64,000 bases of DNA from an uncultured Pelagibacteraceae bacterium (GTDB lineage Bacteria > Pseudomonadota > Alphaproteobacteria > Pelagibacterales > Pelagibacteraceae), in assembly GCA_902614125.1 (NCBI GenBank), contig CACMJW010000005.1, positions 1 through 64,000 of the forward strand, given 5' to 3'. The first letter of the stretch is position 1; each line of letters starts with the position of its first letter. The position numbers and the translations under genes were made by a program. The notes below the pieces were generated by a model. It was not told where the DNA came from. It was given only the letters and a program-made list of their open reading frames with translations, and ran no database searches. Of the stretch, positions 1-64,000 are shown one piece after another.

Positions 1-152
1 AAAGTAAAATCATGAAAACAAATGAATTCATTATCTTTTGTTGCATGAATATCTGTTTCAATGCCATAACCCTTTTTAAAAGATTGCTCAAAAGATTTAA
101 GAAGATTTTCGTGATATTTTTTACTGACTATTCCTCTATGAATTAAATGCAT
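1..152 (-). CDS. Glycerophosphodiester phosphodiesterase family protein (N-terminal fragment, runs off window)
   Basis: Reverse-strand translation from ATG at 152: MHLIHRGIVSKKYHENLLKSFEQSFKKGYGIETDIHATKDNEFICFHDFT; HRG, GxExDxHxTxD and HD motifs typical of GDPD. Not in ORF track (truncated). Confidence 0.75.
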   Translation of the reverse strand, partial: MHLIHRGIVSKKYHENLLKSFEQSFKKGYGIETDIHATKDNEFICFHDFT

Positions 153-170
153 AAATTGAACATAAAGAAT

Positions 171-1112
171 TTATATTTCATGACCTCTTTTCTCAGGCTC
201 ATTATCTACCAATTCTTCTGGAAATCCCTCCGCTCTAAAGTTTATTTGATTTATATCTTCCATTCTCTTCACAATCATAGATGACCAAGCTCTAGAACCA
301 TATTTTTTTTGCCCATCTTTAAATATATCAACTATCTTTGGAGAAATTTCTAAAGGAGCATTTAGTTTTTTTGCTAACTCATCAAATAAACCTGTATCCT
401 TTAAAACAAGATCCATTGTAAAATTTATATTATAGGAGCCGTTTAAAATTACCTGGCTTTCAGTTTCATGAACAAAAGAATTGCCAGATGAAACTGCTAT
501 ACCTTTATATGCTTTTGTTAAATCTAAATTTGATTTTTTAGCAACAGTCCACGCCTCACCTAACGCAACCAAATGGACAGATGCCAAATAATTTGTAATT
601 ACTTTTAAAACAGATGCACTGCCTAGTTCGCCGGTATGTAAAATTTTTCTACCCATTACAGTTAAGGCAGGTAATATTTTATTAAAAGCTTCTCTTTCTC
701 CCCCAACAAATATTGCAATATTTCCAGTTGCTGCTCTATGACATCCACCACTCACAGGACCATCTAAAGGAATAGCCTTTTTCTCAATTACTTTTTGTCC
801 TAATCTTTTTACTTCAGCCTCATCAGTGGTGCTCATTTCTAGCCAAATTTTATTTTCATATAATCCATTTAAAATCCCATCACTTCCTTCCATAACTTCT
901 GAGCATATTTCTGGTGATGGCAAACAAGTTATAATTAAATCAACTTTTTCTGCTAGTTCTTTAGCGGTATTTGCAATTTTAGCTCCTTGTTCAACAAAAG
1001 GTTTCGTTAAATTTTCATCCAAATCTCTAACTGTTAAATCAAATTTATTTCTTAACAAACTTCCAGCAAGTTTCCCCCCAACATTTCCTAAACCTATAAA
1101 ACCTACCTTCAT
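171..1112 (-). CDS. NAD(P)-dependent 3-hydroxyisobutyrate dehydrogenase-family oxidoreductase
   Basis: N-terminal GFIGLGNVGGKLAGSLL Rossmann motif, DGPVSGG and TNYLASVHLVALGEA-type segments of the beta-hydroxyacid dehydrogenase family. Confidence 0.85.
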   Translation of the reverse strand: MKVGFIGLGNVGGKLAGSLLRNKFDLTVRDLDENLTKPFVEQGAKIANTAKELAEKVDLIITCLPSPEICSEVMEGSDGILNGLYENKIWLEMSTTDEAEVKRLGQKVIEKKAIPLDGPVSGGCHRAATGNIAIFVGGEREAFNKILPALTVMGRKILHTGELGSASVLKVITNYLASVHLVALGEAWTVAKKSNLDLTKAYKGIAVSSGNSFVHETESQVILNGSYNINFTMDLVLKDTGLFDELAKKLNAPLEISPKIVDIFKDGQKKYGSRAWSSMIVKRMEDINQINFRAEGFPEELVDNEPEKRGHEI

Positions 1113-1114
1113 AA

Positions 1115-1975
1115 TTAAACCTCACCTTTCTTTTTATATAAAATCATTATTACTCCAAAAATTATTACAGTTCCGCCTATAAATAGTTCTGTTGTTGGCT
1201 TTTCACCAAGCAGAAAAATTGCTGCAAGCAAACCAGTTGGTGGAATACCCATAGTTACAATTGGAAGAACTTTGTACAACGGATTATTTTTTAATACGTA
1301 ATAGAAGCAACCATAAGTTACTGGTTGCATGATAAAACCAATATAAAATGCAATTATCCAATGATTAAATTTAGCTGTTGTTAAATGATCGATTGTTTTC
1401 CCTTCAATTATTGTTGATAAAAAAATTAAAGTCGGGCCAGAAAATAATGCAAGCCAGGCAACTAATGCTAATGGATTAATTTCTTTACTTAACGGTTTGA
1501 CAATAACTTGACCCAATGCCCATATTGCTGAACCTAAAATTGTTAATCCTATACCAAAATATTTTCCATCTAGATTTGGAGATCCTGTTAAAATGTAAAC
1601 CCCAATAAACGCAATTCCAATTCCAACTATTGCTCTAACAGTTGGTTTTTCTTTGAGCATAAAATAAGCAAAAATAACACCAAATGGGACTTCTGTTTGA
1701 ACCAACAGCACAGCAGCAGATGCATCAATAAAATTAAGACCAGTATAAGTGATACTGTATTGCAAAGTATTAGCGATAAAAGAAGCTATAAATATTTTTT
1801 TTAAATATCCTTTTGGTATTGGAAACCACCAAATTAAAATCGAAGCTGCAAATATAAATCTTATTCCCATTAATAATATTGGGGGAAAAGATTCAAATGC
1901 TGGTTTAGCAATTACAAAACCAAAGCCTAAAAAAATTGGTACTAGAGATGCAACTAGAGTATCTTTTAAATTCAT
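1115..1975 (-). CDS. EamA/DMT-family transporter
   Basis: About ten hydrophobic segments, two internal EamA-like halves (PTVRAIVGIGIAFIGVYIL; PTTELFIGGTVIIFGVIMIL). Confidence 0.85.
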   Translation of the reverse strand: MNLKDTLVASLVPIFLGFGFVIAKPAFESFPPILLMGIRFIFAASILIWWFPIPKGYLKKIFIASFIANTLQYSITYTGLNFIDASAAVLLVQTEVPFGVIFAYFMLKEKPTVRAIVGIGIAFIGVYILTGSPNLDGKYFGIGLTILGSAIWALGQVIVKPLSKEINPLALVAWLALFSGPTLIFLSTIIEGKTIDHLTTAKFNHWIIAFYIGFIMQPVTYGCFYYVLKNNPLYKVLPIVTMGIPPTGLLAAIFLLGEKPTTELFIGGTVIIFGVIMILYKKKGEV

Positions 1976-2033
1976 AGAGTTTTTTAATATTAATGATAAT
2001 TAAAGAACTTATGGTATATTCACCTTTTAAAAT

Positions 2034-2780
2034 ATGAATTCAACAAAAATAGAACCAAAGTACATTACCAAATCAAACCCAAGAGTTGGTCTAATTGCAC
2101 TCGCAAGTGATTTTATGATTGAGAGAGATTTCATAAATGTAATTAAAGATCGAGAAATTGATTTCTTTGTTAATCGTATTGAATGTTACAATCCACTTAC
2201 AAAAGAAAATCTAATTAAAATGTCTAATAAAGTAACCGAGGTTACAAAGGATATTTTACCTGAACAAGATATCGATTGTGTAGTTTATGGGTGCACTTCT
2301 GGCACTATTGCAGCAGGGTACAATTCTATAAAGCAAAAGGTAAAGGCTGCAAAACCAATGGCTGAGGTTACAACACCTAGCACTGCAGCTATTAAAGCAT
2401 TAAAAAAATTAAATATTAAAAAACTTTGTATTTTTACACCTTATAGCAAAAAACTTAACAATGAAGTTGTGGAATATTTTAAATCTGAAGGATTTGAAAT
2501 TACTTCAAACTCTTATTTTGATATTGAAGCAGATTATGACATAGGCAAAGTTGATCAAAATTATCTCTATGATGTTTTATCTAAATTAGATCTTAATGGA
2601 GCAGATGCATTATTTGTGTCTTGCACCGCTTTACCTGTTTTACCAATAATTGATAAATTAGAAAAAAATTTACAAACTACTGTGTTATCAAGCAACCAGG
2701 CTTTGATTTGGGACACCTTAGTTCAAATCAAAAAAAATAATTCAGTAGAGGGGTTTGGAAAATTATTTCAAACTAATTAG
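2034..2780 (+). CDS. Asp/Glu racemase / arylmalonate decarboxylase superfamily protein (EutA-like)
   Basis: Conserved VYGCTSGT and FVSCTALP cysteine motifs of the Asp/Glu racemase superfamily; directly upstream of a EutD-like gene. Confidence 0.75.
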   Translation: MNSTKIEPKYITKSNPRVGLIALASDFMIERDFINVIKDREIDFFVNRIECYNPLTKENLIKMSNKVTEVTKDILPEQDIDCVVYGCTSGTIAAGYNSIKQKVKAAKPMAEVTTPSTAAIKALKKLNIKKLCIFTPYSKKLNNEVVEYFKSEGFEITSNSYFDIEADYDIGKVDQNYLYDVLSKLDLNGADALFVSCTALPVLPIIDKLEKNLQTTVLSSNQALIWDTLVQIKKNNSVEGFGKLFQTN

Positions 2781-3950
2781 ATGCTCTTTTCAAAAGAAGA
2801 ATACAAACAAAGATTAGATAAAGTTAAAAAGACGATGCAAGAAAAAGGTATCGATCTTTTAATTTCTCATGACACTAATAATATGAATTATTTAACAGGT
2901 TATGATGCTTGGTCTTTTTACTATGCTCAATGTGCAATCGTACATATAGATGAAGAAGAACCTCTGTGTTTTGTTAGAGCCCAGGATGCTGGAGGAGCTT
3001 ACATAAAAACATATTTAAAAAATGAAAGTGTATTAGTGTATGATGAAAATTATATTCATAAATGGCCAAAACATCCATACGATTATTTAGTAGAAATAAT
3101 TAAAGAGAAAAATTGGGATAAACTTTCAATTGGAGTTGAAATGGATGCCCATTATTTCACAGCGTTCTGTTATGAAAAATTAAAACAAGGATTACCCAAC
3201 GCTAAAATTAAAGACAGCGATAGATTAGTAAATTGGGCAAGGTTAGTAAAATCTGATACTGAAATTAATTTTATGAAATCGGCTGCTAAAATTTCAGAAC
3301 TCGGCATGAAAACAGCAATGGAAGTTATAAAACCAGGAGTAAGGCAATGTGATGCTGTTGGTGAAATACAAAAAACTTTATTTTACGGAACAGAGGAGTT
3401 TGGCGGTGAATATTCAAGTATTGCAACTTTACTTCCAACTGGAAAAGGAACCTCAGCTTCACATTTGACTGCAACTCAAGATAAATTTGTAGAAGGAGAA
3501 GCAACAATCGTTGAATTATCTGGTGTTTATAAAAGATACCATGCTCCAATGGCCAGAACCGTGTTACTTGGAAAACCTAATCAATTAAAAATTGATACAA
3601 TGAATAAAACAATAGAGGCGTTGAATGCAGGTATTAGTGTTATCAAACCAGGAAACACTGCAGATGATGTTGCACAAGAATTTTGGAAAGTATTAGATAA
3701 ATATGGAATAGAGAAAAAATCTAGGACTGGTTACTCAATTGGAATTGGTTATCCACCTGATTGGGGAGAACATACTTTAAATATATACAAAGGTGATATG
3801 ACAGTTCTTGAACCTAATGTTTGTTTTCACATGATTGCTGTAATGCAGTTTGGAGATTGGGGAGTTGAAGCATCGGAGTCTATAAGAGTTACGGAGAATG
3901 GTTATGAATTATTCTGCAATTTTCCAAAAGAACTACATATAAAGAGTTAA
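2781..3950 (+). CDS. M24-family (Xaa-Pro peptidase fold) hydrolase, EutD/DoeA ectoine hydrolase-like
   Basis: NNMNYLTGYDAWSFYYAQC start and RTGYSIGIGYPPDWGEHTLNI segment resemble EutD/DoeA proteins as I recall them; M24 fold. Confidence 0.75.
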   Translation: MLFSKEEYKQRLDKVKKTMQEKGIDLLISHDTNNMNYLTGYDAWSFYYAQCAIVHIDEEEPLCFVRAQDAGGAYIKTYLKNESVLVYDENYIHKWPKHPYDYLVEIIKEKNWDKLSIGVEMDAHYFTAFCYEKLKQGLPNAKIKDSDRLVNWARLVKSDTEINFMKSAAKISELGMKTAMEVIKPGVRQCDAVGEIQKTLFYGTEEFGGEYSSIATLLPTGKGTSASHLTATQDKFVEGEATIVELSGVYKRYHAPMARTVLLGKPNQLKIDTMNKTIEALNAGISVIKPGNTADDVAQEFWKVLDKYGIEKKSRTGYSIGIGYPPDWGEHTLNIYKGDMTVLEPNVCFHMIAVMQFGDWGVEASESIRVTENGYELFCNFPKELHIKS

Positions 3951-3994
3951 TTAGCTATTGAAAATCATACCTACAAGTGTTTTAAATCCTGCTC

Positions 3995-5080
3995 ATGTCT
4001 AAAAACCAAGAATTCGTTAAGTTCGATAAAGTAGATAAAAGTTACGATGGTAAAGTTTTAGTTGTTAAAGATCTTAATTTAGATATTGCTGAAGGAGAAT
4101 TTATTACGATGCTTGGACCTTCTGGTTCAGGTAAAACTACATGTCTGATGATGTTAGCAGGATTTGAAACTCCAACTAACGGTGAAATTTATTTAGACGC
4201 TAATCCAATTTCTAATATTCCTCCACATAAAAGAGGTATAGGAATGGTATTTCAAAATTATGCATTGTTTCCGCATATGACGGTTTATGAAAATTTAGCA
4301 TTCCCACTAAAGGTTAGAAAAATTTCTAAAGACGATATAGATAAAAAAGTTGATAAAGCTTTATCAATGGTTTCGCTATCTGGATTTGAAAATAGAATGC
4401 CTGCACAGCTTTCAGGAGGTCAGCAACAAAGAGTTGCTGTTGCAAGAGCATTAGTTTTTGATCCAGCTGTTGTTTTAATGGATGAACCATTAGGTGCGTT
4501 AGATAAAAATTTAAGAGAAAGTATGCAATATGAAATTAAGCATATTCACGAAAGTATAGGTGTAACAGTTGTATATGTTACACATGATCAAAGTGAAGCT
4601 TTAACAATGTCAAATCGAATTGCAGTTTTTAATGACGGAAAAGTTCAGCAATTATCATCACCAGATAAATTATATGAAGAACCAGTAAATTCGTTTGTTG
4701 CAGAATTTATAGGAGAAAACAATACATTTGGTGGAGAAGTCGTCGATCTATCAAATGGTTCATGTAAAGTAAAATTAAGCCATGGAGAAATACTTGCAAA
4801 TCCAATTTCAGTAAAATCAAAAGGAGATAGAACCACAGTTTCAATAAGACCAGAGAGAGCTTTAATAAATCCTGAAAATAAAATGGATAATAATCATGCT
4901 GGAACAATTGAAGAAGTAATTTATCATGGAGACCACACAAGAGTAAGGTTAAATTTATTAGGCAATTCTGAATTTATTTTAAAAGTTCCAAACAGTTCAA
5001 AAAATTTAGATATTAAACTTGGCAATAAAATTAATATTGGCTGGAATAGCCAAGACGCTAGAGCATTAGATCCAAAATAA
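3995..5080 (+). CDS. potA: Pot-type ABC transporter ATP-binding protein
   Basis: Walker A GPSGSGKTT, signature LSGGQQQRVAVARAL, Walker B VVLMDEPLGALD, C-terminal TOBE-like region. Confidence 0.85.
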   Translation: MSKNQEFVKFDKVDKSYDGKVLVVKDLNLDIAEGEFITMLGPSGSGKTTCLMMLAGFETPTNGEIYLDANPISNIPPHKRGIGMVFQNYALFPHMTVYENLAFPLKVRKISKDDIDKKVDKALSMVSLSGFENRMPAQLSGGQQQRVAVARALVFDPAVVLMDEPLGALDKNLRESMQYEIKHIHESIGVTVVYVTHDQSEALTMSNRIAVFNDGKVQQLSSPDKLYEEPVNSFVAEFIGENNTFGGEVVDLSNGSCKVKLSHGEILANPISVKSKGDRTTVSIRPERALINPENKMDNNHAGTIEEVIYHGDHTRVRLNLLGNSEFILKVPNSSKNLDIKLGNKINIGWNSQDARALDPK

Positions 5081-5188
5081 CTTTCACTTTATATATATTG
5101 TAAAAATGAGCTGTTGACTTCATCAGCCCTATTTGTTGTACTTTTGGTTATATAAATTAATTTATATTAACGTTTAAACGGAGGAAAA

Positions 5189-6307
5189 ATGAAAAAACTT
5201 AGTAAATTATTACTTGCACTTTCTTTTGTTCTTTCAGTAACTACATCATCATACGCAGTAACAGTTGCGTCTTGGGGTGGAGCTTATACTGAGTCTCAAA
5301 AGTTAGGGTATGGTGATCCTACTGCTAAAAAATTGGGTATTGATATCAACTGGGTAGACTACTCAGGTGGATTATCAGAAATTAAAGCTCAAAAAGAAGC
5401 AGGAGCAATTACTTGGGATATTATAGACTTATTTGCATTCGATACTATTAACGGATGTGACGAAGGTTTATTTGTTGAATTTGATTTTGACAAAGACTTC
5501 CCAGCTGCTCCAGATGGAACACCTGCAAGTGAAGATTTCTTCACAGGCATGCCTAGTAAATGTGCTGTAGGAAATATTTTATATTCATGGAACTATGCTT
5601 ATAACACAGAAAATGTTAAAGGTACTCCAAAGACTATTAAAGATTTCTTTAACACTAAAAAATTCCCAGGCAAAAGAGCTATCTACAAAAGCGCTTTAAC
5701 AAACTTAGAGATCGCTTTAGCTGCAGATGGTGTAAAAATGGGTAAAGGTGGAGAACTAATATACAAAAGACTTGAGCAAGATGGTGGAGTTGAAAGAGCA
5801 ATGAATAAGATCAAAAAACTTTGCACAGATCCAAATGGAGGATGTGTATTTTGGTCTGCAGGTGCTCAACCACCAGAATTGTTAGTTTCAGGTGAAGTTG
5901 TAATGGCAACTGGCTGGAATGGAAGATTCTTTAATGCAGAGATAGGTGAAGGTGCACCGATTAAACAAGTATGGGATGGTCAAGGTCTTGACTATGAGTA
6001 TTTCGCACTTGTTAAAGGTGGTCCAGATGAAGCGAATGCTAAGAAAGCTTTAGCAATGATGACTAACACTGAAATGTTAGCTGGAAGTGCTAAGTATATT
6101 GCATATGCACCTTGGAGAAAATCTTCTCTAGATATCATTAAAGCAGGTGAGCCTTGGTACAAAGATGGTAAAACAGAAATGATGCCTCAAATGCCTACAG
6201 CTCCTGCTAATACTAAAAACTACTTCCTAGTTGACCCATTCTATTGGGCTGATAACGGCACTGAGATTGGTGAAAAATGGGAAGCAATGAAAGCAACTTT
6301 AAATTAA
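5189..6307 (+). CDS. potD: Pot-type ABC transporter periplasmic substrate-binding protein
   Basis: Signal peptide MKKLSKLLLALSFVLSVTTSSYA; VASWGGAYTESQ start typical of PotD/SBP_bac_8; lies between the ATPase and two permeases. Confidence 0.85.
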   Translation: MKKLSKLLLALSFVLSVTTSSYAVTVASWGGAYTESQKLGYGDPTAKKLGIDINWVDYSGGLSEIKAQKEAGAITWDIIDLFAFDTINGCDEGLFVEFDFDKDFPAAPDGTPASEDFFTGMPSKCAVGNILYSWNYAYNTENVKGTPKTIKDFFNTKKFPGKRAIYKSALTNLEIALAADGVKMGKGGELIYKRLEQDGGVERAMNKIKKLCTDPNGGCVFWSAGAQPPELLVSGEVVMATGWNGRFFNAEIGEGAPIKQVWDGQGLDYEYFALVKGGPDEANAKKALAMMTNTEMLAGSAKYIAYAPWRKSSLDIIKAGEPWYKDGKTEMMPQMPTAPANTKNYFLVDPFYWADNGTEIGEKWEAMKATLN

Positions 6308-6341
6308 AAATTTAATTTAAAGAAAAATAAGATATATATTT

Positions 6342-6370
6342 AAGGGCGGTTTAATAGCCGCCCTTTTTTT
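6342..6370 (+). terminator. Rho-independent terminator/attenuator after the binding-protein gene
   Basis: AAGGGCGG ttaatag-type loop CCGCCCTT followed by a T tract; abuts the ATG of the next gene at 6371. Confidence 0.8.
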
Positions 6371-7633
6371 ATGAGCAGCGAAACACAACAGATTTTAACG
6401 ACTGATGGTATTCCTCTTTCAGTAAGTTTGAAAAAAGCTGAAAGAAAAAATAAAATAAAAGCTTTTTTACTAGTCGTACCATTATTACTATTTTTAATTA
6501 TTACTTACATCCTTCCCATTGGCGATATGTTTATGAGAAGCATAGACGATAAGATGGTAACAAACATGTTACCTAAAACATTTACTGCTATGGAAAAATG
6601 GGATGGTAAAGAAATGCCCCCAGAGGAGGTTTTCGCAGGATTTTATTCAGACTTTAAAATCTTAGTTCAGAATAAAGAACACGGAAAGTTAGCCCAAAGA
6701 TTAAATAAAGAAAAAAATGGATTTAATTCGATTATTAAAAAACTATTTAGACAAGTTCAAAGAAACAAAATTGACGAGGGGCAAAGTATTAAAGAACAAA
6801 TAATGAAAGTTCACAAAAGATGGAGAGATGTTGAATATTGGCAGGCGATAAAAAGAACAGCACCACCTTACACAACTGCAAAATATCTGAAAGGAATGGA
6901 TATGTATTATGGTCCTGATGGAAATATCATGCAGGTTGAGGAGGACAGAAGAATACATAGAATTTTATGGTTAAGGACTTTAGAAATTGCTTTCTTTGTT
7001 ACTTTATTCAGTTTTTTAATGGGCTATCCAATTGCACATTTGCTTGCAACATTGCCCATGAAGTACAGCAACCTTTTAATGATTTGTGTATTGTTGCCGT
7101 TCTGGACTTCATTACTAGTAAGAACTGCAAGTTGGATGATTTTATTGCAACAGCAGGGGATAGTTAATGATTTCTTTGTAATGATAGGACTTGTTGCAGA
7201 CGATAACAGGCCGGAGATGATGTATAATAAAGTAGGCACCTACGTTGCAATGACCCAGATTTTATTGCCATTTATGGTACTTCCTCTTTATAGCGTTATG
7301 AAAACAATTTCACCAAGCTTAATGAGAGCTGGTAAATCTTTAGGTGGAACTCCGTTCGTTGCTTTTTGGAAAATATACTTTCCATTAACTATTCCAGGAA
7401 TTGGAGCAGGTTGCTTGTTAGTATTTATTCTTGCAATTGGGTATTACATAACTCCCGCATTAGTTGGAGGAGCCTCTGGAACATTGATTAGTAACCAAAT
7501 TGCTTATCACATGAAGACAACATTAGATTGGAGTTTTGCATCTGCAATGGGACTAATGTTGCTAACAGGAGTTTTAGTTGTTTACTGGATTTATAATAAA
7601 TTAGTTGGAGTTGATAATATTAAATTAGGATAA
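6371..7633 (+). CDS. potB: Pot-type ABC transporter permease with long N-terminal extracytoplasmic insertion
   Basis: C-terminal half has BPD_transp_1 features (ISPSLMRAGKSLGGTPFVAFWKIYFPLTIPGI); about 140 charged residues between TM1 and the core. Confidence 0.8.
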   Translation: MSSETQQILTTDGIPLSVSLKKAERKNKIKAFLLVVPLLLFLIITYILPIGDMFMRSIDDKMVTNMLPKTFTAMEKWDGKEMPPEEVFAGFYSDFKILVQNKEHGKLAQRLNKEKNGFNSIIKKLFRQVQRNKIDEGQSIKEQIMKVHKRWRDVEYWQAIKRTAPPYTTAKYLKGMDMYYGPDGNIMQVEEDRRIHRILWLRTLEIAFFVTLFSFLMGYPIAHLLATLPMKYSNLLMICVLLPFWTSLLVRTASWMILLQQQGIVNDFFVMIGLVADDNRPEMMYNKVGTYVAMTQILLPFMVLPLYSVMKTISPSLMRAGKSLGGTPFVAFWKIYFPLTIPGIGAGCLLVFILAIGYYITPALVGGASGTLISNQIAYHMKTTLDWSFASAMGLMLLTGVLVVYWIYNKLVGVDNIKLG

Positions 7634-7635
7634 TT

Positions 7636-8490
7636 ATGGCTTTACCAAAGTACACAGAAACACGTTATAGAGTTTGGCATTATTCTTATTTGTTTATTTG
7701 TGCGTGTGTTTTTATATTTTTAATAGCACCATTATTTGTAATTTTTCCATTATCTTTTAATGCAGAAGAATTTTTAGTTTTCTCTGAAGGTATGAAAAAT
7801 TTGGACCCAGATGCATTTTCATTAAGATGGTATAAAGACATGATCTACGGAACTAAAAACCCATGGGGTCTAGCTGCAAAAAATAGTTTCATCATTGCAA
7901 TTTTTGCAACTATAGGATCAATCATATTAGGAACTCTCGCTGCTTTAGGTTTAAGCAGTAGATACATGCCTTATAAAGGAATTATCATGGCAACTTTAAT
8001 TTCACCAATGATCGTTCCACTAATTATTTCTGGTGTTGCAATATTTTTCTTTATGGCAAAAGCTGGATTAGCTGCAACACATACAGGAATAGTGCTCGCA
8101 CATATTATTTTGGGAACACCATTTGTAGTAATAACAGTTACGGCAACTCTTACTGGTTTTGATCATAGTGTTACAAGGGCAGCCTCGAGTCTTGGAAGCA
8201 ATCCTGTAAATACTTTTATGAAAATTACACTTCCATTAATTTTACCAGGTGTAATTTCAGGTGGATTATTTGCATTTGTTACATCATTTGATGAGGTGGT
8301 GGTTGTATTGTTCCTTGCGGGTTTAGAAAATACCACAATTCCAATACAGATGTGGACTGGTCTAAGAGAACAATTAAGTCCAACGATTTTAGCGGTTGCA
8401 ACATGTTTAATTGTATTATCAACTTTAATTCTTGTAAGTGCTGAACTTTTAAGACGACGATCTGAAAGATTAAGAGGAATTAACAGATAA
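7636..8490 (+). CDS. potC: Pot-type ABC transporter permease
   Basis: EAA-like loop VTRAASSLGSNPVNTFMKITLPLILPGVISG; multiple TM helices; adjacent to potB. Confidence 0.85.
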   Translation: MALPKYTETRYRVWHYSYLFICACVFIFLIAPLFVIFPLSFNAEEFLVFSEGMKNLDPDAFSLRWYKDMIYGTKNPWGLAAKNSFIIAIFATIGSIILGTLAALGLSSRYMPYKGIIMATLISPMIVPLIISGVAIFFFMAKAGLAATHTGIVLAHIILGTPFVVITVTATLTGFDHSVTRAASSLGSNPVNTFMKITLPLILPGVISGGLFAFVTSFDEVVVVLFLAGLENTTIPIQMWTGLREQLSPTILAVATCLIVLSTLILVSAELLRRRSERLRGINR

Positions 8491-8496
8491 AATTTT

Positions 8497-8521
8497 AATT
8501 AGTCTTTTCCGACTAATTTTT
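8497..8521. terminator. Short inverted repeat between convergent genes, likely terminator for the plus-strand operon
   Basis: AATTAGTC ttttcc GACTAATT followed by TTT; overlaps the stop end of the opposite-strand ilvE-like gene. Confidence 0.5.
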
Positions 8522-9377
8522 CATAACTTGAAGATAAATCTAAAATTAGATCACAAACTTCAAACTTATAATCTTGAATACTTGCAATAGGAGTTATTTC
8601 AGCTGCTGTACCAGTAATAAAACATCCAGTAAAATTTTGTAATTCATCTGGTGAAATTTTTCTCTCATTAACTTTTATATTTTTAGACTTTGCAATTTCA
8701 ATTACTGTTTTTCTTGTAATACCATCTAAAAACGAGTCTGGTATTGGAGTATTTAATTCATTGTTTTTATCTTTAAAAAAAACATTTGCACTTGTTGCTT
8801 CTGCAATATTTCCTTCATGATCGAGCATCAAAGAGTCTGTAAAACCTTTTTTTTCAGCCTCATGTTTGGACAATGTACAAATCATGTACAAACCTGCAGC
8901 TTTACTGTTCCAAGGAGATGAATTTTGTGGAGGTCTTTGCCATCTAGAAATATTTAACTTTATGCCTTTTTTCTTTAATTCTGGATCAAAATAGGCTGGC
9001 CAATCCCATATTGCTATTGCAACGTTTATCTTTGTTTTTTGTGCAGAAACACCCATCATCTCACTTCCTCTCCAAATAAAAGGTCTAATGTATCCATTTA
9101 CTATACCTTGGTTTTCTACAAGTTCCTTTGTTGCAATATTCATCTCATCTTCTGAATAGGGAACGTTCATGTCCATGATATTTGCTGAGTGAAACAATCT
9201 TTTTGTGTGTTCCTCTAATTTAAATATTTTTTTATTATAAATTCGAATACCTTCAAAAACTAAACTTGCGTAATGCATTCCATGACTAATGACATGCACT
9301 TTGGTATCTTGCCATTCAACAAGTTCACCATTAAACCAAATTTTTCCAGATCGTTTATCAAATGGGATATGTTCCAT
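8499..9377 (-). CDS. ilvE: Branched-chain amino acid aminotransferase-like (class IV PLP)
   Basis: MEHIPFDKRSGKIWFNGELVEW start; GIRIYN, EATSANVFF, ITRKTVIEIA motifs. The ORF track start at 9434 overlaps the thiolase; the internal Met at 9377 removes the overlap. Confidence 0.85.
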   Translation of the reverse strand: MEHIPFDKRSGKIWFNGELVEWQDTKVHVISHGMHYASLVFEGIRIYNKKIFKLEEHTKRLFHSANIMDMNVPYSEDEMNIATKELVENQGIVNGYIRPFIWRGSEMMGVSAQKTKINVAIAIWDWPAYFDPELKKKGIKLNISRWQRPPQNSSPWNSKAAGLYMICTLSKHEAEKKGFTDSLMLDHEGNIAEATSANVFFKDKNNELNTPIPDSFLDGITRKTVIEIAKSKNIKVNERKISPDELQNFTGCFITGTAAEITPIASIQDYKFEVCDLILDLSSSYEKLVGKD

Positions 9378-9382
9378 TAATG

Positions 9383-10507
9383 TTACTGAACAGTTTCTAT
9401 GATAGTAGCAATGCCCATACCCAATCCTATACATTGGGTAGATAATGCGTATTTTTTATTTTCTCTGATCAACAGCTCAGATGCTTTACCTGTAATTCTT
9501 GATCCAGTTGCACCCAAGGGGTGACCTAAAGCAAGAGCACCACCATCTAAGTTTACTTTTTTAAGATCTATTCCTAAATCTTTTACACATGCAATTGATT
9601 GAGATGCGAAAGCTTCATTAATCTCGACAATATCTATTTTATCAATTGTTAAGTTTGCTCTTTGTAAAGCTTTTTTAGATGCACCAATTGGACCTAACCC
9701 CATATAATCTGGCTTACAACCTTCAACAGCAGTAGATACAATTCTACCTAAAATTTTTAAATTTTTTTCTTTTGCGTAATTTTCTTCACATATTAAAACT
9801 GCAGATGCTCCATCTGTAAGTGGTGAAGAGGTTGCAGCTGTTACTGTGCCTTCTTGATCAAAAGCTAGTTTTAATCCGTCTAATTTTTCTTGTGTGCTGT
9901 TCGGTCTTATATTTCCATCAACATCACAATCACCAATTGGAACAATTTCATTTTTAAACTTTCCGCTTGATTGAGCTTCATGTGCTTTTGCATGACTTTG
10001 AATTGCAAACTCTTGTTGTTCTTTTCTTGAAATATTATATTTTTTCGCAACATTTTCAGCAGTTGTACCCATTGAAAAATAAACATTAGGATTATCTTTG
10101 CCGTCATACGGATACGGTAAAGAGTCAAAACCAGTATTTACTCTAGTCATGCTTTCAACGCCTCCACAAATAAAAACTTTTCCTGAACCCATTGCAATCT
10201 TTCCAGCAGCAATGTGAATTGCTTCCATCGAGGATCCACACCATCTGTCTACAGTCATACCAGATGTTTGAATTTTCATATCTGTTAGAAACGTAACTAA
10301 TTTTCCAATATTAAAACATTGTTCACCTACTTGAAATGCACAACCAATTACAATATCTTCAATATCTTCTTTATTAATATTTGATTTGGTAACGAGACTT
10401 TTTACAACTTCTGCAAGCATGTTAACTGGCTTTACATCTATAAGTGCACCTTTTCTCGCCATTGTAAAAGGGGATCTTGAGTAACCTGCGATAACTGCTT
10501 TAAACAT
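9383..10507 (-). CDS. Acetyl-CoA acetyltransferase (thiolase)
   Basis: WCGSSMEAIHIAA active-site Cys, NEAFASQSIA, GGALALGHPLGATGSR and C-terminal CIGLGMG motifs. Confidence 0.9.
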   Translation of the reverse strand: MFKAVIAGYSRSPFTMARKGALIDVKPVNMLAEVVKSLVTKSNINKEDIEDIVIGCAFQVGEQCFNIGKLVTFLTDMKIQTSGMTVDRWCGSSMEAIHIAAGKIAMGSGKVFICGGVESMTRVNTGFDSLPYPYDGKDNPNVYFSMGTTAENVAKKYNISRKEQQEFAIQSHAKAHEAQSSGKFKNEIVPIGDCDVDGNIRPNSTQEKLDGLKLAFDQEGTVTAATSSPLTDGASAVLICEENYAKEKNLKILGRIVSTAVEGCKPDYMGLGPIGASKKALQRANLTIDKIDIVEINEAFASQSIACVKDLGIDLKKVNLDGGALALGHPLGATGSRITGKASELLIRENKKYALSTQCIGLGMGIATIIETVQ

Positions 10508-10533
10508 TTTTTTAAGTAAATTTTTATATATTT

Positions 10534-11679
10534 TTATTGAGGAAATGGCAAAGTGGTAATAGTTCCACTCTTTCTTTCTCCATTTAACATTTGGACAATA
10601 ATATTTTCACCAATCTCCCAATAGTCTTTTAAAATCATGGATAAACCAATGTTCTTTTTTATTCTAGGAGAGTAGATACCAGAAGTTATTTGTCCAATTT
10701 TTTTATTTGCATTAGACAAAACTGGTAATGGTTGACCAATTCCAGTTAAAGGCTCTCCATCAAATAATATTCCTCTAATTTTTTGCTTAACCCCATTTTT
10801 TTGAATTTTTTGCAGTGCTTCTTTTCCAATAAAATCATGATCATCGTCAGTTTTGCAATATTTATCTAAATTACATTCAAGAGGATTGTTTTCACTGGTG
10901 AAATCATTTCCATAAGACATTAGTCCTCCTTCAATTCTATCAATCAAGTTAGGACAACCAGGTGATATATTATATTTTTGACCAGCTTGCCATAAGGTCT
11001 TCCAAAGTTCCTCACCCATTTCAACACTATTAAAATGCTTATCATGAGTTTTAAAATATATTTCAAATCCATCTTGTTTACTGTAACCGGATCTTGCAAT
11101 GATTTGTTTTGTTCCCATAAAATCCATAACTCTGTAATTAAAAAACTTTATTTTTTTAATATCTTCTCCAAAAACTGACACCATTAGATCCTCAGATTTT
11201 GGTCCCTGAATTGCTAGTGGGTATACATCTGGCTCTTCAATATTCACATCAAGGTTTAACCCTATCGCATATCCTTTTGCCCATAACAAAATGTCTGAGT
11301 CTGCAATAGAGATCCAGAACATGTCATCATCTAGTTTTAACAATACAGGATCATTAATCATCCCAGCACTTTCATTTAGTATTGGAATATAAAAACATTT
11401 TCCAGCTTCCATTTTTTGAATTGAGCGAGGCGTTAATTTTTGAACAAGTTTAGATGCATCTGGTCCACTTATTTGAACTTGTCTTTGACAAGACACATCC
11501 CATATCTGAACATCTTTACTTAAATGCCAATAATCTGTTTCAACTGTATTTTTAAATCCCTTTGGAAGTAGCATGTGATTTACTACTGTAAAATCAGAAA
11601 CTCCATGCTCTTCAACCATATTTGTGTAAGGAGTTCTTCTTATTCTTCGTGACATATTTAATTTAATATTTTTTGACAT
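10534..11679 (-). CDS. GcvT-family protein, DmdA-like (DMSP demethylase or divergent paralogue)
   Basis: SRRIRRTPYTNMVEEHGVSDFTVVNHMLLP start characteristic of DmdA-like proteins; RIEGGLMSYGND and NPLECNLDKY GcvT segments. Confidence 0.7.
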   Translation of the reverse strand: MSKNIKLNMSRRIRRTPYTNMVEEHGVSDFTVVNHMLLPKGFKNTVETDYWHLSKDVQIWDVSCQRQVQISGPDASKLVQKLTPRSIQKMEAGKCFYIPILNESAGMINDPVLLKLDDDMFWISIADSDILLWAKGYAIGLNLDVNIEEPDVYPLAIQGPKSEDLMVSVFGEDIKKIKFFNYRVMDFMGTKQIIARSGYSKQDGFEIYFKTHDKHFNSVEMGEELWKTLWQAGQKYNISPGCPNLIDRIEGGLMSYGNDFTSENNPLECNLDKYCKTDDDHDFIGKEALQKIQKNGVKQKIRGILFDGEPLTGIGQPLPVLSNANKKIGQITSGIYSPRIKKNIGLSMILKDYWEIGENIIVQMLNGERKSGTITTLPFPQ

Positions 11680-11694
11680 AGTTTTATGTTTTTA

Positions 11695-12030
11695 TTATTT
11701 AGACCACCAAATAGAATATCCATTTGGTGAAATAATAATTGGTATATGATATTTTTTATTAGGATCTTCCATTCTAAATTTTACTGATATTTCTGAAACT
11801 ATTTTTTTCTCCAAGAAGTAGTCTGCAGTTTTGCAAATCATCTCGTAATCACATTCGCAATCTTCTTTTGATAAATCAAAATCTTTCAAAATTCTTCCAT
11901 CTTTACTAGTTTCAGTTTCAAAGAAATTTTTTTTATCTCCATTAGGATTTATTTGATAAATTATAACTTTAACTCCCTCAGCATGAGTTCCGTTAACTGA
12001 GTTTAAAAGGTGAGAGGATAAAGTTGCCAT
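11695..12030 (-). CDS. 5-hydroxyisourate hydrolase/transthyretin-like protein lacking the usual C-terminal YRGS
   Basis: LSSHLLNSVNGTHAEGV start, DGRI, and YHIPIIISPNGYSIWWSK end of the HIUase/TTR fold. Confidence 0.8.
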   Translation of the reverse strand: MATLSSHLLNSVNGTHAEGVKVIIYQINPNGDKKNFFETETSKDGRILKDFDLSKEDCECDYEMICKTADYFLEKKIVSEISVKFRMEDPNKKYHIPIIISPNGYSIWWSK

Positions 12031-12033
12031 AGT

Positions 12034-13776
12034 TTATTCAATTGAAGCTTTATCTCTTTTATCACTTACTGCTGCAACAATTGGGCTAATTACACCTTTT
12101 GCTTTTACATTGATGCATGCAGTTTTACCACTTTCGATAGCTCTTTTTAATGCAGGTGCCAACTGCTCTCTTTTTGTTACAAGCTCCCCATGTCCACCAA
12201 AGCCTTCAAATATTTTATGAAAAGGTATATCTCTAAAATCTGTTGCAAAATGTTTGCCGCTTTCAAATAACCTTTCTTGTTGTTGAGATATACAGTCGAG
12301 ACCTCCATTATTATCAATTACAACAATTATTGGTTTATTTTCTTGAAAAGCAGCTTCAATTGATAATCCTCCAGATAAAAAGGCTCCATCTCCACTTATT
12401 AAAATTACTTTTGAATCGGGGTTTGTATTTTTTGCAGAAAGCGCAAAGGGAACTCCAACACCTAACATGCTAAATGTGCCTGGATGAAGTATTCCTCCCA
12501 TTTTTTTTCCTTTTGAACCTGCAATGTTTATTGCAATTTCAGACCAGAAGTGTGTATTTCCCCCATCTATAACTAGCCAATCATTTTCACCAATAGCCTC
12601 TTGAACATCTAGAGCTAATTGAAGTGGATGCATTTTACCACCATTTGCTTCTGCTTCTTTTGTCTCTTTATTTAAATCGCTTAAAGTTTTATCAACCCAT
12701 TCTTGCTTTTTCTCTTTATTAAGATCAAACCAATCTTTACCCAAAGCCCATTTATTGTTTGACTTAAGCTTATTAAGGGTATCAAAAAAAACGCCAGGAT
12801 CGCATAACAAATTTATATCTGCTGCTCTATTAAGTTCTATTTCCTCATGAGATCCGTTTATACAAACAAGTTTAGTTGTCTTAGGAAATAGTGGAGGGTT
12901 TCCGAAATTCATCTGGTTATCTAATCTTGCTCCAACCATTAAAACTAGATCAGACTCATGTAATGCAAATTTAGAAGGTGGATACTGATGAATATCAGCA
13001 AGACCCATATATGCATTAGCTTCTTCACCAAGTAATTTTTGATGATAAGGAATATTAAATATTGGGATATTTAAATTGCTTCCTGCCTCTTCTAGTTTTT
13101 TTTCAGATCCAGACCACCAAACTCCATGCCCACCAATTAAAACAGGTTTTTTTGAGTTACAAGCAAGCTCTAGCACTTCTGCCATATGAGTTGGATCAGG
13201 CCATGCTTTTGCAATTGGTTTAGTTTGATGAGAAAAAGGTCTCTCTTCAAGTCCTGCATCTTCTGGAAAAGATGAGAACATAATATCAACCGGCATACTT
13301 AAGTGAACAGCACCTGGATATCCATTTGTTGCAATTCTATATGCTTTGTCGACAAACTCTCTTATTCTTGTCCCATCAGTTATACTTGCACTATATTTTG
13401 TTAATGGAGCCGCAATAGCAACGTCATCAATTTCTTTAAATCCACCTGACCCTTGTCTTTTCAAACTACTTGATCCAGTTATAAAAATTACAGGTGATCT
13501 TTCACCCCATGCTTCCATCATAGATGGAACAGCATTAGCAAATCCTTCTGGACCAACAAGACAAACTGCAGGCTTTCTAGTTATTCTTGTATGTCCGTCT
13601 GCAATGTGACCAGCTATTTGTTCATGAGGACAATTAATTACTTCCATCTGGCATTCCATAAATCCTTCAAGTGCAGGATTACAAAATCCACCTGACAAAG
13701 TAAAAACATGTTGAACACCTTTATCTTTTAATGCTCGTGCAATTAATGATCCGCCTCTAATTTTTTTTTCTGACAT
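12034..13776 (-). CDS. TPP-dependent enzyme of the acetolactate synthase / 2-oxoacid decarboxylase / 2-hydroxyacyl-CoA lyase superfamily
   Basis: Catalytic Glu region CPHEQIAGHIADGHTR; TPP motif SGDGAFLSGGLSIEAAFQENKPIIVVIDNNGG. Confidence 0.85.
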   Translation of the reverse strand: MSEKKIRGGSLIARALKDKGVQHVFTLSGGFCNPALEGFMECQMEVINCPHEQIAGHIADGHTRITRKPAVCLVGPEGFANAVPSMMEAWGERSPVIFITGSSSLKRQGSGGFKEIDDVAIAAPLTKYSASITDGTRIREFVDKAYRIATNGYPGAVHLSMPVDIMFSSFPEDAGLEERPFSHQTKPIAKAWPDPTHMAEVLELACNSKKPVLIGGHGVWWSGSEKKLEEAGSNLNIPIFNIPYHQKLLGEEANAYMGLADIHQYPPSKFALHESDLVLMVGARLDNQMNFGNPPLFPKTTKLVCINGSHEEIELNRAADINLLCDPGVFFDTLNKLKSNNKWALGKDWFDLNKEKKQEWVDKTLSDLNKETKEAEANGGKMHPLQLALDVQEAIGENDWLVIDGGNTHFWSEIAINIAGSKGKKMGGILHPGTFSMLGVGVPFALSAKNTNPDSKVILISGDGAFLSGGLSIEAAFQENKPIIVVIDNNGGLDCISQQQERLFESGKHFATDFRDIPFHKIFEGFGGHGELVTKREQLAPALKRAIESGKTACINVKAKGVISPIVAAVSDKRDKASIE

Positions 13777-14934
13777 TTAATATTTAAAATCTCTTATAAA
13801 CCTTTCTGCAATTATATCTGAAGAAATATCTTTTATATCAGTTAAACCTACCAATCCCAAGGCAGTACTTAATTCGTCTTTAATAATATCAACTACTCTC
13901 TTTAAACCTTTTGCTCCATCAGCTCCAATACCATACATAAGAGGTCTTCCCACCATTGTAAAATCTGCACCTAGCGCTAAAGCTCTTACAATATCGCTTC
14001 CACCTCTTATACCGCTATCAAATATGATAGGATAATCTTTACCTAAGGCATTTCTTATTATTGGAAGAGCTTCTATTGAAGAAGTGGCGCTATCTAATTG
14101 TCTTCCACCATGATTAGATACCTGAATAGCATCAGCTCCTTCAGACTTTATTTTTAAAGCATCTTCAGCAGACATTATTCCTTTAATAATTAGTTTACCT
14201 TTCCACTTTTCTCTTATTCTTTTTAATGTATCCCAATCAGTAGCCCCTCTACTTTCACTTCTAACAAACTTATTGCCTCTCTTAGAAGTTTCATAATTCA
14301 TTGGTTTTGGGATGCCACCCAACAATGTAGATATTGACCAGTTTGGATGAGTTGCAAAATCTATAAATTGTTTAACTCCAAGATTGAAAGGAACGGTAAA
14401 TCCATTTCTATTATCTTTAGCTCTCCTAAATTGAATGGGTACATCAACAGTAAGAATTGCAACTTTGTATCCCGTTTTTTCAGCTCTATCTAATAATTCC
14501 ATCACAAATTCTTCATCCTGGAAATTATAAAGTTGTAACCAAACATGACCTTTTGAATATTCATACATTTGTTCTAATGAGGTTGATGATGCCATCGAAA
14601 CACACATAGGTATATTGTTGGACAAACTTTCTTCAGCTAACATTTTATCTGCACCAGGCCAGGTTAAATTACACATACCCATTGGAGCAAATCCAAAAGG
14701 CTGATCGTATTCAAAACCTAAAATATCTTTTTTAATAATTCTTTTTTCAACATTTCTTAATACTTTAGGTTGAAGTCTTATTTGATCTAAAGCTTTACTG
14801 TTATTCTCACATAATTTTTCATCACCAGATGCACCATCAACAAAATCAAACATTAATTTAGGTACACGTTTTTTTGCAACTATTCTTGCTTCTTCGACAC
14901 TATGAATTTTTTTACTTGGGCTGACGTTGGTCAT
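13777..14934 (-). CDS. FMN-dependent alpha-hydroxyacid dehydrogenase/oxidase (LldD/glycolate oxidase family)
   Basis: FDFVDGASGDE, QVSNHGGRQLD, IIFDSGIRGGSDIVRALALGADFTMVGRPLMYG motifs. Confidence 0.9.
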   Translation of the reverse strand: MTNVSPSKKIHSVEEARIVAKKRVPKLMFDFVDGASGDEKLCENNSKALDQIRLQPKVLRNVEKRIIKKDILGFEYDQPFGFAPMGMCNLTWPGADKMLAEESLSNNIPMCVSMASSTSLEQMYEYSKGHVWLQLYNFQDEEFVMELLDRAEKTGYKVAILTVDVPIQFRRAKDNRNGFTVPFNLGVKQFIDFATHPNWSISTLLGGIPKPMNYETSKRGNKFVRSESRGATDWDTLKRIREKWKGKLIIKGIMSAEDALKIKSEGADAIQVSNHGGRQLDSATSSIEALPIIRNALGKDYPIIFDSGIRGGSDIVRALALGADFTMVGRPLMYGIGADGAKGLKRVVDIIKDELSTALGLVGLTDIKDISSDIIAERFIRDFKY

Positions 14935-15620
14935 AATTTATTTATATACTCATTAAGACTAATTTTACTGTTTTTATCAATGAAATAAGCATCACAACCA
15001 TTTCTAGCAGTACAAACTTCTTTAGCAGAACCATCAACAAATAATACTGCTACACCATCATCTATTGCTATGCCGGGTGGTAACTTACTATTTTTAATAT
15101 CAGCTTGGTATTGTGACATACGTTCAGGCACTGATGAGTGTGGTGTACAACTACCAGATAAAATATTTATACCTCTTAGTGGATTGTAACCTGGTCCAGC
15201 AGAATCTGATAAGATCCAATCAAACCAACAAACAGCACCAGCACTTATTCCAGACAAAATAATTCCAGAGTTATAAGCATCTTTAAAAACTTTTATGAGA
15301 TTGTTATCCTCCCAAATTTTAATCATAAACTTTGTATTACCACCTCCAATATAAATTATATCTTTTGCCATTAACCACTCTCTAAATCCATTACTTGAGG
15401 AACATAATTCAAAGTGCGAAAGTTGAATATTATATTTATCTAATTCACTATAAAATAATTTTATTTTACCCTTATTGTCTTCGCTAGCAGTTGGTAGAAA
15501 ACCAAAATTAATTTGTTTTTTTTGACATTGATCAATTAAAAATTTATCTAAAATTTCATCACTTCTATGAGTAAAACCACCACCACCTATGGCAATAATT
15601 TTTTTTTTATTTTGATCCAT
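14931..15620 (-). CDS. Peptidase S51 family (dipeptidase E / cyanophycinase-like)
   Basis: YIGGGNTKFM and nucleophile motif GISAGAVCWF; start overlaps the upstream neighbour's region by 4 nt (operonic). Confidence 0.8.
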   Translation of the reverse strand: MDQNKKKIIAIGGGGFTHRSDEILDKFLIDQCQKKQINFGFLPTASEDNKGKIKLFYSELDKYNIQLSHFELCSSSNGFREWLMAKDIIYIGGGNTKFMIKIWEDNNLIKVFKDAYNSGIILSGISAGAVCWFDWILSDSAGPGYNPLRGINILSGSCTPHSSVPERMSQYQADIKNSKLPPGIAIDDGVAVLFVDGSAKEVCTARNGCDAYFIDKNSKISLNEYINKL

Positions 15621-16858
15621 TAATTATTAGAAAGGCCTTCCCATGGTTTTGGCTTTGATGGAATATCTGTGTTAACTCCCCTAACAATTTCTCCATTAGC
15701 ATCATACATTGGAAGTTTGCAAAGCTCACCTTTTCTAATATTACCATCTGTACATTTTACATCTAGAATTGCACCAGGTCCTAAATCATAATTACTCATA
15801 TGAACTATTCCAACCCCACAAACTTGGTAAGGTGACCATGTGCTTGATGTAACTTTTCCAACTAATTTGTCTTTTAAATAAAGACTATTTCCTTTTAGCG
15901 CTATTCCATCTTTTATTCTTATTCCCCAAGTTTTACAATTTTTGTCAGCAGCAACTAAAGCTTCTTTTCCAATAAAATTTTCTTTATCTAAATCAACAAA
16001 TTTTCCAAGCCCAACAGAAAATGGATTTGTATTTTTATCAAAATCTTGTCCAGCTGATAAAAGTCCAGCCTCAATACGCCTTCCTCTAAATGAGGGAGTA
16101 GCGGTTAAGATCATTCCCATTTTCTTTCCTTCCTCTAGGATTAAATCTCCAATCATTTCAGCATTATTTTCAGGTCTTAAATAAAATTCCCAACCAAGTT
16201 CATTTGTAAAGCCAGTTCTACTTACAATTAGTTTTTCTCCTTTAATACTAACTGTTGTCCAATCAAAGTATTTCCAAGTTTTAGTCTTTCTTATCACTAC
16301 ATCCTCATCAATAATTTGATCTAGTAGTTTCATTGATTTAGGACCTTGTACTTGGCTGATCCATACATCTGGATCAGTAATATTTACGTTTAATCCATGT
16401 GCATTTGCTTTGTACCATGAAAATAAATCACCATCAGCTTGAGCAAACCAAAATTTATTTTCTTCAATTCTTAATAACAAACCATCTGTAATCATTCCGC
16501 CATCGTGATAACATGCAAATTGATAAGAGCATCTTCCAACATTTACTTTTGAAATATCTCTTGGAAAAATTTTTTGTAAAAGTTTTAAAGCATCTGGACC
16601 AGCAACCTCATAAGGATACTCACCAGTGTGTCTTAAAATTAAATCTTGTCTTGTTTTCCAATACATTTCATCTGGTGTTGCATTAGATAATTTTTCAGTT
16701 GTTAATCTTCCTGCATACTGTGAATATTCTGGGTCAAATGGTAGCTCTTGATACGTTAAAGGATGAACAGGCAAAGTTCTTGCCAATTCAAGAGATCTAC
16801 CTTTTTCAATCATTGATGGTTTTATTGAAAAACGTACTTTTTTTAAGGAGTCGTGCAT
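15620..16858 (-). CDS. GcvT-family aminomethyltransferase-like protein
   Basis: TGEYPYEVAGPDALKLLQKIFPRDI, VSRTGFTNELGWEFYL, GRRIEAGLLSAGQDFD segments typical of GcvT/DmdA-family proteins. Confidence 0.8.
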   Translation of the reverse strand: MHDSLKKVRFSIKPSMIEKGRSLELARTLPVHPLTYQELPFDPEYSQYAGRLTTEKLSNATPDEMYWKTRQDLILRHTGEYPYEVAGPDALKLLQKIFPRDISKVNVGRCSYQFACYHDGGMITDGLLLRIEENKFWFAQADGDLFSWYKANAHGLNVNITDPDVWISQVQGPKSMKLLDQIIDEDVVIRKTKTWKYFDWTTVSIKGEKLIVSRTGFTNELGWEFYLRPENNAEMIGDLILEEGKKMGMILTATPSFRGRRIEAGLLSAGQDFDKNTNPFSVGLGKFVDLDKENFIGKEALVAADKNCKTWGIRIKDGIALKGNSLYLKDKLVGKVTSSTWSPYQVCGVGIVHMSNYDLGPGAILDVKCTDGNIRKGELCKLPMYDANGEIVRGVNTDIPSKPKPWEGLSNN

Positions 16859-16991
16859 GTAAGTTTCTATTATTACGATAGTTTATACTAAGAATTGATA
16901 AACAGGAAACCCCAAAAAACTCAATAGGTTTTCTATGTTGATATCAAAGTTCGTACTTGTTAACTTTCTGTTTTAACAAAGGGAAATAATT

Positions 16992-18479
16992 ATGAGAACA
17001 ATTTGTAAATTGATATCAGTTTCGCTGGTATCGTTGTTATTCTCTTTTTCATTAGCTAATGCATCAAGTGGAGTATTTAAACTTTCACATGATTTAGGTT
17101 TTGGAAAAGACACAAACCTTGATGCAATTTCAAAAGGAAGATTGTTTCAGGTTGTTATAATGACACAAAACCGTTTAGTAAGAAAAGACCTTAAAGGAGT
17201 AACATCCGCTGAGCTTGCAACTGATTGGTCAGCCAATGCTGATGCAACAGAGTGGACTTTCAATCTTCGTAAAGGTGTAAAATTTCATGACGGATCTGAT
17301 TTTGATGCAGAAGATGTAAAATATTCTTTAATGAGAGTTAAAGATCCAGATATTGGATCTCCTGCTAAGAAAAGTATGAGTTCAGTAACAGACATTGAGG
17401 TTGTTGACTCACATACAGTAAAAATGAAGTTAAACACTTCTTTTGCTGACTTTCCATTATTGTTAACTGACTACAGGTTAAGAATGATCCCATCAGGATC
17501 TGGAGATACCATTGGTAAAACTGGAGTTGGTACTGGCCCATTTATCGTAGATAAATTTGACCCAGAGGGAACAACAATTCTAAAAGCAAACCCTGATTAT
17601 TGGGAAGGTGCACCAGGATTAGCTGAAGTGCATGTAATCGCAATACCAGATGGTGAAGCTAGAGTTCAAGCTCTTCTTACTGGTCAAATTCATATGAACA
17701 GATACGTACCATTTAGCCAAAAGAAAATTTTTGATGGAAATTCAAAATTTAATGTATCGGTTGTTCCAACTGGAAACTGGAGAGGAATGGTTATGAGAAC
17801 AGACACAGCTCCTTTTGATAATCCAAAAGTGAGAAAAGCTGTTCGTTTAGCTGTAGATAGACAAGAGCTTGTGGATTTAGTTATGGGTGGAGCAGCGACT
17901 GTTGCGTGCGATACTCCTGTAGCTCCTTCAGATCAATATCGTTTGAAAATGAAGTGTCCTCAAAACATTAAAAAAGCTAAAAGTCTTTTAAAAGAAGCTG
18001 GATATCCAAACGGAATTGAAATGGTAATTCACGTTTCTACAAAAGAACCAACTTGGCCAACTATTGCTGAAGTTCTTCAACAACAATTGGCAAAAGCAAA
18101 CATCAAAGCTGAAGTTAAAATGACTCCATCAAAGAGTTATTGGAAAGAAACTTGGATGAAAAAGCCTGTTGCTATGACACGTTGGAATGAAAGACCAGCA
18201 GACAGTGCGTTGCATGAAATTTATCACAGTGGCGCAAAATGGAACGAGTCATTCTTTAAAAATCCTGCTTTTGATGAAAATTTAGCAAAAGCAAGAGGTG
18301 AGCTTAACTTTAATAAAAGAAGGAAAGCTTATCAAAATGCTCAAAAGACTTTATGGGAAGAATCTGGAACTATGATTCCTTACCACGTATCTAAGTTAGT
18401 TGTAACTTCTTCAAATGTTAAAAATTTAGATGAAGTTGAAGTTTTCTCAGTGCGTTGGCATAAAGTAAAAATGAAATAA
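16992..18479 (+). CDS. Dipeptide/oligopeptide-type ABC transporter substrate-binding protein (SBP_bac_5)
   Basis: Signal peptide; LATDWSANADATEWTFNLRKGVKFHDGSDFDAEDVKYSL is diagnostic for DppA/OppA family. Confidence 0.9.
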   Translation: MRTICKLISVSLVSLLFSFSLANASSGVFKLSHDLGFGKDTNLDAISKGRLFQVVIMTQNRLVRKDLKGVTSAELATDWSANADATEWTFNLRKGVKFHDGSDFDAEDVKYSLMRVKDPDIGSPAKKSMSSVTDIEVVDSHTVKMKLNTSFADFPLLLTDYRLRMIPSGSGDTIGKTGVGTGPFIVDKFDPEGTTILKANPDYWEGAPGLAEVHVIAIPDGEARVQALLTGQIHMNRYVPFSQKKIFDGNSKFNVSVVPTGNWRGMVMRTDTAPFDNPKVRKAVRLAVDRQELVDLVMGGAATVACDTPVAPSDQYRLKMKCPQNIKKAKSLLKEAGYPNGIEMVIHVSTKEPTWPTIAEVLQQQLAKANIKAEVKMTPSKSYWKETWMKKPVAMTRWNERPADSALHEIYHSGAKWNESFFKNPAFDENLAKARGELNFNKRRKAYQNAQKTLWEESGTMIPYHVSKLVVTSSNVKNLDEVEVFSVRWHKVKMK

Positions 18480-18490
18480 TACTTAATTTA

Positions 18491-18527
18491 TTTACAGGCC
18501 TAATTATTTAGGCCTGTAAATTTTCTT
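18491..18527 (+). terminator. Rho-independent terminator/attenuator downstream of the binding-protein gene
   Basis: TTTACAGGCCTA attatt TAGGCCTGTAAA perfect 12-bp stem followed by TTTTCTTCT. Confidence 0.75.
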
Positions 18528-18566
18528 CTATCTTTAAAATTTTTTTAATTAGTTTAAATTTAAACA

Positions 18567-19523
18567 ATGTTATTATTAGTATTAAAGAGAATACTTCTAG
18601 GTTTTATCACTCTTTTTATTGTCTCTTTAATTACATTTTCTGGTGTTGAGGTTTTGCCTGGTGATGCTTGTACAACTTATCTTGAAAGAGAAGCATACGG
18701 TGCAGCTTTAGAGGCATGTTATGAAAGATTAGGTTTAAACACACCAGCGCATGAAAGATATATTTCATGGGCAGCTGGAGTTCTTCAAGGTGATTTTGGT
18801 TATTCTTTAAGTGGTGAAATGAGAATAAACGATGTCTTAGGACCAAGGGTTAAAAACTCTATGGTTCTTGCATCTGCCTCTATACTTATAGGAATTCCTA
18901 TTGCTTTATTACTTGGAATTATAACTGCTCTTTGGAGAGATAAACTTCCAGATATTATAATTTCAACAATTACAATTTTTTCAATGACAATTCCTGAATT
19001 TATTAGTGCAACATTATTAATTTTAATTGTTGCTATTTGGTTAGAGTGGCTTCCTGGAATTGTAATTGTGCCAACGGGTGCATCAATTTCAGAATTGTTG
19101 CCAAATATCATTTTACCTGTAATTGCAATTTCAATGATTATGACTGCGCACATGGCAAGAATGGTCAGATCAAGTGTTATTCAAGTTATGGCAAGTGACT
19201 ATGTTCAAATGGCAATTTTAAAAGGAGTTCCATATTGGAAAATGGTATTTAAGCATGTGCTTCCTAACGCTTTACTACCAGCAATAAATGTAGTGGCTCT
19301 TACAATTGCATGGTTGTTAGGGGGAGTTGTTGTAACTGAAGTTGTTTTTAACTACCCAGGTCTTGGTAGATTAGTAATAGAATCTATCTCGAATAGGGAT
19401 TTGCCCGTTGTTCAAGCTCTAGCAATTATTTTAGCATCAATTTATGTGAGCATTAATTTAATTGCAGATCTTATGACGTTAATGCTCAACCCAAGACTTA
19501 AATCCTTACAGATTAAAAAATAA
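18567..19523 (+). CDS. Dipeptide-type ABC transporter permease (DppB-like)
   Basis: MLLLVLKRILLGFITLFIVSLITF start, EAA loop ILKGVPYWKMVFKHVLPNALLPAI. Confidence 0.9.
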   Translation: MLLLVLKRILLGFITLFIVSLITFSGVEVLPGDACTTYLEREAYGAALEACYERLGLNTPAHERYISWAAGVLQGDFGYSLSGEMRINDVLGPRVKNSMVLASASILIGIPIALLLGIITALWRDKLPDIIISTITIFSMTIPEFISATLLILIVAIWLEWLPGIVIVPTGASISELLPNIILPVIAISMIMTAHMARMVRSSVIQVMASDYVQMAILKGVPYWKMVFKHVLPNALLPAINVVALTIAWLLGGVVVTEVVFNYPGLGRLVIESISNRDLPVVQALAIILASIYVSINLIADLMTLMLNPRLKSLQIKK

Positions 19524-20408
19524 ATGACATTAGAAAAAGAACAAAAGAAAAATAATCTACAAAAAGTATATGAGGTAATAAAAACTATGGCTTCAAAACC
19601 TTCAGGTTTGATTGGTTTAAGTATTTTGTTGTTCCATGTGATACTTGCAATAACAAGCCCTTTGTATGTACCTTATGATTATAAAGCGATTGATCCTTCG
19701 TTAATGCTTCAAGCACCATCTTCTGAATATTGGTTTGGTACTGATAGTTTAGGAAGAGATGTTTTTACTAGAACAATCTTAGGAGGCAGAACTGCTTTAA
19801 CAGTTACATTTTTTGGTTCTTTAATTGCATTACTTTGGGGTGGTGCATTGGGAATATTTTGTGGTCTGGTTGGTGGAAAAATAGATGACGTCGTTATGAG
19901 AATTATAGATGCGTTTTTATCTATTCCATGGATCTTAGCAATGCTTTTAATTGTTTCTTTATTAGGAACTACTACACTTGTTTTAATTCCAGCGCTTGGT
20001 TTCTTTTACGGTAAAGGTATTGTTAGAGTAGCAAGGGCAGCAACACACGATGTAATTGCTAAAGATTTTATAGTTTCAGCAAGAGCAAGAGGTCATAGCA
20101 ACTTATCAATAATCTGGAATGAAATTTTACCAAATGTAAGAGATGCAATTATGGTCGAAGGAGCTATGAGATGGTCATGGATGTTACTTGGATTTAGTTC
20201 ATTATCTTTTTTAGGATTTGGAGTAAGTCCTCCAACACCAGATTGGGGTTTAATGATTTCAAATGCAAGAGGATTAATGTCTTTTGCATACTGGGCAGTG
20301 TTAGCTCCAATATTTGGATTAAGTTCATTAATCATTGGAATTAATTTAACAGCTGATGCATTTGCAAAAGCACTTGGAATAGACAGATCAACAAAGGCAC
20401 CCGTTTAA
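19524..20408 (+). CDS. Dipeptide-type ABC transporter permease (DppC-like)
   Basis: WFGTDSLGRDVFTRTILGGRTAL motif typical of DppC; EAA loop ARARGHSNLSIIWNEILPN. Confidence 0.9.
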   Translation: MTLEKEQKKNNLQKVYEVIKTMASKPSGLIGLSILLFHVILAITSPLYVPYDYKAIDPSLMLQAPSSEYWFGTDSLGRDVFTRTILGGRTALTVTFFGSLIALLWGGALGIFCGLVGGKIDDVVMRIIDAFLSIPWILAMLLIVSLLGTTTLVLIPALGFFYGKGIVRVARAATHDVIAKDFIVSARARGHSNLSIIWNEILPNVRDAIMVEGAMRWSWMLLGFSSLSFLGFGVSPPTPDWGLMISNARGLMSFAYWAVLAPIFGLSSLIIGINLTADAFAKALGIDRSTKAPV

Positions 20409-20409
20409 A

Positions 20410-22443
20410 ATGGATAGTGCGATTCAAATAATAAATAATCTTACAATTGGATTTACAAGTCAAAAAGGAAAACAGATTTCCATTCTAAAAAATATTTCAA
20501 CCACCATTAAAAAAGGCGAGACTGTTGGGATTGTTGGAGAGTCTGGCTCAGGAAAAAGTACTCTAGCTTTAGCTATGATGGGCTATGTAAAACACGGCCT
20601 TTATACCATTTCTGGAGAGTGCTTATTCCATTCAAATAATCTTCTAGAAATGAAAAATAAAGATCTAGAAAATATAAGGGGTAGAAAAATAGCAATGATC
20701 CCACAAAATGCTGGTCAATCACTTACTCCTAATCTTAAAATTGGATATCAAATTGATGAGGCTTTAAAATTACATACAGATTTAAAAAAAGAGGAAAGAG
20801 ATAAAAAAATATCAGAATTACTGAATAAAGTTAGATTGCCTTCGCCCGAGATAATGGCCCAAAGATATCCGCATGAATTATCAGGCGGACAGCAACAAAG
20901 GGTAGCTGTTGCAATGGCTTTAGCAGGTAATCCCGAACTTTTGTTATTAGATGAACCAACAACGGGATTAGATGTAACAACACAGGCCCATGTATTAGAA
21001 TTATTAAATTTTATTGCAAAAGATACAGGAACCTCAATGGTTTATGTAAGTCACGATCTTGGAGCAATAGCACAAGTTAGCGATAGAGTAATTGTTATGT
21101 ATTCTGGTGAAATTGTTTTAGATGGTCCAGTAAGAAGTATATTAAAAAACCCAATTCATCCTTATACATTTGGATTATTAAAGTCTATTCCAAAACTAAC
21201 CTCTCCAGGTTTACCAGACTCTATGTCAGGTAGCCAACCTCAGCCAGGAACAATTAAAACAGGGTGTAGTTTTTATGAGAGATGTAATCTTGCAGAAGAT
21301 AAATGTAAAAATAATTCACCAACTTTAGAATACATTGATGATTTAAATACGAGCGTTAGATGTTTTAAATATAAAGAATTAATCAACGTAAAAGAAACAA
21401 ATCTAGACATTGTAAAATCAATAAACAATGATGTTTTACAAAACGAAATTTTAGATATTTCAAAAGTTTCAATTAGTTATGCTAAACAAAAGTTTATCGA
21501 TCAGTTATTAAATAAAATTGATGATAGCAATCCAACAGTACAAGATATTAATATCAATATTAACAAAGGAGAAACTCTCGCGCTAGTAGGGGAGTCTGGT
21601 AGTGGGAAATCAACAATATTAAAATCAATTGCAGGATTATTAAAAACAAAAGATGGAATGATAAAGTTTGATAAAGATAAAGTTTTATCAAATGATTTAA
21701 AAATGAGAGATCCAGGTTTTTTAAGAGCAATTCAATTAATATTTCAAAATCCAGATGAATCTTTAAATCCAAATCATACTGTTGAAGAAATAGTATCACA
21801 GCCTTTAAGATTATATTTTGGATTAAAGGGAGACGAACTAAAACAAAAAATTATAGAAGTGCTTGAAAAAGTTAGACTTGGAGAATTTTATTTAACAAGA
21901 TACCCAAGACAATTATCAGGAGGTGAAAAACAAAGAGTTGCTGTTGCAAGAGCATTTGCTGCAAAACCAGATATTATTCTTTGTGATGAAGTAACCTCTG
22001 CACTTGATGTTTCAGTTCAAGCAGCTGTATTAAACTTACTTCAAGAATTAAAAGAGGATTTTGGTACAACTTATATATTTGTATCTCACGATCTAGCAGT
22101 TGTAAGAGCTATTAGTGATAGAGTTGCAGTTTTATATCAAGGAAGATTATGTGAAATTGGTCCTTCAAAAAATGTTTATCAATTACCATCACATCCGTAT
22201 ACTGAAGTTCTATTAGGTGCAGTTTTAGAGCCTGATCCAGATGTAAAACCAAAATTAGTTGCTGAAGATATAGTTGAAGAGATGCCACCCGAAAAAGGCT
22301 GCTCTTTTCAAGGCAGATGTCCCAGAATCCTTGGTGATATTTGTAAAAACGAGGTCCCACCATGGCAAATTGGTGAAAATGGAAACTCAATACGTTGCCA
22401 TATAAAAGTAGAGGAATTAAAAAAACAACAAAATATCAATTAG
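20410..22443 (+). CDS. Fused dipeptide-type ABC ATPase (DppD-DppF, two ABC domains)
   Basis: Two Walker A motifs (GESGSGKST twice), two signatures (LSGGQQQRVAVAMA, LSGGEKQRVAVARA), two oligo_HPY Cys-rich C-terminal regions. Confidence 0.9.
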   Translation: MDSAIQIINNLTIGFTSQKGKQISILKNISTTIKKGETVGIVGESGSGKSTLALAMMGYVKHGLYTISGECLFHSNNLLEMKNKDLENIRGRKIAMIPQNAGQSLTPNLKIGYQIDEALKLHTDLKKEERDKKISELLNKVRLPSPEIMAQRYPHELSGGQQQRVAVAMALAGNPELLLLDEPTTGLDVTTQAHVLELLNFIAKDTGTSMVYVSHDLGAIAQVSDRVIVMYSGEIVLDGPVRSILKNPIHPYTFGLLKSIPKLTSPGLPDSMSGSQPQPGTIKTGCSFYERCNLAEDKCKNNSPTLEYIDDLNTSVRCFKYKELINVKETNLDIVKSINNDVLQNEILDISKVSISYAKQKFIDQLLNKIDDSNPTVQDINININKGETLALVGESGSGKSTILKSIAGLLKTKDGMIKFDKDKVLSNDLKMRDPGFLRAIQLIFQNPDESLNPNHTVEEIVSQPLRLYFGLKGDELKQKIIEVLEKVRLGEFYLTRYPRQLSGGEKQRVAVARAFAAKPDIILCDEVTSALDVSVQAAVLNLLQELKEDFGTTYIFVSHDLAVVRAISDRVAVLYQGRLCEIGPSKNVYQLPSHPYTEVLLGAVLEPDPDVKPKLVAEDIVEEMPPEKGCSFQGRCPRILGDICKNEVPPWQIGENGNSIRCHIKVEELKKQQNIN

Positions 22444-22493
22444 GACAATTTTTTTGTTACACACAAAATTAAATCTTATATAAAAGTTTTTTT

Positions 22494-24716
22494 ATGAAAA
22501 TTAATAATGTAGTTGTCATTGGCTCAGGAACGATGGGCAGCGGAATAGCCGCGCAACTATGTAATGCAAATATTCCAGTAACTTTATTAGATTTAAAAAC
22601 AGAGATCAGTCAAAAAGCTAAAGAGAGAATAGAAAAATCAAGACCCCCACTATTAATTGATAAATCAAAAATAGATGGGATTAAGGTTGGAAATATTAAT
22701 GATGACTTTAATATTGTATCAGAGGCTGATTGGATTGTTGAGGCAGTTGTAGAACGTATTGATATTAAACATGATATATATGACAAAATTTTTAAGCAAA
22801 GAAAGAAAGGCTCTATAGTTTCATCAAATACCTCGTCAATCCCGATAAGCGTTTTATCTGAAAAATTGACAGAGGATGATAAAAAAGATTTTTGTATCAC
22901 TCACTTCTTCAATCCTGTTCGATATATGGATTTACTCGAAATTGTAAAAAACGAGAATACAGATTTAGATAAAATTCAAAAACTCAAACTATTTTGCGAA
23001 GAAGATTTAGGAAAAGGTGCCATTGTTTGTAATGATACTCCAGGTTTTTTAGGAAATAGAATTGGCGTTTATGCAATGCAAATTGCAATGACAGAAGCAT
23101 TTAAAATGAAGCTTACCATAGAAGAAGCAGATGCAGTTTTTGGTAGACCTATGGGAATACCAAAGACAGGAGTTTTTGGTCTTTATGATCTAATTGGTAT
23201 TGATCTTATGGCAGACGTATTAAAAAGTTTCATCAAAGAGCTTCCAGAAAATGATAACTTTCAAGAAGTAGCTAAAGAAATTCCTTTAATAAGAAAACTA
23301 ATTGATACTGGATATACAGGTCGAAAAGGCAAAGGCGGTTTCTATAGAATGAACAAAATTGATAATACAAAAATTCTAGAGGCTATTAATTTAGAAACAG
23401 GAGAATATTCACCATCACAAAAAATAGATATTAAATCAGAAAAAGTTGATTTATTAAAATTAATTAATAGAGGTGATAAATACGGAGATTATGCATGGTC
23501 GGTTATTTCAAAGATTATTAAATATGCATCTTCCTTAGTTCCAGGAATTACAGATAAGTTTAATGATATAGATGAAGCTATGCGTTTAGGTTTCAATTGG
23601 TCAAGAGGGCCTTTTGAAATGCTAAAAGAAATTGGTGTCAGTAACTTTTTTGAAAAATTAGATGGTTTTGAAAACAACAAATTTTTAGAGGAACTTTCAA
23701 AATCTAAAGACGAAAATTTTTATGGAGAAAGACAAAAATATACTGAAATTGAAACTTTAGGAAAAATAAAACCTAAAGCAATAAAGTTAGATGGAAATAA
23801 TTCTGCAGAGGTTTATAGATTTAATGATTTTAATATAGTTGAGTTCACAACTAAAGCTAACGCATTAGATTACGACTCGATGGATGCATTAAAGAAAGCA
23901 ACCGATAAACCTTTAATTATTATTAATGAAAGTATGCAATTTTCTGCAGGTGTAAATTTAACTTACACTATGAATTTTGCAGAAAAGGGTGATTACAGTT
24001 CGATCGAAAAGTTTGTTAAATACTTCCAAGATACCTGCAAAGAACTTAAATATTCAAAATATCCAGTTGTTTCAGCTCCTTCAGGACTAACATTAGGAGG
24101 TGGATTTGAAGTTTTGGTGCAAAGTAATTTTGTAGCTTCCCATACTAATATTGTTGTTGGACTTGTTGAAACTATGGTTGGTTTAGTTCCAGCAGGGGGA
24201 GGATGTAAAGAAATGTTATGGAGATGGTCACAAACTGAAGAAGCAAAAAATGATCCGGATTATGCACCGTTAAAAGTTTTTGATATTATAGGTTACGGTA
24301 AAACAGCAACATCACCAGTTGAGGCAGAACCTCTTAAATACTTGCTTCCTGAAAATAAAAAAATCATGAGTAGAAATAGTTTATTGAATGTTTCAAGATC
24401 TATCTTGGAGGAGAACAAAGATTTTACCCCTCCAGCTGAAGCAACATTTAAATTAGCAGGAAAACCATTAAAAGAAAAAATGGTTAAATTGTTGGAAAAA
24501 TTATACAACGACAAAGTAATTTTAGATCACGGAATGGTCGTTGGTGGTGAGCTTGCAAACGTATTAAGTGGAGGGGACACTACAATTGATAAAACTTTGT
24601 CAGAGGATGATTTATATAAACTAGAATTAAATTCCTTTATGAATTTAATTGAAACTCAAAAAACTAAAGACAGAATTAAGCACACACTTTCTAAAGGCAA
24701 ACCTTTAGTTAATTAG
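22494..24716 (+). CDS. 3-hydroxyacyl-CoA dehydrogenase / enoyl-CoA hydratase fusion (HCDH domain N-terminal)
   Basis: GSGTMGSGIAAQLCNANIPVTLLD Rossmann start; C-terminal crotonase-like SAPSGLTLGGGFEVLVQ / VGLVPAGGG. Confidence 0.85.
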   Translation: MKINNVVVIGSGTMGSGIAAQLCNANIPVTLLDLKTEISQKAKERIEKSRPPLLIDKSKIDGIKVGNINDDFNIVSEADWIVEAVVERIDIKHDIYDKIFKQRKKGSIVSSNTSSIPISVLSEKLTEDDKKDFCITHFFNPVRYMDLLEIVKNENTDLDKIQKLKLFCEEDLGKGAIVCNDTPGFLGNRIGVYAMQIAMTEAFKMKLTIEEADAVFGRPMGIPKTGVFGLYDLIGIDLMADVLKSFIKELPENDNFQEVAKEIPLIRKLIDTGYTGRKGKGGFYRMNKIDNTKILEAINLETGEYSPSQKIDIKSEKVDLLKLINRGDKYGDYAWSVISKIIKYASSLVPGITDKFNDIDEAMRLGFNWSRGPFEMLKEIGVSNFFEKLDGFENNKFLEELSKSKDENFYGERQKYTEIETLGKIKPKAIKLDGNNSAEVYRFNDFNIVEFTTKANALDYDSMDALKKATDKPLIIINESMQFSAGVNLTYTMNFAEKGDYSSIEKFVKYFQDTCKELKYSKYPVVSAPSGLTLGGGFEVLVQSNFVASHTNIVVGLVETMVGLVPAGGGCKEMLWRWSQTEEAKNDPDYAPLKVFDIIGYGKTATSPVEAEPLKYLLPENKKIMSRNSLLNVSRSILEENKDFTPPAEATFKLAGKPLKEKMVKLLEKLYNDKVILDHGMVVGGELANVLSGGDTTIDKTLSEDDLYKLELNSFMNLIETQKTKDRIKHTLSKGKPLVN

Positions 24717-25359
24717 CATTAAACATTTTAAAAGAGTTAATAAAATCAGGCCTAAGTACGTATATTGCTTTATTGCCTGTTTTTATTCTCTCTAAAATAT
24801 CTAAACCATATATCACTTTACCAAGTGGAGTATATTCACCTTGATAAATAGGTATTTCTTTTAGTGTAATAAAAAACTCACTATCCTCTGTATTAAATTC
24901 TGTTGATCTTGCAAATCCAACACTACCTTCCGTAAACTCAAAATCATCATTCAGTTCCGATTTAAGGGTTCCAAGTTTTGATTTACCACTTCCTATTTTT
25001 GAATAATCCAAATATTCTTTTTTTCCATATTCTAAATCTCCTGCCTGTACTAAAGTATTTTCAATAACTTTATAAAAAGCTGATCCATCATATAGGCCTT
25101 TGTTAATTAAAGTTTTAAATCTTTCAACAGAGTTAGGTGAAATTTCAGGATATAATTCAATCACCACATTCCCACACTCAACATTCATAATTGCTATATT
25201 TTCAGGATCAGGAAAATTTACTTTTTCTAAATTTACTTCTTTAATTGATAGGCATTTATTTTTTAGTAAAAAAAAAGATGTAAAAGCAAAAATACCAAGA
25301 CAAATTAAAAATATAAATAATATTTTTTCTGAAAGTGATGCCTTAACTGTTTTGATCAT
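24709..25359 (-). CDS. Membrane-anchored cyclophilin-type peptidyl-prolyl isomerase
   Basis: N-terminal TM helix; GNVVIELYPEISPNSVERFKTLINKGLYDGSAFYKVIENTLVQAGD and FFITLKEIP typical of cyclophilins. Confidence 0.85.
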   Translation of the reverse strand: MIKTVKASLSEKILFIFLICLGIFAFTSFFLLKNKCLSIKEVNLEKVNFPDPENIAIMNVECGNVVIELYPEISPNSVERFKTLINKGLYDGSAFYKVIENTLVQAGDLEYGKKEYLDYSKIGSGKSKLGTLKSELNDDFEFTEGSVGFARSTEFNTEDSEFFITLKEIPIYQGEYTPLGKVIYGLDILERIKTGNKAIYVLRPDFINSFKMFNAN

Positions 25360-26084
25360 AAAATATTGTTATCAATTTTAGATAATCCAGACCTAATTAA
25401 CTCAACTTTATTTTTTAAAATATTGTCCTCCTGAGTTATTTCGTTAACTTTAGATTTATTGGTCATTAAAAAAGAAAAAATTTCTGCCATATCCTCAGAT
25501 GGAATTGATTTTGAATATTCAGTTAAAAATCCCTTTGTATTTTCATATAAATCTAAATTAAGTCTATCGGAACAAGTAGAGCATTCAGCATAAGTGAAGT
25601 TTGGTTCATTAAAATTTGAAAATAATTCTTCATCAAAGTAATTTTGGTGACTGTTTTGGATCATATGAAAAATTTCATGATGGATCATTCTTTCAAAATA
25701 CTTTTGATTAAAATTTATATCCAATATAAGTGTTCTTTTCTGAGTATCAGGTATTCCACCAGTATTTATCTCTGAAATAAACAGATCCTCACATAAGACT
25801 ATATATTTTAGCTGAATTTTTTTTAGAAAATTTGAATTATATAAACTAAGATTTTTTTCAATAACTGGAAATTTTTTATCTAAATTAATTTTTTTTGTTT
25901 TATTACAAGTAATATTGTCATCTACACCAATTTTAAAATCATTATTTGTATTTAAATATCGAATATTATTTTCACTTTTTAATTTAAAAATTTCTAAATT
26001 TGGTATCTTAAGTAAGTTATAAATTTCACCAGCATTTACGTAAGTTATATTTAAACAAAAAAACAATAATATTAAAATTCTCAT
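25356..26084 (-). CDS. Secreted putative zinc metallopeptidase (HExxH protein)
   Basis: Signal peptide MRILILLFFCLNITYVNA; MIHHEIFHMIQNS (HExxH), downstream GFLTEYSKSIPSEDMAEIFSFL. Confidence 0.6.
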   Translation of the reverse strand: MRILILLFFCLNITYVNAGEIYNLLKIPNLEIFKLKSENNIRYLNTNNDFKIGVDDNITCNKTKKINLDKKFPVIEKNLSLYNSNFLKKIQLKYIVLCEDLFISEINTGGIPDTQKRTLILDINFNQKYFERMIHHEIFHMIQNSHQNYFDEELFSNFNEPNFTYAECSTCSDRLNLDLYENTKGFLTEYSKSIPSEDMAEIFSFLMTNKSKVNEITQEDNILKNKVELIRSGLSKIDNNIL

Positions 26085-26137
26085 TAATTAATTATAGACG
26101 AATTAGACAAGATAATATTATCTTAGATTTTTATAAA

Positions 26138-27097
26138 ATGAAAAAAGAAAGAAATAAAAATCCAGTCCAGCCAGTTAGTGGAACAAAAGTTCCAAGGTAT
26201 GCAGGACCAAGCACATTTGCAAGATTACCAGAATTAAGAGATGTTGAAAGTTGTGATGTTGCAATTGTTGGAATTCCATTTGATAGTGGAACAAGTTATA
26301 GACCTGGTGCAAGATTTGGACCTCAAAGTATTCGACAAGCCTCAAGACATTTAAGAACTAATTATCATCCAAGTTATGATGTTGAGCCGTTTAAGGTTCA
26401 ACAAGTTGCAGATGCAGGCGATATAGCTTGTAACCCATTTAATATTGATGAAGCCATTAAACAAATTGAGGTAGGCGCAACAGATTTATTAAATAAAGTA
26501 GGTGGAATTATCAGTCTTGGTGGTGATCATACAATTGCAGTGCCGCTATTAAGAGCTGCAAATAAAAAGAATAACGGTCCAGTATCTTTGGTCCATTTTG
26601 ATGCTCATTTAGATACTTGGGATACTTATTTTGGTGCACCCTACACACATGGAACTCCTTTTAGAAGAGCTCGTGAAGAAAATTTATTTCTAGATGATGC
26701 TTCTATGCATGTTGGTATAAGAGGACCTTTATACAGTAGAGATGACATAAAGAATGATGAAAGTTTTGGATTTAAAATTATTCATTGTGATGAATTTCAA
26801 ACAGAGGGAACAGATAAAATTGCAGAAAGAATTAAAAAAAGAGTTGGAGATAATGCTTTGTACTTATCTATTGATATTGACGTGCTTGACCCAGCTTTTG
26901 CACCAGGAACAGGAACACCTGAAATAGCAGGTATGACCACTAGAGAAATGGTTAATGTCCTAAGAGGATTGTCAGGTTTAAATTTGATCTCAGCAGATGT
27001 CGTAGAAGTTGCACCTGCGTATGATCATGCTGAAGTTACTTCTCTTGCTGCTGCTACAATTGTTTACGAATTAACAAATTTATTTGCAAAATCATAA
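26138..27097 (+). CDS. speB: Agmatinase/ureohydrolase family protein
   Basis: GGDHTI, HFDAHLDTWD, SIDIDVLDPAFAPGTGTPEIAGM metal-binding motifs. Confidence 0.9.
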   Translation: MKKERNKNPVQPVSGTKVPRYAGPSTFARLPELRDVESCDVAIVGIPFDSGTSYRPGARFGPQSIRQASRHLRTNYHPSYDVEPFKVQQVADAGDIACNPFNIDEAIKQIEVGATDLLNKVGGIISLGGDHTIAVPLLRAANKKNNGPVSLVHFDAHLDTWDTYFGAPYTHGTPFRRAREENLFLDDASMHVGIRGPLYSRDDIKNDESFGFKIIHCDEFQTEGTDKIAERIKKRVGDNALYLSIDIDVLDPAFAPGTGTPEIAGMTTREMVNVLRGLSGLNLISADVVEVAPAYDHAEVTSLAAATIVYELTNLFAKS

Positions 27098-27117
27098 AGA
27101 AAGGATAGTTTGCGCGC

Positions 27118-28551
27118 ATGATTGAAAAGAAAAATTTTTATATTAATGGTTCGTGGGTTGCACCAAAAAATCCAAAAGATATTCAAGTTATAAATCCTGC
27201 AACTGAAAAAAGTTGTGCGGTTATTTCTTTAGGAGGGAAAGAAGATGTTAATGATGCAGTGCTAGCTGCTAAAGAAGCTTTTAAAACTTGGGGATTTTCA
27301 TCAAAAGAGGAGCGATTAAGTCTATTAGAAAACTTTTATGCACTTTATAAAAAAAGATGGAACGATATTACTGATGCAATTATTCAGGAAATGGGAGCAC
27401 CAAAAGATTTTGCGTTAAAACTTCAGACAGGGACTGGCGCTAGTCATACAAAATCATTCATTCGTTATTTAAAAGAATTTGAGTTTGAAAAACCACTTGG
27501 AGAACATGCTAAAAATCAAAGATTGATATATGAACCAAAAGGTGTTTGTGCATTAATTACACCATGGAACTGGCCAATTAACCAAGTTACATTGAAAGTT
27601 ATTCCAGCATTAGCATCTGGATGCACAATGGTTTTAAAACCATCAGAATTAGCACCTTTATCTGCTATGATTATTGCAGAATTAATAGATGAAGCAAAAT
27701 TTCCAAAAGGTGTATTTAATTTAGTAAATGGTGATGGTGCAACCACTGGCGATGCCTTAACAAGTCATCCAGATGTAAATATGATTTCATTTACAGGCTC
27801 AACAAGAGCAGGAGCTTTAATTTCACAAAATGCAGCAAAAGATTTTAAAAGAGTAAGTTTAGAATTAGGTGGAAAAGGTGCAAACATTATATTTAAAGAT
27901 GCAGATGCCGAGGCTATTGAAAGAGGTGCTTTAAGATGTTTTAGAAACTCAGGACAATCTTGTAATGCTCCAACAAGAATGTTGGTTGAAAAACCAATAT
28001 ATGATGAAGCTGTTGAAAGATTAAGAAAGTATGCAAGTGAATTTAAAGTAGATGATCCAAATAAAGAAGGCGAACACATAGGTCCAGTTATTTCAGAAAC
28101 ACAATTTAATAAAATCCAAGGACTTATCCAAAAAGGAATTGATGAGGGAGCAAAATTAGTTGCTGGTGGACCAGGAAAACCTGATGGATTAAATGATGGT
28201 TATTATGTAAAACCTACAGTATTTGCAGATGTTAATAATGATATGGAAATTGCAAGAACTGAAATTTTTGGTCCAGTTTTATCTGTTATACCATTTGAAA
28301 CTGAGGAGGAAGCTATTCAGATTGCAAACGATACTGATTATGGATTAACAAATTATATTCAAACCCAAGATAACGATAAAGTCCAAAGAGTTGCAAGAAA
28401 ACTTAGATCAGGAATGGTAGATGTTAATGGCGTTGGTATTGCAGTTGATGCTCCATTTGGTGGCTTTAAACATTCTGGTATCGGTCGAGAAGCAGGCAAA
28501 GAAGGTTTGCTTGAATTTTTGGAAGTTAAATCAGTTGGTGGTTGGAACTAA
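27118..28551 (+). CDS. Aldehyde dehydrogenase family protein
   Basis: ITPWNWPINQVTLKVIPALASGCTMVLKPSE, LELGGKGANII, NSGQSCNAPTR catalytic Cys. Confidence 0.92.
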   Translation: MIEKKNFYINGSWVAPKNPKDIQVINPATEKSCAVISLGGKEDVNDAVLAAKEAFKTWGFSSKEERLSLLENFYALYKKRWNDITDAIIQEMGAPKDFALKLQTGTGASHTKSFIRYLKEFEFEKPLGEHAKNQRLIYEPKGVCALITPWNWPINQVTLKVIPALASGCTMVLKPSELAPLSAMIIAELIDEAKFPKGVFNLVNGDGATTGDALTSHPDVNMISFTGSTRAGALISQNAAKDFKRVSLELGGKGANIIFKDADAEAIERGALRCFRNSGQSCNAPTRMLVEKPIYDEAVERLRKYASEFKVDDPNKEGEHIGPVISETQFNKIQGLIQKGIDEGAKLVAGGPGKPDGLNDGYYVKPTVFADVNNDMEIARTEIFGPVLSVIPFETEEEAIQIANDTDYGLTNYIQTQDNDKVQRVARKLRSGMVDVNGVGIAVDAPFGGFKHSGIGREAGKEGLLEFLEVKSVGGWN

Positions 28552-29726
28552 TTTATAGATTTATTTTTTACACCCTCTAAAAACTTAAGACATTTTTTTA
28601 ATTCATTCAATTCTATAAATTCATCAATTTTATGTGCCTGTTCAATTGAACCTGGTCCACAAACGACAGTACTAATACCTACCTCTTGAAATAAACCAGC
28701 TTCCGTTCCAAAGGATACAACTTGTCTTGAATTATCTCCCGTAATACTTGATACAAACTCACAAGCTTCAGACTGATCTAATCTATCAAAGCCAATAACT
28801 TCACCAATTACTTCTTTTTTAATAAATGAATTTTGAAATACTTTTTTCATTTCTGGTAATAAAATTTCATTAGCATATTTATCAATTTCTTGAGTTACAA
28901 AATCTGCATCTTTTTTTACAACTGGTCTTGTTTCCCATTCAACACTGCATTTATCTGCAATAACATTGTGAGCTATACCTCCTTTAATCCCTCCAACAGA
29001 TAAAGTTGAATGTGGTGGATCAAAGATGCAATCTTTTGGTCCTCTTTGTTTTAGGCTTTCTCTAATTTCTAAAAGTTTATTTACATATCTTGATGCGTAT
29101 TCAACTGCGCTTACTCCTAAGTGAGGTTTAGAACTGTGACCAGCAAGCCCTCCAAAATGAACTGTATATTCATTCATGCCCTTATGAGCATCAATAATTT
29201 TCATATTTGTGGGTTCACCAATAATACAAATACCATCTTTAATATCTCTCTTTTTTAATTCTTTAATTAATAAAGGCGCACCAATACAAGCAGTCTCTTC
29301 ATCAAATGTATAACAAAAATGAATATCTCTATCCAAATCACTGTCTTTAAAAATAGGTGCATAAGCAAGTGTGCATGCAATAAAACCCTTCATATCACAC
29401 GAACCTCTTCCATAAAGCTTATCCTCTTTAATAGTTGCAACAAATGGATCGCTAGACCAACCTTTTGAAACTGGAACAACATCAGTATGACCAGAGAGAA
29501 TTATTGGTTTTTTGCCGTTTGTTTTTTTTGCTTTTAACGTTCCAAATAAATTTACTCTTTTATTATCATCATCGAACACTTTAAAAGTTGTAGCCCCAAT
29601 GCCATTTAGAATTTTTTCACAGTAACTGATTAATTCGCTGTTATCTTGACCTGATACAGTTTTAAATCCAATTAGATCAGTTAAAATCTTGATTGATTTT
29701 TCGTATAAATTGTTTTCTATACTCAT
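28548..29726 (-). CDS. argE: M20-family deacetylase (acetylornithine deacetylase ArgE-like)
   Basis: LSGHTDVVPV, GRGSCDMKGFIA, IGEPTN, CGPGSIEQAHKIDEFI motifs. Confidence 0.85.
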   Translation of the reverse strand: MSIENNLYEKSIKILTDLIGFKTVSGQDNSELISYCEKILNGIGATTFKVFDDDNKRVNLFGTLKAKKTNGKKPIILSGHTDVVPVSKGWSSDPFVATIKEDKLYGRGSCDMKGFIACTLAYAPIFKDSDLDRDIHFCYTFDEETACIGAPLLIKELKKRDIKDGICIIGEPTNMKIIDAHKGMNEYTVHFGGLAGHSSKPHLGVSAVEYASRYVNKLLEIRESLKQRGPKDCIFDPPHSTLSVGGIKGGIAHNVIADKCSVEWETRPVVKKDADFVTQEIDKYANEILLPEMKKVFQNSFIKKEVIGEVIGFDRLDQSEACEFVSSITGDNSRQVVSFGTEAGLFQEVGISTVVCGPGSIEQAHKIDEFIELNELKKCLKFLEGVKNKSIN

Positions 29727-29750
29727 ACTTTTAACTTAACATATTTTATA

Positions 29751-30095
29751 ATGATTAAAGAACAAATAACCTACGACATATTTGACAAAGTCGATATTAG
29801 AATTGGAACAGTTATATCTGTAAAGAAAAATGAAAAAGCGAGAAAACCATCATTAGTGGTTGAGGTTGATTTTGGTAATGAAATCGGCATTAAACAGTCC
29901 TCTGCACAGATAACTCACTATTACAATGAAGAAAATTTAAAAGGCAAACAAGTAATTGCGGTTTGTAATTTTCCAGAAAAAAATATAGCTGGAGTAGTTT
30001 CGCAAGTTTTAGTTTTAGGAGCAATTGATGCTGATGGAAAAGTAACTTTAGTTCATCCTTCTCAAAAAGCTGAAAATGGTCTACCGATTGCATAA
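29751..30095 (+). CDS. csaA: CsaA-like tRNA-binding domain protein
   Basis: VDIRIGTVISVKKNEKARKPSLVVEVDFG and NFPEKNIAGVVSQVLVLGA. Confidence 0.85.
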   Translation: MIKEQITYDIFDKVDIRIGTVISVKKNEKARKPSLVVEVDFGNEIGIKQSSAQITHYYNEENLKGKQVIAVCNFPEKNIAGVVSQVLVLGAIDADGKVTLVHPSQKAENGLPIA

Positions 30096-30100
30096 TAATT

Positions 30101-30691
30101 ATGCATCCAGAAATATTATCAATAGCTCTTTTTTGGTTTGTTGCCGCCTTTACGCCAGGTCCAAATAACGTAGTTGCATCATATTCTGGATTTAATTTTG
30201 GAATTACAAAAACAATTCCTCTTATCTTAGGTGTTACCCTTGGATTTACTTCATTAATATTTTTTCTAACCATTGGTCTGATAAATGTTTTTAAGATTTT
30301 CCCTATTCTACAAAATATTCTAAAATATCTTGGAACCTTATTTTTGCTATATTTAGCTTATAAGATCTCATTTTCTAAAAGTTCGAAAGAAGAGGAAAAA
30401 AAAAATCCAGTTACATTTTTTGATACTTATTTCTTTCAATTTTTAAATCCAAAAGGAGTTTTGTTTGGAATAATTATTGTTTCAACTTATTTAGAGCTTG
30501 GAGAAAACTATTTAAGTTATGCGATTCAAATTGTTTTACTTGCCTTTATTTTCTCAAGTACGAGTATTACTTTATGGACATTTATAGGTAAATTTTTAAG
30601 GAAATTCGCGACAAATGATAAATTTATAAATTACTTTAATTATGCTATGTCACTGCTTCTTTTGCTAAGCATTGTAACTATTTATATATAA
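30101..30691 (+). CDS. LysE-family translocator
   Basis: FTPGPNN motif near N-terminus, LNPKG motif, multiple TM helices. Confidence 0.85.
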   Translation: MHPEILSIALFWFVAAFTPGPNNVVASYSGFNFGITKTIPLILGVTLGFTSLIFFLTIGLINVFKIFPILQNILKYLGTLFLLYLAYKISFSKSSKEEEKKNPVTFFDTYFFQFLNPKGVLFGIIIVSTYLELGENYLSYAIQIVLLAFIFSSTSITLWTFIGKFLRKFATNDKFINYFNYAMSLLLLLSIVTIYI

Positions 30692-30693
30692 AC

Positions 30694-33363
30694 ATGAAAC
30701 CAGGATCAAAAAACTCATATAGCTCTTTATCTGATTTAGAAATCGGTGGAAAAAAATATAAATATTATTCAATTAAAGCTGCTGAAAATAATGGTCTTGA
30801 TGGGGTAAGCAAACTTCCAAAATCTCTAAAAGTATTATTAGAAAATTTATTAAGATATGAAGATGATTTAAGTGTTACTAAAAATCAAATTGAAGCTATC
30901 AAAGAATGGCTAAAAACAAAAAAATCTAAAACTGAAATAGCTTACAGACCTGCAAGAGTTTTACTTCAAGATTACACTGGTATTCCAGCAGTTGCGGATC
31001 TTGCTGCAATGAGAGAAGCTGTTAAAGAAAAAAATAAAGATCCAAATACCATAAACCCTTTATCTTCTGTAGATCTTGTAATAGATCACTCAGTCCAAGT
31101 TGATAAATTTGCAAGTGCAAATTCTCTAAAGGAAAATGTAGATATTGAATTTAATAGAAATTCTGAGAGATATTCTTTTTTGAAGTGGGGACAACAAGCA
31201 TTTAATAATTTTAGAATAGTTCCTCCAGGAACAGGAATTTGTCACCAGGTAAATTTAGAATATTTATCAAAAGTTGTTTGGTCAGAAAAATACAAAGATG
31301 AAGATTATATTTTTCCAGATACTCTAGTTGGAACAGACAGTCATACTACAATGGTCAATGGTTTATCAGTTTTAGGATGGGGAGTAGGAGGAATTGAAGC
31401 AGAAGCGGGCATGTTAGGTCAGCCAATATCAATGCTTGTTCCAGAAGTAATTGGTTTTGAATTAACTAATAAACTTCCAGAAGGAACTACTGCAACAGAT
31501 TTAGTTTTAACAGTTGTTAAAATGCTAAGAGATAAAGGAGTTGTCGGTAAGTTTGTTGAATTTTATGGCGAAGGTTTAAAAAATCTTACCCTTGCAGATC
31601 GTGCAACAATTGCAAACATGGCACCAGAATATGGCGCAACTTGTGGATTTTTCCCGATCGATGATGAAACTTTAAAATATTTAAACTTTTCAGGAAGAGA
31701 TAAACAAACAGTAGATATTGTTGAAGCTTATGCAAAAGAACAGGGATTGTGGGCGAGTGATGGAATTGAATTTACTGATACAGTTTCTTTAGATATGTCA
31801 AAAGTGGTCCCAACTATATCTGGACCTAAGAGACCGCAAGATAAAGTTTTATTAACCGAAGCATCTTCAAACTTTAAAAAAGTTTATGAGCAAATAACTA
31901 AAAAGAAAGATCCAAGTTCTGCAAAAGTTAGTGGAGAAGATTATAATTTAGAAGATGGAAATATTGTAATTGCAGCAATTACATCTTGTACCAATACTTC
32001 AAATCCAAGTGTTTTAATTGGAGCAGGTTTACTTGCAAAAAAAGCAATTGAAAAAGGACTTACAACAAAACCTTGGGTTAAAACATCATTAGCTCCAGGC
32101 TCGCAAGTTGTAACAGATTATCTAGCAAAAGCAGGTTTAAATACTTATCTTGATCAACTTGGATTTAATTTAGTAGGTTATGGTTGCACTACTTGTATAG
32201 GAAATTCAGGTCCATTGCCTGATAATATTTCTGATGCTATTAAAGATGAAAATATTTATGCAGTTTCGGTTTTATCTGGCAATAGAAACTTTGAAGGAAG
32301 AATTTCACCTTTGGTTAAAGCAAATTACTTAGCCTCACCGCCATTAGTTGTTGCTTACGCAATTGCAGGTTCTATGAACAAAGATTTATACAAAGATCCA
32401 CTTGGAAAAGATTATGAAGGAAATGATGTTTTCTTGAAAGATATTTGGCCAACAAATCAAGAGATAGAAGATACTTTACAAAAATCTTTAAATGCTGAAA
32501 TGTTTATTAAAAGATATTCAAATGTTTCAGAAGGACCTGAACAATGGCAAAAAATTAAAACAGACGAAAGCAGTATTTATAACTGGGAAGATAGTTCAAC
32601 ATATGTAAAGAAACCCCCGTTCTTTGATAATCTTTCTGATGAACCAGAAGGATTTAAAGAAATAAAAGATGCAAGACCTCTTTTAATTTTAGGAGATAGT
32701 GTCACTACAGACCATATTTCTCCAGCAGGCTCTATTCAAAAAGAAAGTCCAACAGGTGAATATTTTATGAAACATCAAATTCTACCGAAGGATTATAATT
32801 CTTATGGTTCAAGAAGAGGAAATCATGAAGTAATGATGAGAGGAACCTTTGCAAATATTAGAATTAGAAATGAAATGGCACCTGGAACTGAGGGTGGATT
32901 TACAAAATTATATCCAGAAGAAAAAGTAATGCCTGTTTATGATGCTGTAGTTGAATATAAGAAAAGAGGAACTGATTTAGTTGTTATTGGTGGAAAAGAA
33001 TACGGCACAGGATCCTCAAGAGATTGGGCAGCCAAGGGTACAAAACTTTTAGGTGTTAAAGCAGTTCTTGCTGAAAGTTTTGAGAGAATTCATAGATCAA
33101 ATTTAATAGGAATGGGAGTTTTACCTTTACAGTTTGTTGGAGAGATGAATAGGGAGAATTTAAACTTAAAAGGATCCGAACTTATTTCAATTATTGATAT
33201 TGAAAAAGGCATAAACCCAAGAGACGAGGTTGAAGTTGAATTCAAATATAAATCTGGAGATATCAAAAAGATTAAAATGTTATGTAGAATAGACACTAAA
33301 AATGAATTGGAATATTATAAAAATGGTGGCATTTTACAGTACGTTTTAAGGAACATGATTTAA
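30694..33363 (+). CDS. acnA: Aconitate hydratase
   Basis: LLQDYTGIPAVADLAAMR, GTDSHTTMVNGL, AITSCTNTSNPSV, GCTTCIGNSGPL, GSRRGNHEVMMRGTF. Confidence 0.95.
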   Translation: MKPGSKNSYSSLSDLEIGGKKYKYYSIKAAENNGLDGVSKLPKSLKVLLENLLRYEDDLSVTKNQIEAIKEWLKTKKSKTEIAYRPARVLLQDYTGIPAVADLAAMREAVKEKNKDPNTINPLSSVDLVIDHSVQVDKFASANSLKENVDIEFNRNSERYSFLKWGQQAFNNFRIVPPGTGICHQVNLEYLSKVVWSEKYKDEDYIFPDTLVGTDSHTTMVNGLSVLGWGVGGIEAEAGMLGQPISMLVPEVIGFELTNKLPEGTTATDLVLTVVKMLRDKGVVGKFVEFYGEGLKNLTLADRATIANMAPEYGATCGFFPIDDETLKYLNFSGRDKQTVDIVEAYAKEQGLWASDGIEFTDTVSLDMSKVVPTISGPKRPQDKVLLTEASSNFKKVYEQITKKKDPSSAKVSGEDYNLEDGNIVIAAITSCTNTSNPSVLIGAGLLAKKAIEKGLTTKPWVKTSLAPGSQVVTDYLAKAGLNTYLDQLGFNLVGYGCTTCIGNSGPLPDNISDAIKDENIYAVSVLSGNRNFEGRISPLVKANYLASPPLVVAYAIAGSMNKDLYKDPLGKDYEGNDVFLKDIWPTNQEIEDTLQKSLNAEMFIKRYSNVSEGPEQWQKIKTDESSIYNWEDSSTYVKKPPFFDNLSDEPEGFKEIKDARPLLILGDSVTTDHISPAGSIQKESPTGEYFMKHQILPKDYNSYGSRRGNHEVMMRGTFANIRIRNEMAPGTEGGFTKLYPEEKVMPVYDAVVEYKKRGTDLVVIGGKEYGTGSSRDWAAKGTKLLGVKAVLAESFERIHRSNLIGMGVLPLQFVGEMNRENLNLKGSELISIIDIEKGINPRDEVEVEFKYKSGDIKKIKMLCRIDTKNELEYYKNGGILQYVLRNMI

Positions 33364-34004
33364 TGGACGAAGAAATAGATATTATAAATACCAATACTCG
33401 AAACGAAAGAATTAAGAATTTTTTTATTAATAATAGAAAATCTCTTATCTCAGTTTTTTTTGTTTTAATCTTGATTTTGTGTGGCTATTTTCTTTACGAA
33501 GAACTTCAAACAAGGAAAAAAGCAAAACTTGCTGATCAATATAATTTAGCAGTAATAAAATATGAAAGTGGTCAAACAGATGTACTTGAGGAATTAAAAA
33601 CAATTATTAATGAAAAAGATAGTACTTACTCACCTTTAGCTTTTTATTTCTTAATTGATAATCAGCTTATAACTTCAAATGAGGAAATAAACCAATATTT
33701 TGATGTTATAATTAATGATAGTGGACTAGATAAAGAAACTAAAAATCTAAACATCTTCAAAAAAGGTTTATTTAATTCAGATTTTGCAAATGAAAATGAG
33801 CTTTTGGATATTTTAAATCCAGTGATTAAATCTGAAAGTATTTGGAAGCCACATGCTTTATATTTAATGGCAGAATATTATTTTGCAAATAATCAAAAAC
33901 AAAAATCTAAAGAGTTTTTTCAACAATTAGCAAACCTTGAGAATGCTAGTCAAAAAATTAAAACAGAAGCGCTAAAAAGATTACGTGTAGACTTTGGTGA
34001 GTAA
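33363..34004 (+). CDS. YfgM/TPR-like tetratricopeptide membrane protein
   Basis: Single N-terminal TM helix followed by helical repeats, directly upstream of a BamB-like gene. Confidence 0.65.
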   Translation: MDEEIDIINTNTRNERIKNFFINNRKSLISVFFVLILILCGYFLYEELQTRKKAKLADQYNLAVIKYESGQTDVLEELKTIINEKDSTYSPLAFYFLIDNQLITSNEEINQYFDVIINDSGLDKETKNLNIFKKGLFNSDFANENELLDILNPVIKSESIWKPHALYLMAEYYFANNQKQKSKEFFQQLANLENASQKIKTEALKRLRVDFGE

Positions 34005-35271
34005 GTTTTTTTTATATCTAGTTTTACTTCTATTTTTATCAAATTGTGGTTTTAAGGATAAAAAAGTTGAAGAAAATCCAAATGCTATAACCTTATTTGA
34101 AAAATCAAAACCAATAAAACAAGAATTAAATCCTAATTTAAATATTAAAATATCGACAATTACAAAGGGTGAGCCCTTTTTATCAAATAATTCAAACAAC
34201 AGTGGAAATTTAGATTTTAACTCAAATTTTGAAAACGTTTTTTTATATAAATTTTCAACTATTAATCAATTTACATTTAATCAACCTGAAATATTATTTA
34301 CCGAAGATAACAGTTTAGTGTCTTTTACAGGCAAAGGAGATATCTTTAAAACATCAACAGATTTTGAAGAGTATTGGAAAGTAAATCACTACTCTAAAAA
34401 AGAGAAAAAATTAAAACCAATTTTATATTTTGCACAATCTGGACCTGATATATTAGTACTTGATAATCTTTCAAAAGTTTATTCTATAAAATTAGAAACT
34501 GGAGAATTAAATTGGACCATAGAAAGTAAAGTTGGATTTAACTCAAATGCAAAAATTATTAAAAATAGTGTAGTCGCTGTTGACTTTGATAATGTAATAA
34601 GAGCTTTTTCAGTAAAAAATGGTAAAGAATTATGGAATTTTGATACCGATAATCCATTTATCAAATCTCAAAAAAAATTATCTCTTGTAACAAAAGGAGA
34701 AGTCGTATTTTTTATAAATAGTATTGGTGATGTAACTGCTTTAAATGTTAATGACGGAAGTTTAGTTTGGCAAACACCCACACAAAGCACATTAATTTTC
34801 CAAGATGCATTTACGTTAGAAAATTCAGATATTATTTTTGCAAATGATACAATTTACTTTTCAAATAATAGAAATGAGTTTTTTGCAATTGATGCAAGAT
34901 CAGGTGTTTTAAAATACAAACAAACCATCAATTCAAGTTTAAGACCAACCGTTATTGAAGATCATGTTTTTTCAATTTCAAAAGAAGGTTTTTTATTTGT
35001 AATCGATGATAAAACTGGAAATGTTTTAAGGATTACAAATATACTTAAAAATATCGAAAATAAGAAAAATCAAATTGAACCTACTGGATTTATCCTTGCG
35101 CAAAATAAGATTTATGTCTCTTTGAATAATGGAAAATTGCTAAAATTGAACGCTGTTTCAGGAAATGAGGAAGGGTTTTATAAATTAGGAAAATCAAGAA
35201 TTAATAGACCTTACGTTTTTAACGATGGCATGTTCATTTTAAAGAGTAATGCTATTATTAAAGTTGAATAA
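33994..35271 (+). CDS. bamB: BamB-like PQQ beta-propeller outer-membrane lipoprotein
   Basis: GTG start; lipobox LFLSNC; repeated LxTGELNW / VKNGKELWNF / NDGSLVWQ blades. Confidence 0.8.
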   Translation: MVSKFFLYLVLLLFLSNCGFKDKKVEENPNAITLFEKSKPIKQELNPNLNIKISTITKGEPFLSNNSNNSGNLDFNSNFENVFLYKFSTINQFTFNQPEILFTEDNSLVSFTGKGDIFKTSTDFEEYWKVNHYSKKEKKLKPILYFAQSGPDILVLDNLSKVYSIKLETGELNWTIESKVGFNSNAKIIKNSVVAVDFDNVIRAFSVKNGKELWNFDTDNPFIKSQKKLSLVTKGEVVFFINSIGDVTALNVNDGSLVWQTPTQSTLIFQDAFTLENSDIIFANDTIYFSNNRNEFFAIDARSGVLKYKQTINSSLRPTVIEDHVFSISKEGFLFVIDDKTGNVLRITNILKNIENKKNQIEPTGFILAQNKIYVSLNNGKLLKLNAVSGNEEGFYKLGKSRINRPYVFNDGMFILKSNAIIKVE

Positions 35272-35702
35272 TGTTTTTAAAATTACTTGAAAAGTTAGGA
35301 CGAAAAAAAGTTGTTTTAGATAGAGGGCCCTCTCACCCAAATTACGATCAGGCAAAACCTTGGATGAATAGGTATTATATTTTATTTAGAAACAGACCTA
35401 GATGGTTTCCATTTAATATTTTAATTCATGAAATGCTAGATGATGATCATGGAGATGGTGTTCATAATCATTTATTTCCGTATATGACAATCATAATTAG
35501 AGGGGGGTATTGGGAAACTACGATTAAAGGCAAGTTTTGGAGAAGACCAGGTTATATTGGTTTTAGATCTGCTAATGCGTTTCACAGAGTTGACCTTGAA
35601 CCAGGAACAAGACCTATGACAATTTTTTTTTCAGGTCCATTTGGTTTAAGAAAAGGTCCAAGATCAGAGTACGGTATTGATTTTAAAACTAAAAAAAATT
35701 AA
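35271..35702 (+). CDS. Cupin-like metal-binding protein of unknown function
   Basis: DGVHNHLFPYMTIIIRGGYWE ... SANAFHRVDL cupin-type His spacing. Confidence 0.5.
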   Translation: MFLKLLEKLGRKKVVLDRGPSHPNYDQAKPWMNRYYILFRNRPRWFPFNILIHEMLDDDHGDGVHNHLFPYMTIIIRGGYWETTIKGKFWRRPGYIGFRSANAFHRVDLEPGTRPMTIFFSGPFGLRKGPRSEYGIDFKTKKN

Positions 35703-36745
35703 TGCCAAAGACTTTTGAGAAAGATTTTATATCTCACTGTAATAATCAAGAACTAGAAGTTAACCCTAATCAAATTGCAGTTATAAAAAAATTAGAGCAA
35801 TATTACGAATCAAATTTTAAATCCTTTTTTTCAAAGTTATTATCGAAACAAAATTCTAAAAAAGGTTTTTATTTATTTGGAGGTGTGGGTGTTGGAAAAA
35901 CAATGATTATAAATTTTTTTTTTGATCAAGTAGATCAAAAAAAATTAAGACAACACTTTAATGAGTTTATGTTAAGTTTTCATAATTTTGTTCATGAACG
36001 AAAAGATAAAAATGAAGAAAATGTAATCAATCAATTTGTTAAAAATCTGAAGCAAAAATATTCTTTAATTTATTTTGATGAGTTTCAAGTAACTAATATT
36101 GTAGATGCAATGATTTTAGGAAAATTATTTGATCAAATTTTTAAAGCTGATATAAAAATTATCGTAACTTCAAACACCAAAATTTCAGAATTATATAAAG
36201 ATGGTCTTCAGCGAGATCAGTTTAAACCTTTCATAAAAATAATGGAAGATCAATCAATTGAACATGAACTTAAAATCGAAGATGATTATAGAAAATCCAA
36301 TGATAATCAAAAACAAAGATATTTTTATCCTTTAAATCAAGAGACAAACTTTAAGATCAATAAATTTTTTAGAACAATTACAAAAGATAAAAAACAATCT
36401 ACATTTACAATCAATGTAAAGGGAAGAGATTTTAAAATAGAAAATTTTTACGAAGGAATTGCAAGATTTAATTTTAATGATCTTTGTGATCATAATTTGG
36501 GTGCAGAAGATTATTTAGAAATAATTAAAAATTGTAAATTTATCGTATTAGATCAAATTCCACAATTTAATGATACTAATTCAAACCAACAACAGCGATT
36601 TATTACTCTACTAGATGTAATTTACGATAAAAATATTTCAATTGCAGTAACAAGTAATCTAAGTTTAAATGAGTTTACTTCATCAAGATTATTGGAAAAA
36701 CCGTTTAAACGTACCATAAGTCGTTTATATGAACTAACATCTTGA
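35702..36745 (+). CDS. zapE: AFG1/ZapE-family ATPase
   Basis: GFYLFGGVGVGKTMIINFFFD Walker A, LIYFDEFQVTNIVDAMILGKLFDQIF, terminal KRTISRLYEL. Confidence 0.9.
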   Translation: MPKTFEKDFISHCNNQELEVNPNQIAVIKKLEQYYESNFKSFFSKLLSKQNSKKGFYLFGGVGVGKTMIINFFFDQVDQKKLRQHFNEFMLSFHNFVHERKDKNEENVINQFVKNLKQKYSLIYFDEFQVTNIVDAMILGKLFDQIFKADIKIIVTSNTKISELYKDGLQRDQFKPFIKIMEDQSIEHELKIEDDYRKSNDNQKQRYFYPLNQETNFKINKFFRTITKDKKQSTFTINVKGRDFKIENFYEGIARFNFNDLCDHNLGAEDYLEIIKNCKFIVLDQIPQFNDTNSNQQQRFITLLDVIYDKNISIAVTSNLSLNEFTSSRLLEKPFKRTISRLYELTS

Positions 36746-36756
36746 GTATAATATTA

Positions 36757-37176
36757 ATGAAACAGGAATTTTTTAATCTTCAAGTAAACACAAATGGACA
36801 AAAGTTATATGAATTTACCGATGAAACAATTAATTGGATAAGTAAAAATAATTTTAAAAATGGAATGTTAAATTTAAGTATTCAGCACACAAGCGCATCC
36901 TTGATTGTTCAAGAAAATGCAGATCCAGACGTTCAAAAAGACTTAATTAATTATTTTGATAAATTAGCTCCAATGGATAATAAATTATACATTCACACGA
37001 CCGAAGGAAAAGATGATATGCCTGCACATATAAAATCAGCATTGACAAACAATCAAATCTCTTTGAGTATTAAAGATAGTCAGTTGTTACTTGGAACTTG
37101 GCAGGGTCTGTATTTATTCGAACATAGGCTTGCCCCGCAAAAAAGAAAAATTATCCATCACTTTTTAGGAGACTAA
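36757..37176 (+). CDS. YjbQ/UPF0047 family protein
   Basis: LSIQHTSASLIVQENADPDVQKDL and GTWQGLYLFEHR; Met at 36757 preferred over ORF track start 36742. Confidence 0.85.
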   Translation: MKQEFFNLQVNTNGQKLYEFTDETINWISKNNFKNGMLNLSIQHTSASLIVQENADPDVQKDLINYFDKLAPMDNKLYIHTTEGKDDMPAHIKSALTNNQISLSIKDSQLLLGTWQGLYLFEHRLAPQKRKIIHHFLGD

Positions 37177-37182
37177 TAAAAT

Positions 37183-38601
37183 TTATTTCTTCAAACTTTG
37201 AAAAGCATTTAAAGCTGCAGCTCGTGCCTCTTCATGGACAACAATTGGTTTAGGATAATTTTTTCCAATAATTGTGTTTATTGCTTCTTGATATTTTAAT
37301 TCCATCTCCCAAGGCTTATGAATAAATTTTGAAGGAACTTTTTTTAATTCTGGTACCCATTTTTTTACGTATAATCCTTCTTTATCAAATTTTTCTCCCT
37401 GTAAAATTGGATTAAATATTCTAAAGTAGGGAGCCGCATCTGCACCACATCCCGCAACCCATTGCCATTGAGCGACATTATTAGCTTCATTAAAATCTAG
37501 TAAACAATTTCTGAAATATTTTTCTCCTTCTTTCCAATTAATTCTTAAATGTTTAACTAAAAATGATCCAACCACCATTCTAATTCTATTATGCATCCAA
37601 CCAGTCTCATAAAGTTCTCTCATTCCTGCATCAACAATCGGATAACCGGTCATGCCTTGTTTCCATGCTTTAAGATTTTTAGAATTTTTCTCCCACGGAA
37701 ATCTATCAAATTCCTTTCTTAAGTTTCCTTTTAACATTTGTGGAAAATAATTAATTAAACTGTGAGAAAATTCTCTCCACCCCAGTTCATTAATATATTT
37801 TCTAATACTTATATTTTTTTTTATATCCTTTGAGCTATTTTCATATATTGCAGCTACATGTATTTGACCGTTTCTAATATAGGGAGATAATTTTGAAGAT
37901 CCATTAATTGAAGGGTAATCTCTATCAACACCGTATTTTGAAATTCTATTACTTATAAATTCTTTTAAGTTTTTATGAGCCTCATCCTCAGATGGCTTCC
38001 AATATTGATCAAACTTTTTAAACCAATTTTTCTTAGGCATAATTTGTTTAAAAGTATCTTTAGAATTAAATAAAGTTTTTTTACTTTTTAACTTTTTTAT
38101 CTCAGACGTTTTTTGTGGAACAGCATCTAGAAATACTTGTTCCGCATTCCTCCAAAAGGGACTGAAAACCTTAAAGGGTGTTCCGTCATTTTTAGTAATT
38201 GAATGGTATTCATTTAATATATTTCCTTTAAAAGATTTAAATGGAATATTTTTTTTTTCTAAAATTTTTTCTATTTCTTTATCTAACTTTAAATGGTCTG
38301 GTTCATAAACCTTATTCCAATAAATCGATATTTTATCTTTTGTCTTAAATTTTGAATAAAATGAGGTTTCATCAGAAATAATTGTCTCTAACTTAATGTT
38401 AAATTTTTCTAGATCATTAGAAAAACTTTCAAGTGATTTGCTAATCCACCATCTTTGAGCCTCTCTTTTTCCATCAAAATACTCATTATTATGTATGTAA
38501 ATAGCAGTTACAGCATCATGATTTTTACAAGCGTACGATAGAGCATGATTATTTCTAATTCTAAAATCATCCCTTATCCAAACAACAGCACAATCAGACA
38601 T
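37183..38601 (-). CDS. phrB: Deoxyribodipyrimidine photolyase/cryptochrome family
   Basis: VVWIRDDFRIRNNHAL start, TGYPIVDAGMRELYETGWMHNRIRMVVGSFLVKHL, NNVAQWQWVAGCGADAAPYFRIFNP. Confidence 0.95.
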   Translation of the reverse strand: MSDCAVVWIRDDFRIRNNHALSYACKNHDAVTAIYIHNNEYFDGKREAQRWWISKSLESFSNDLEKFNIKLETIISDETSFYSKFKTKDKISIYWNKVYEPDHLKLDKEIEKILEKKNIPFKSFKGNILNEYHSITKNDGTPFKVFSPFWRNAEQVFLDAVPQKTSEIKKLKSKKTLFNSKDTFKQIMPKKNWFKKFDQYWKPSEDEAHKNLKEFISNRISKYGVDRDYPSINGSSKLSPYIRNGQIHVAAIYENSSKDIKKNISIRKYINELGWREFSHSLINYFPQMLKGNLRKEFDRFPWEKNSKNLKAWKQGMTGYPIVDAGMRELYETGWMHNRIRMVVGSFLVKHLRINWKEGEKYFRNCLLDFNEANNVAQWQWVAGCGADAAPYFRIFNPILQGEKFDKEGLYVKKWVPELKKVPSKFIHKPWEMELKYQEAINTIIGKNYPKPIVVHEEARAAALNAFQSLKK

Positions 38602-38603
38602 AT

Positions 38604-39743
38604 TTAGATCTTCTTTAAACCTTGAAACAATAGCTTATTATATAATGTAGCATCTGCATTACCTTCACATCCCATAACAAGTACATTTGATTTTTCATCA
38701 AGCTCCAAAAGATTTTTGATTTTTTTATCATTACATGCAGCTATTAAACTTATTATTCCAGGTGTTGCACATTCACCACCTGTAATTTTTTTATTACTGA
38801 ATTTTGATCTAGCTAACATTGCAACTGTATTTGATACTTTTGAATCATCTACTGTTATACAATGATTTGTAGATTTATTTAAAATGTTCCAAGGTACCAG
38901 AGACATTTCGTTACAAGACATTCCTCCCATAATACTTTCTTTTTTAATTTTAATTTTTTTCATTTTTTGAGCCTCAATACTTTTTAAAACACAGGCTGCT
39001 TCTTTCGGTTCAACTACAATAATTTTTGGAATTCTTTTAAAATATCTTGCAATACCCGCCACAGATCCAGCCGCCATTCCCCCAACACCTGCTTGGAGAA
39101 AAACATGAGTAATATACTGATTTGTTTGTATAGATATTTCTTTAATCATTATTGAATAACCTGCCATTGTAAGTTGGGGTACATATTTATAATTTTTATT
39201 AGAAACATCTTGAACAATATGCCACTTATTTTTTTTAGTTTGTCTTATACATTCGTTTAAAGAACTTTCATAATCACCTTTAACTCTTGTAACAACAGCT
39301 CCAAATTTTTCTATTTCTTTAACTCTTGTTTTGCTAACGTACTGACTAACAAATATTCTACACTCTAATCCCAATCTTTGAGCTCCCCAGGCAACCGATC
39401 TTCCATGGTTTCCTGCTGTTGCTGAAGAAATTACAATATTTTTTCTTCCTTTTGAGATATCTTCAACTGCATAAGCTCCACCTAATGCTTTGAAAGATTT
39501 TAAATGAAATCTTTTAGACTCGTCTTTATAAAAAATATTTTTAAGTTTAAGTTTTTTATTAAGTTTATCTAATTTTATTAGTGGAGTAGGCGAGTAACCT
39601 TTCCACTTTGATATTTTATTATAAGCTTTATCTATAAATTGTTTGGATAAATGTTTTAAAACTTGCTTTCTTGAAAAATTATATCTTTCATTAGATAAAA
39701 ATTTTGAATATTTCCAAGAAGAAATTTTAGCCAATTCCTTCAT
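38604..39743 (-). CDS. PLP-dependent lyase, diaminopropionate ammonia-lyase/threonine dehydratase-like
   Basis: YKDESKRFHLKSFKALGGAYAV PLP-lysine motif; SSATAGNHGRSVAWGA; GGMSCNE. Confidence 0.75.
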   Translation of the reverse strand: MKELAKISSWKYSKFLSNERYNFSRKQVLKHLSKQFIDKAYNKISKWKGYSPTPLIKLDKLNKKLKLKNIFYKDESKRFHLKSFKALGGAYAVEDISKGRKNIVISSATAGNHGRSVAWGAQRLGLECRIFVSQYVSKTRVKEIEKFGAVVTRVKGDYESSLNECIRQTKKNKWHIVQDVSNKNYKYVPQLTMAGYSIMIKEISIQTNQYITHVFLQAGVGGMAAGSVAGIARYFKRIPKIIVVEPKEAACVLKSIEAQKMKKIKIKKESIMGGMSCNEMSLVPWNILNKSTNHCITVDDSKVSNTVAMLARSKFSNKKITGGECATPGIISLIAACNDKKIKNLLELDEKSNVLVMGCEGNADATLYNKLLFQGLKKI

Positions 39744-39744
39744 G

Positions 39745-41070
39745 TTAACAGTCTAGTGTGTTAGCTCTTTCCCAATGTGTAATAGGTTTTCTTTTGTTAA
39801 ACACTTCTTTTCTTTTAAAATTTGATAGCTCTGTTTTTTTTAATTTTAGATAACTTTTAATAACATCTTTACCAAAGGTATTATTTAACATTTTACTTTT
39901 TTCTAACATTGCTAAAGCTTGACCTACATCATTTGGAAGTTTTGCAAGTTTTGGATATTTTTTATAATCTGTATACATATTGCAATGAAGAGGTTTACCA
40001 GGATTAATTTTTTTATTAATTCCCTCTATTCCTGCTGCCAATACACCTGCTTGCAATAAGTATGGATTTGCTGATCCATCCATTAATCTTAATTCAAATC
40101 TCCCCTGATCTGGAACTCTAATCATATGTGTTCTGTTGTTGCCGGTATAAGAAATACTACTTGGAGACCAAGTTGCACCTGACTTTGTTGGGGGTGCGTT
40201 TATTCTTCTATAACTGTTGATAGTTGGGTTAAAAAAAGCTGATAAAGGTTGAGCATTTTTAATTAAACCACCAAGAAAGTTATAAGCTAATTTACTAAGT
40301 CCTAATTTATCTTTTTTATCTAAAAATTTATTTACTCCACCACTCCAAACAGAGACATGAGCATGACAACCATTTCCAGTTAAATTGTTAAAAGGTTTTG
40401 GCATGAAAGTAGCTCTTAATCCATGTTTCTCAGCAAGATTCTTTACCATGAATTTAAAGAACACATGTCTATCTGCAGTAACGAGACTATCAGAGTAATC
40501 CCAATTCATTTCAAATTGACCATTCGCATCCTCATGATCGTTTTGGTATGGTTTCCATCCAAGTTCAATCATACTGTCACAAATTTCTTTAATTAGATCA
40601 TATCTTCTCATCAATGCAGATTGATCATAACAAGGTTTTGACTGTATATCTCTTGGATCAGCTATTGATAAACCATCTTCAGAAATTAAAAAATATTCAC
40701 ATTCAACACCTGACTTCATCTGAAGTTTTTTTGCTTTTAGTCTTTGGATTTGGTTTTTAAGCATTACTCTCGGTGATGCTTCAACTGGTTTTCCATCCAT
40801 AAATAAATCAGAAGCTAACCATCCAATTTCTTTATTCCAAGGTAATTGAATTAAACTATCAGGATCAGGTATTGCAAACATATCACTATCAGCAGGCGTC
40901 ATGTCCAACCAGGTAGCAAATCCAGCAAATCCTGCACCATTCTTTTGCATTTCAGCAATTGCTTGAGCAGGCACTAATTTTGATCTTAATACTCCAAATA
41001 AGTCCACAAAACTTATTAAAAAGTATTTTATTTTTTTTTGTTTAGCAATTTGTGAAAGATTTTTTGGCAT
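39745..41070 (-). CDS. gmaS: Gamma-glutamylmethylamide synthetase-like (glutamine synthetase family)
   Basis: YFLISFVDLFGVLRSKLVPAQAIAEMQKNGAGFAGFATWLD start, NDHEDANGQFEMNW, GNGCHAHVSVW, IRVPDQGRFELRLMDGSANPYL; lies directly downstream of glxBCD-like genes as in mgsABC-gmaS operons. Confidence 0.8.
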   Translation of the reverse strand: MPKNLSQIAKQKKIKYFLISFVDLFGVLRSKLVPAQAIAEMQKNGAGFAGFATWLDMTPADSDMFAIPDPDSLIQLPWNKEIGWLASDLFMDGKPVEASPRVMLKNQIQRLKAKKLQMKSGVECEYFLISEDGLSIADPRDIQSKPCYDQSALMRRYDLIKEICDSMIELGWKPYQNDHEDANGQFEMNWDYSDSLVTADRHVFFKFMVKNLAEKHGLRATFMPKPFNNLTGNGCHAHVSVWSGGVNKFLDKKDKLGLSKLAYNFLGGLIKNAQPLSAFFNPTINSYRRINAPPTKSGATWSPSSISYTGNNRTHMIRVPDQGRFELRLMDGSANPYLLQAGVLAAGIEGINKKINPGKPLHCNMYTDYKKYPKLAKLPNDVGQALAMLEKSKMLNNTFGKDVIKSYLKLKKTELSNFKRKEVFNKRKPITHWERANTLDC

Positions 41071-41100
41071 ATTAAAAGCTATTAGAATTCAAATTCTTAA

Positions 41101-42420
41101 TCAATCTTTTTCTTTAAATCCAGGTATCCAATTAGTTCCAGCTAATGGAACTCGTGCCATCGCAGCTGCTTCAACTGTTAAAGCAACTAAATCTTCAGGC
41201 TCTAAATTTCTTACATCAGACTTACCATTTGCTCTTGCTAAGGTCTGCAACTCTAACGTTAAAGTAGTCAAATAGTTTTTTAATTGTCTTCCACCTTCTT
41301 TTGGATCTAGTCTTTTCTCAAGTTTAGGATCTTGTGTTGCAACACCTACAGGACATCTACCTGTATGACAGTGATGACAGTAACCAGGTTCTGTTCCAAG
41401 TTTTTCATAATCTTTTCTGTATAAATCTGCATTGCAATTCAATGCCATCATAGCAGCAGAACCAATTGATACTGCGTCCGCTCCCATAGCAAGTGCTTTT
41501 GCAACATCAGCTCCTGTTCTAATCCCACCAGAAACAATTAGTTGAACTTTACGATGCATATTTAATTCTTTTAATGCATCAACTGCTTCTCTTAACGCAC
41601 CTAAAGTTGGAATTCCAACATGTTCAATAAATACATCTTGTGTTGCAGCAGTACCTCCTTGCATTCCATCTAATACAACTACATCTGCACCTGCTTTAAC
41701 TGCAAGCGCAGTATCATAATAAGATCTTGCTGCACCTACTTTAATATAAATAGGTTTTTCCCAATTTGTTATTTCTCTTAACTCTTGAATTTTAATCTCT
41801 AAATCATCTGGTCCAGTCCAATCAGGATGACGACATGCACTTCTTTGATCTATTCCCTCTGGTAGCGTTCTCATTCCTGCAACTCTTTTATTAATTTTTT
41901 GACCTAACAACATACCTCCACCACCTGGTTTTGCGCCTTGTCCAACAACAACTTCAATTGCATCAGCTTTTCTTAAATCATCAGGATTCATGCCATATCT
42001 AGAAGGAAGTAATTGGTAAACTAAATACTTAGATGAACCTCTTTCTTCTTTGGTCATTCCTCCATCACCTGTTGTTGTTGAAGTTCCCATTGATGATGCG
42101 CCCCTTCCTAATGCATCTTTAGCGTTAGCTCCCAACGCGCCAAAACTCATTCCAGCTATAGTAATAGGTATGTCTAACTTTAAAGGTTTCTTTGCAAATC
42201 TGTCTCCAAGCACAACTGAAGTGTTACATTTTTCCCTATATCCTTCTAAAGGATATCTAGACATTGAAGCACCTAAGAAAACTAGATCATCAAAGTCAGG
42301 TACTTTTCTTTTAGCACCTAACCCTCGTATTTGATAAATTCCCTCTTTAGCTGCTCTTTGAATTTCATTAATAGTTGATTGAGGAAATGTTTTAAATTCT
42401 TTTAAGCCTTTTTTTTTCAT
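41101..42420 (-). CDS. mgsC: FMN-binding glutamate synthase-family protein (MgsC/GlxD-like)
   Basis: ITIAGMSFGALGANAKDALGRGA, GQGAKPGGGGMLLGQKI, HCHTGRCPVGVATQDPKL. Confidence 0.8.
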   Translation of the reverse strand: MKKKGLKEFKTFPQSTINEIQRAAKEGIYQIRGLGAKRKVPDFDDLVFLGASMSRYPLEGYREKCNTSVVLGDRFAKKPLKLDIPITIAGMSFGALGANAKDALGRGASSMGTSTTTGDGGMTKEERGSSKYLVYQLLPSRYGMNPDDLRKADAIEVVVGQGAKPGGGGMLLGQKINKRVAGMRTLPEGIDQRSACRHPDWTGPDDLEIKIQELREITNWEKPIYIKVGAARSYYDTALAVKAGADVVVLDGMQGGTAATQDVFIEHVGIPTLGALREAVDALKELNMHRKVQLIVSGGIRTGADVAKALAMGADAVSIGSAAMMALNCNADLYRKDYEKLGTEPGYCHHCHTGRCPVGVATQDPKLEKRLDPKEGGRQLKNYLTTLTLELQTLARANGKSDVRNLEPEDLVALTVEAAAMARVPLAGTNWIPGFKEKD

Positions 42421-43101
42421 TTAATACGCTCCTGCATTATCAATTTTAAAATTATAAAGTTTTCTAGCAGAGCCATATCTTTTAAAATTTTTGGGATTTT
42501 CAGAAATATTTAAATCTTTAAAAATCTTTCTTAATTCATTAATACTTTTGTCATCCATTTTTTTTTCAACACAATCTGCGCCTAAACTTTTTACTTTACC
42601 CTTAACAAAGATTTTTGCCTCATAAATACTATCTCCCAAATCTTCATCTGCATCACCAAAAATAATTAAGTTTCCCTTTTGAGCCATAAACGCTGACATA
42701 TGACCAACAGATCCTTTAACAATAATATTAATTCCTTTCATAGAAATTCCACATCTTGAACTCGCATCACCATCAATAACAAGATTTCCACCATGACCAG
42801 TTGCACCAGCAGATTGTGAAGCATTTCCTTTAACAAATACATTTCCAGACATCATATTTTCAGCAACACCTGTTCCAACATTTCCGTGAACAGTAACAGA
42901 TGCCTTTTGGTTCATTCCAGCACAATAGTACCCAGTATGTCCATTTATAGTTACATCAATATCATCTTTTAAACCTGCACATATTGCATGATGACCTGAA
43001 GGATTCTCTATTTTAAATTTTCTGACATTACTTTTTCTATCTATATTTTGAAGATATTTGTTAATGTCGGTTAGTTTTTTTTTACTTAGATCAAAATTCA
43101 T
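42421..43101 (-). CDS. mgsB: GXGXG-motif (GltB C-terminal-like) protein (MgsB/GlxC-like)
   Basis: GHTGYYCAGMNQKASVTVHGNVGTGVAENMMSGNVFVKGNASQSAGATGHGG right-handed beta-helix repeats. Confidence 0.8.
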   Translation of the reverse strand: MNFDLSKKKLTDINKYLQNIDRKSNVRKFKIENPSGHHAICAGLKDDIDVTINGHTGYYCAGMNQKASVTVHGNVGTGVAENMMSGNVFVKGNASQSAGATGHGGNLVIDGDASSRCGISMKGINIIVKGSVGHMSAFMAQKGNLIIFGDADEDLGDSIYEAKIFVKGKVKSLGADCVEKKMDDKSINELRKIFKDLNISENPKNFKRYGSARKLYNFKIDNAGAY

Positions 43102-43103
43102 AA

Positions 43104-43982
43104 TTACCAGTTATAGACAACACCAGGTTTTGGTTCAAAAATCTTAGCAGAATTTACATTTGGCAAATGAGCCATTGCTTGAAATTCTGAAGCAACAGCA
43201 ACATAGTCTTTTGTTTCAGCAACAACTGCTGGCTTACATGCAACCTCATCTCTCAATAAGGCAAAACCATCTTTAGTACCTGCAATAAAAGTATAAAAGC
43301 CATCCAAGTTTTTTAGACTACTTGCTAAAGTATTTTTTAAATTATTTCCTTCAGAAATTTTGTTTGAAATATATCCAGCTGCAACCTCAGTATCATTTTC
43401 TGATTTAAATTCTTGTCCTTTTTTAATTAAATCTCTTCTTACATTATTATGATTAGATAATGAGCCATTGTGAACTAAACATTCATCCTCAGCAGTAGAA
43501 TAGGGATGCGACCCTTCAGTTGTGATAGCACTTTCAGTTGCCATTCTAGTATGACCGATACCATGAGTTCCAGAAAAGGATGATAATTTAAACTTTTTAA
43601 CTACATCTTTAGGATTGCCAGTTTGCTTAAAAATATTAATACTTTTACCGTATCCAACGATTGAAACTTCTTTAATTTTCTCATTAATCACTTTTATTAC
43701 TTCTTTAGGTTCATCTTTTGTTTCCATTATTACATGGTCAGAGTATTTGATAATTTTTATTTTCTTAAAATATTTGGATATTTTTTTTTTAAAATCTTGC
43801 TCTGAAAAATTGTTTAAACAAATTGAATATTTAAAATTATTTTTATTTTCTTTTGTGTAAATTGCAAACCCTGCACTATCAGGACCTCTTGTTGCCATAT
43901 TGTCCAACATTCCAGATAAAAATTTACCTAAAGACTTTTCGTACTTTTTTGTTTTTAAATATATTCCAACTATTCCACACAT
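43104..43982 (-). CDS. mgsA: Class II glutamine amidotransferase (MgsA/GlxB-like)
   Basis: MCGIVGIYL N-terminal Cys, RGPDSAGFAIY, GIGHTRMATESAITTEGSHPYSTAEDECLVHNGSLSNHN. Confidence 0.85.
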   Translation of the reverse strand: MCGIVGIYLKTKKYEKSLGKFLSGMLDNMATRGPDSAGFAIYTKENKNNFKYSICLNNFSEQDFKKKISKYFKKIKIIKYSDHVIMETKDEPKEVIKVINEKIKEVSIVGYGKSINIFKQTGNPKDVVKKFKLSSFSGTHGIGHTRMATESAITTEGSHPYSTAEDECLVHNGSLSNHNNVRRDLIKKGQEFKSENDTEVAAGYISNKISEGNNLKNTLASSLKNLDGFYTFIAGTKDGFALLRDEVACKPAVVAETKDYVAVASEFQAMAHLPNVNSAKIFEPKPGVVYNW

Positions 43983-43996
43983 AAATTTAAGTGATT

Positions 43997-44161
43997 TTAC
44001 TTTAACAGATTTAATAAAGCGTCTTTGTAATATAATAAGTTTACTACTACAATAATAATAACAGCGATGATTGCGCCATATTTGGCTTTAGGCCATGCTA
44101 ACCTTGCCATCTTACTTGGAGTTTTATTTTCTTGTTGATTGTTATTTTCGGGATTTTGCAT
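43997..44161 (-). CDS. 54-aa single-TM microprotein
   Basis: Manual translation: MQNPENNNQQENKTPSKMARLAWPKAKYGAIIAVIIIVVVNLLYYKDALLNLLK; below ORF-track length cutoff. Confidence 0.5.
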   Translation of the reverse strand: MQNPENNNQQENKTPSKMARLAWPKAKYGAIIAVIIIVVVNLLYYKDALLNLLK

Positions 44162-44166
44162 TATTT

Positions 44167-44203
44167 AAAAAAGAGGGCACATAATTATATGTGCCCTCTT
44201 TAA
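44167..44203 (-). terminator. Rho-independent terminator downstream of the amt/microprotein genes
   Basis: AAAGAGGGCACATA atta TATGTGCCCTCTTT perfect 14-bp stem; minus-strand T tract (CTCTTTTTTAAAT). Confidence 0.85.
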
Positions 44204-44207
44204 AGTT

Positions 44208-44429
44208 TTAGCCGTCTGTTATATTGCTTTTCCAGTCATTAGCACCTGGTCTTTTTCTAGCAATTTCATTCATCTTACCATCTTCTTGTTTAGATGAAAT
44301 TACATGCCAGCCGACCCAAATGATGATTGCTACAATAACTAGCACTCCTTCTGAGCCAACACCTGGATAAACAGATCCTTGTACCTCAGAGGCACTTAAA
44401 TGATCTATCCAATTAGATACTGTTGCCAT
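44208..44429 (-). CDS. 73-aa single-TM protein adjacent to amt
   Basis: ORF with one TM helix (VGSEGVLVIVAIIIWVGWHVI), just downstream of amt and followed by a strong terminator. Confidence 0.65.
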   Translation of the reverse strand: MATVSNWIDHLSASEVQGSVYPGVGSEGVLVIVAIIIWVGWHVISSKQEDGKMNEIARKRPGANDWKSNITDG

Positions 44430-44442
44430 TTATATACCTCCT

Positions 44443-45843
44443 TTATCTACTGGCTGAGGCCACAGCTTTTTCGTCATCTTTAGCCTCCTCCATAATTGTG
44501 TAATCAAGTCCTGCAAGCTCTACTTCTTTTGGAATTCTTAATTTACCCATTCCATTTAGAACTTTAGCAATTATATAACCTGGAAGCATACCAAGTACAA
44601 AAAACATAATTATTGCACCAATAAACATTCCTAAAGGATTAATCGCTGCATAGGTAGTTCCATCCCACATTTCTCCTACACCATAACCAGATGAAGGATA
44701 ACCATTTAAAACGAAACCACAAATTACAAGACCAACAAATCCAGCATAACCATGCACAGCTACTGCTCCAACTGCATCGTCGATTTTATATTTTCTCTCG
44801 ACCCAGTAATGCATTTTGTAAGCTATAACTACACCTATCATACCGATTATCATTGATTGAATTGGATGATATAAATCATTACCTGCAGATGCACAGATTA
44901 TGCCCGCAAGTCCTGATGAATAAGTCCAAAAAGGATCTCCCTTTGATATTACATATCCTGCCAACAATCCTCCAGATAACGACATTAAAAAGTTCATCGT
45001 TATTCCACTAAGTGTTGTTGGAGTTAAGTAGATGTTAGTTGCTGTAAAGAAAGTTACACCTTCCATACCATACTCAGGTCCAAGATCGTAAATTGGAACA
45101 TTACAAGCTGCGTAAAAGCCCCAGAAACCTGTATAGATTAAAAATAATCCAACAGTTACTAACCAAGGGTTTCTTGGTCCAATATTTCTTGGTTCTCCGC
45201 TTGAAGAAAATTTTCCAATTCTTGGTCCTAAAACAACAAGAACACCTAAAGCAAAACCTCCTGCAATTGCATGAATTACACCTGAAGCATATGCATCATG
45301 GTATCCTAATATTTTTAACATCCATCCATCAAAATGCCATCCCCATGAAGCATCTATTGTCCAAAAAACAGAACCTATTGCAATTGCAAGAATTCCAAAT
45401 GCAAAAGTTGTTATTCTTTCAATAACTGCCCCTGATACTATTGAGGCTGCAGTCCATGAAAATAATAAAAAGGCTGCCCAAAAGACACCCATTATATGAT
45501 CGTTAAGATTTACCGCCATCAATGCATTAGTAGGGTTAGCAAGATCATTTCCACCAAATCCACCTCCAAGAACTAGACCTGTACTCTCGGTCATAATCGA
45601 AGGAGCTAATCCTGGTCCTGTTGGAAATGCCCAGTATATCCACCAACCAAAGAAAAACCACGTAACCGTAACCAAAGGTATAAGCATTGTGTTTTTCATA
45701 AGAGTATGTTGGTGATGTTTGTATCGAGATGCCCCAACCTCATACATACAAAATCCTACGTGGATCAAAAACATAAGAACTACTGTTACCCAATAGTAAA
45801 ACTCTGTAAATATAGTTGTGAGAGCACCTAATTGATCAGTCAT
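44443..45843 (-). CDS. amt: Amt-family ammonium/methylammonium transporter
   Basis: ASGVIHAIAGGFALG and GAVAVHGYAGFVGL twin-His regions, IVSGAVIERITTFAF; about 11 TM segments. Confidence 0.9.
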   Translation of the reverse strand: MTDQLGALTTIFTEFYYWVTVVLMFLIHVGFCMYEVGASRYKHHQHTLMKNTMLIPLVTVTWFFFGWWIYWAFPTGPGLAPSIMTESTGLVLGGGFGGNDLANPTNALMAVNLNDHIMGVFWAAFLLFSWTAASIVSGAVIERITTFAFGILAIAIGSVFWTIDASWGWHFDGWMLKILGYHDAYASGVIHAIAGGFALGVLVVLGPRIGKFSSSGEPRNIGPRNPWLVTVGLFLIYTGFWGFYAACNVPIYDLGPEYGMEGVTFFTATNIYLTPTTLSGITMNFLMSLSGGLLAGYVISKGDPFWTYSSGLAGIICASAGNDLYHPIQSMIIGMIGVVIAYKMHYWVERKYKIDDAVGAVAVHGYAGFVGLVICGFVLNGYPSSGYGVGEMWDGTTYAAINPLGMFIGAIIMFFVLGMLPGYIIAKVLNGMGKLRIPKEVELAGLDYTIMEEAKDDEKAVASASR

Positions 45844-45917
45844 ATTTCTCTCTCCTGTTAATAATTAATTAACCTTATGAAATTTTGGAGAGTCTGACAA
45901 TTTTAAATTAGTTATAA

Positions 45918-45946
45918 AAAATATAAGTTAATAATTATTTTATCAA
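45918..45946 (-). promoter_or_regulatory. Possible sigma70 promoter upstream of amt
   Basis: Minus strand TTGATA - 17 nt - TATTTT, in the gap between amt and the ORF at 45961. Confidence 0.4.
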
Positions 45947-45960
45947 CTAAGAATTGAAAA

Positions 45961-46365
45961 TTAAAACTTTAGATATGCTTTCTTTAAATCAACTAGAGGA
46001 TGATTCGGTGACATTTGGAATTTCACGAGCAGTTCTCTTGCGATCATATCTCTGTCTTGTTGATTGTTAGGAAGTTTTATTTTGCTAGGAATTGTTACCC
46101 AACCATTAGCATTTCTATCAAAGACAGCAGGTCTGTTTTCCTCATAACCCATATGAACGTCTTCCAACCAATTTAAATCATCCCAACCCATTGCCTCTAT
46201 ATATTTTTTAAGAAATGGAGTAAGTCTCGAGTAATCCGGTAAAAGGTTTACGTCATATCTATAACCGATCGTTTGACCGATCATTTTTTCTCTTGCAGTC
46301 TCTTTCTTTTTACCTAACTGCCCTTGGTTACTTTTCTTTGTTTCTTTCTTTGTCTTTTTAGCCAT
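45961..46365 (-). CDS. Uncharacterised 134-aa protein with Lys-rich N-terminus, in the glx operon
   Basis: Intact ORF directly downstream of the glxD-like gene; no family recognised (WDDLNWLEDVHMGYEENRPAVFDRNANGWVTIPSKIKL). Confidence 0.65.
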   Translation of the reverse strand: MAKKTKKETKKSNQGQLGKKKETAREKMIGQTIGYRYDVNLLPDYSRLTPFLKKYIEAMGWDDLNWLEDVHMGYEENRPAVFDRNANGWVTIPSKIKLPNNQQDRDMIARELLVKFQMSPNHPLVDLKKAYLKF

Positions 46366-46374
46366 TCTAAGATC

Positions 46375-47766
46375 CTATATTTTATGGAAGTCTTTAACAC
46401 CTACTGTATGGTTAGTTCCTGCTAAAGGCACTTTTGCTAAAGCCGATGCTTCCATTGTTAATGCAGCCATATCCTCTGGCTCTAAAGAGTGGATATTTGT
46501 TTTTCCACATGCTCTTGCTAGAAGTTGCGCCTCTAAAGTCATGGCATGTAAATAATTATATACTCTTAATGCAGCATCATCTGGGTTTAATCTTTTTCTT
46601 AATTTTGGATCTTGAGTAGCGACACCAACTGGACATCTACCTGTATGGCAGTGATAACAATGTCCTGCTGGAACTCCCATCTCTTTTTCAAAATTAGATT
46701 CTGGAATTTCTTTGTTACAGTTAAGTGCAACCATAGCACCTGTTCCAATTGCAATTGCATCAGCTCCTAAGGCTAAAGCTTTTGCCATATCAGCACCATC
46801 TCTTACTCCACCTGCATAGATTAAAGTAACTTTTCCAGTTTTGCCTACGTCATCCAAAGCTCTTCTTGCTTCTCTAATACCAGCAATACCAGGAATACCT
46901 GTATTTGCTGCAGCGATGTGTGGTCCTGCTCCAGTTGATCCTTCCATTCCATCTAAATAGATAGAGTCTGGATCACATTTTGCTGCCATACGAACATCAT
47001 CGTAAACTTTAGCAGCACCAAGTTTTAACTGAATTGGCACTTTATTTTTCGTTAACTCTCTTAACTCTTGTACTTTTAATGCAAGGTCATCTGGACCTAA
47101 CCAATCAGGGTGTCTTGCAGGAGATCTTTGATCAATACCAGCTGGTAGTGATCTCATTTCTGCAACTTGATCAGTTACTTTCTGACCCATTAAGTGACCA
47201 CCCATTCCAACTTTTTGTCCTTGTCCAATGAAAACTTCAATTCCATCTGCAAGTTGAGCATGATGTGGATTAAATCCGTATCTAGATTGAATACATTGAT
47301 AGAACCATTTTTCAGAATATCTTCTTTCATCTGGTATCATTCCACCTTCACCTGAACAAGTAGCACTTCCTGCCATTGTAGCACCTCTCGCTAAAGCAGT
47401 TTTTGCTTCATAAGATAATGCACCGAAACTCATTCCTGTAATATATACAGGTATATCTAATTCAATTGGATTTTCACACCTTGGTCCAATAATTGTTTTT
47501 GTTTCACATTTTTCTCTGTAACCTTCGATTACAAATCTTGTTAATGTTCCAGGTAAAAATACTAAATCGTCAAATGTTGGAATTTTTTTCATCAATGCCA
47601 TTCCACGCATTCTGTATCTACCTAGTTCTGCTTTTATGTGGATGTCATCCATTACCTCTGGGGTAAAAATTGCATTATGACCTAGTAGACTTTTATTTCT
47701 TGACGCTACACCATTGCCATTTGAATGACCGTTAGATTTTCCGTTACCATTTTTTTTCTTTGCCAT
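46375..47766 (-). CDS. FMN-binding glutamate synthase-family protein (second GlxD/MgsC-like copy)
   Basis: PVYITGMSFGALSYEAKTALARGATMAG, HCHTGRCPVGVATQDPKLRKRL; paralogue of 41101..42420. Confidence 0.8.
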   Translation of the reverse strand: MAKKKNGNGKSNGHSNGNGVASRNKSLLGHNAIFTPEVMDDIHIKAELGRYRMRGMALMKKIPTFDDLVFLPGTLTRFVIEGYREKCETKTIIGPRCENPIELDIPVYITGMSFGALSYEAKTALARGATMAGSATCSGEGGMIPDERRYSEKWFYQCIQSRYGFNPHHAQLADGIEVFIGQGQKVGMGGHLMGQKVTDQVAEMRSLPAGIDQRSPARHPDWLGPDDLALKVQELRELTKNKVPIQLKLGAAKVYDDVRMAAKCDPDSIYLDGMEGSTGAGPHIAAANTGIPGIAGIREARRALDDVGKTGKVTLIYAGGVRDGADMAKALALGADAIAIGTGAMVALNCNKEIPESNFEKEMGVPAGHCYHCHTGRCPVGVATQDPKLRKRLNPDDAALRVYNYLHAMTLEAQLLARACGKTNIHSLEPEDMAALTMEASALAKVPLAGTNHTVGVKDFHKI

Positions 47767-48621
47767 TTAAATTGCTCCTTTTTTCTCTGTAGGTTCAAGA
47801 GCGTCGTAGTTCCAAAGTTTTTTACCTGCAACAACTTTGGTCATTTTTGAAACATCAAAGTTTTCACCGATCTCCGCAACCTTTAATTTTCTTTTAAGCC
47901 AATCTTGATCTGAATCTGTTAGCTCTGCCTCAACAGCATCACTACCAAATGAACCAATTTTTCCACCTACAAAAATTGTCCCATCGTACATACTGTCGCC
48001 TAGGTTAATACCTACATCTCCAAGGATAATAATTCTTCCTCTTTGCATCATAAAACCCGTAAAAGCACCAGCATCACCACCAATTATTATAGTTCCACCT
48101 TTTTGATCTATACCAGTTCTTGCACCAACGCTACCTTTACAGATTAAATCTCCACCTCTAATAGCAGCTCCAAAACATGATCCAGCATTTTTCTCAATAA
48201 CAACTTTTCCTGCCATCATATTTTCTGCACAAGACCACCCAACTCTTCCATTAATTCTTACAATTGGACCGTCCATTGATCCAACACCAAAATATCCAAG
48301 ACTTCCTTCAAATATTAAATTTAATTTGTTTAATATTCCTACTCCTAGACTGTGTTTACCTTGAGGATTTTTGATAACAATCGTTCCATAACCCTCTTTC
48401 ATTAAATCATCTATTTTTTTATTGGCATCTCTACAATCCATGTCTTTGACATCAATTTCTGTTCTTTTATTAAAATCAACATCATAAGTTCCAAAGTAGT
48501 AGAAGTTTTCTGCTTCATCTGGGTTAAAAAACTTTTGTTGTGTTTTTCCTGTAAGAACCTCAGTGTGAAGACCCATTGATTGGGCTTTTGTTTTTTTTTC
48601 TCCAGTTTTTAGATTTGCCAT
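47767..48621 (-). CDS. GXGXG-motif protein (second GlxC/MgsB-like copy)
   Basis: GRVGWSCAENMMAGKVVIEKNAGSCFGAAIRGGDLICKGSVGARTG beta-helix repeats. Confidence 0.8.
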   Translation of the reverse strand: MANLKTGEKKTKAQSMGLHTEVLTGKTQQKFFNPDEAENFYYFGTYDVDFNKRTEIDVKDMDCRDANKKIDDLMKEGYGTIVIKNPQGKHSLGVGILNKLNLIFEGSLGYFGVGSMDGPIVRINGRVGWSCAENMMAGKVVIEKNAGSCFGAAIRGGDLICKGSVGARTGIDQKGGTIIIGGDAGAFTGFMMQRGRIIILGDVGINLGDSMYDGTIFVGGKIGSFGSDAVEAELTDSDQDWLKRKLKVAEIGENFDVSKMTKVVAGKKLWNYDALEPTEKKGAI

Positions 48622-49550
48622 ACTTTTACCATCCCATCAAACGGATCATACGTATCTATTTCTTGTGGAAGAATAGATCTGATCGCTATTTCTTCTGAAC
48701 CCATTGCCACTAAATCATCTGACTCGTATAATACTAAAGGTTTAGCTGCCATTGTATCTTTCGCCATTCCTAAAGAGTCTTTTGTTGCAACAAAATAAGT
48801 GAAAACACCATCTAAGCCTGTTAATGACTCCTTCATACCTTCTTCTAGCGTTGCACCATTTCTCATTTTTTCAGCTAGGTAAACTGCGATTAATTCAGAA
48901 TCACACTCTGACATAAATCTCATACCTTTATTTTCTAAAACTCTTCTATTATTCCAATAGTTAGTTAACTGACCGTTGTGCACAACAGATACATCGCTAA
49001 ATGGGTATCCCCAGAAAGGGTGAGCAGATTTAATATCTACACCGGACTCTGTTGCCATTCTAGCATGACCGATAGCGTGCGTTCCTTCTACTTTATCTAA
49101 GCTGTATCTTTGACATACCGCTTCAGCGTTACCTAAATCTTTAATAACCTCTAATGATTTACCCATTGATAAAATCTCAACACCAGGAACACTCTCTATT
49201 TTTTGAGAAAATTCCATTAGATCCTTATCATATTGAATTTCATATCTTAAAGAGTAGGGAAGAGTTCTTTCCTCTTTTACAATTGTAGCTCCTAAATCTT
49301 TTAAATAACCATCTACAATTTTTTTTCTTTCATCGTAAACAGAAACATCTTCCATTACAGAAGTACTTCCTTCACCAACATTTTCCCCAACTTTAAAACG
49401 CATTATAAAGTTTTGACCGTCAGTCTTACCGTACAACGCATATCCAGTAGAGTCTTCTCCTCTATGTTTTAAAGCTTGAAGCATACCTTGAAGTTCAAAC
49501 CCAACTTTAGAAGTATTTCCTCTATGAATAAGTCCAGCTATCCCGCACAT
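48609..49550 (-). CDS. Class II glutamine amidotransferase (second GlxB/MgsA-like copy)
   Basis: MCGIAGLIHRG N-terminal Cys, HRGEDSTGYALY, AIGHARMATESGVDIKSAHPFW. Confidence 0.85.
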   Translation of the reverse strand: MCGIAGLIHRGNTSKVGFELQGMLQALKHRGEDSTGYALYGKTDGQNFIMRFKVGENVGEGSTSVMEDVSVYDERKKIVDGYLKDLGATIVKEERTLPYSLRYEIQYDKDLMEFSQKIESVPGVEILSMGKSLEVIKDLGNAEAVCQRYSLDKVEGTHAIGHARMATESGVDIKSAHPFWGYPFSDVSVVHNGQLTNYWNNRRVLENKGMRFMSECDSELIAVYLAEKMRNGATLEEGMKESLTGLDGVFTYFVATKDSLGMAKDTMAAKPLVLYESDDLVAMGSEEIAIRSILPQEIDTYDPFDGMVKVWQI

Positions 49551-49572
49551 ATTTTTCCTTTCTTAATTTATA

Positions 49573-51042
49573 TTATGGTAAGCAATCTAAATAAGTATCA
49601 AGATCCCATTGAGTTGTTGCACCCAAGAATCTTTCCCACTCATCATTTTTATACCAGTGGAAGACTTTGTACATCTCATCTGGCATTGCAGATTTAATTA
49701 CATCATCTTCTGCTAATCTTTCTAAAGCTTCTCCTAAACTTAATGGAAGTTTTTTAACATCCTTACCAGCTTTTTGAGCTTCATAAATATTTCTAGATTC
49801 TGGAGCAGCTGGTTTCATCTTTTTAGTTATACCTTCATCACAAGCTTTAAGTAATGCAGCACCTAATAAATATGGGTTGTGCATACTATCTACTGATCTG
49901 TATTCAAATCTGCCTGGGGCAGAAACTCTTAATCCACAAGTTCTGTTTTGATATCCCCAGTCAGCATAAACTGGCGCCCAGAAACCTTGATCCCATAATC
50001 TTCTATATGAGTTAACTGTTGAAGATCCTAAAGCAGTTAATGCAGGTAAGTGTTTCATGATACCAGCAATTGATTGTAAACCAATTTTACCTGGCATCTG
50101 CATATCTTTAGTATCAGGCATAAAAGTATTTGTTCCACCTGAAACATAACTAAATACTTCTTCAACACCCGGTAATTTTTTATGGCCAAGTTTATTTACT
50201 GAAACTTTTCCACCTTTCCATAAAGACATATTGGTATGACACCCGCTTGCAGATACCCCCATAAATGGTTTTGTCATAAAGCAAGCTATCAATCCATTTT
50301 CTCTTGCAACCTGTGCACAGATTTGTCTGTATGTTGAAAGTCTATCAGCATTTCTTAAAACGTTATCGTATGTCCAGTTTAATTCTAATTGACCTGGTGC
50401 ATCTTCATGATCTCCCTGGATCATATCTAGACCCATTGCTTTTGAGTATTCAATAACCTTCATAAAGACAGGTCTTAAAGATTCAAATTGATCAATGTGA
50501 TAACAGAAAGGTTTTGAGAAACCTTTTCCAGTTGGTGTTCCATCTTGATTTTTTGTTAACCACATCATTTCTGGCTCTGTTCCAACTCTTAATTCAAGAC
50601 CATGTTTTTTCTTAAATTCATCCATGAAAATTCTTAAATTTCCTCTGCAGTCAGAAGTTAAATGACCTCCTGGATTTTTTCTTTCTTCTCTATTTCTAAA
50701 ACATGTACAAAAAACTCTTCCAACTCTTTTGTCCCAAGGTAATTGAACAAAAGTCTCAGGATCAGGAATACCAACTAACTCCATAGCTTCTGGTCCATAT
50801 CCAATATAATTATTGTGACGATCTAAAAATAAGTTTGCAGTTGCACCATAAACTAATTGAAAACCTCTTTCTGCGGTTCTCTCCCAATGGTCTGCTGGAA
50901 TACCTTTACCAACGACTCTGCCTGTTACAGAAATAAACTGAAAATAAATATATGTTATTCCTAACTCGTTAATTTTTTCTCTAACTTTTTTTACAAGTTT
51001 TGCTCTACCTGGTTGATTTACATGTTTTTCTAGATCAGTCAT
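49573..51042 (-). CDS. Glutamine synthetase-family protein (second, divergent GS-like copy; GlnT-like)
   Basis: GTEPEMMWL, QGDHEDAPGQLELNWTYD, ASGCHTNMSLWKGG, APGRFEYRSVDSMHNPYL. Confidence 0.8.
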   Translation of the reverse strand: MTDLEKHVNQPGRAKLVKKVREKINELGITYIYFQFISVTGRVVGKGIPADHWERTAERGFQLVYGATANLFLDRHNNYIGYGPEAMELVGIPDPETFVQLPWDKRVGRVFCTCFRNREERKNPGGHLTSDCRGNLRIFMDEFKKKHGLELRVGTEPEMMWLTKNQDGTPTGKGFSKPFCYHIDQFESLRPVFMKVIEYSKAMGLDMIQGDHEDAPGQLELNWTYDNVLRNADRLSTYRQICAQVARENGLIACFMTKPFMGVSASGCHTNMSLWKGGKVSVNKLGHKKLPGVEEVFSYVSGGTNTFMPDTKDMQMPGKIGLQSIAGIMKHLPALTALGSSTVNSYRRLWDQGFWAPVYADWGYQNRTCGLRVSAPGRFEYRSVDSMHNPYLLGAALLKACDEGITKKMKPAAPESRNIYEAQKAGKDVKKLPLSLGEALERLAEDDVIKSAMPDEMYKVFHWYKNDEWERFLGATTQWDLDTYLDCLP

Positions 51043-51110
51043 TGTCCCCCTTTAAGAATTTTAAGTTCAAAAAAGTAACTGAAAAAAAAACGTCTGTCTA
51101 CTTAGAACGG

Positions 51111-52436
51111 TTAACTCCAAGGAAACGGACTGTTCGAAGTGGGGTGCAATTCACCTTTCGCGTATCGATTGAATCTGAACGGTTTTAACAAATCACTCTC
51201 TTGACCTAAAATTTCTTGAGCAACCAAGTGTCCAACCCCAATCATTTTATAACCATGATTGGCATCTGCAATCATGTAAACGTTTTCAAAAAATCTATCG
51301 AAGATTGGAAAACTGTCTGGTGTTAAACATCCAAGACCACCTGATGGTCCTTTTCTATATAAATTTGATTTCCCTACAAATCTTTTTTGAATGTGAGCAA
51401 GAGCTGACGTCCACATATCTGCAAACTTATCTGTTGTTTGAAATTCTGGAGATTCTATTCCATATGGATCAACATTTACTTGGTCAAAATGTTTTTGAAC
51501 AATGTATGGTGAAGTTCCGCCTTGAACACCTAAACCCTCGATATCAGGTTTATAATAAATTCCCCATAGTTCATCTGTAATTAATTTACCTGTTGCATCC
51601 GAATGCAATGGTGCATCTGTATCAACATGAATTACAGGTGGTTGTTTACCTTCATTAGTTTTTAAATAATCTGCATCAACTCCAAGCACACCTTCTTGTA
51701 AAAACCAATATTTCCACATTTCAACTTCATGTGATTTTCCATCTTTTCCTTTAATCTCAGTTGTTTTTGGAAGCTCTAGCATATTCCAAAAGTCTCTTAC
51801 CCATGGACCTGCACCAACGACAACCTGATCACAATCAATAGTTCCTTGATCAGTTACAACTCCTGTAACTGCATTACTGTTACTTCCTCTTTTAAATCCT
51901 GTTACCTTAACACCTTTATGGACATGAACTCCATTGTTGTTAGCTTTGCTCTCTAAAGCTTTAATCGAATCTTTGTTAAATGCGTATCCACCTTTTTTCT
52001 CATGAAGAACAGAAGTTATTCCTTGTGCTTGCCAATCATCAAAAATTCCCTTCATGTAATTCATACAATCTTTTTCACCTTCGATGAATACAGATTCATA
52101 ACCAATAGCTTTTTGTTGCTCATAAATACTTCTTACATCTTCGTGCATTACTTCTGGTGAAATCTGCATGTAGCCAACTGGATTATATTTAAATGCTTTT
52201 GGATCACTTTCCCAAACTGAAACAGAATGGGCCATTAATTCTCTCATTGCAGGTTGGAAATAGTTGTTTCTTACAACTCCACAAGCAATACCACTCGCGC
52301 CTGCAGCTGTATCTTTTTTTTCTAAAACAACAACGTCCCCTGGATTTTTATATGTCTCTGATAATTTCCAAGCAGTACTTAAACCGTGGATACCTCCACC
52401 GATTATTACTACTTTTGCTTTTGTCGGTAATGACAT
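51111..52436 (-). CDS. FAD-dependent amine oxidoreductase (DAO/SoxB-like, sarcosine oxidase beta or MgdA-related)
   Basis: VVIIGGGIHGLSTAWKLSE dinucleotide motif; GLGCLTPDSFPIFDRFFENVYMIADANHGYKMIGVGHLVAQEI. Confidence 0.8.
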   Translation of the reverse strand: MSLPTKAKVVIIGGGIHGLSTAWKLSETYKNPGDVVVLEKKDTAAGASGIACGVVRNNYFQPAMRELMAHSVSVWESDPKAFKYNPVGYMQISPEVMHEDVRSIYEQQKAIGYESVFIEGEKDCMNYMKGIFDDWQAQGITSVLHEKKGGYAFNKDSIKALESKANNNGVHVHKGVKVTGFKRGSNSNAVTGVVTDQGTIDCDQVVVGAGPWVRDFWNMLELPKTTEIKGKDGKSHEVEMWKYWFLQEGVLGVDADYLKTNEGKQPPVIHVDTDAPLHSDATGKLITDELWGIYYKPDIEGLGVQGGTSPYIVQKHFDQVNVDPYGIESPEFQTTDKFADMWTSALAHIQKRFVGKSNLYRKGPSGGLGCLTPDSFPIFDRFFENVYMIADANHGYKMIGVGHLVAQEILGQESDLLKPFRFNRYAKGELHPTSNSPFPWS

Positions 52437-52541
52437 AAGAGAACTCTATTTTTTGCATAGGGGAAATATATAATTTTTTTTATATCTAATTTTTATAAAT
52501 AAATTAAGTAATACAACTTCAAAGTATTATCTAATAAGGGC

Positions 52542-52892
52542 CTAGAAGCTTAAATTTTTAAGGGTTCTTAAATAATCGTTGAATTCACTTACAAAAGATT
52601 GGCTTGGTTTTATGTGCTTCTTTCTTTGATCTTTCGATGTTTTTTCAAGATAGAAAAAACCTTTTTCACATGCCTCTGTAATTATAAGTGCTGATTTAGG
52701 TCTAGATGTTTTAAATAACTTTGTCTTAAGTTCCTCAACAGAAAGGTTTTGATTTAGTTTAAAAGCAGTCATTACTAGCAACATCATATGATAATGAGAG
52801 GGTGATTTTCTAAAAAAATAGTTTGATGAAGTGTGTGATAGTTTTAACTGATCTTCCCAGAATTCTAATAAGTCTTTTGTAGCTTTTGACAT
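52542..52892 (-). CDS. Small MarR-like winged-helix protein
   Basis: SVEELKTKLFKTSRPKSALIITEACEKGFFYLEKTSKDQRKKHIKPSQ resembles the MarR recognition helix and wing. Confidence 0.5.
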   Translation of the reverse strand: MSKATKDLLEFWEDQLKLSHTSSNYFFRKSPSHYHMMLLVMTAFKLNQNLSVEELKTKLFKTSRPKSALIITEACEKGFFYLEKTSKDQRKKHIKPSQSFVSEFNDYLRTLKNLSF

Positions 52893-55229
52893 TTAAGATC
52901 TAACTCTAGTTTTTTGTGGATCAAAGTGTGGAAAGCCAACTATTTTAGCCGGAATTCTTTTTTGGTGACCATCAATTTTACCAACCTCAACATCTGTTCC
53001 TATTTCAGAATGACCAACATCAATTCTACATAAAGCAATGTTTTTATTTAATTTAGGAGATAAACAAGCACTTGTTACTATACCTACTTGTGCTCTTCCA
53101 ATATGAACACAGTCACCGTGATTTGCTTTTTCTTTTCCAATTAGCTCAAGCCCAACTAATTTTTTTTGAGGATTTTCTTTTCTATTAATTAAGTTTTCTT
53201 TACCAATAAAATCATCTGTTTTCGTTTTTAGTGGTACTGAAAAACCTATTCCTGCTTCAAAAGGATCTTGCTGGCCATCAAATTCATTTCCAAATAAAAT
53301 TAAACCTGCTTCAATTCTAAGTAAATCTAATGCACCAAATCCTGCTGGAATTAAACCTTCGTCTTTACCTGCTTCCATAACTTTATCCCAAACTTCTGGT
53401 GCATGATCAGGATGACACCAAATCTCAAATCCAAGTTCGCCAGTATAACCTGTTCTTGAAACAATTAATGGAATTCCTTTTAAATCATCTGCTCTACAAA
53501 TAGTAAATCTGAACCATTGAAGTTCAGAAATAGTTGGTTGCGTAGGTGGTGTAAAAATAAATTTTTCCAAAATTTTTCTACTGTTTGGTCCTTGCAATGA
53601 AATATTATTAATTTGATCTGTAGAATTTTTAATTATTACTTTGTAATTTTTTTTCTTAGCTTGTTCTTTTAACCATTCTCCAGCGTACTCATCACCACAA
53701 ACCCATCTAAATCCTGTTTCACTTAATCTTAATAAGGTTCCATCATCAAACATCATTCCATTTTCATAACACATTGCAGAGTAAACAATTTGACCGACTG
53801 ACAATTTTTTTACATTACGTGTTAATGTATAATTCATTAACTCTTCCGCATCAGGTCCAATGATTTCAAACTTTCTCAAAGAAGATAAATCAATAACAAC
53901 TGCTTTTTCTCTACAAGCAGTGTATTCATTTATTACTCCATGTTTTGTGTAATCATTTGGCAACCAAAAACCTCTTGCATCAACATAGTTTCTAGTTAAC
54001 TTTGAAGTTCTTTCATAAAAACCAGTATTTCTTGTAAGTTTATTTTCAGAGTCTGTTTTCATTCTAAAACCAAATGATTTTGTGAATTCTTTTTTTTTGT
54101 CATAAGTTCTAACAAAAATATCAGTTGGATTCCAACCATTACAGCTATCGATATCACTAGGACAAGCTGTTGTTCCGCAAGTTAAATCTTTTAGTGCTCT
54201 AAATATTACATAGTCACCTGGTCTTGCATAAGACTCATCAGACAACACAGAGTTTTGACCACCTGCAGATGTGTTGAAAAATAAGTTTATTGCATGCCAT
54301 CCTCTTTTTTTTTGAACACCATATTTTTCCATACTTTCATTTAGATTATCTGAACAATTAGCGTGCCCAAAATATCCAGCATCTTCATAGTATTTAGATG
54401 TACAAGCTAAATTGAAAGTATCATGAATACCAACCGTATCTCTTATAACTTCAATTAAAGGCTCATGATCAATATCATAAAATTTTGAGAATAAACCAGG
54501 TCCAGGAAAAGTATGACCCATGAAAGTTCTTGTTGTTTGCCAGTCCAAACCGTTTTCTTGTCCTTTACCTAATTTAGCAGTATCAAAAGCTACAAAGTCT
54601 GAGCACTGCCTTCCTGTAGGTGTAATTATTTGTATATAATCTCCTTCTTTAACTTGATAAGCATCAGCGGTTGTTCTTTTAATATTTATTTCTCCAGATG
54701 GATCATATACAGGATCAGGAATTACCAAGAATTCTTTATCTTGCTTTTTTTCAGCTCTTTTAACTAAAACAGTTAAATCAGTTGATGGGTTTTGTTCATG
54801 TACTAACATTGCATTTCCTGGTGCAGAAATTATGCAATAACATTTGTCTTTAGATTTTAATTTTATAGTTTCTTTAGCAACTGTATCTTTATTAAAAAGA
54901 ATTGCTGATTTAGATTTTTCTATATCTAGGTTTCTTTTTTTTAATTGATAGAGAGCCTGTAAAGATGTTTCGTTTTTGTTAAATAAAATTTTTTTTATTT
55001 CAAAACTATTTTTACTTTCTTTTAAATTTAGAATTCCTAACTCAGATTTTCCATCTTTGTTAAAAACTGTAATTTCGCAAATTTGATTTCCTTCATCGTT
55101 AATAATTTCAATTTCATCATCAGGAAGAATTTGAACACCAGTTAGTCCTCCACCATTTACTACATATCTTTCAACTCCAAGTGGAAATACATTTAAGCCA
55201 GGTTCTTTTATGTTTAAACTTGTTTGCAT
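52893..55229 (-). CDS. tdm: Trimethylamine N-oxide demethylase-like (DUF1989-GcvT fusion)
   Basis: N-terminal DUF1989-type region (RQCSDFVAFD, HDTFNLACTSKYYEDAGYFGHANCSDNL, DLTCGTTACPSDIDSCNGWNPTDI) fused to GcvT domain (VSRTGYTGELGFEIW, RIEAGLILFGNEF). Confidence 0.85.
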   Translation of the reverse strand: MQTSLNIKEPGLNVFPLGVERYVVNGGGLTGVQILPDDEIEIINDEGNQICEITVFNKDGKSELGILNLKESKNSFEIKKILFNKNETSLQALYQLKKRNLDIEKSKSAILFNKDTVAKETIKLKSKDKCYCIISAPGNAMLVHEQNPSTDLTVLVKRAEKKQDKEFLVIPDPVYDPSGEINIKRTTADAYQVKEGDYIQIITPTGRQCSDFVAFDTAKLGKGQENGLDWQTTRTFMGHTFPGPGLFSKFYDIDHEPLIEVIRDTVGIHDTFNLACTSKYYEDAGYFGHANCSDNLNESMEKYGVQKKRGWHAINLFFNTSAGGQNSVLSDESYARPGDYVIFRALKDLTCGTTACPSDIDSCNGWNPTDIFVRTYDKKKEFTKSFGFRMKTDSENKLTRNTGFYERTSKLTRNYVDARGFWLPNDYTKHGVINEYTACREKAVVIDLSSLRKFEIIGPDAEELMNYTLTRNVKKLSVGQIVYSAMCYENGMMFDDGTLLRLSETGFRWVCGDEYAGEWLKEQAKKKNYKVIIKNSTDQINNISLQGPNSRKILEKFIFTPPTQPTISELQWFRFTICRADDLKGIPLIVSRTGYTGELGFEIWCHPDHAPEVWDKVMEAGKDEGLIPAGFGALDLLRIEAGLILFGNEFDGQQDPFEAGIGFSVPLKTKTDDFIGKENLINRKENPQKKLVGLELIGKEKANHGDCVHIGRAQVGIVTSACLSPKLNKNIALCRIDVGHSEIGTDVEVGKIDGHQKRIPAKIVGFPHFDPQKTRVRS

Positions 55230-55314
55230 AAACTATTTGTCACGGCATTATTAATTATAAAGTATAATAACAGTAGTCATAAAATTTATATATATTTAAT
55301 ATAATTAACTCGTA

Positions 55315-55343
55315 TTGACTATAACACTGAATTTAAGGATAAT
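55315..55343 (+). promoter_or_regulatory. Putative sigma70-type promoter for tmoX
   Basis: TTGACT (55315-55320), 17-nt spacer, GATAAT (55338-55343), followed by a Shine-Dalgarno-like AGGGG before ATG 55375. Confidence 0.65.
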
Positions 55344-55374
55344 TTAATTACTTAATATTAAGAAAGGGGAACAA

Positions 55375-56322
55375 ATGAGAAAACTAATATCTCTACTATC
55401 AGCAGTAGTTATCTCTGCAGTAAGTTTTGCAGGTATATCTAATGCAGCAGATAGTAAAAAACCCATCGTAATCCCAACACATAACTGGTCAAGCCAAATT
55501 GTTATGGCATACGTTATTGGTGGTATTTTTGAAAGCATGGGTAATAACGTTAAATACGTTAACGCAGACTCACAAGCAGTATACGAGTCTATAAGAATTG
55601 GTGATGTAACAATATCACACGAAGTTTGGGAATCTGCATTTGGTAAATCATTTACAACTGCTTTAGATAAAGGTGGTTTAATAGATATGGGTGACCATGA
55701 AGCTAGAACGCTTGAGGATATGGGATATCCGAACTGGGTTGTAGAAAAAGGTTTATGCCCAGGATTACCAGATTGGACAGCTTTAAAAAATCCAGATTGT
55801 GCAAAAAACTTCACAACTCCTGATTCACCAGATGGAAAAGGAAGAATGTTAGAAGGTCCACAAACTTGGCATGGTGACTTAATTCCTCAAAGAGTTGATG
55901 CTCTTGGATTAGGAGATCTATGGTGGGTAAAATTTGCTGGAAGCGCAGATGCACTATGGGCTGAATTATCAGCAGCTGAAAAAGAAGGAAGAGGAACAAT
56001 AATCTTCAACTGGACACCAAACTTTACTGATGGTGCTGGTTTTACGTTTATTGATTTCCCTCCATACACAGCAGGTTGCAGACCTGAGGATGGTGGAGAT
56101 GGAAAATGTGGATCGCCAGATGGTTATTTGAAAAAAGCGGCACATGAAGATTTTCCAAAAACTCATCCAAAAGCAGCAGCAGCTTTCAAAAAATTGTCAT
56201 TCTCTACAAGTCAAATTGGAGCAATGGCAGCTTTAGTTGACGTTGATAAAATGACTCACGAAGATGCAGCCAAAAAGTGGTTAGCTGATAACAAGAGTGT
56301 TTGGCAAGCGTTTACTAAATAA
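55375..56322 (+). CDS. tmoX: TMAO/quaternary-amine ABC transporter substrate-binding protein (OpuAC family)
   Basis: Signal peptide; PIVIPTHNWSSQIVMAYVIGGIFESMGNNVKYV; next to tdm and tmoW/V. Confidence 0.85.
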   Translation: MRKLISLLSAVVISAVSFAGISNAADSKKPIVIPTHNWSSQIVMAYVIGGIFESMGNNVKYVNADSQAVYESIRIGDVTISHEVWESAFGKSFTTALDKGGLIDMGDHEARTLEDMGYPNWVVEKGLCPGLPDWTALKNPDCAKNFTTPDSPDGKGRMLEGPQTWHGDLIPQRVDALGLGDLWWVKFAGSADALWAELSAAEKEGRGTIIFNWTPNFTDGAGFTFIDFPPYTAGCRPEDGGDGKCGSPDGYLKKAAHEDFPKTHPKAAAAFKKLSFSTSQIGAMAALVDVDKMTHEDAAKKWLADNKSVWQAFTK

Positions 56323-56341
56323 GGATAAGAGCTAAATTTTA

Positions 56342-56378
56342 AATCCTCCCCAACTTTGTTGGGGGGGATTTTTTTTTA
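56342..56378 (+). terminator. Rho-independent terminator downstream of tmoX
   Basis: AATCCTCCCCAAC ttt GTTGGGGGGGATT followed by a run of T. Confidence 0.85.
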
Positions 56379-56402
56379 ATTAATCTTGTGTAAAATATTA
56401 TT

Positions 56403-56780
56403 ATGAAAAAATATTTTATTTTCGTTTTTTTAAGTTTTTTGATCAGTTCCACGGTTTTTGCTAGAAGTACAGGGTGTAAAGAAGGAAATTGTGAAAATGG
56501 TTTTGGTAAATGGATTTATACAGACAAAACAACTTATGAAGGAGAATGGGTTGCAACAAAAAAACAGGGTCAAGGAACAGAGACTTGGCCTAATGGATAT
56601 ATCTATAAAGGTGAATTTAAAAATAGTATGTGGAGTGGACAAGGAGTTTTAACATTTCCTGATGGCTCAACGTATGAAGGTGAGTGGAAAAATGGATTTA
56701 TGAATGGCGAAGGAACATTCACTTGGTCTGACGGAAAACAAAAATCAGGTATTTGGGAAAATGGCAAACTCCAAGAATAA
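56403..56780 (+). CDS. Secreted MORN-repeat protein
   Basis: Signal peptide; repeated YEGEW / YKGEFKNSMWSGQGVLTFPDGSTYEGEWKNGFMNGEGTFTW. Confidence 0.85.
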   Translation: MKKYFIFVFLSFLISSTVFARSTGCKEGNCENGFGKWIYTDKTTYEGEWVATKKQGQGTETWPNGYIYKGEFKNSMWSGQGVLTFPDGSTYEGEWKNGFMNGEGTFTWSDGKQKSGIWENGKLQE

Positions 56781-56785
56781 TTAAA

Positions 56786-57331
56786 ATGAATACTTACTTT
56801 AATAAATTTAGATCATTACCAGAATCTTTAAGGCAATTAATTGGTCTTATTTTTATTACAATTATTATTATTATCTCATTTTCCATTTTAAATACTATCT
56901 TTGGTCAAGGCGATGAATTAGTTAAAAAAATGAAATTAGAGGAAGAGAGAATAGCAAAAGAAAAAAAACTAAGCGCATTAATATCAAAATTACCATCCGG
57001 TATTTTGGTAACATTTGACGGCACAGATCATTTTAAATTATCTGATGAGTTATATGAAGCTGTATGTAATGCCACAAAATTAATTCCACAACGTGCGATT
57101 ATGGGTGCAAATTTTTTGAATTTTAGAGCACACGAAATTTATACAATTAATGGAAACAAAATAGATGAAACATTTGTTAAATGGGATAAAGAGAAAAATA
57201 AGTGTTTTGCAGGTTTTACCGTAAGTGGAAATAATGTAGGCATAGATGAAAGTATCACAGTCAGTGGTGAGGCATTAAGCTTTTTAAGCACAGGAATAGA
57301 TACAAGAGTTTATTACATTAAAAATTTTTAA
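56786..57331 (+). CDS. Single-TM protein of unknown function
   Basis: Met at 56786 (MNTYFNKFRSLPESLRQLIGLIFITIIIIISF) avoids the overlap with the MORN gene implied by ORF start 56753. Confidence 0.6.
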   Translation: MNTYFNKFRSLPESLRQLIGLIFITIIIIISFSILNTIFGQGDELVKKMKLEEERIAKEKKLSALISKLPSGILVTFDGTDHFKLSDELYEAVCNATKLIPQRAIMGANFLNFRAHEIYTINGNKIDETFVKWDKEKNKCFAGFTVSGNNVGIDESITVSGEALSFLSTGIDTRVYYIKNF

Positions 57332-57393
57332 TTTGGAGATGGATAATTATATCGATTTAACTTTGTATAAATTTCATATAATTTAAATTAATT

Positions 57394-58422
57394 ATGTCAG
57401 AAGCTGTTATTAAATGTGAAAATGTTTATAAAATTTTTGGTACTAATGCCCAAAAAATGCTTCAAGAAGCAAATGGCAATGTAGACGCCAAAACATTCCA
57501 AGAAAATGGATGTATCGTTGGCGTTAACGATGCTTCTTTTGAAGTTTCTAAAGGAGAAATGCTTGTTGTAATGGGATTGTCTGGATCTGGCAAATCGACA
57601 TTACTCAGATGCATATCAAGATTGACTGATGCAACAGGTGGAAAGATTTTCATCGAAGGTCAGGATTTACTTAAATTGAATAATAAAGAATTAATTAATC
57701 TTAGAAGAAATAAAATGGGAATGGTATTTCAAAGTTTTGCATTACTGCCACATAAAACAGTAGTTGAAAATATTGCATTTCCTTTACAAATAAAGGGAAT
57801 TAAAACTGAAGACAGTATTAGCAAAGCAATGGACATGGTTAAACTCGTTGGACTTGATGGAAGAGAAAACTATTTTCCAAGAGAACTTTCAGGTGGACAA
57901 CAACAAAGAGTAGGTATTGCAAGATCTTTAGCGGTTGAACCAGATATTTGGTTTTTAGATGAACCATTTTCAGCATTAGATCCATTGATAAGAAAAGAAA
58001 TGCAGGATGAATTTCTAAGACTTCAAGAAAAACTCCAAAAAACAATTATGTTTATTACTCATGATTTTGATGAAGCATTAAAGCTTGCAGATAGAATTGC
58101 AATTATGAAAGATGGAATTATTGAACAATTAGATACACCTGCAAATATAGTTTTAAATCCTGCCACAGAATACGTAAAAAAATTTACAGAGGAAGTGCCA
58201 AGAGAAAAAGTATTAACCATTGAAGATGTAATGGATAAAACAAATTCTGAAAGTTCTGATTTAAAAGTTTTAAAGGATGAAATTATAGAAAATGTTGCAG
58301 AAAAAATCCTTACCCAAGAAAAATCAGTTTCAGTTATTGATCAAGATAATAAAATTGTTGGGTCAATTAATCCATCTAAGATTATACAAACAGTATTTGG
58401 AGGCAGAAAAAGTAATAGCTAA
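57394..58422 (+). CDS. tmoW: TMAO/glycine betaine-type ABC transporter ATP-binding protein
   Basis: GLSGSGKSTLLRCI, LSGGQQQRVGIARSL, DEPFSALDPLIRKEMQDE; CBS-like C-terminus. Confidence 0.85.
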   Translation: MSEAVIKCENVYKIFGTNAQKMLQEANGNVDAKTFQENGCIVGVNDASFEVSKGEMLVVMGLSGSGKSTLLRCISRLTDATGGKIFIEGQDLLKLNNKELINLRRNKMGMVFQSFALLPHKTVVENIAFPLQIKGIKTEDSISKAMDMVKLVGLDGRENYFPRELSGGQQQRVGIARSLAVEPDIWFLDEPFSALDPLIRKEMQDEFLRLQEKLQKTIMFITHDFDEALKLADRIAIMKDGIIEQLDTPANIVLNPATEYVKKFTEEVPREKVLTIEDVMDKTNSESSDLKVLKDEIIENVAEKILTQEKSVSVIDQDNKIVGSINPSKIIQTVFGGRKSNS

Positions 58423-58425
58423 ATT

Positions 58426-60579
58426 ATGGACATTATAAAAAAATATCCAAAAGTTTTTCAATGGTTGTTTTTATTAGCTGTATTTTTTGCTTTATGTTTT
58501 GCAATAGACGTTCCTGAAACTTATAAATTTATAAGGGGCCAAGCAGAATTTGTAAAAGATCCCAATCAAAGTACGTTTGTATTTCTTGGCAAAGAAGTAA
58601 GATATTACGCATTTGATGTATTTTGGAGATTACCCCCACTACTTGGATGGCTACCTATTTGGATTAATGACTCTTTGTTCTTCTTAATGAATGAATGGAT
58701 GCCAATGGAGTTTTGGAATGAAGATACACAAGAATTTAAAACTCGACCTTTGCTTTTACAAATTAGCAGAAACCTTACTGCTTTTATGACTTTTCTAATT
58801 GAATTAATTAGAGAGATTTTATTGGGAGGTCTTGAAACTATTGTTGCATTTACAAGTTGGGATTTTATTGATGCATATCCGTGGGCAGAACTCCCAGGTT
58901 TGCCATGGACTATTGTAGCTGCTGGCTTTGCAATCCTTTCATACAAATTAAGCGGTAAAGGCCTTGCTATATTTGCCGGTCTAACAATGGTTTACATTTC
59001 TATTTTTGGTCAATGGAAACCTTCTATGCAAACACTTTCTTTTATTTTAGTCGCGGCCCCATTATCTTTTGCATTTGGTTTAGGCCTTGGTATTGCAGCT
59101 TTTAAAAGTAAAAGAGTCGAGAAAGCATTGTATCCTATATTGCTTGTTATGCAGACAATGCCACAATATGCAGTTTTGGTTCCAGCGCTTGTGCTTTTTG
59201 GGGTAGGCGATCACGCAGCTGTAATAATAACTATGGTAGTTGCTGTACCACCAATGATATTACTAACTTTATTAGGTTTAAGAGCAATTCCTCCCGAGGT
59301 TATTGAAGCCGGTAGAATGAGTGGGTGCACTAATTGGCAATTGATGTTCAAAGTATTAATTCCAACAGCAAGAAGAGATATATTGATAGGAGTGAACCAG
59401 GTAATCATGGTCTGTTTCTCAATGGCAGTTATTTCTGCATTTATAGGTGCAAAAGGATTAGGTTTTAATTTGTTACTTGCTCTAAACCAATTAAATATTG
59501 GATTAGCATTAGAGGCAGGTTTATGCATTAGTTTGATTGCAATTCTGTTAGATAAAATGTCATTAGCTTGGGCAAACAAGCAAATAGATTATTTTGGGAA
59601 CCTAACTTTTTACCAAAGAAATAAAAATTTAATATTCTTTGGAGGAGCATTTATTATTGGTATTTTATTAGCTTATGCAGGATCATTTTATTTTAAAGAA
59701 GGATTTAATTATTTATTTGAAGTTCCACATAACAAAGGAATTTCAACTGCAGATTTTTGGAACAAAGGAGTTGATTGGATTTTTGAAACTTTCTTCGTTT
59801 ACATTAAAGCTTTCAACACATGGTTAATTCAAGATGTTCTTCAACCAATGAGAGCTTTATATTTAAGAATGCCAGCGGTTGCTACTTTAGTACTTGTGGT
59901 TGGAGCAGGTTACTTAATAGGTGGAATTCGTTCAGCTTTAGTTGTGTGTGCCTTAACGTTGTTTATTGCTCTAAGTCCATGGTGGGATAGAGCTCTAGTT
60001 ACAACATATATGGCAACATTTGGTGTAATTATATCTTGTATAATTGGTTTTACTGTTGGAACCCTATGTTTTCAAAACAAAAATTCAGCAAAGTTTATGT
60101 TGGGAGTTTGTGATATTTTTCAAACCTTTCCTTCGTTTGTATATTTAATTCCTGTGATGATGTTGTTTGGTATTACAGACACATCAGTTCTAATCGCTGT
60201 GATCGTTTATGCAACTATTCCTGCAACAAGATACACAATTGAAGGATTAAGAAGTGTACCTGCAGGATTACACGATGCTGCAACTATGTCAGGTGTAAAT
60301 AAATTTCAAAGGTTAACAAAAATTGAATTTCCTTTAGCCTTCCCGCACATGATGCTTGGTTTAAATCAAACAATTGTTTTTGCATTATTCATGGTAATTA
60401 TTGGAGCCTTCATCGGAACAGAAGATTTAGGACAATATATTTTAAAAGCTTTATCAGATAAAAATGGAGCAGGGATAGGTCTTACTTTAGGAATATGTGT
60501 TGCCTTTATTGGATTGATTTTTGACAATCTAATAAGAACTTACGTTGGAAAAAGAAAAAAGCATTTAGGAATAGATTAA
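58426..60579 (+). CDS. tmoV: TMAO/glycine betaine-type ABC transporter permease, two fused permease domains
   Basis: Two BPD_transp_1 repeats (IEAGRMSGCTNWQLMFKVLIPTARRDI; LHDAATMSGVNKFQRLTKIEFPLAFPHM). Confidence 0.85.
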   Translation: MDIIKKYPKVFQWLFLLAVFFALCFAIDVPETYKFIRGQAEFVKDPNQSTFVFLGKEVRYYAFDVFWRLPPLLGWLPIWINDSLFFLMNEWMPMEFWNEDTQEFKTRPLLLQISRNLTAFMTFLIELIREILLGGLETIVAFTSWDFIDAYPWAELPGLPWTIVAAGFAILSYKLSGKGLAIFAGLTMVYISIFGQWKPSMQTLSFILVAAPLSFAFGLGLGIAAFKSKRVEKALYPILLVMQTMPQYAVLVPALVLFGVGDHAAVIITMVVAVPPMILLTLLGLRAIPPEVIEAGRMSGCTNWQLMFKVLIPTARRDILIGVNQVIMVCFSMAVISAFIGAKGLGFNLLLALNQLNIGLALEAGLCISLIAILLDKMSLAWANKQIDYFGNLTFYQRNKNLIFFGGAFIIGILLAYAGSFYFKEGFNYLFEVPHNKGISTADFWNKGVDWIFETFFVYIKAFNTWLIQDVLQPMRALYLRMPAVATLVLVVGAGYLIGGIRSALVVCALTLFIALSPWWDRALVTTYMATFGVIISCIIGFTVGTLCFQNKNSAKFMLGVCDIFQTFPSFVYLIPVMMLFGITDTSVLIAVIVYATIPATRYTIEGLRSVPAGLHDAATMSGVNKFQRLTKIEFPLAFPHMMLGLNQTIVFALFMVIIGAFIGTEDLGQYILKALSDKNGAGIGLTLGICVAFIGLIFDNLIRTYVGKRKKHLGID

Positions 60580-60587
60580 TCAAAAAA

Positions 60588-60761
60588 ATGAGAAACGAGA
60601 CTATAAACTTAATTGGATGGATATTGTTTATAGTTTCAGCAATAGGATTTGTAATATCAAGTATTGGAAGTTTTTGGGCAATGTTTGGAAGTTTATTTTT
60701 TTTACTTGCCTGTTTTGTATTTCTAATTCCTTTTTTTAGAAAAGATAAAAATAAAATATAA
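60588..60761 (+). CDS. 57-aa membrane microprotein downstream of tmoV
   Basis: Manual translation MRNETINLIGWILFIVSAIGFVISSIGSFWAMFGSLFFLLACFVFLIPFFRKDKNKI; below track cutoff. Confidence 0.55.
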   Translation: MRNETINLIGWILFIVSAIGFVISSIGSFWAMFGSLFFLLACFVFLIPFFRKDKNKI

Positions 60762-60783
60762 TAACTAGTTTAAAAAACTTTTT

Positions 60784-62115
60784 TTATTTATTTAAAAAAG
60801 TTTTTAAAGAGTCATCCATTGCCGTTTCCCATGGCGTATGATGAATTGGAGCAACAGAACCTGTGACAGGTGAAGAAAATGATTTATTTCTATAAGTTAA
60901 AATATCTTCGACCTTATGGTGCTCCCATTCTTTAAAATGTTTTCTAATTAATTCAAAATCAATTTTTGGATAATCACTCATTTCATGAAGCTCTTTGGTG
61001 TACTCTGTTTGAAAATCGATCATTTGATCTGGATTTTCTAATTTTTCCTCCATATCAACCCATTTTTTAATATCATTATCCATTTCACTGTCGCTTGGCA
61101 TTTTAATTTTACCCATTATCACATCTCTTGCATACCATGCTTGGCAATCAAACATATTAAAAGTATGAAATTGATCCTGCATACCAAGATAAAGAAGTTT
61201 ATGATTATCCTGCCATACAACACCTTTGTAAAGTTTTGGTGGATAAAGCCTGTTGTGAGTTTTAAGTTTTAGACTTTCCTCTAAAAAAGGAAAATGGTGA
61301 AGATATCCTGTACATAAAATTATAGCATCAGCTTCTTGTTCCGTACCATCTTTAAAAATTGCTTTTTTTCCGTCAAGACGATCTAGATAAAAGACTTCTT
61401 TCATTCCTTCAGGCCATTTAAATCCCATTGGGTTATGTCTGTAGCCTATAGTTACACTTTTAGCTCCATACTTATTACATTGTAAAGCAACATCTTCAGC
61501 AGAGTAACTACTGCCTAATACAATAACATTCTTTCCTCTGAACTCTTCTGCATCTCTAAAATCATGCGAGTGCATAATTCTTCCTGGAAATGATTTCATA
61601 CCTTTGTATTCAGGTATAAATGGAACTGAAAAATGACCAGTTGATACCACAACATAATCAAACTCATCAGTTTGTATTTTATCATTGACCTTATCTTGAA
61701 AACTTACCTCAAATTTATCATTTTTAAACGATGTGTTTATCACTCTAGTGTTAAATTTAATTTTACTTTTTAAATTACCCTGACTTACTCTTCCGATTAT
61801 ATAATCTTGTAAAACTTCTCGTGGTGGAAAAGATGGAATAGGTTTTCCAAAATGTTCATCAAAAGAGTAATCAGCAAACTCTAAACATTCTTTTGGTCCA
61901 TTTGACCATAAATACCTATACATACTGTTAGGAACAGGGTCTCCATATTGATCAGAACCAGTTCTCCAACTATAATTCCAAAGACCTCCCCAATCTTCTT
62001 GTTTATCAAAACAAACTATTTCGGGAATTTTTTCACCCTTCTTTTCTAAATGTTCAAATGCTCTTAATATTGAAAGTCCACAAGGACCTGCACCAATAAT
62101 TGCTACTTTTGTCAT
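60784..62115 (-). CDS. tmm: Trimethylamine monooxygenase (flavin-containing monooxygenase)
   Basis: AIIGAGPCGLSILRAFE FAD motif, CFDKQEDWGGLWNYSWRTGSDQYGDPVPNSMYRYLWSNGPKECLEF, NADPH motif VLGSSYSAEDVALQ, FMO-type FSVPFIPEYKGMKSFPGRIMHSHDFR. Confidence 0.9.
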   Translation of the reverse strand: MTKVAIIGAGPCGLSILRAFEHLEKKGEKIPEIVCFDKQEDWGGLWNYSWRTGSDQYGDPVPNSMYRYLWSNGPKECLEFADYSFDEHFGKPIPSFPPREVLQDYIIGRVSQGNLKSKIKFNTRVINTSFKNDKFEVSFQDKVNDKIQTDEFDYVVVSTGHFSVPFIPEYKGMKSFPGRIMHSHDFRDAEEFRGKNVIVLGSSYSAEDVALQCNKYGAKSVTIGYRHNPMGFKWPEGMKEVFYLDRLDGKKAIFKDGTEQEADAIILCTGYLHHFPFLEESLKLKTHNRLYPPKLYKGVVWQDNHKLLYLGMQDQFHTFNMFDCQAWYARDVIMGKIKMPSDSEMDNDIKKWVDMEEKLENPDQMIDFQTEYTKELHEMSDYPKIDFELIRKHFKEWEHHKVEDILTYRNKSFSSPVTGSVAPIHHTPWETAMDDSLKTFLNK

Positions 62116-62251
62116 CTAAAATTCTCCCATAAATAAAAATTTATAAAATAATTCTACTAACAAATTATGAAAAATTAAATCATAAATAAATTAAACTTTG
62201 AAATAAAATTTATATTAATAAATAGAAAAAAATATTAGACTATTAATAAAT

Positions 62252-63733
62252 ATGAGAAAATTTATTGTATCTATTGATCAAGGTACTACCTCTAGTAGAG
62301 CAATTTTATTTGATTTAAAAGGGAAACCAGTTTTTGTTTCACAGCTAGAGTTTACTCAATACTTTCCAAAAGATGGATGGGTAGAACATAATCCAGAAGA
62401 GATTTGGTCTACAACTCAAAAAGTTTTAAAAAAAGTTATTCAAAAAAGTAAATCACTTAATGGAAAGATTTTAACAATCGGAATAACAAACCAAAGAGAA
62501 ACAACAATTCTTTGGGATAAGCATACCGGAAAGGCTGTTTACAATGCAATAGTCTGGCAAGATAGAAGGGCAGTTGAATATTGTAATAAACTTATAAAAC
62601 AAAAAAAAGAAACGTTAATTTATAATAAAACTGGTTTATTAATCGACGCTTATTTCTCAGCAACAAAAATTAAATGGATCATAGATAATGTTCCAAAAGC
62701 AAAACAACTTATAAAACAAAAAAGATTATTATTTGGAACAGTAGATTGTTTTTTACTTTGGAGATTAACGGGAGGAACCAATCATTTCACAGATGCAACA
62801 AATGCAAGTAGAACTATGCTATTTAATATAGCAACAAATAAGTGGGACAAACAAATACTAGATATTTTAAAAATTCCAAGTCATATACTTCCTGAGGTAA
62901 AGGATAGTTCTGATGATTTTGGTCACACAGACCCAAAGATTACAGGAGAGTCGTATTCTGTTACTGGAATGGTGGGAGATCAACAATCTGCAACAATTGG
63001 ACAATGTTGTTTTGAACCAGGATCATTAAAAAGTACTTATGGGACTGGAGCATTTGTTTTGCTTAATACTGGAAGTAAAATTATTTATTCCAAAAATAGA
63101 TTACTAACGACAATTGGATATAGAATTAATGGAAAGACAACCTATGCACTTGAAGGGTCAATATTCATAGCAGGTGCAGGCGTTCAATGGTTAAGAGATA
63201 AAATCAAATTTTTAAAAAAGGCAGCAGACTCCGAAAAAATAATAAAAAAATTAAAAGATAATCATGGCGTTTATCTAGTTCCAGCCTTTACAGGCCTTGG
63301 AACACCATATTGGAATGCAAAATCTAGAGGTGTTTTAAGTGGTTTAACAAGAGACACCGGAATAAGCGAAATTGTAAGAGCAACAGTAGAGTCTGTTGGG
63401 TATCAAACTTATGATCTATTTGAAGCAATGAAAAATGATGGCCTTCGTCCAAAAATAGTTAGGGTAGATGGAGGTATGGTAAAAAATAATTGGTTTTCAC
63501 AATTTTTATCAGACATAATTAATGTAAAAGTTTTAAGACCAAAAGTTGACGAAACAACTGCATTAGGTGCAGCCTTTATGGCAGGTTTAAAAATTGGAGT
63601 TTACAAATCTCTAAACGACATTTCAAAAAATTGGTCTTTAGATAAAAAATTTTCTCCAAAAATGAAAAACAAAGATAGAAGAAAATTAATTTTTGGATGG
63701 CAGAAAGCAATTAAAAGAACTTTGATAACCTAA
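62252..63733 (+). CDS. glpK: Glycerol kinase
   Basis: SIDQGTTSSRAILFD, GWVEHNPEEIW, GITNQRETTILWDK, GDQQSATIGQ, GTGAFVLLNTG. Confidence 0.97.
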   Translation: MRKFIVSIDQGTTSSRAILFDLKGKPVFVSQLEFTQYFPKDGWVEHNPEEIWSTTQKVLKKVIQKSKSLNGKILTIGITNQRETTILWDKHTGKAVYNAIVWQDRRAVEYCNKLIKQKKETLIYNKTGLLIDAYFSATKIKWIIDNVPKAKQLIKQKRLLFGTVDCFLLWRLTGGTNHFTDATNASRTMLFNIATNKWDKQILDILKIPSHILPEVKDSSDDFGHTDPKITGESYSVTGMVGDQQSATIGQCCFEPGSLKSTYGTGAFVLLNTGSKIIYSKNRLLTTIGYRINGKTTYALEGSIFIAGAGVQWLRDKIKFLKKAADSEKIIKKLKDNHGVYLVPAFTGLGTPYWNAKSRGVLSGLTRDTGISEIVRATVESVGYQTYDLFEAMKNDGLRPKIVRVDGGMVKNNWFSQFLSDIINVKVLRPKVDETTALGAAFMAGLKIGVYKSLNDISKNWSLDKKFSPKMKNKDRRKLIFGWQKAIKRTLIT

Positions 63734-63831
63734 TTCAACTTAGAATTGATTCAATTATATATTTAATCTTTACAGCACTCAGTAATTTTTGTTACATTTT
63801 AGCTTCAATAAACACAAGAGGGGAAAATAAA

Positions 63832-64000
63832 ATGATACGATCATTTAAAACAATCTTAGCTTTTGTTGCTTTATTCTCATTTACCACAAACTCTTATGCT
63901 GATGGCCATATGGCAGCAGTTAAGAAATGGTCAAATGGTGAGTTTAAACTTTCAACTCTTTCGTCTAAACAAAGAGAGAAAGAACTAAAATGGTTTCATG
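63832..64000 (+). CDS. Glycerol-type ABC transporter substrate-binding protein (GlpV-like), truncated by window end
   Basis: Signal peptide MIRSFKTILAFVALFSFTTNSYADG followed by AAVKKWSNGEFKLSTLSSKQREKELKWFH, resembling GlpV N-termini; downstream of glpK; RBS-like GAGGGGA upstream. Confidence 0.65.
   Translation, partial: MIRSFKTILAFVALFSFTTNSYADGHMAAVKKWSNGEFKLSTLSSKQREKELKWFH

Follow-up and report, generated by a model that had tools for sequence, protein, structure and literature searches.

A transthyretin-fold protein with a replaced HIUase tail in a conserved ThDP-enzyme gene cluster of Pelagibacteraceae and other proteobacteria

The window analyzed here, a stretch of 64,000 nucleotides from the genome of an uncultured Pelagibacteraceae bacterium, encodes a small protein of the 5-hydroxyisourate hydrolase (HIUase)/transthyretin family within a gene cluster that runs in the order GcvT2, S51 peptidase, FMN dehydrogenase, ThDP enzyme, HIUase-like protein, DmdA-like demethylase and thiolase, with an ABC transporter encoded divergently (Table 1). 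We refer to the HIUase-like protein as the WWS protein, after the consensus of its C-terminal tail (WWS-x). The nearest solved relatives of the FMN enzyme are L-lactate oxidase and (S)-mandelate dehydrogenase. For the ThDP enzyme, which has complete ThDP domains, the closest solved relatives are 2-hydroxyacyl-CoA lyase/oxalyl-CoA decarboxylase and benzaldehyde lyase, but the protein scores below the cut-off of every NCBIfam model among the matches listed; its closest contigs (93-94% identity) come from single-cell genomes of Pelagibacteraceae. Elsewhere in the window, a gene named from its sequence only as a member of the agmatinase/ureohydrolase family is followed by an aldehyde dehydrogenase gene (26138-27097, plus strand), and this pair possibly represents a guanidino-compound route.

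Table 1. Features of the WWS gene and its cluster in the window
Feature	Coordinates	Strand	Evidence
WWS-type transthyretin/HIUase-like protein	11695..12030	-	111 aa + stop; PF00576 match
His7 codon, counterpart of kpHIUH His7	12010..12012	-	role from PMC8272043
Arg46 codon, counterpart of kpHIUH Arg41	11893..11895	-	role from PMC8272043
His95 codon, counterpart of kpHIUH His92	11746..11748	-	role from PMC8272043
C-terminal tetrapeptide WWSK replacing YRGS	11698..11709	-	W108 76/76 vs Y 44/44
Acetyl-CoA acyltransferase (thiolase), lineage-specific cluster member	9383..10507	-	TIGR01930 415 bits
DmdA-like folate-binding demethylase, 381 aa	10534..11679	-	NF009133 523 bits
ThDP-dependent enzyme, 580 aa, 3 bp upstream of WWS gene	12034..13776	-	Pfam TPP_enzyme N/M/C
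FMN-dependent 2-hydroxyacid dehydrogenase, 385 aa	13777..14934	-	FMN_dh 403 bits
S51 family peptidase, 229 aa; adjoins cassette in SAR116 loci too	14931..15620	-	PF03575 119 bits
Second GcvT-like protein (GcvT2)	15620..16858	-	GCV_T 135 bits
Family 5 solute-binding protein, divergent; conserved beside cassette	16992..18479	+	SBP_bac_5 295 bits
Permeases and ATPase, dipeptide-type ABC transporter	18567..22443	+	sequence and ORF layout; homologues recur beside cassette

The original prediction of a HIUase/transthyretin-like protein proved accurate: the open reading frame occupies precisely positions 11695-12030 of the minus strand, and its product matches the Pfam profile PF00576 (HIUase/Transthyretin) over the whole length (73.4 bits, cut-off 25.3, E 2.8e-20). 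AlphaFold2 predicts a confident transthyretin fold (mean pLDDT 95.0, pTM 0.86), and the best PDB matches of this model are HIUases (E 4.5e-10). All three hallmark residues that had been recognized outside the tail were found, namely, His7 in the LSSH motif, Arg46 in DGR and His95 in YHIP. The protein had also been described as lacking the YRGS motif, with a C-terminus reading GYSIWWSK; this reading of the C-terminus stands against the STYRGS of HIUases, and YRGS is indeed absent, but the motif is better described as replaced because WWSK takes its place position by position, with the chain ending at the same point. The NCBI equivalog model for HIUase, TIGR02962, is not satisfied (73.4 bits vs the cut-off of 87.45). 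The window protein is a member of PF00576 built on the HIUase scaffold, yet by the features tested it is not a HIUase.

We compared 76 window-type (WWS) sequences with 44 other alphaproteobacterial members of the family. His7 and His95 are invariant in both sets (76/76 and 44/44 for each residue), and Arg46 is present in 76/76 sequences of the WWS clade and in 43/44 YRGS proteins. The tails, in contrast, differ consistently: position 108 is Trp in 76/76 WWS sequences and Tyr in 44/44 others, position 109 is Trp in 70/76 and Arg in 44/44, and position 110 is Ser in 74/76 and Gly in 44/44. A further difference lies at position 16, which is occupied by His in 69/76 WWS sequences and by Pro in 43/44 others. 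All 44 non-WWS proteins, including the most divergent ones, end in YRG followed by Ser or Gly. After the removal of near-copies, which left 39 WWS and 41 other sequences, the pattern holds, with His7, Arg46 and His95 conserved in 39/39; the mean pairwise identity among these 39 non-redundant WWS sequences is 40% and the minimum is 23%. Because the chain terminates at the exact YRGS end position in 68 of the 76 WWS proteins, contact between the terminal carboxylate and the arginine would still be possible.

In the tree, which the original prediction had proposed as a check together with an alignment, the WWS proteins form one clade with branch support of 100/100; without the C-terminal columns the support is 99, the inner forks of this short alignment being unsure. 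A search of 385 alphaproteobacterial genomes with a WWS profile separated the two types sharply, with six genomes scoring 123-165 bits and everything else at or below 82. The WWS type is a separate, probably old, subfamily in bacteria and has a conserved tail of its own. Taken alone, the loss of the YRGS motif might be read as the mark of a decaying paralogue devoid of function; given the strong conservation over several bacterial groups, the intact frames, the fixation of an alternative motif and the retention of gene order, we regard this explanation as hardly credible. In one locus (L120), the WWS gene, directly behind the ThDP gene, extends over two reading frames, which reflects either a frameshift or an assembly error in a cassette that is otherwise intact. 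A different kind of divergence was observed in L068 (7439-7774, minus strand), where none of the catalytic residues remains in a PF00576 protein (33 bits) that ends in VHFHS (LS.H is replaced by LSIQ, and both DGR and YH.P are missing). The gene of this protein, which is a different, probably non-catalytic member of the family, adjoins a metallo-beta-lactamase-fold gene and rlmJ.

Compared with the characterized HIUases (PucM, HiuH and kpHIUH, covered by PF00576 and TIGR02962), the WWS proteins share the fold, the length, the positions of the catalytic His/Arg/His and the position of the chain end, but differ in the replacement of Tyr108 by Trp, of Arg-Gly by Trp-Ser and of Pro16 by His, in forming a separate clade, and in the location of the gene, which belongs to another gene cluster free of purine genes. 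The membership in the family and the conserved His/Arg/His would be compatible with a protein that is still a 5-hydroxyisourate hydrolase and merely has an unusual tail, as would the largely retained activity of kpHIUH with the S108A substitution (PMC8272043). However, the functions of the individual residues argue otherwise. The roles of His7, Arg41 and His92 have been described for Klebsiella HIUase (PMC8272043). In characterized HIUases, the Tyr of the YRGS motif contacts the substrate and the terminal carboxylate braces the Arg, and deletion of the tetrapeptide greatly suppresses catalysis (PMC8272043); in the transthyretin-like protein (TLP) of S. dublin, replacement of Tyr by Phe at the matching site abolishes rapid hydrolysis of 5-hydroxyisourate (PMC4324301). 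The missed TIGR02962 cut-off points in the same direction.

The genomic distribution of the two types also weighs against 5-hydroxyisourate as the substrate. Among 61 genomes of the window genus and order, 11 (the window genome included) encode the WWS type, 6 encode a second type with the STYRGS ending, which is about 28% identical to the window protein, and 2 encode both. Within the genus, the STYRGS paralogue adjoins genes for OHCU decarboxylase and xanthine-dehydrogenase-like proteins, also where a WWS gene is present, so that genomes with urate-degradation genes carry a separate YRGS protein beside them. OHCU decarboxylase was found in 6/6 genomes of the genus with the STYRGS type and in 0/9 of those with the WWS type only; the Fisher p-values (1.8e-8 for the association of the canonical type with OHCU decarboxylase and 0.29 for that of the WWS type) are descriptive only because the genomes are incomplete and related. 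Five of the six genomes recovered with the WWS profile likewise encode a lower-scoring HIUase-type protein, and the two second copies that were read both end in YRGS. Together, within the genus and in other Alphaproteobacteria, the two types coexist in seven genomes. The original prediction had also noted that purine genes are missing from the vicinity, and this was borne out: none was detected among the ten window genes scanned with Pfam (5.2-6.3 kb and 8.5-18.5 kb), and OHCU decarboxylase was not found in the window genome, which is 81% complete. Nor were purine degradation genes seen co-located with the WWS gene in relatives, and the literature searched contains no WWSK homologue acting on 5-hydroxyisourate. 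We therefore consider a 5-hydroxyisourate hydrolase with an aberrant tail to be improbable. The change of substrate that had been proposed is well supported, if indirectly, by the separate clade with its invariant Tyr108-to-Trp change, the lack of association with purine genes, the genomes that encode a canonical HIUase alongside it and the different, conserved gene context.

To characterize this gene context, on which the original prediction had not remarked, genome contigs were searched with the ThDP enzyme alone, which yielded 66 loci, 65 of them informative (L132 is truncated within the ThDP gene). In 63 of the 65, representing Alpha-, Gamma- and Deltaproteobacteria, a WWS gene directly follows the ThDP gene on the same strand, often at a distance of 0-10 nt or with an overlap. 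The FMN gene precedes the ThDP gene in most loci but is absent from L111, L118, L120 and L126, where the gene found in its place matches in length the NAD-epimerase-like protein read in L120. A DmdA-like gene follows the WWS gene in nearly all loci. The cassette is not strictly fixed, however: L125, L129, L134 and G786 contain the ThDP and WWS genes without the DmdA-like gene, and two Chloroflexi loci (L109 and L114) encode homologous FMN and ThDP enzymes without a WWS or a DmdA-like gene. Thus, the tightest unit is the ThDP-WWS pair, followed by the FMN and DmdA-like genes, and the rest is lineage-specific. In L114, genes for MTA-phosphorylase-like and MtnA-like proteins lie close to the FMN and ThDP genes. 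The cassette is uncommon: when 399 genomes of the phylum were scanned in addition, only one further case turned up. Plasmid collections contained canonical HIUases and no cassette, and the ThDP homologues found there are distant (<30% identity among the matches listed). We found no description of a HIUase-like gene in such a cluster in the literature searched, outside of which most subscription journals fall.

The demethylase of the cassette could suggest involvement in the degradation of DMSP. The window protein passes the NCBI model for DMSP demethylase, NF009133 (523 bits vs the cut-off of 410), as do all cassette demethylases tested (490-580 bits); because true DmdA proteins (about 550-636 bits) pass as well, this cut-off does not separate the two clades. 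The cassette demethylases resemble DmdA (3TFH) in being folate-binding proteins that are homologous to it over the whole length, but the window protein is only about 46% identical to P. ubique DmdA (generally 40-50% for cassette demethylases), and these proteins form a clade of their own (SH-aLRT 83; 100 for the clade of true DmdA). Furthermore, 18 positions are fixed differently in the two groups, including Trp197 of DmdA, which is replaced by Tyr in 66/70 cassette demethylases; judging by its spacing to Glu and Tyr, this residue would be the 'W171' that has been called key for DMSP (PMC7487153). The window genome encodes, in addition, a separate true DmdA (G000:C1:243545-244648; 74% identical to that of P. 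ubique) adjoining genes for an AMP-ligase and an acyl-CoA dehydrogenase that resemble dmdB and dmdC, and true DmdA proteins (74-81% identity to P. ubique) are encoded outside the cassette in this genome and its relatives. To our knowledge, the DMSP demethylation pathway includes no FMN, ThDP or HIUase-type step. Given the own clade of the demethylases, the replacement of Trp197 among the fixed differences and the location of true DmdA elsewhere, DMSP is unlikely to be the substrate of the cassette, and the notion that the cassette is a DMSP pathway in which the WWS protein acts on a DMSP-derived intermediate appears decidedly improbable. Altogether, the window genome (1.18 Mb) contains 11 DmdA/GcvT-like matches (among them 10534-11679, 15620-16858 and G000:C5:52962-53969), which for so small a genome is a strongly expanded set of folate-dependent (de)methylation proteins.

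The genes that adjoin the cassette in other genomes provide hints at the substrate class. These include MTTB-family methyltransferases (five loci), sarcosine-oxidase-like proteins, including the sarcosine oxidase alpha subunit (four loci), FTHFS and FolD (three loci) and a distant GbcA-like Rieske protein (one locus). Homologues of carnitine 3-dehydrogenase-thioesterase and BKACE were identified near the cassette in five loci, including L111, whose dehydrogenase was read and scores over the cut-off. Thus, in several loci of the SAR116 and Rhodobacteraceae-like types, the cassette is flanked by genes of the kind that make up glycine betaine and carnitine clusters (MtgB, CdhA, BKACE), but such genes were not seen next to it in the window, and we know of no glycine betaine or carnitine pathway with a HIUase-like step. 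In the SAR116 loci L067, L104 and L185, an MTTB gene lies beside the S51 gene, the place taken by GcvT2 in the SAR11 loci; this arrangement might represent a non-homologous replacement of a corrinoid-dependent demethylase by a folate-dependent one. Such a replacement would make sense because Pelagibacteraceae have been reported to lack the corrinoid protein MtgC (PMC12478193). Collectively, these neighbors, present in a minority of loci, are no more than suggestive of a quaternary amine or another methylated compound, whereas the S51 peptidase and the dipeptide-type transporter would suggest a peptide-like substrate rather than a simple betaine.

Several more specific candidates were considered. 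Because ureide breakdown is a route in which HIUase occurs together with FMN and ThDP enzymes, we considered a glyoxylate/allantoin-type logic with an FMN glycolate oxidase and glyoxylate carboligase; however, the ThDP enzyme is nearer to the lyase/oxalyl-CoA decarboxylase group, and ureide genes were not seen to co-occur. Creatinine or N-carbamoyl chemistry came into view because an isochorismatase-family amidase is present in three gammaproteobacterial loci, of which L117 encodes a copy nearest to RutB/biuret hydrolase (84 bits, far below the cut-off) and also a dimethylformamidase-like protein; it was set aside because too few loci are involved. For homarine, no supporting paper was found in the literature searched.

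The explanation that we favor, with some confidence, is that the WWS type is a transthyretin-fold hydrolase with no part in purine breakdown, and that its cassette serves to degrade a small methylated compound, of which a betaine or some other quaternary amine is the likeliest kind. By analogy with HIUase, His7 and His95 would activate a water molecule in the tetramer, and Arg46 would polarize the carbonyl group of the substrate (an amide, lactam or ester). Arg46 itself would be braced by the C-terminal carboxylate, whose position in the chain is the same as in HIUase. The substitution of Trp108 for the Tyr that contacts 5-hydroxyisourate, and of Trp109-Ser110 for Arg-Gly, would adapt the pocket to a different molecule. 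Within the cassette, we infer that the FMN dehydrogenase converts a 2-hydroxy acid to a 2-oxo acid, which the ThDP enzyme would cleave or join, and that the DmdA-like protein, together with GcvT2 or MTTB, passes the methyl groups on. The WWS protein has its closest tie to the ThDP enzyme, and its own role is therefore probably to hydrolyze the adjacent intermediate, a substrate or product of that enzyme.

This close linkage, which persists where the remainder of the cassette is absent and in many loci takes the form of spacers of 0-10 nt or overlaps, would also be expected under the main alternative, namely, that the WWS protein is a non-catalytic partner: either a small subunit through which the ThDP enzyme is regulated or binds a ligand, or a binding protein of the transthyretin kind whose hydrolytic activity has been lost. 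Transthyretin, a hormone distributor with an open central channel, is a HIUase-family protein that turned into a binding protein and lost the catalytic residues in part. Its origin involved a substitution of the matching Tyr (PMC4324301), and the parallel with vertebrate transthyretin that the original prediction drew is valid to this extent, the fold and the site of the neofunctionalizing change being shared. It does not extend to the active site: the WWS proteins, a separate, bacterial case with a bulky Trp instead of Thr at the key site, retain His/Arg/His in 76/76 sequences, the residues whose loss marks transthyretin, and this invariance argues for retained catalysis. Conservation of His7, Arg46 and His95 throughout a set of 76 sequences that diverge to 23% identity would not be required of a binding protein, and the Chloroflexi homologues of the ThDP enzyme have no WWS gene in their vicinity. 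We therefore consider a non-catalytic role unlikely.

On a more far-reaching reading, the cassette would form part of an undescribed pathway, distributed among SAR11, SAR116, Rhodobacteraceae-like, SUP05 and other proteobacteria, that degrades a methylated osmolyte or a methylated, peptide-like compound through FMN-dependent oxidation, a ThDP step, the WWS hydrolase and folate-dependent demethylation by a sister family of DmdA; to this fuller scheme we would give an even chance. The origin of transthyretin from HIUase is a textbook case of repurposing. If confirmed, the WWS hydrolase would mean that the HIUase scaffold has been repurposed independently a second time, here for catalysis on a new substrate, and such a bacterial case with catalysis retained would show what else the transthyretin fold can hydrolyze. 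Family models would label the proteins of the cassette as HIUase-like or as DMSP demethylases, and this in bacteria some of which are among the most abundant in the sea; metagenome-based estimates of purine and DMSP degradation may thus count genes with neither function. The conserved, clonable gene set would make a marine carbon or nitrogen source directly testable.
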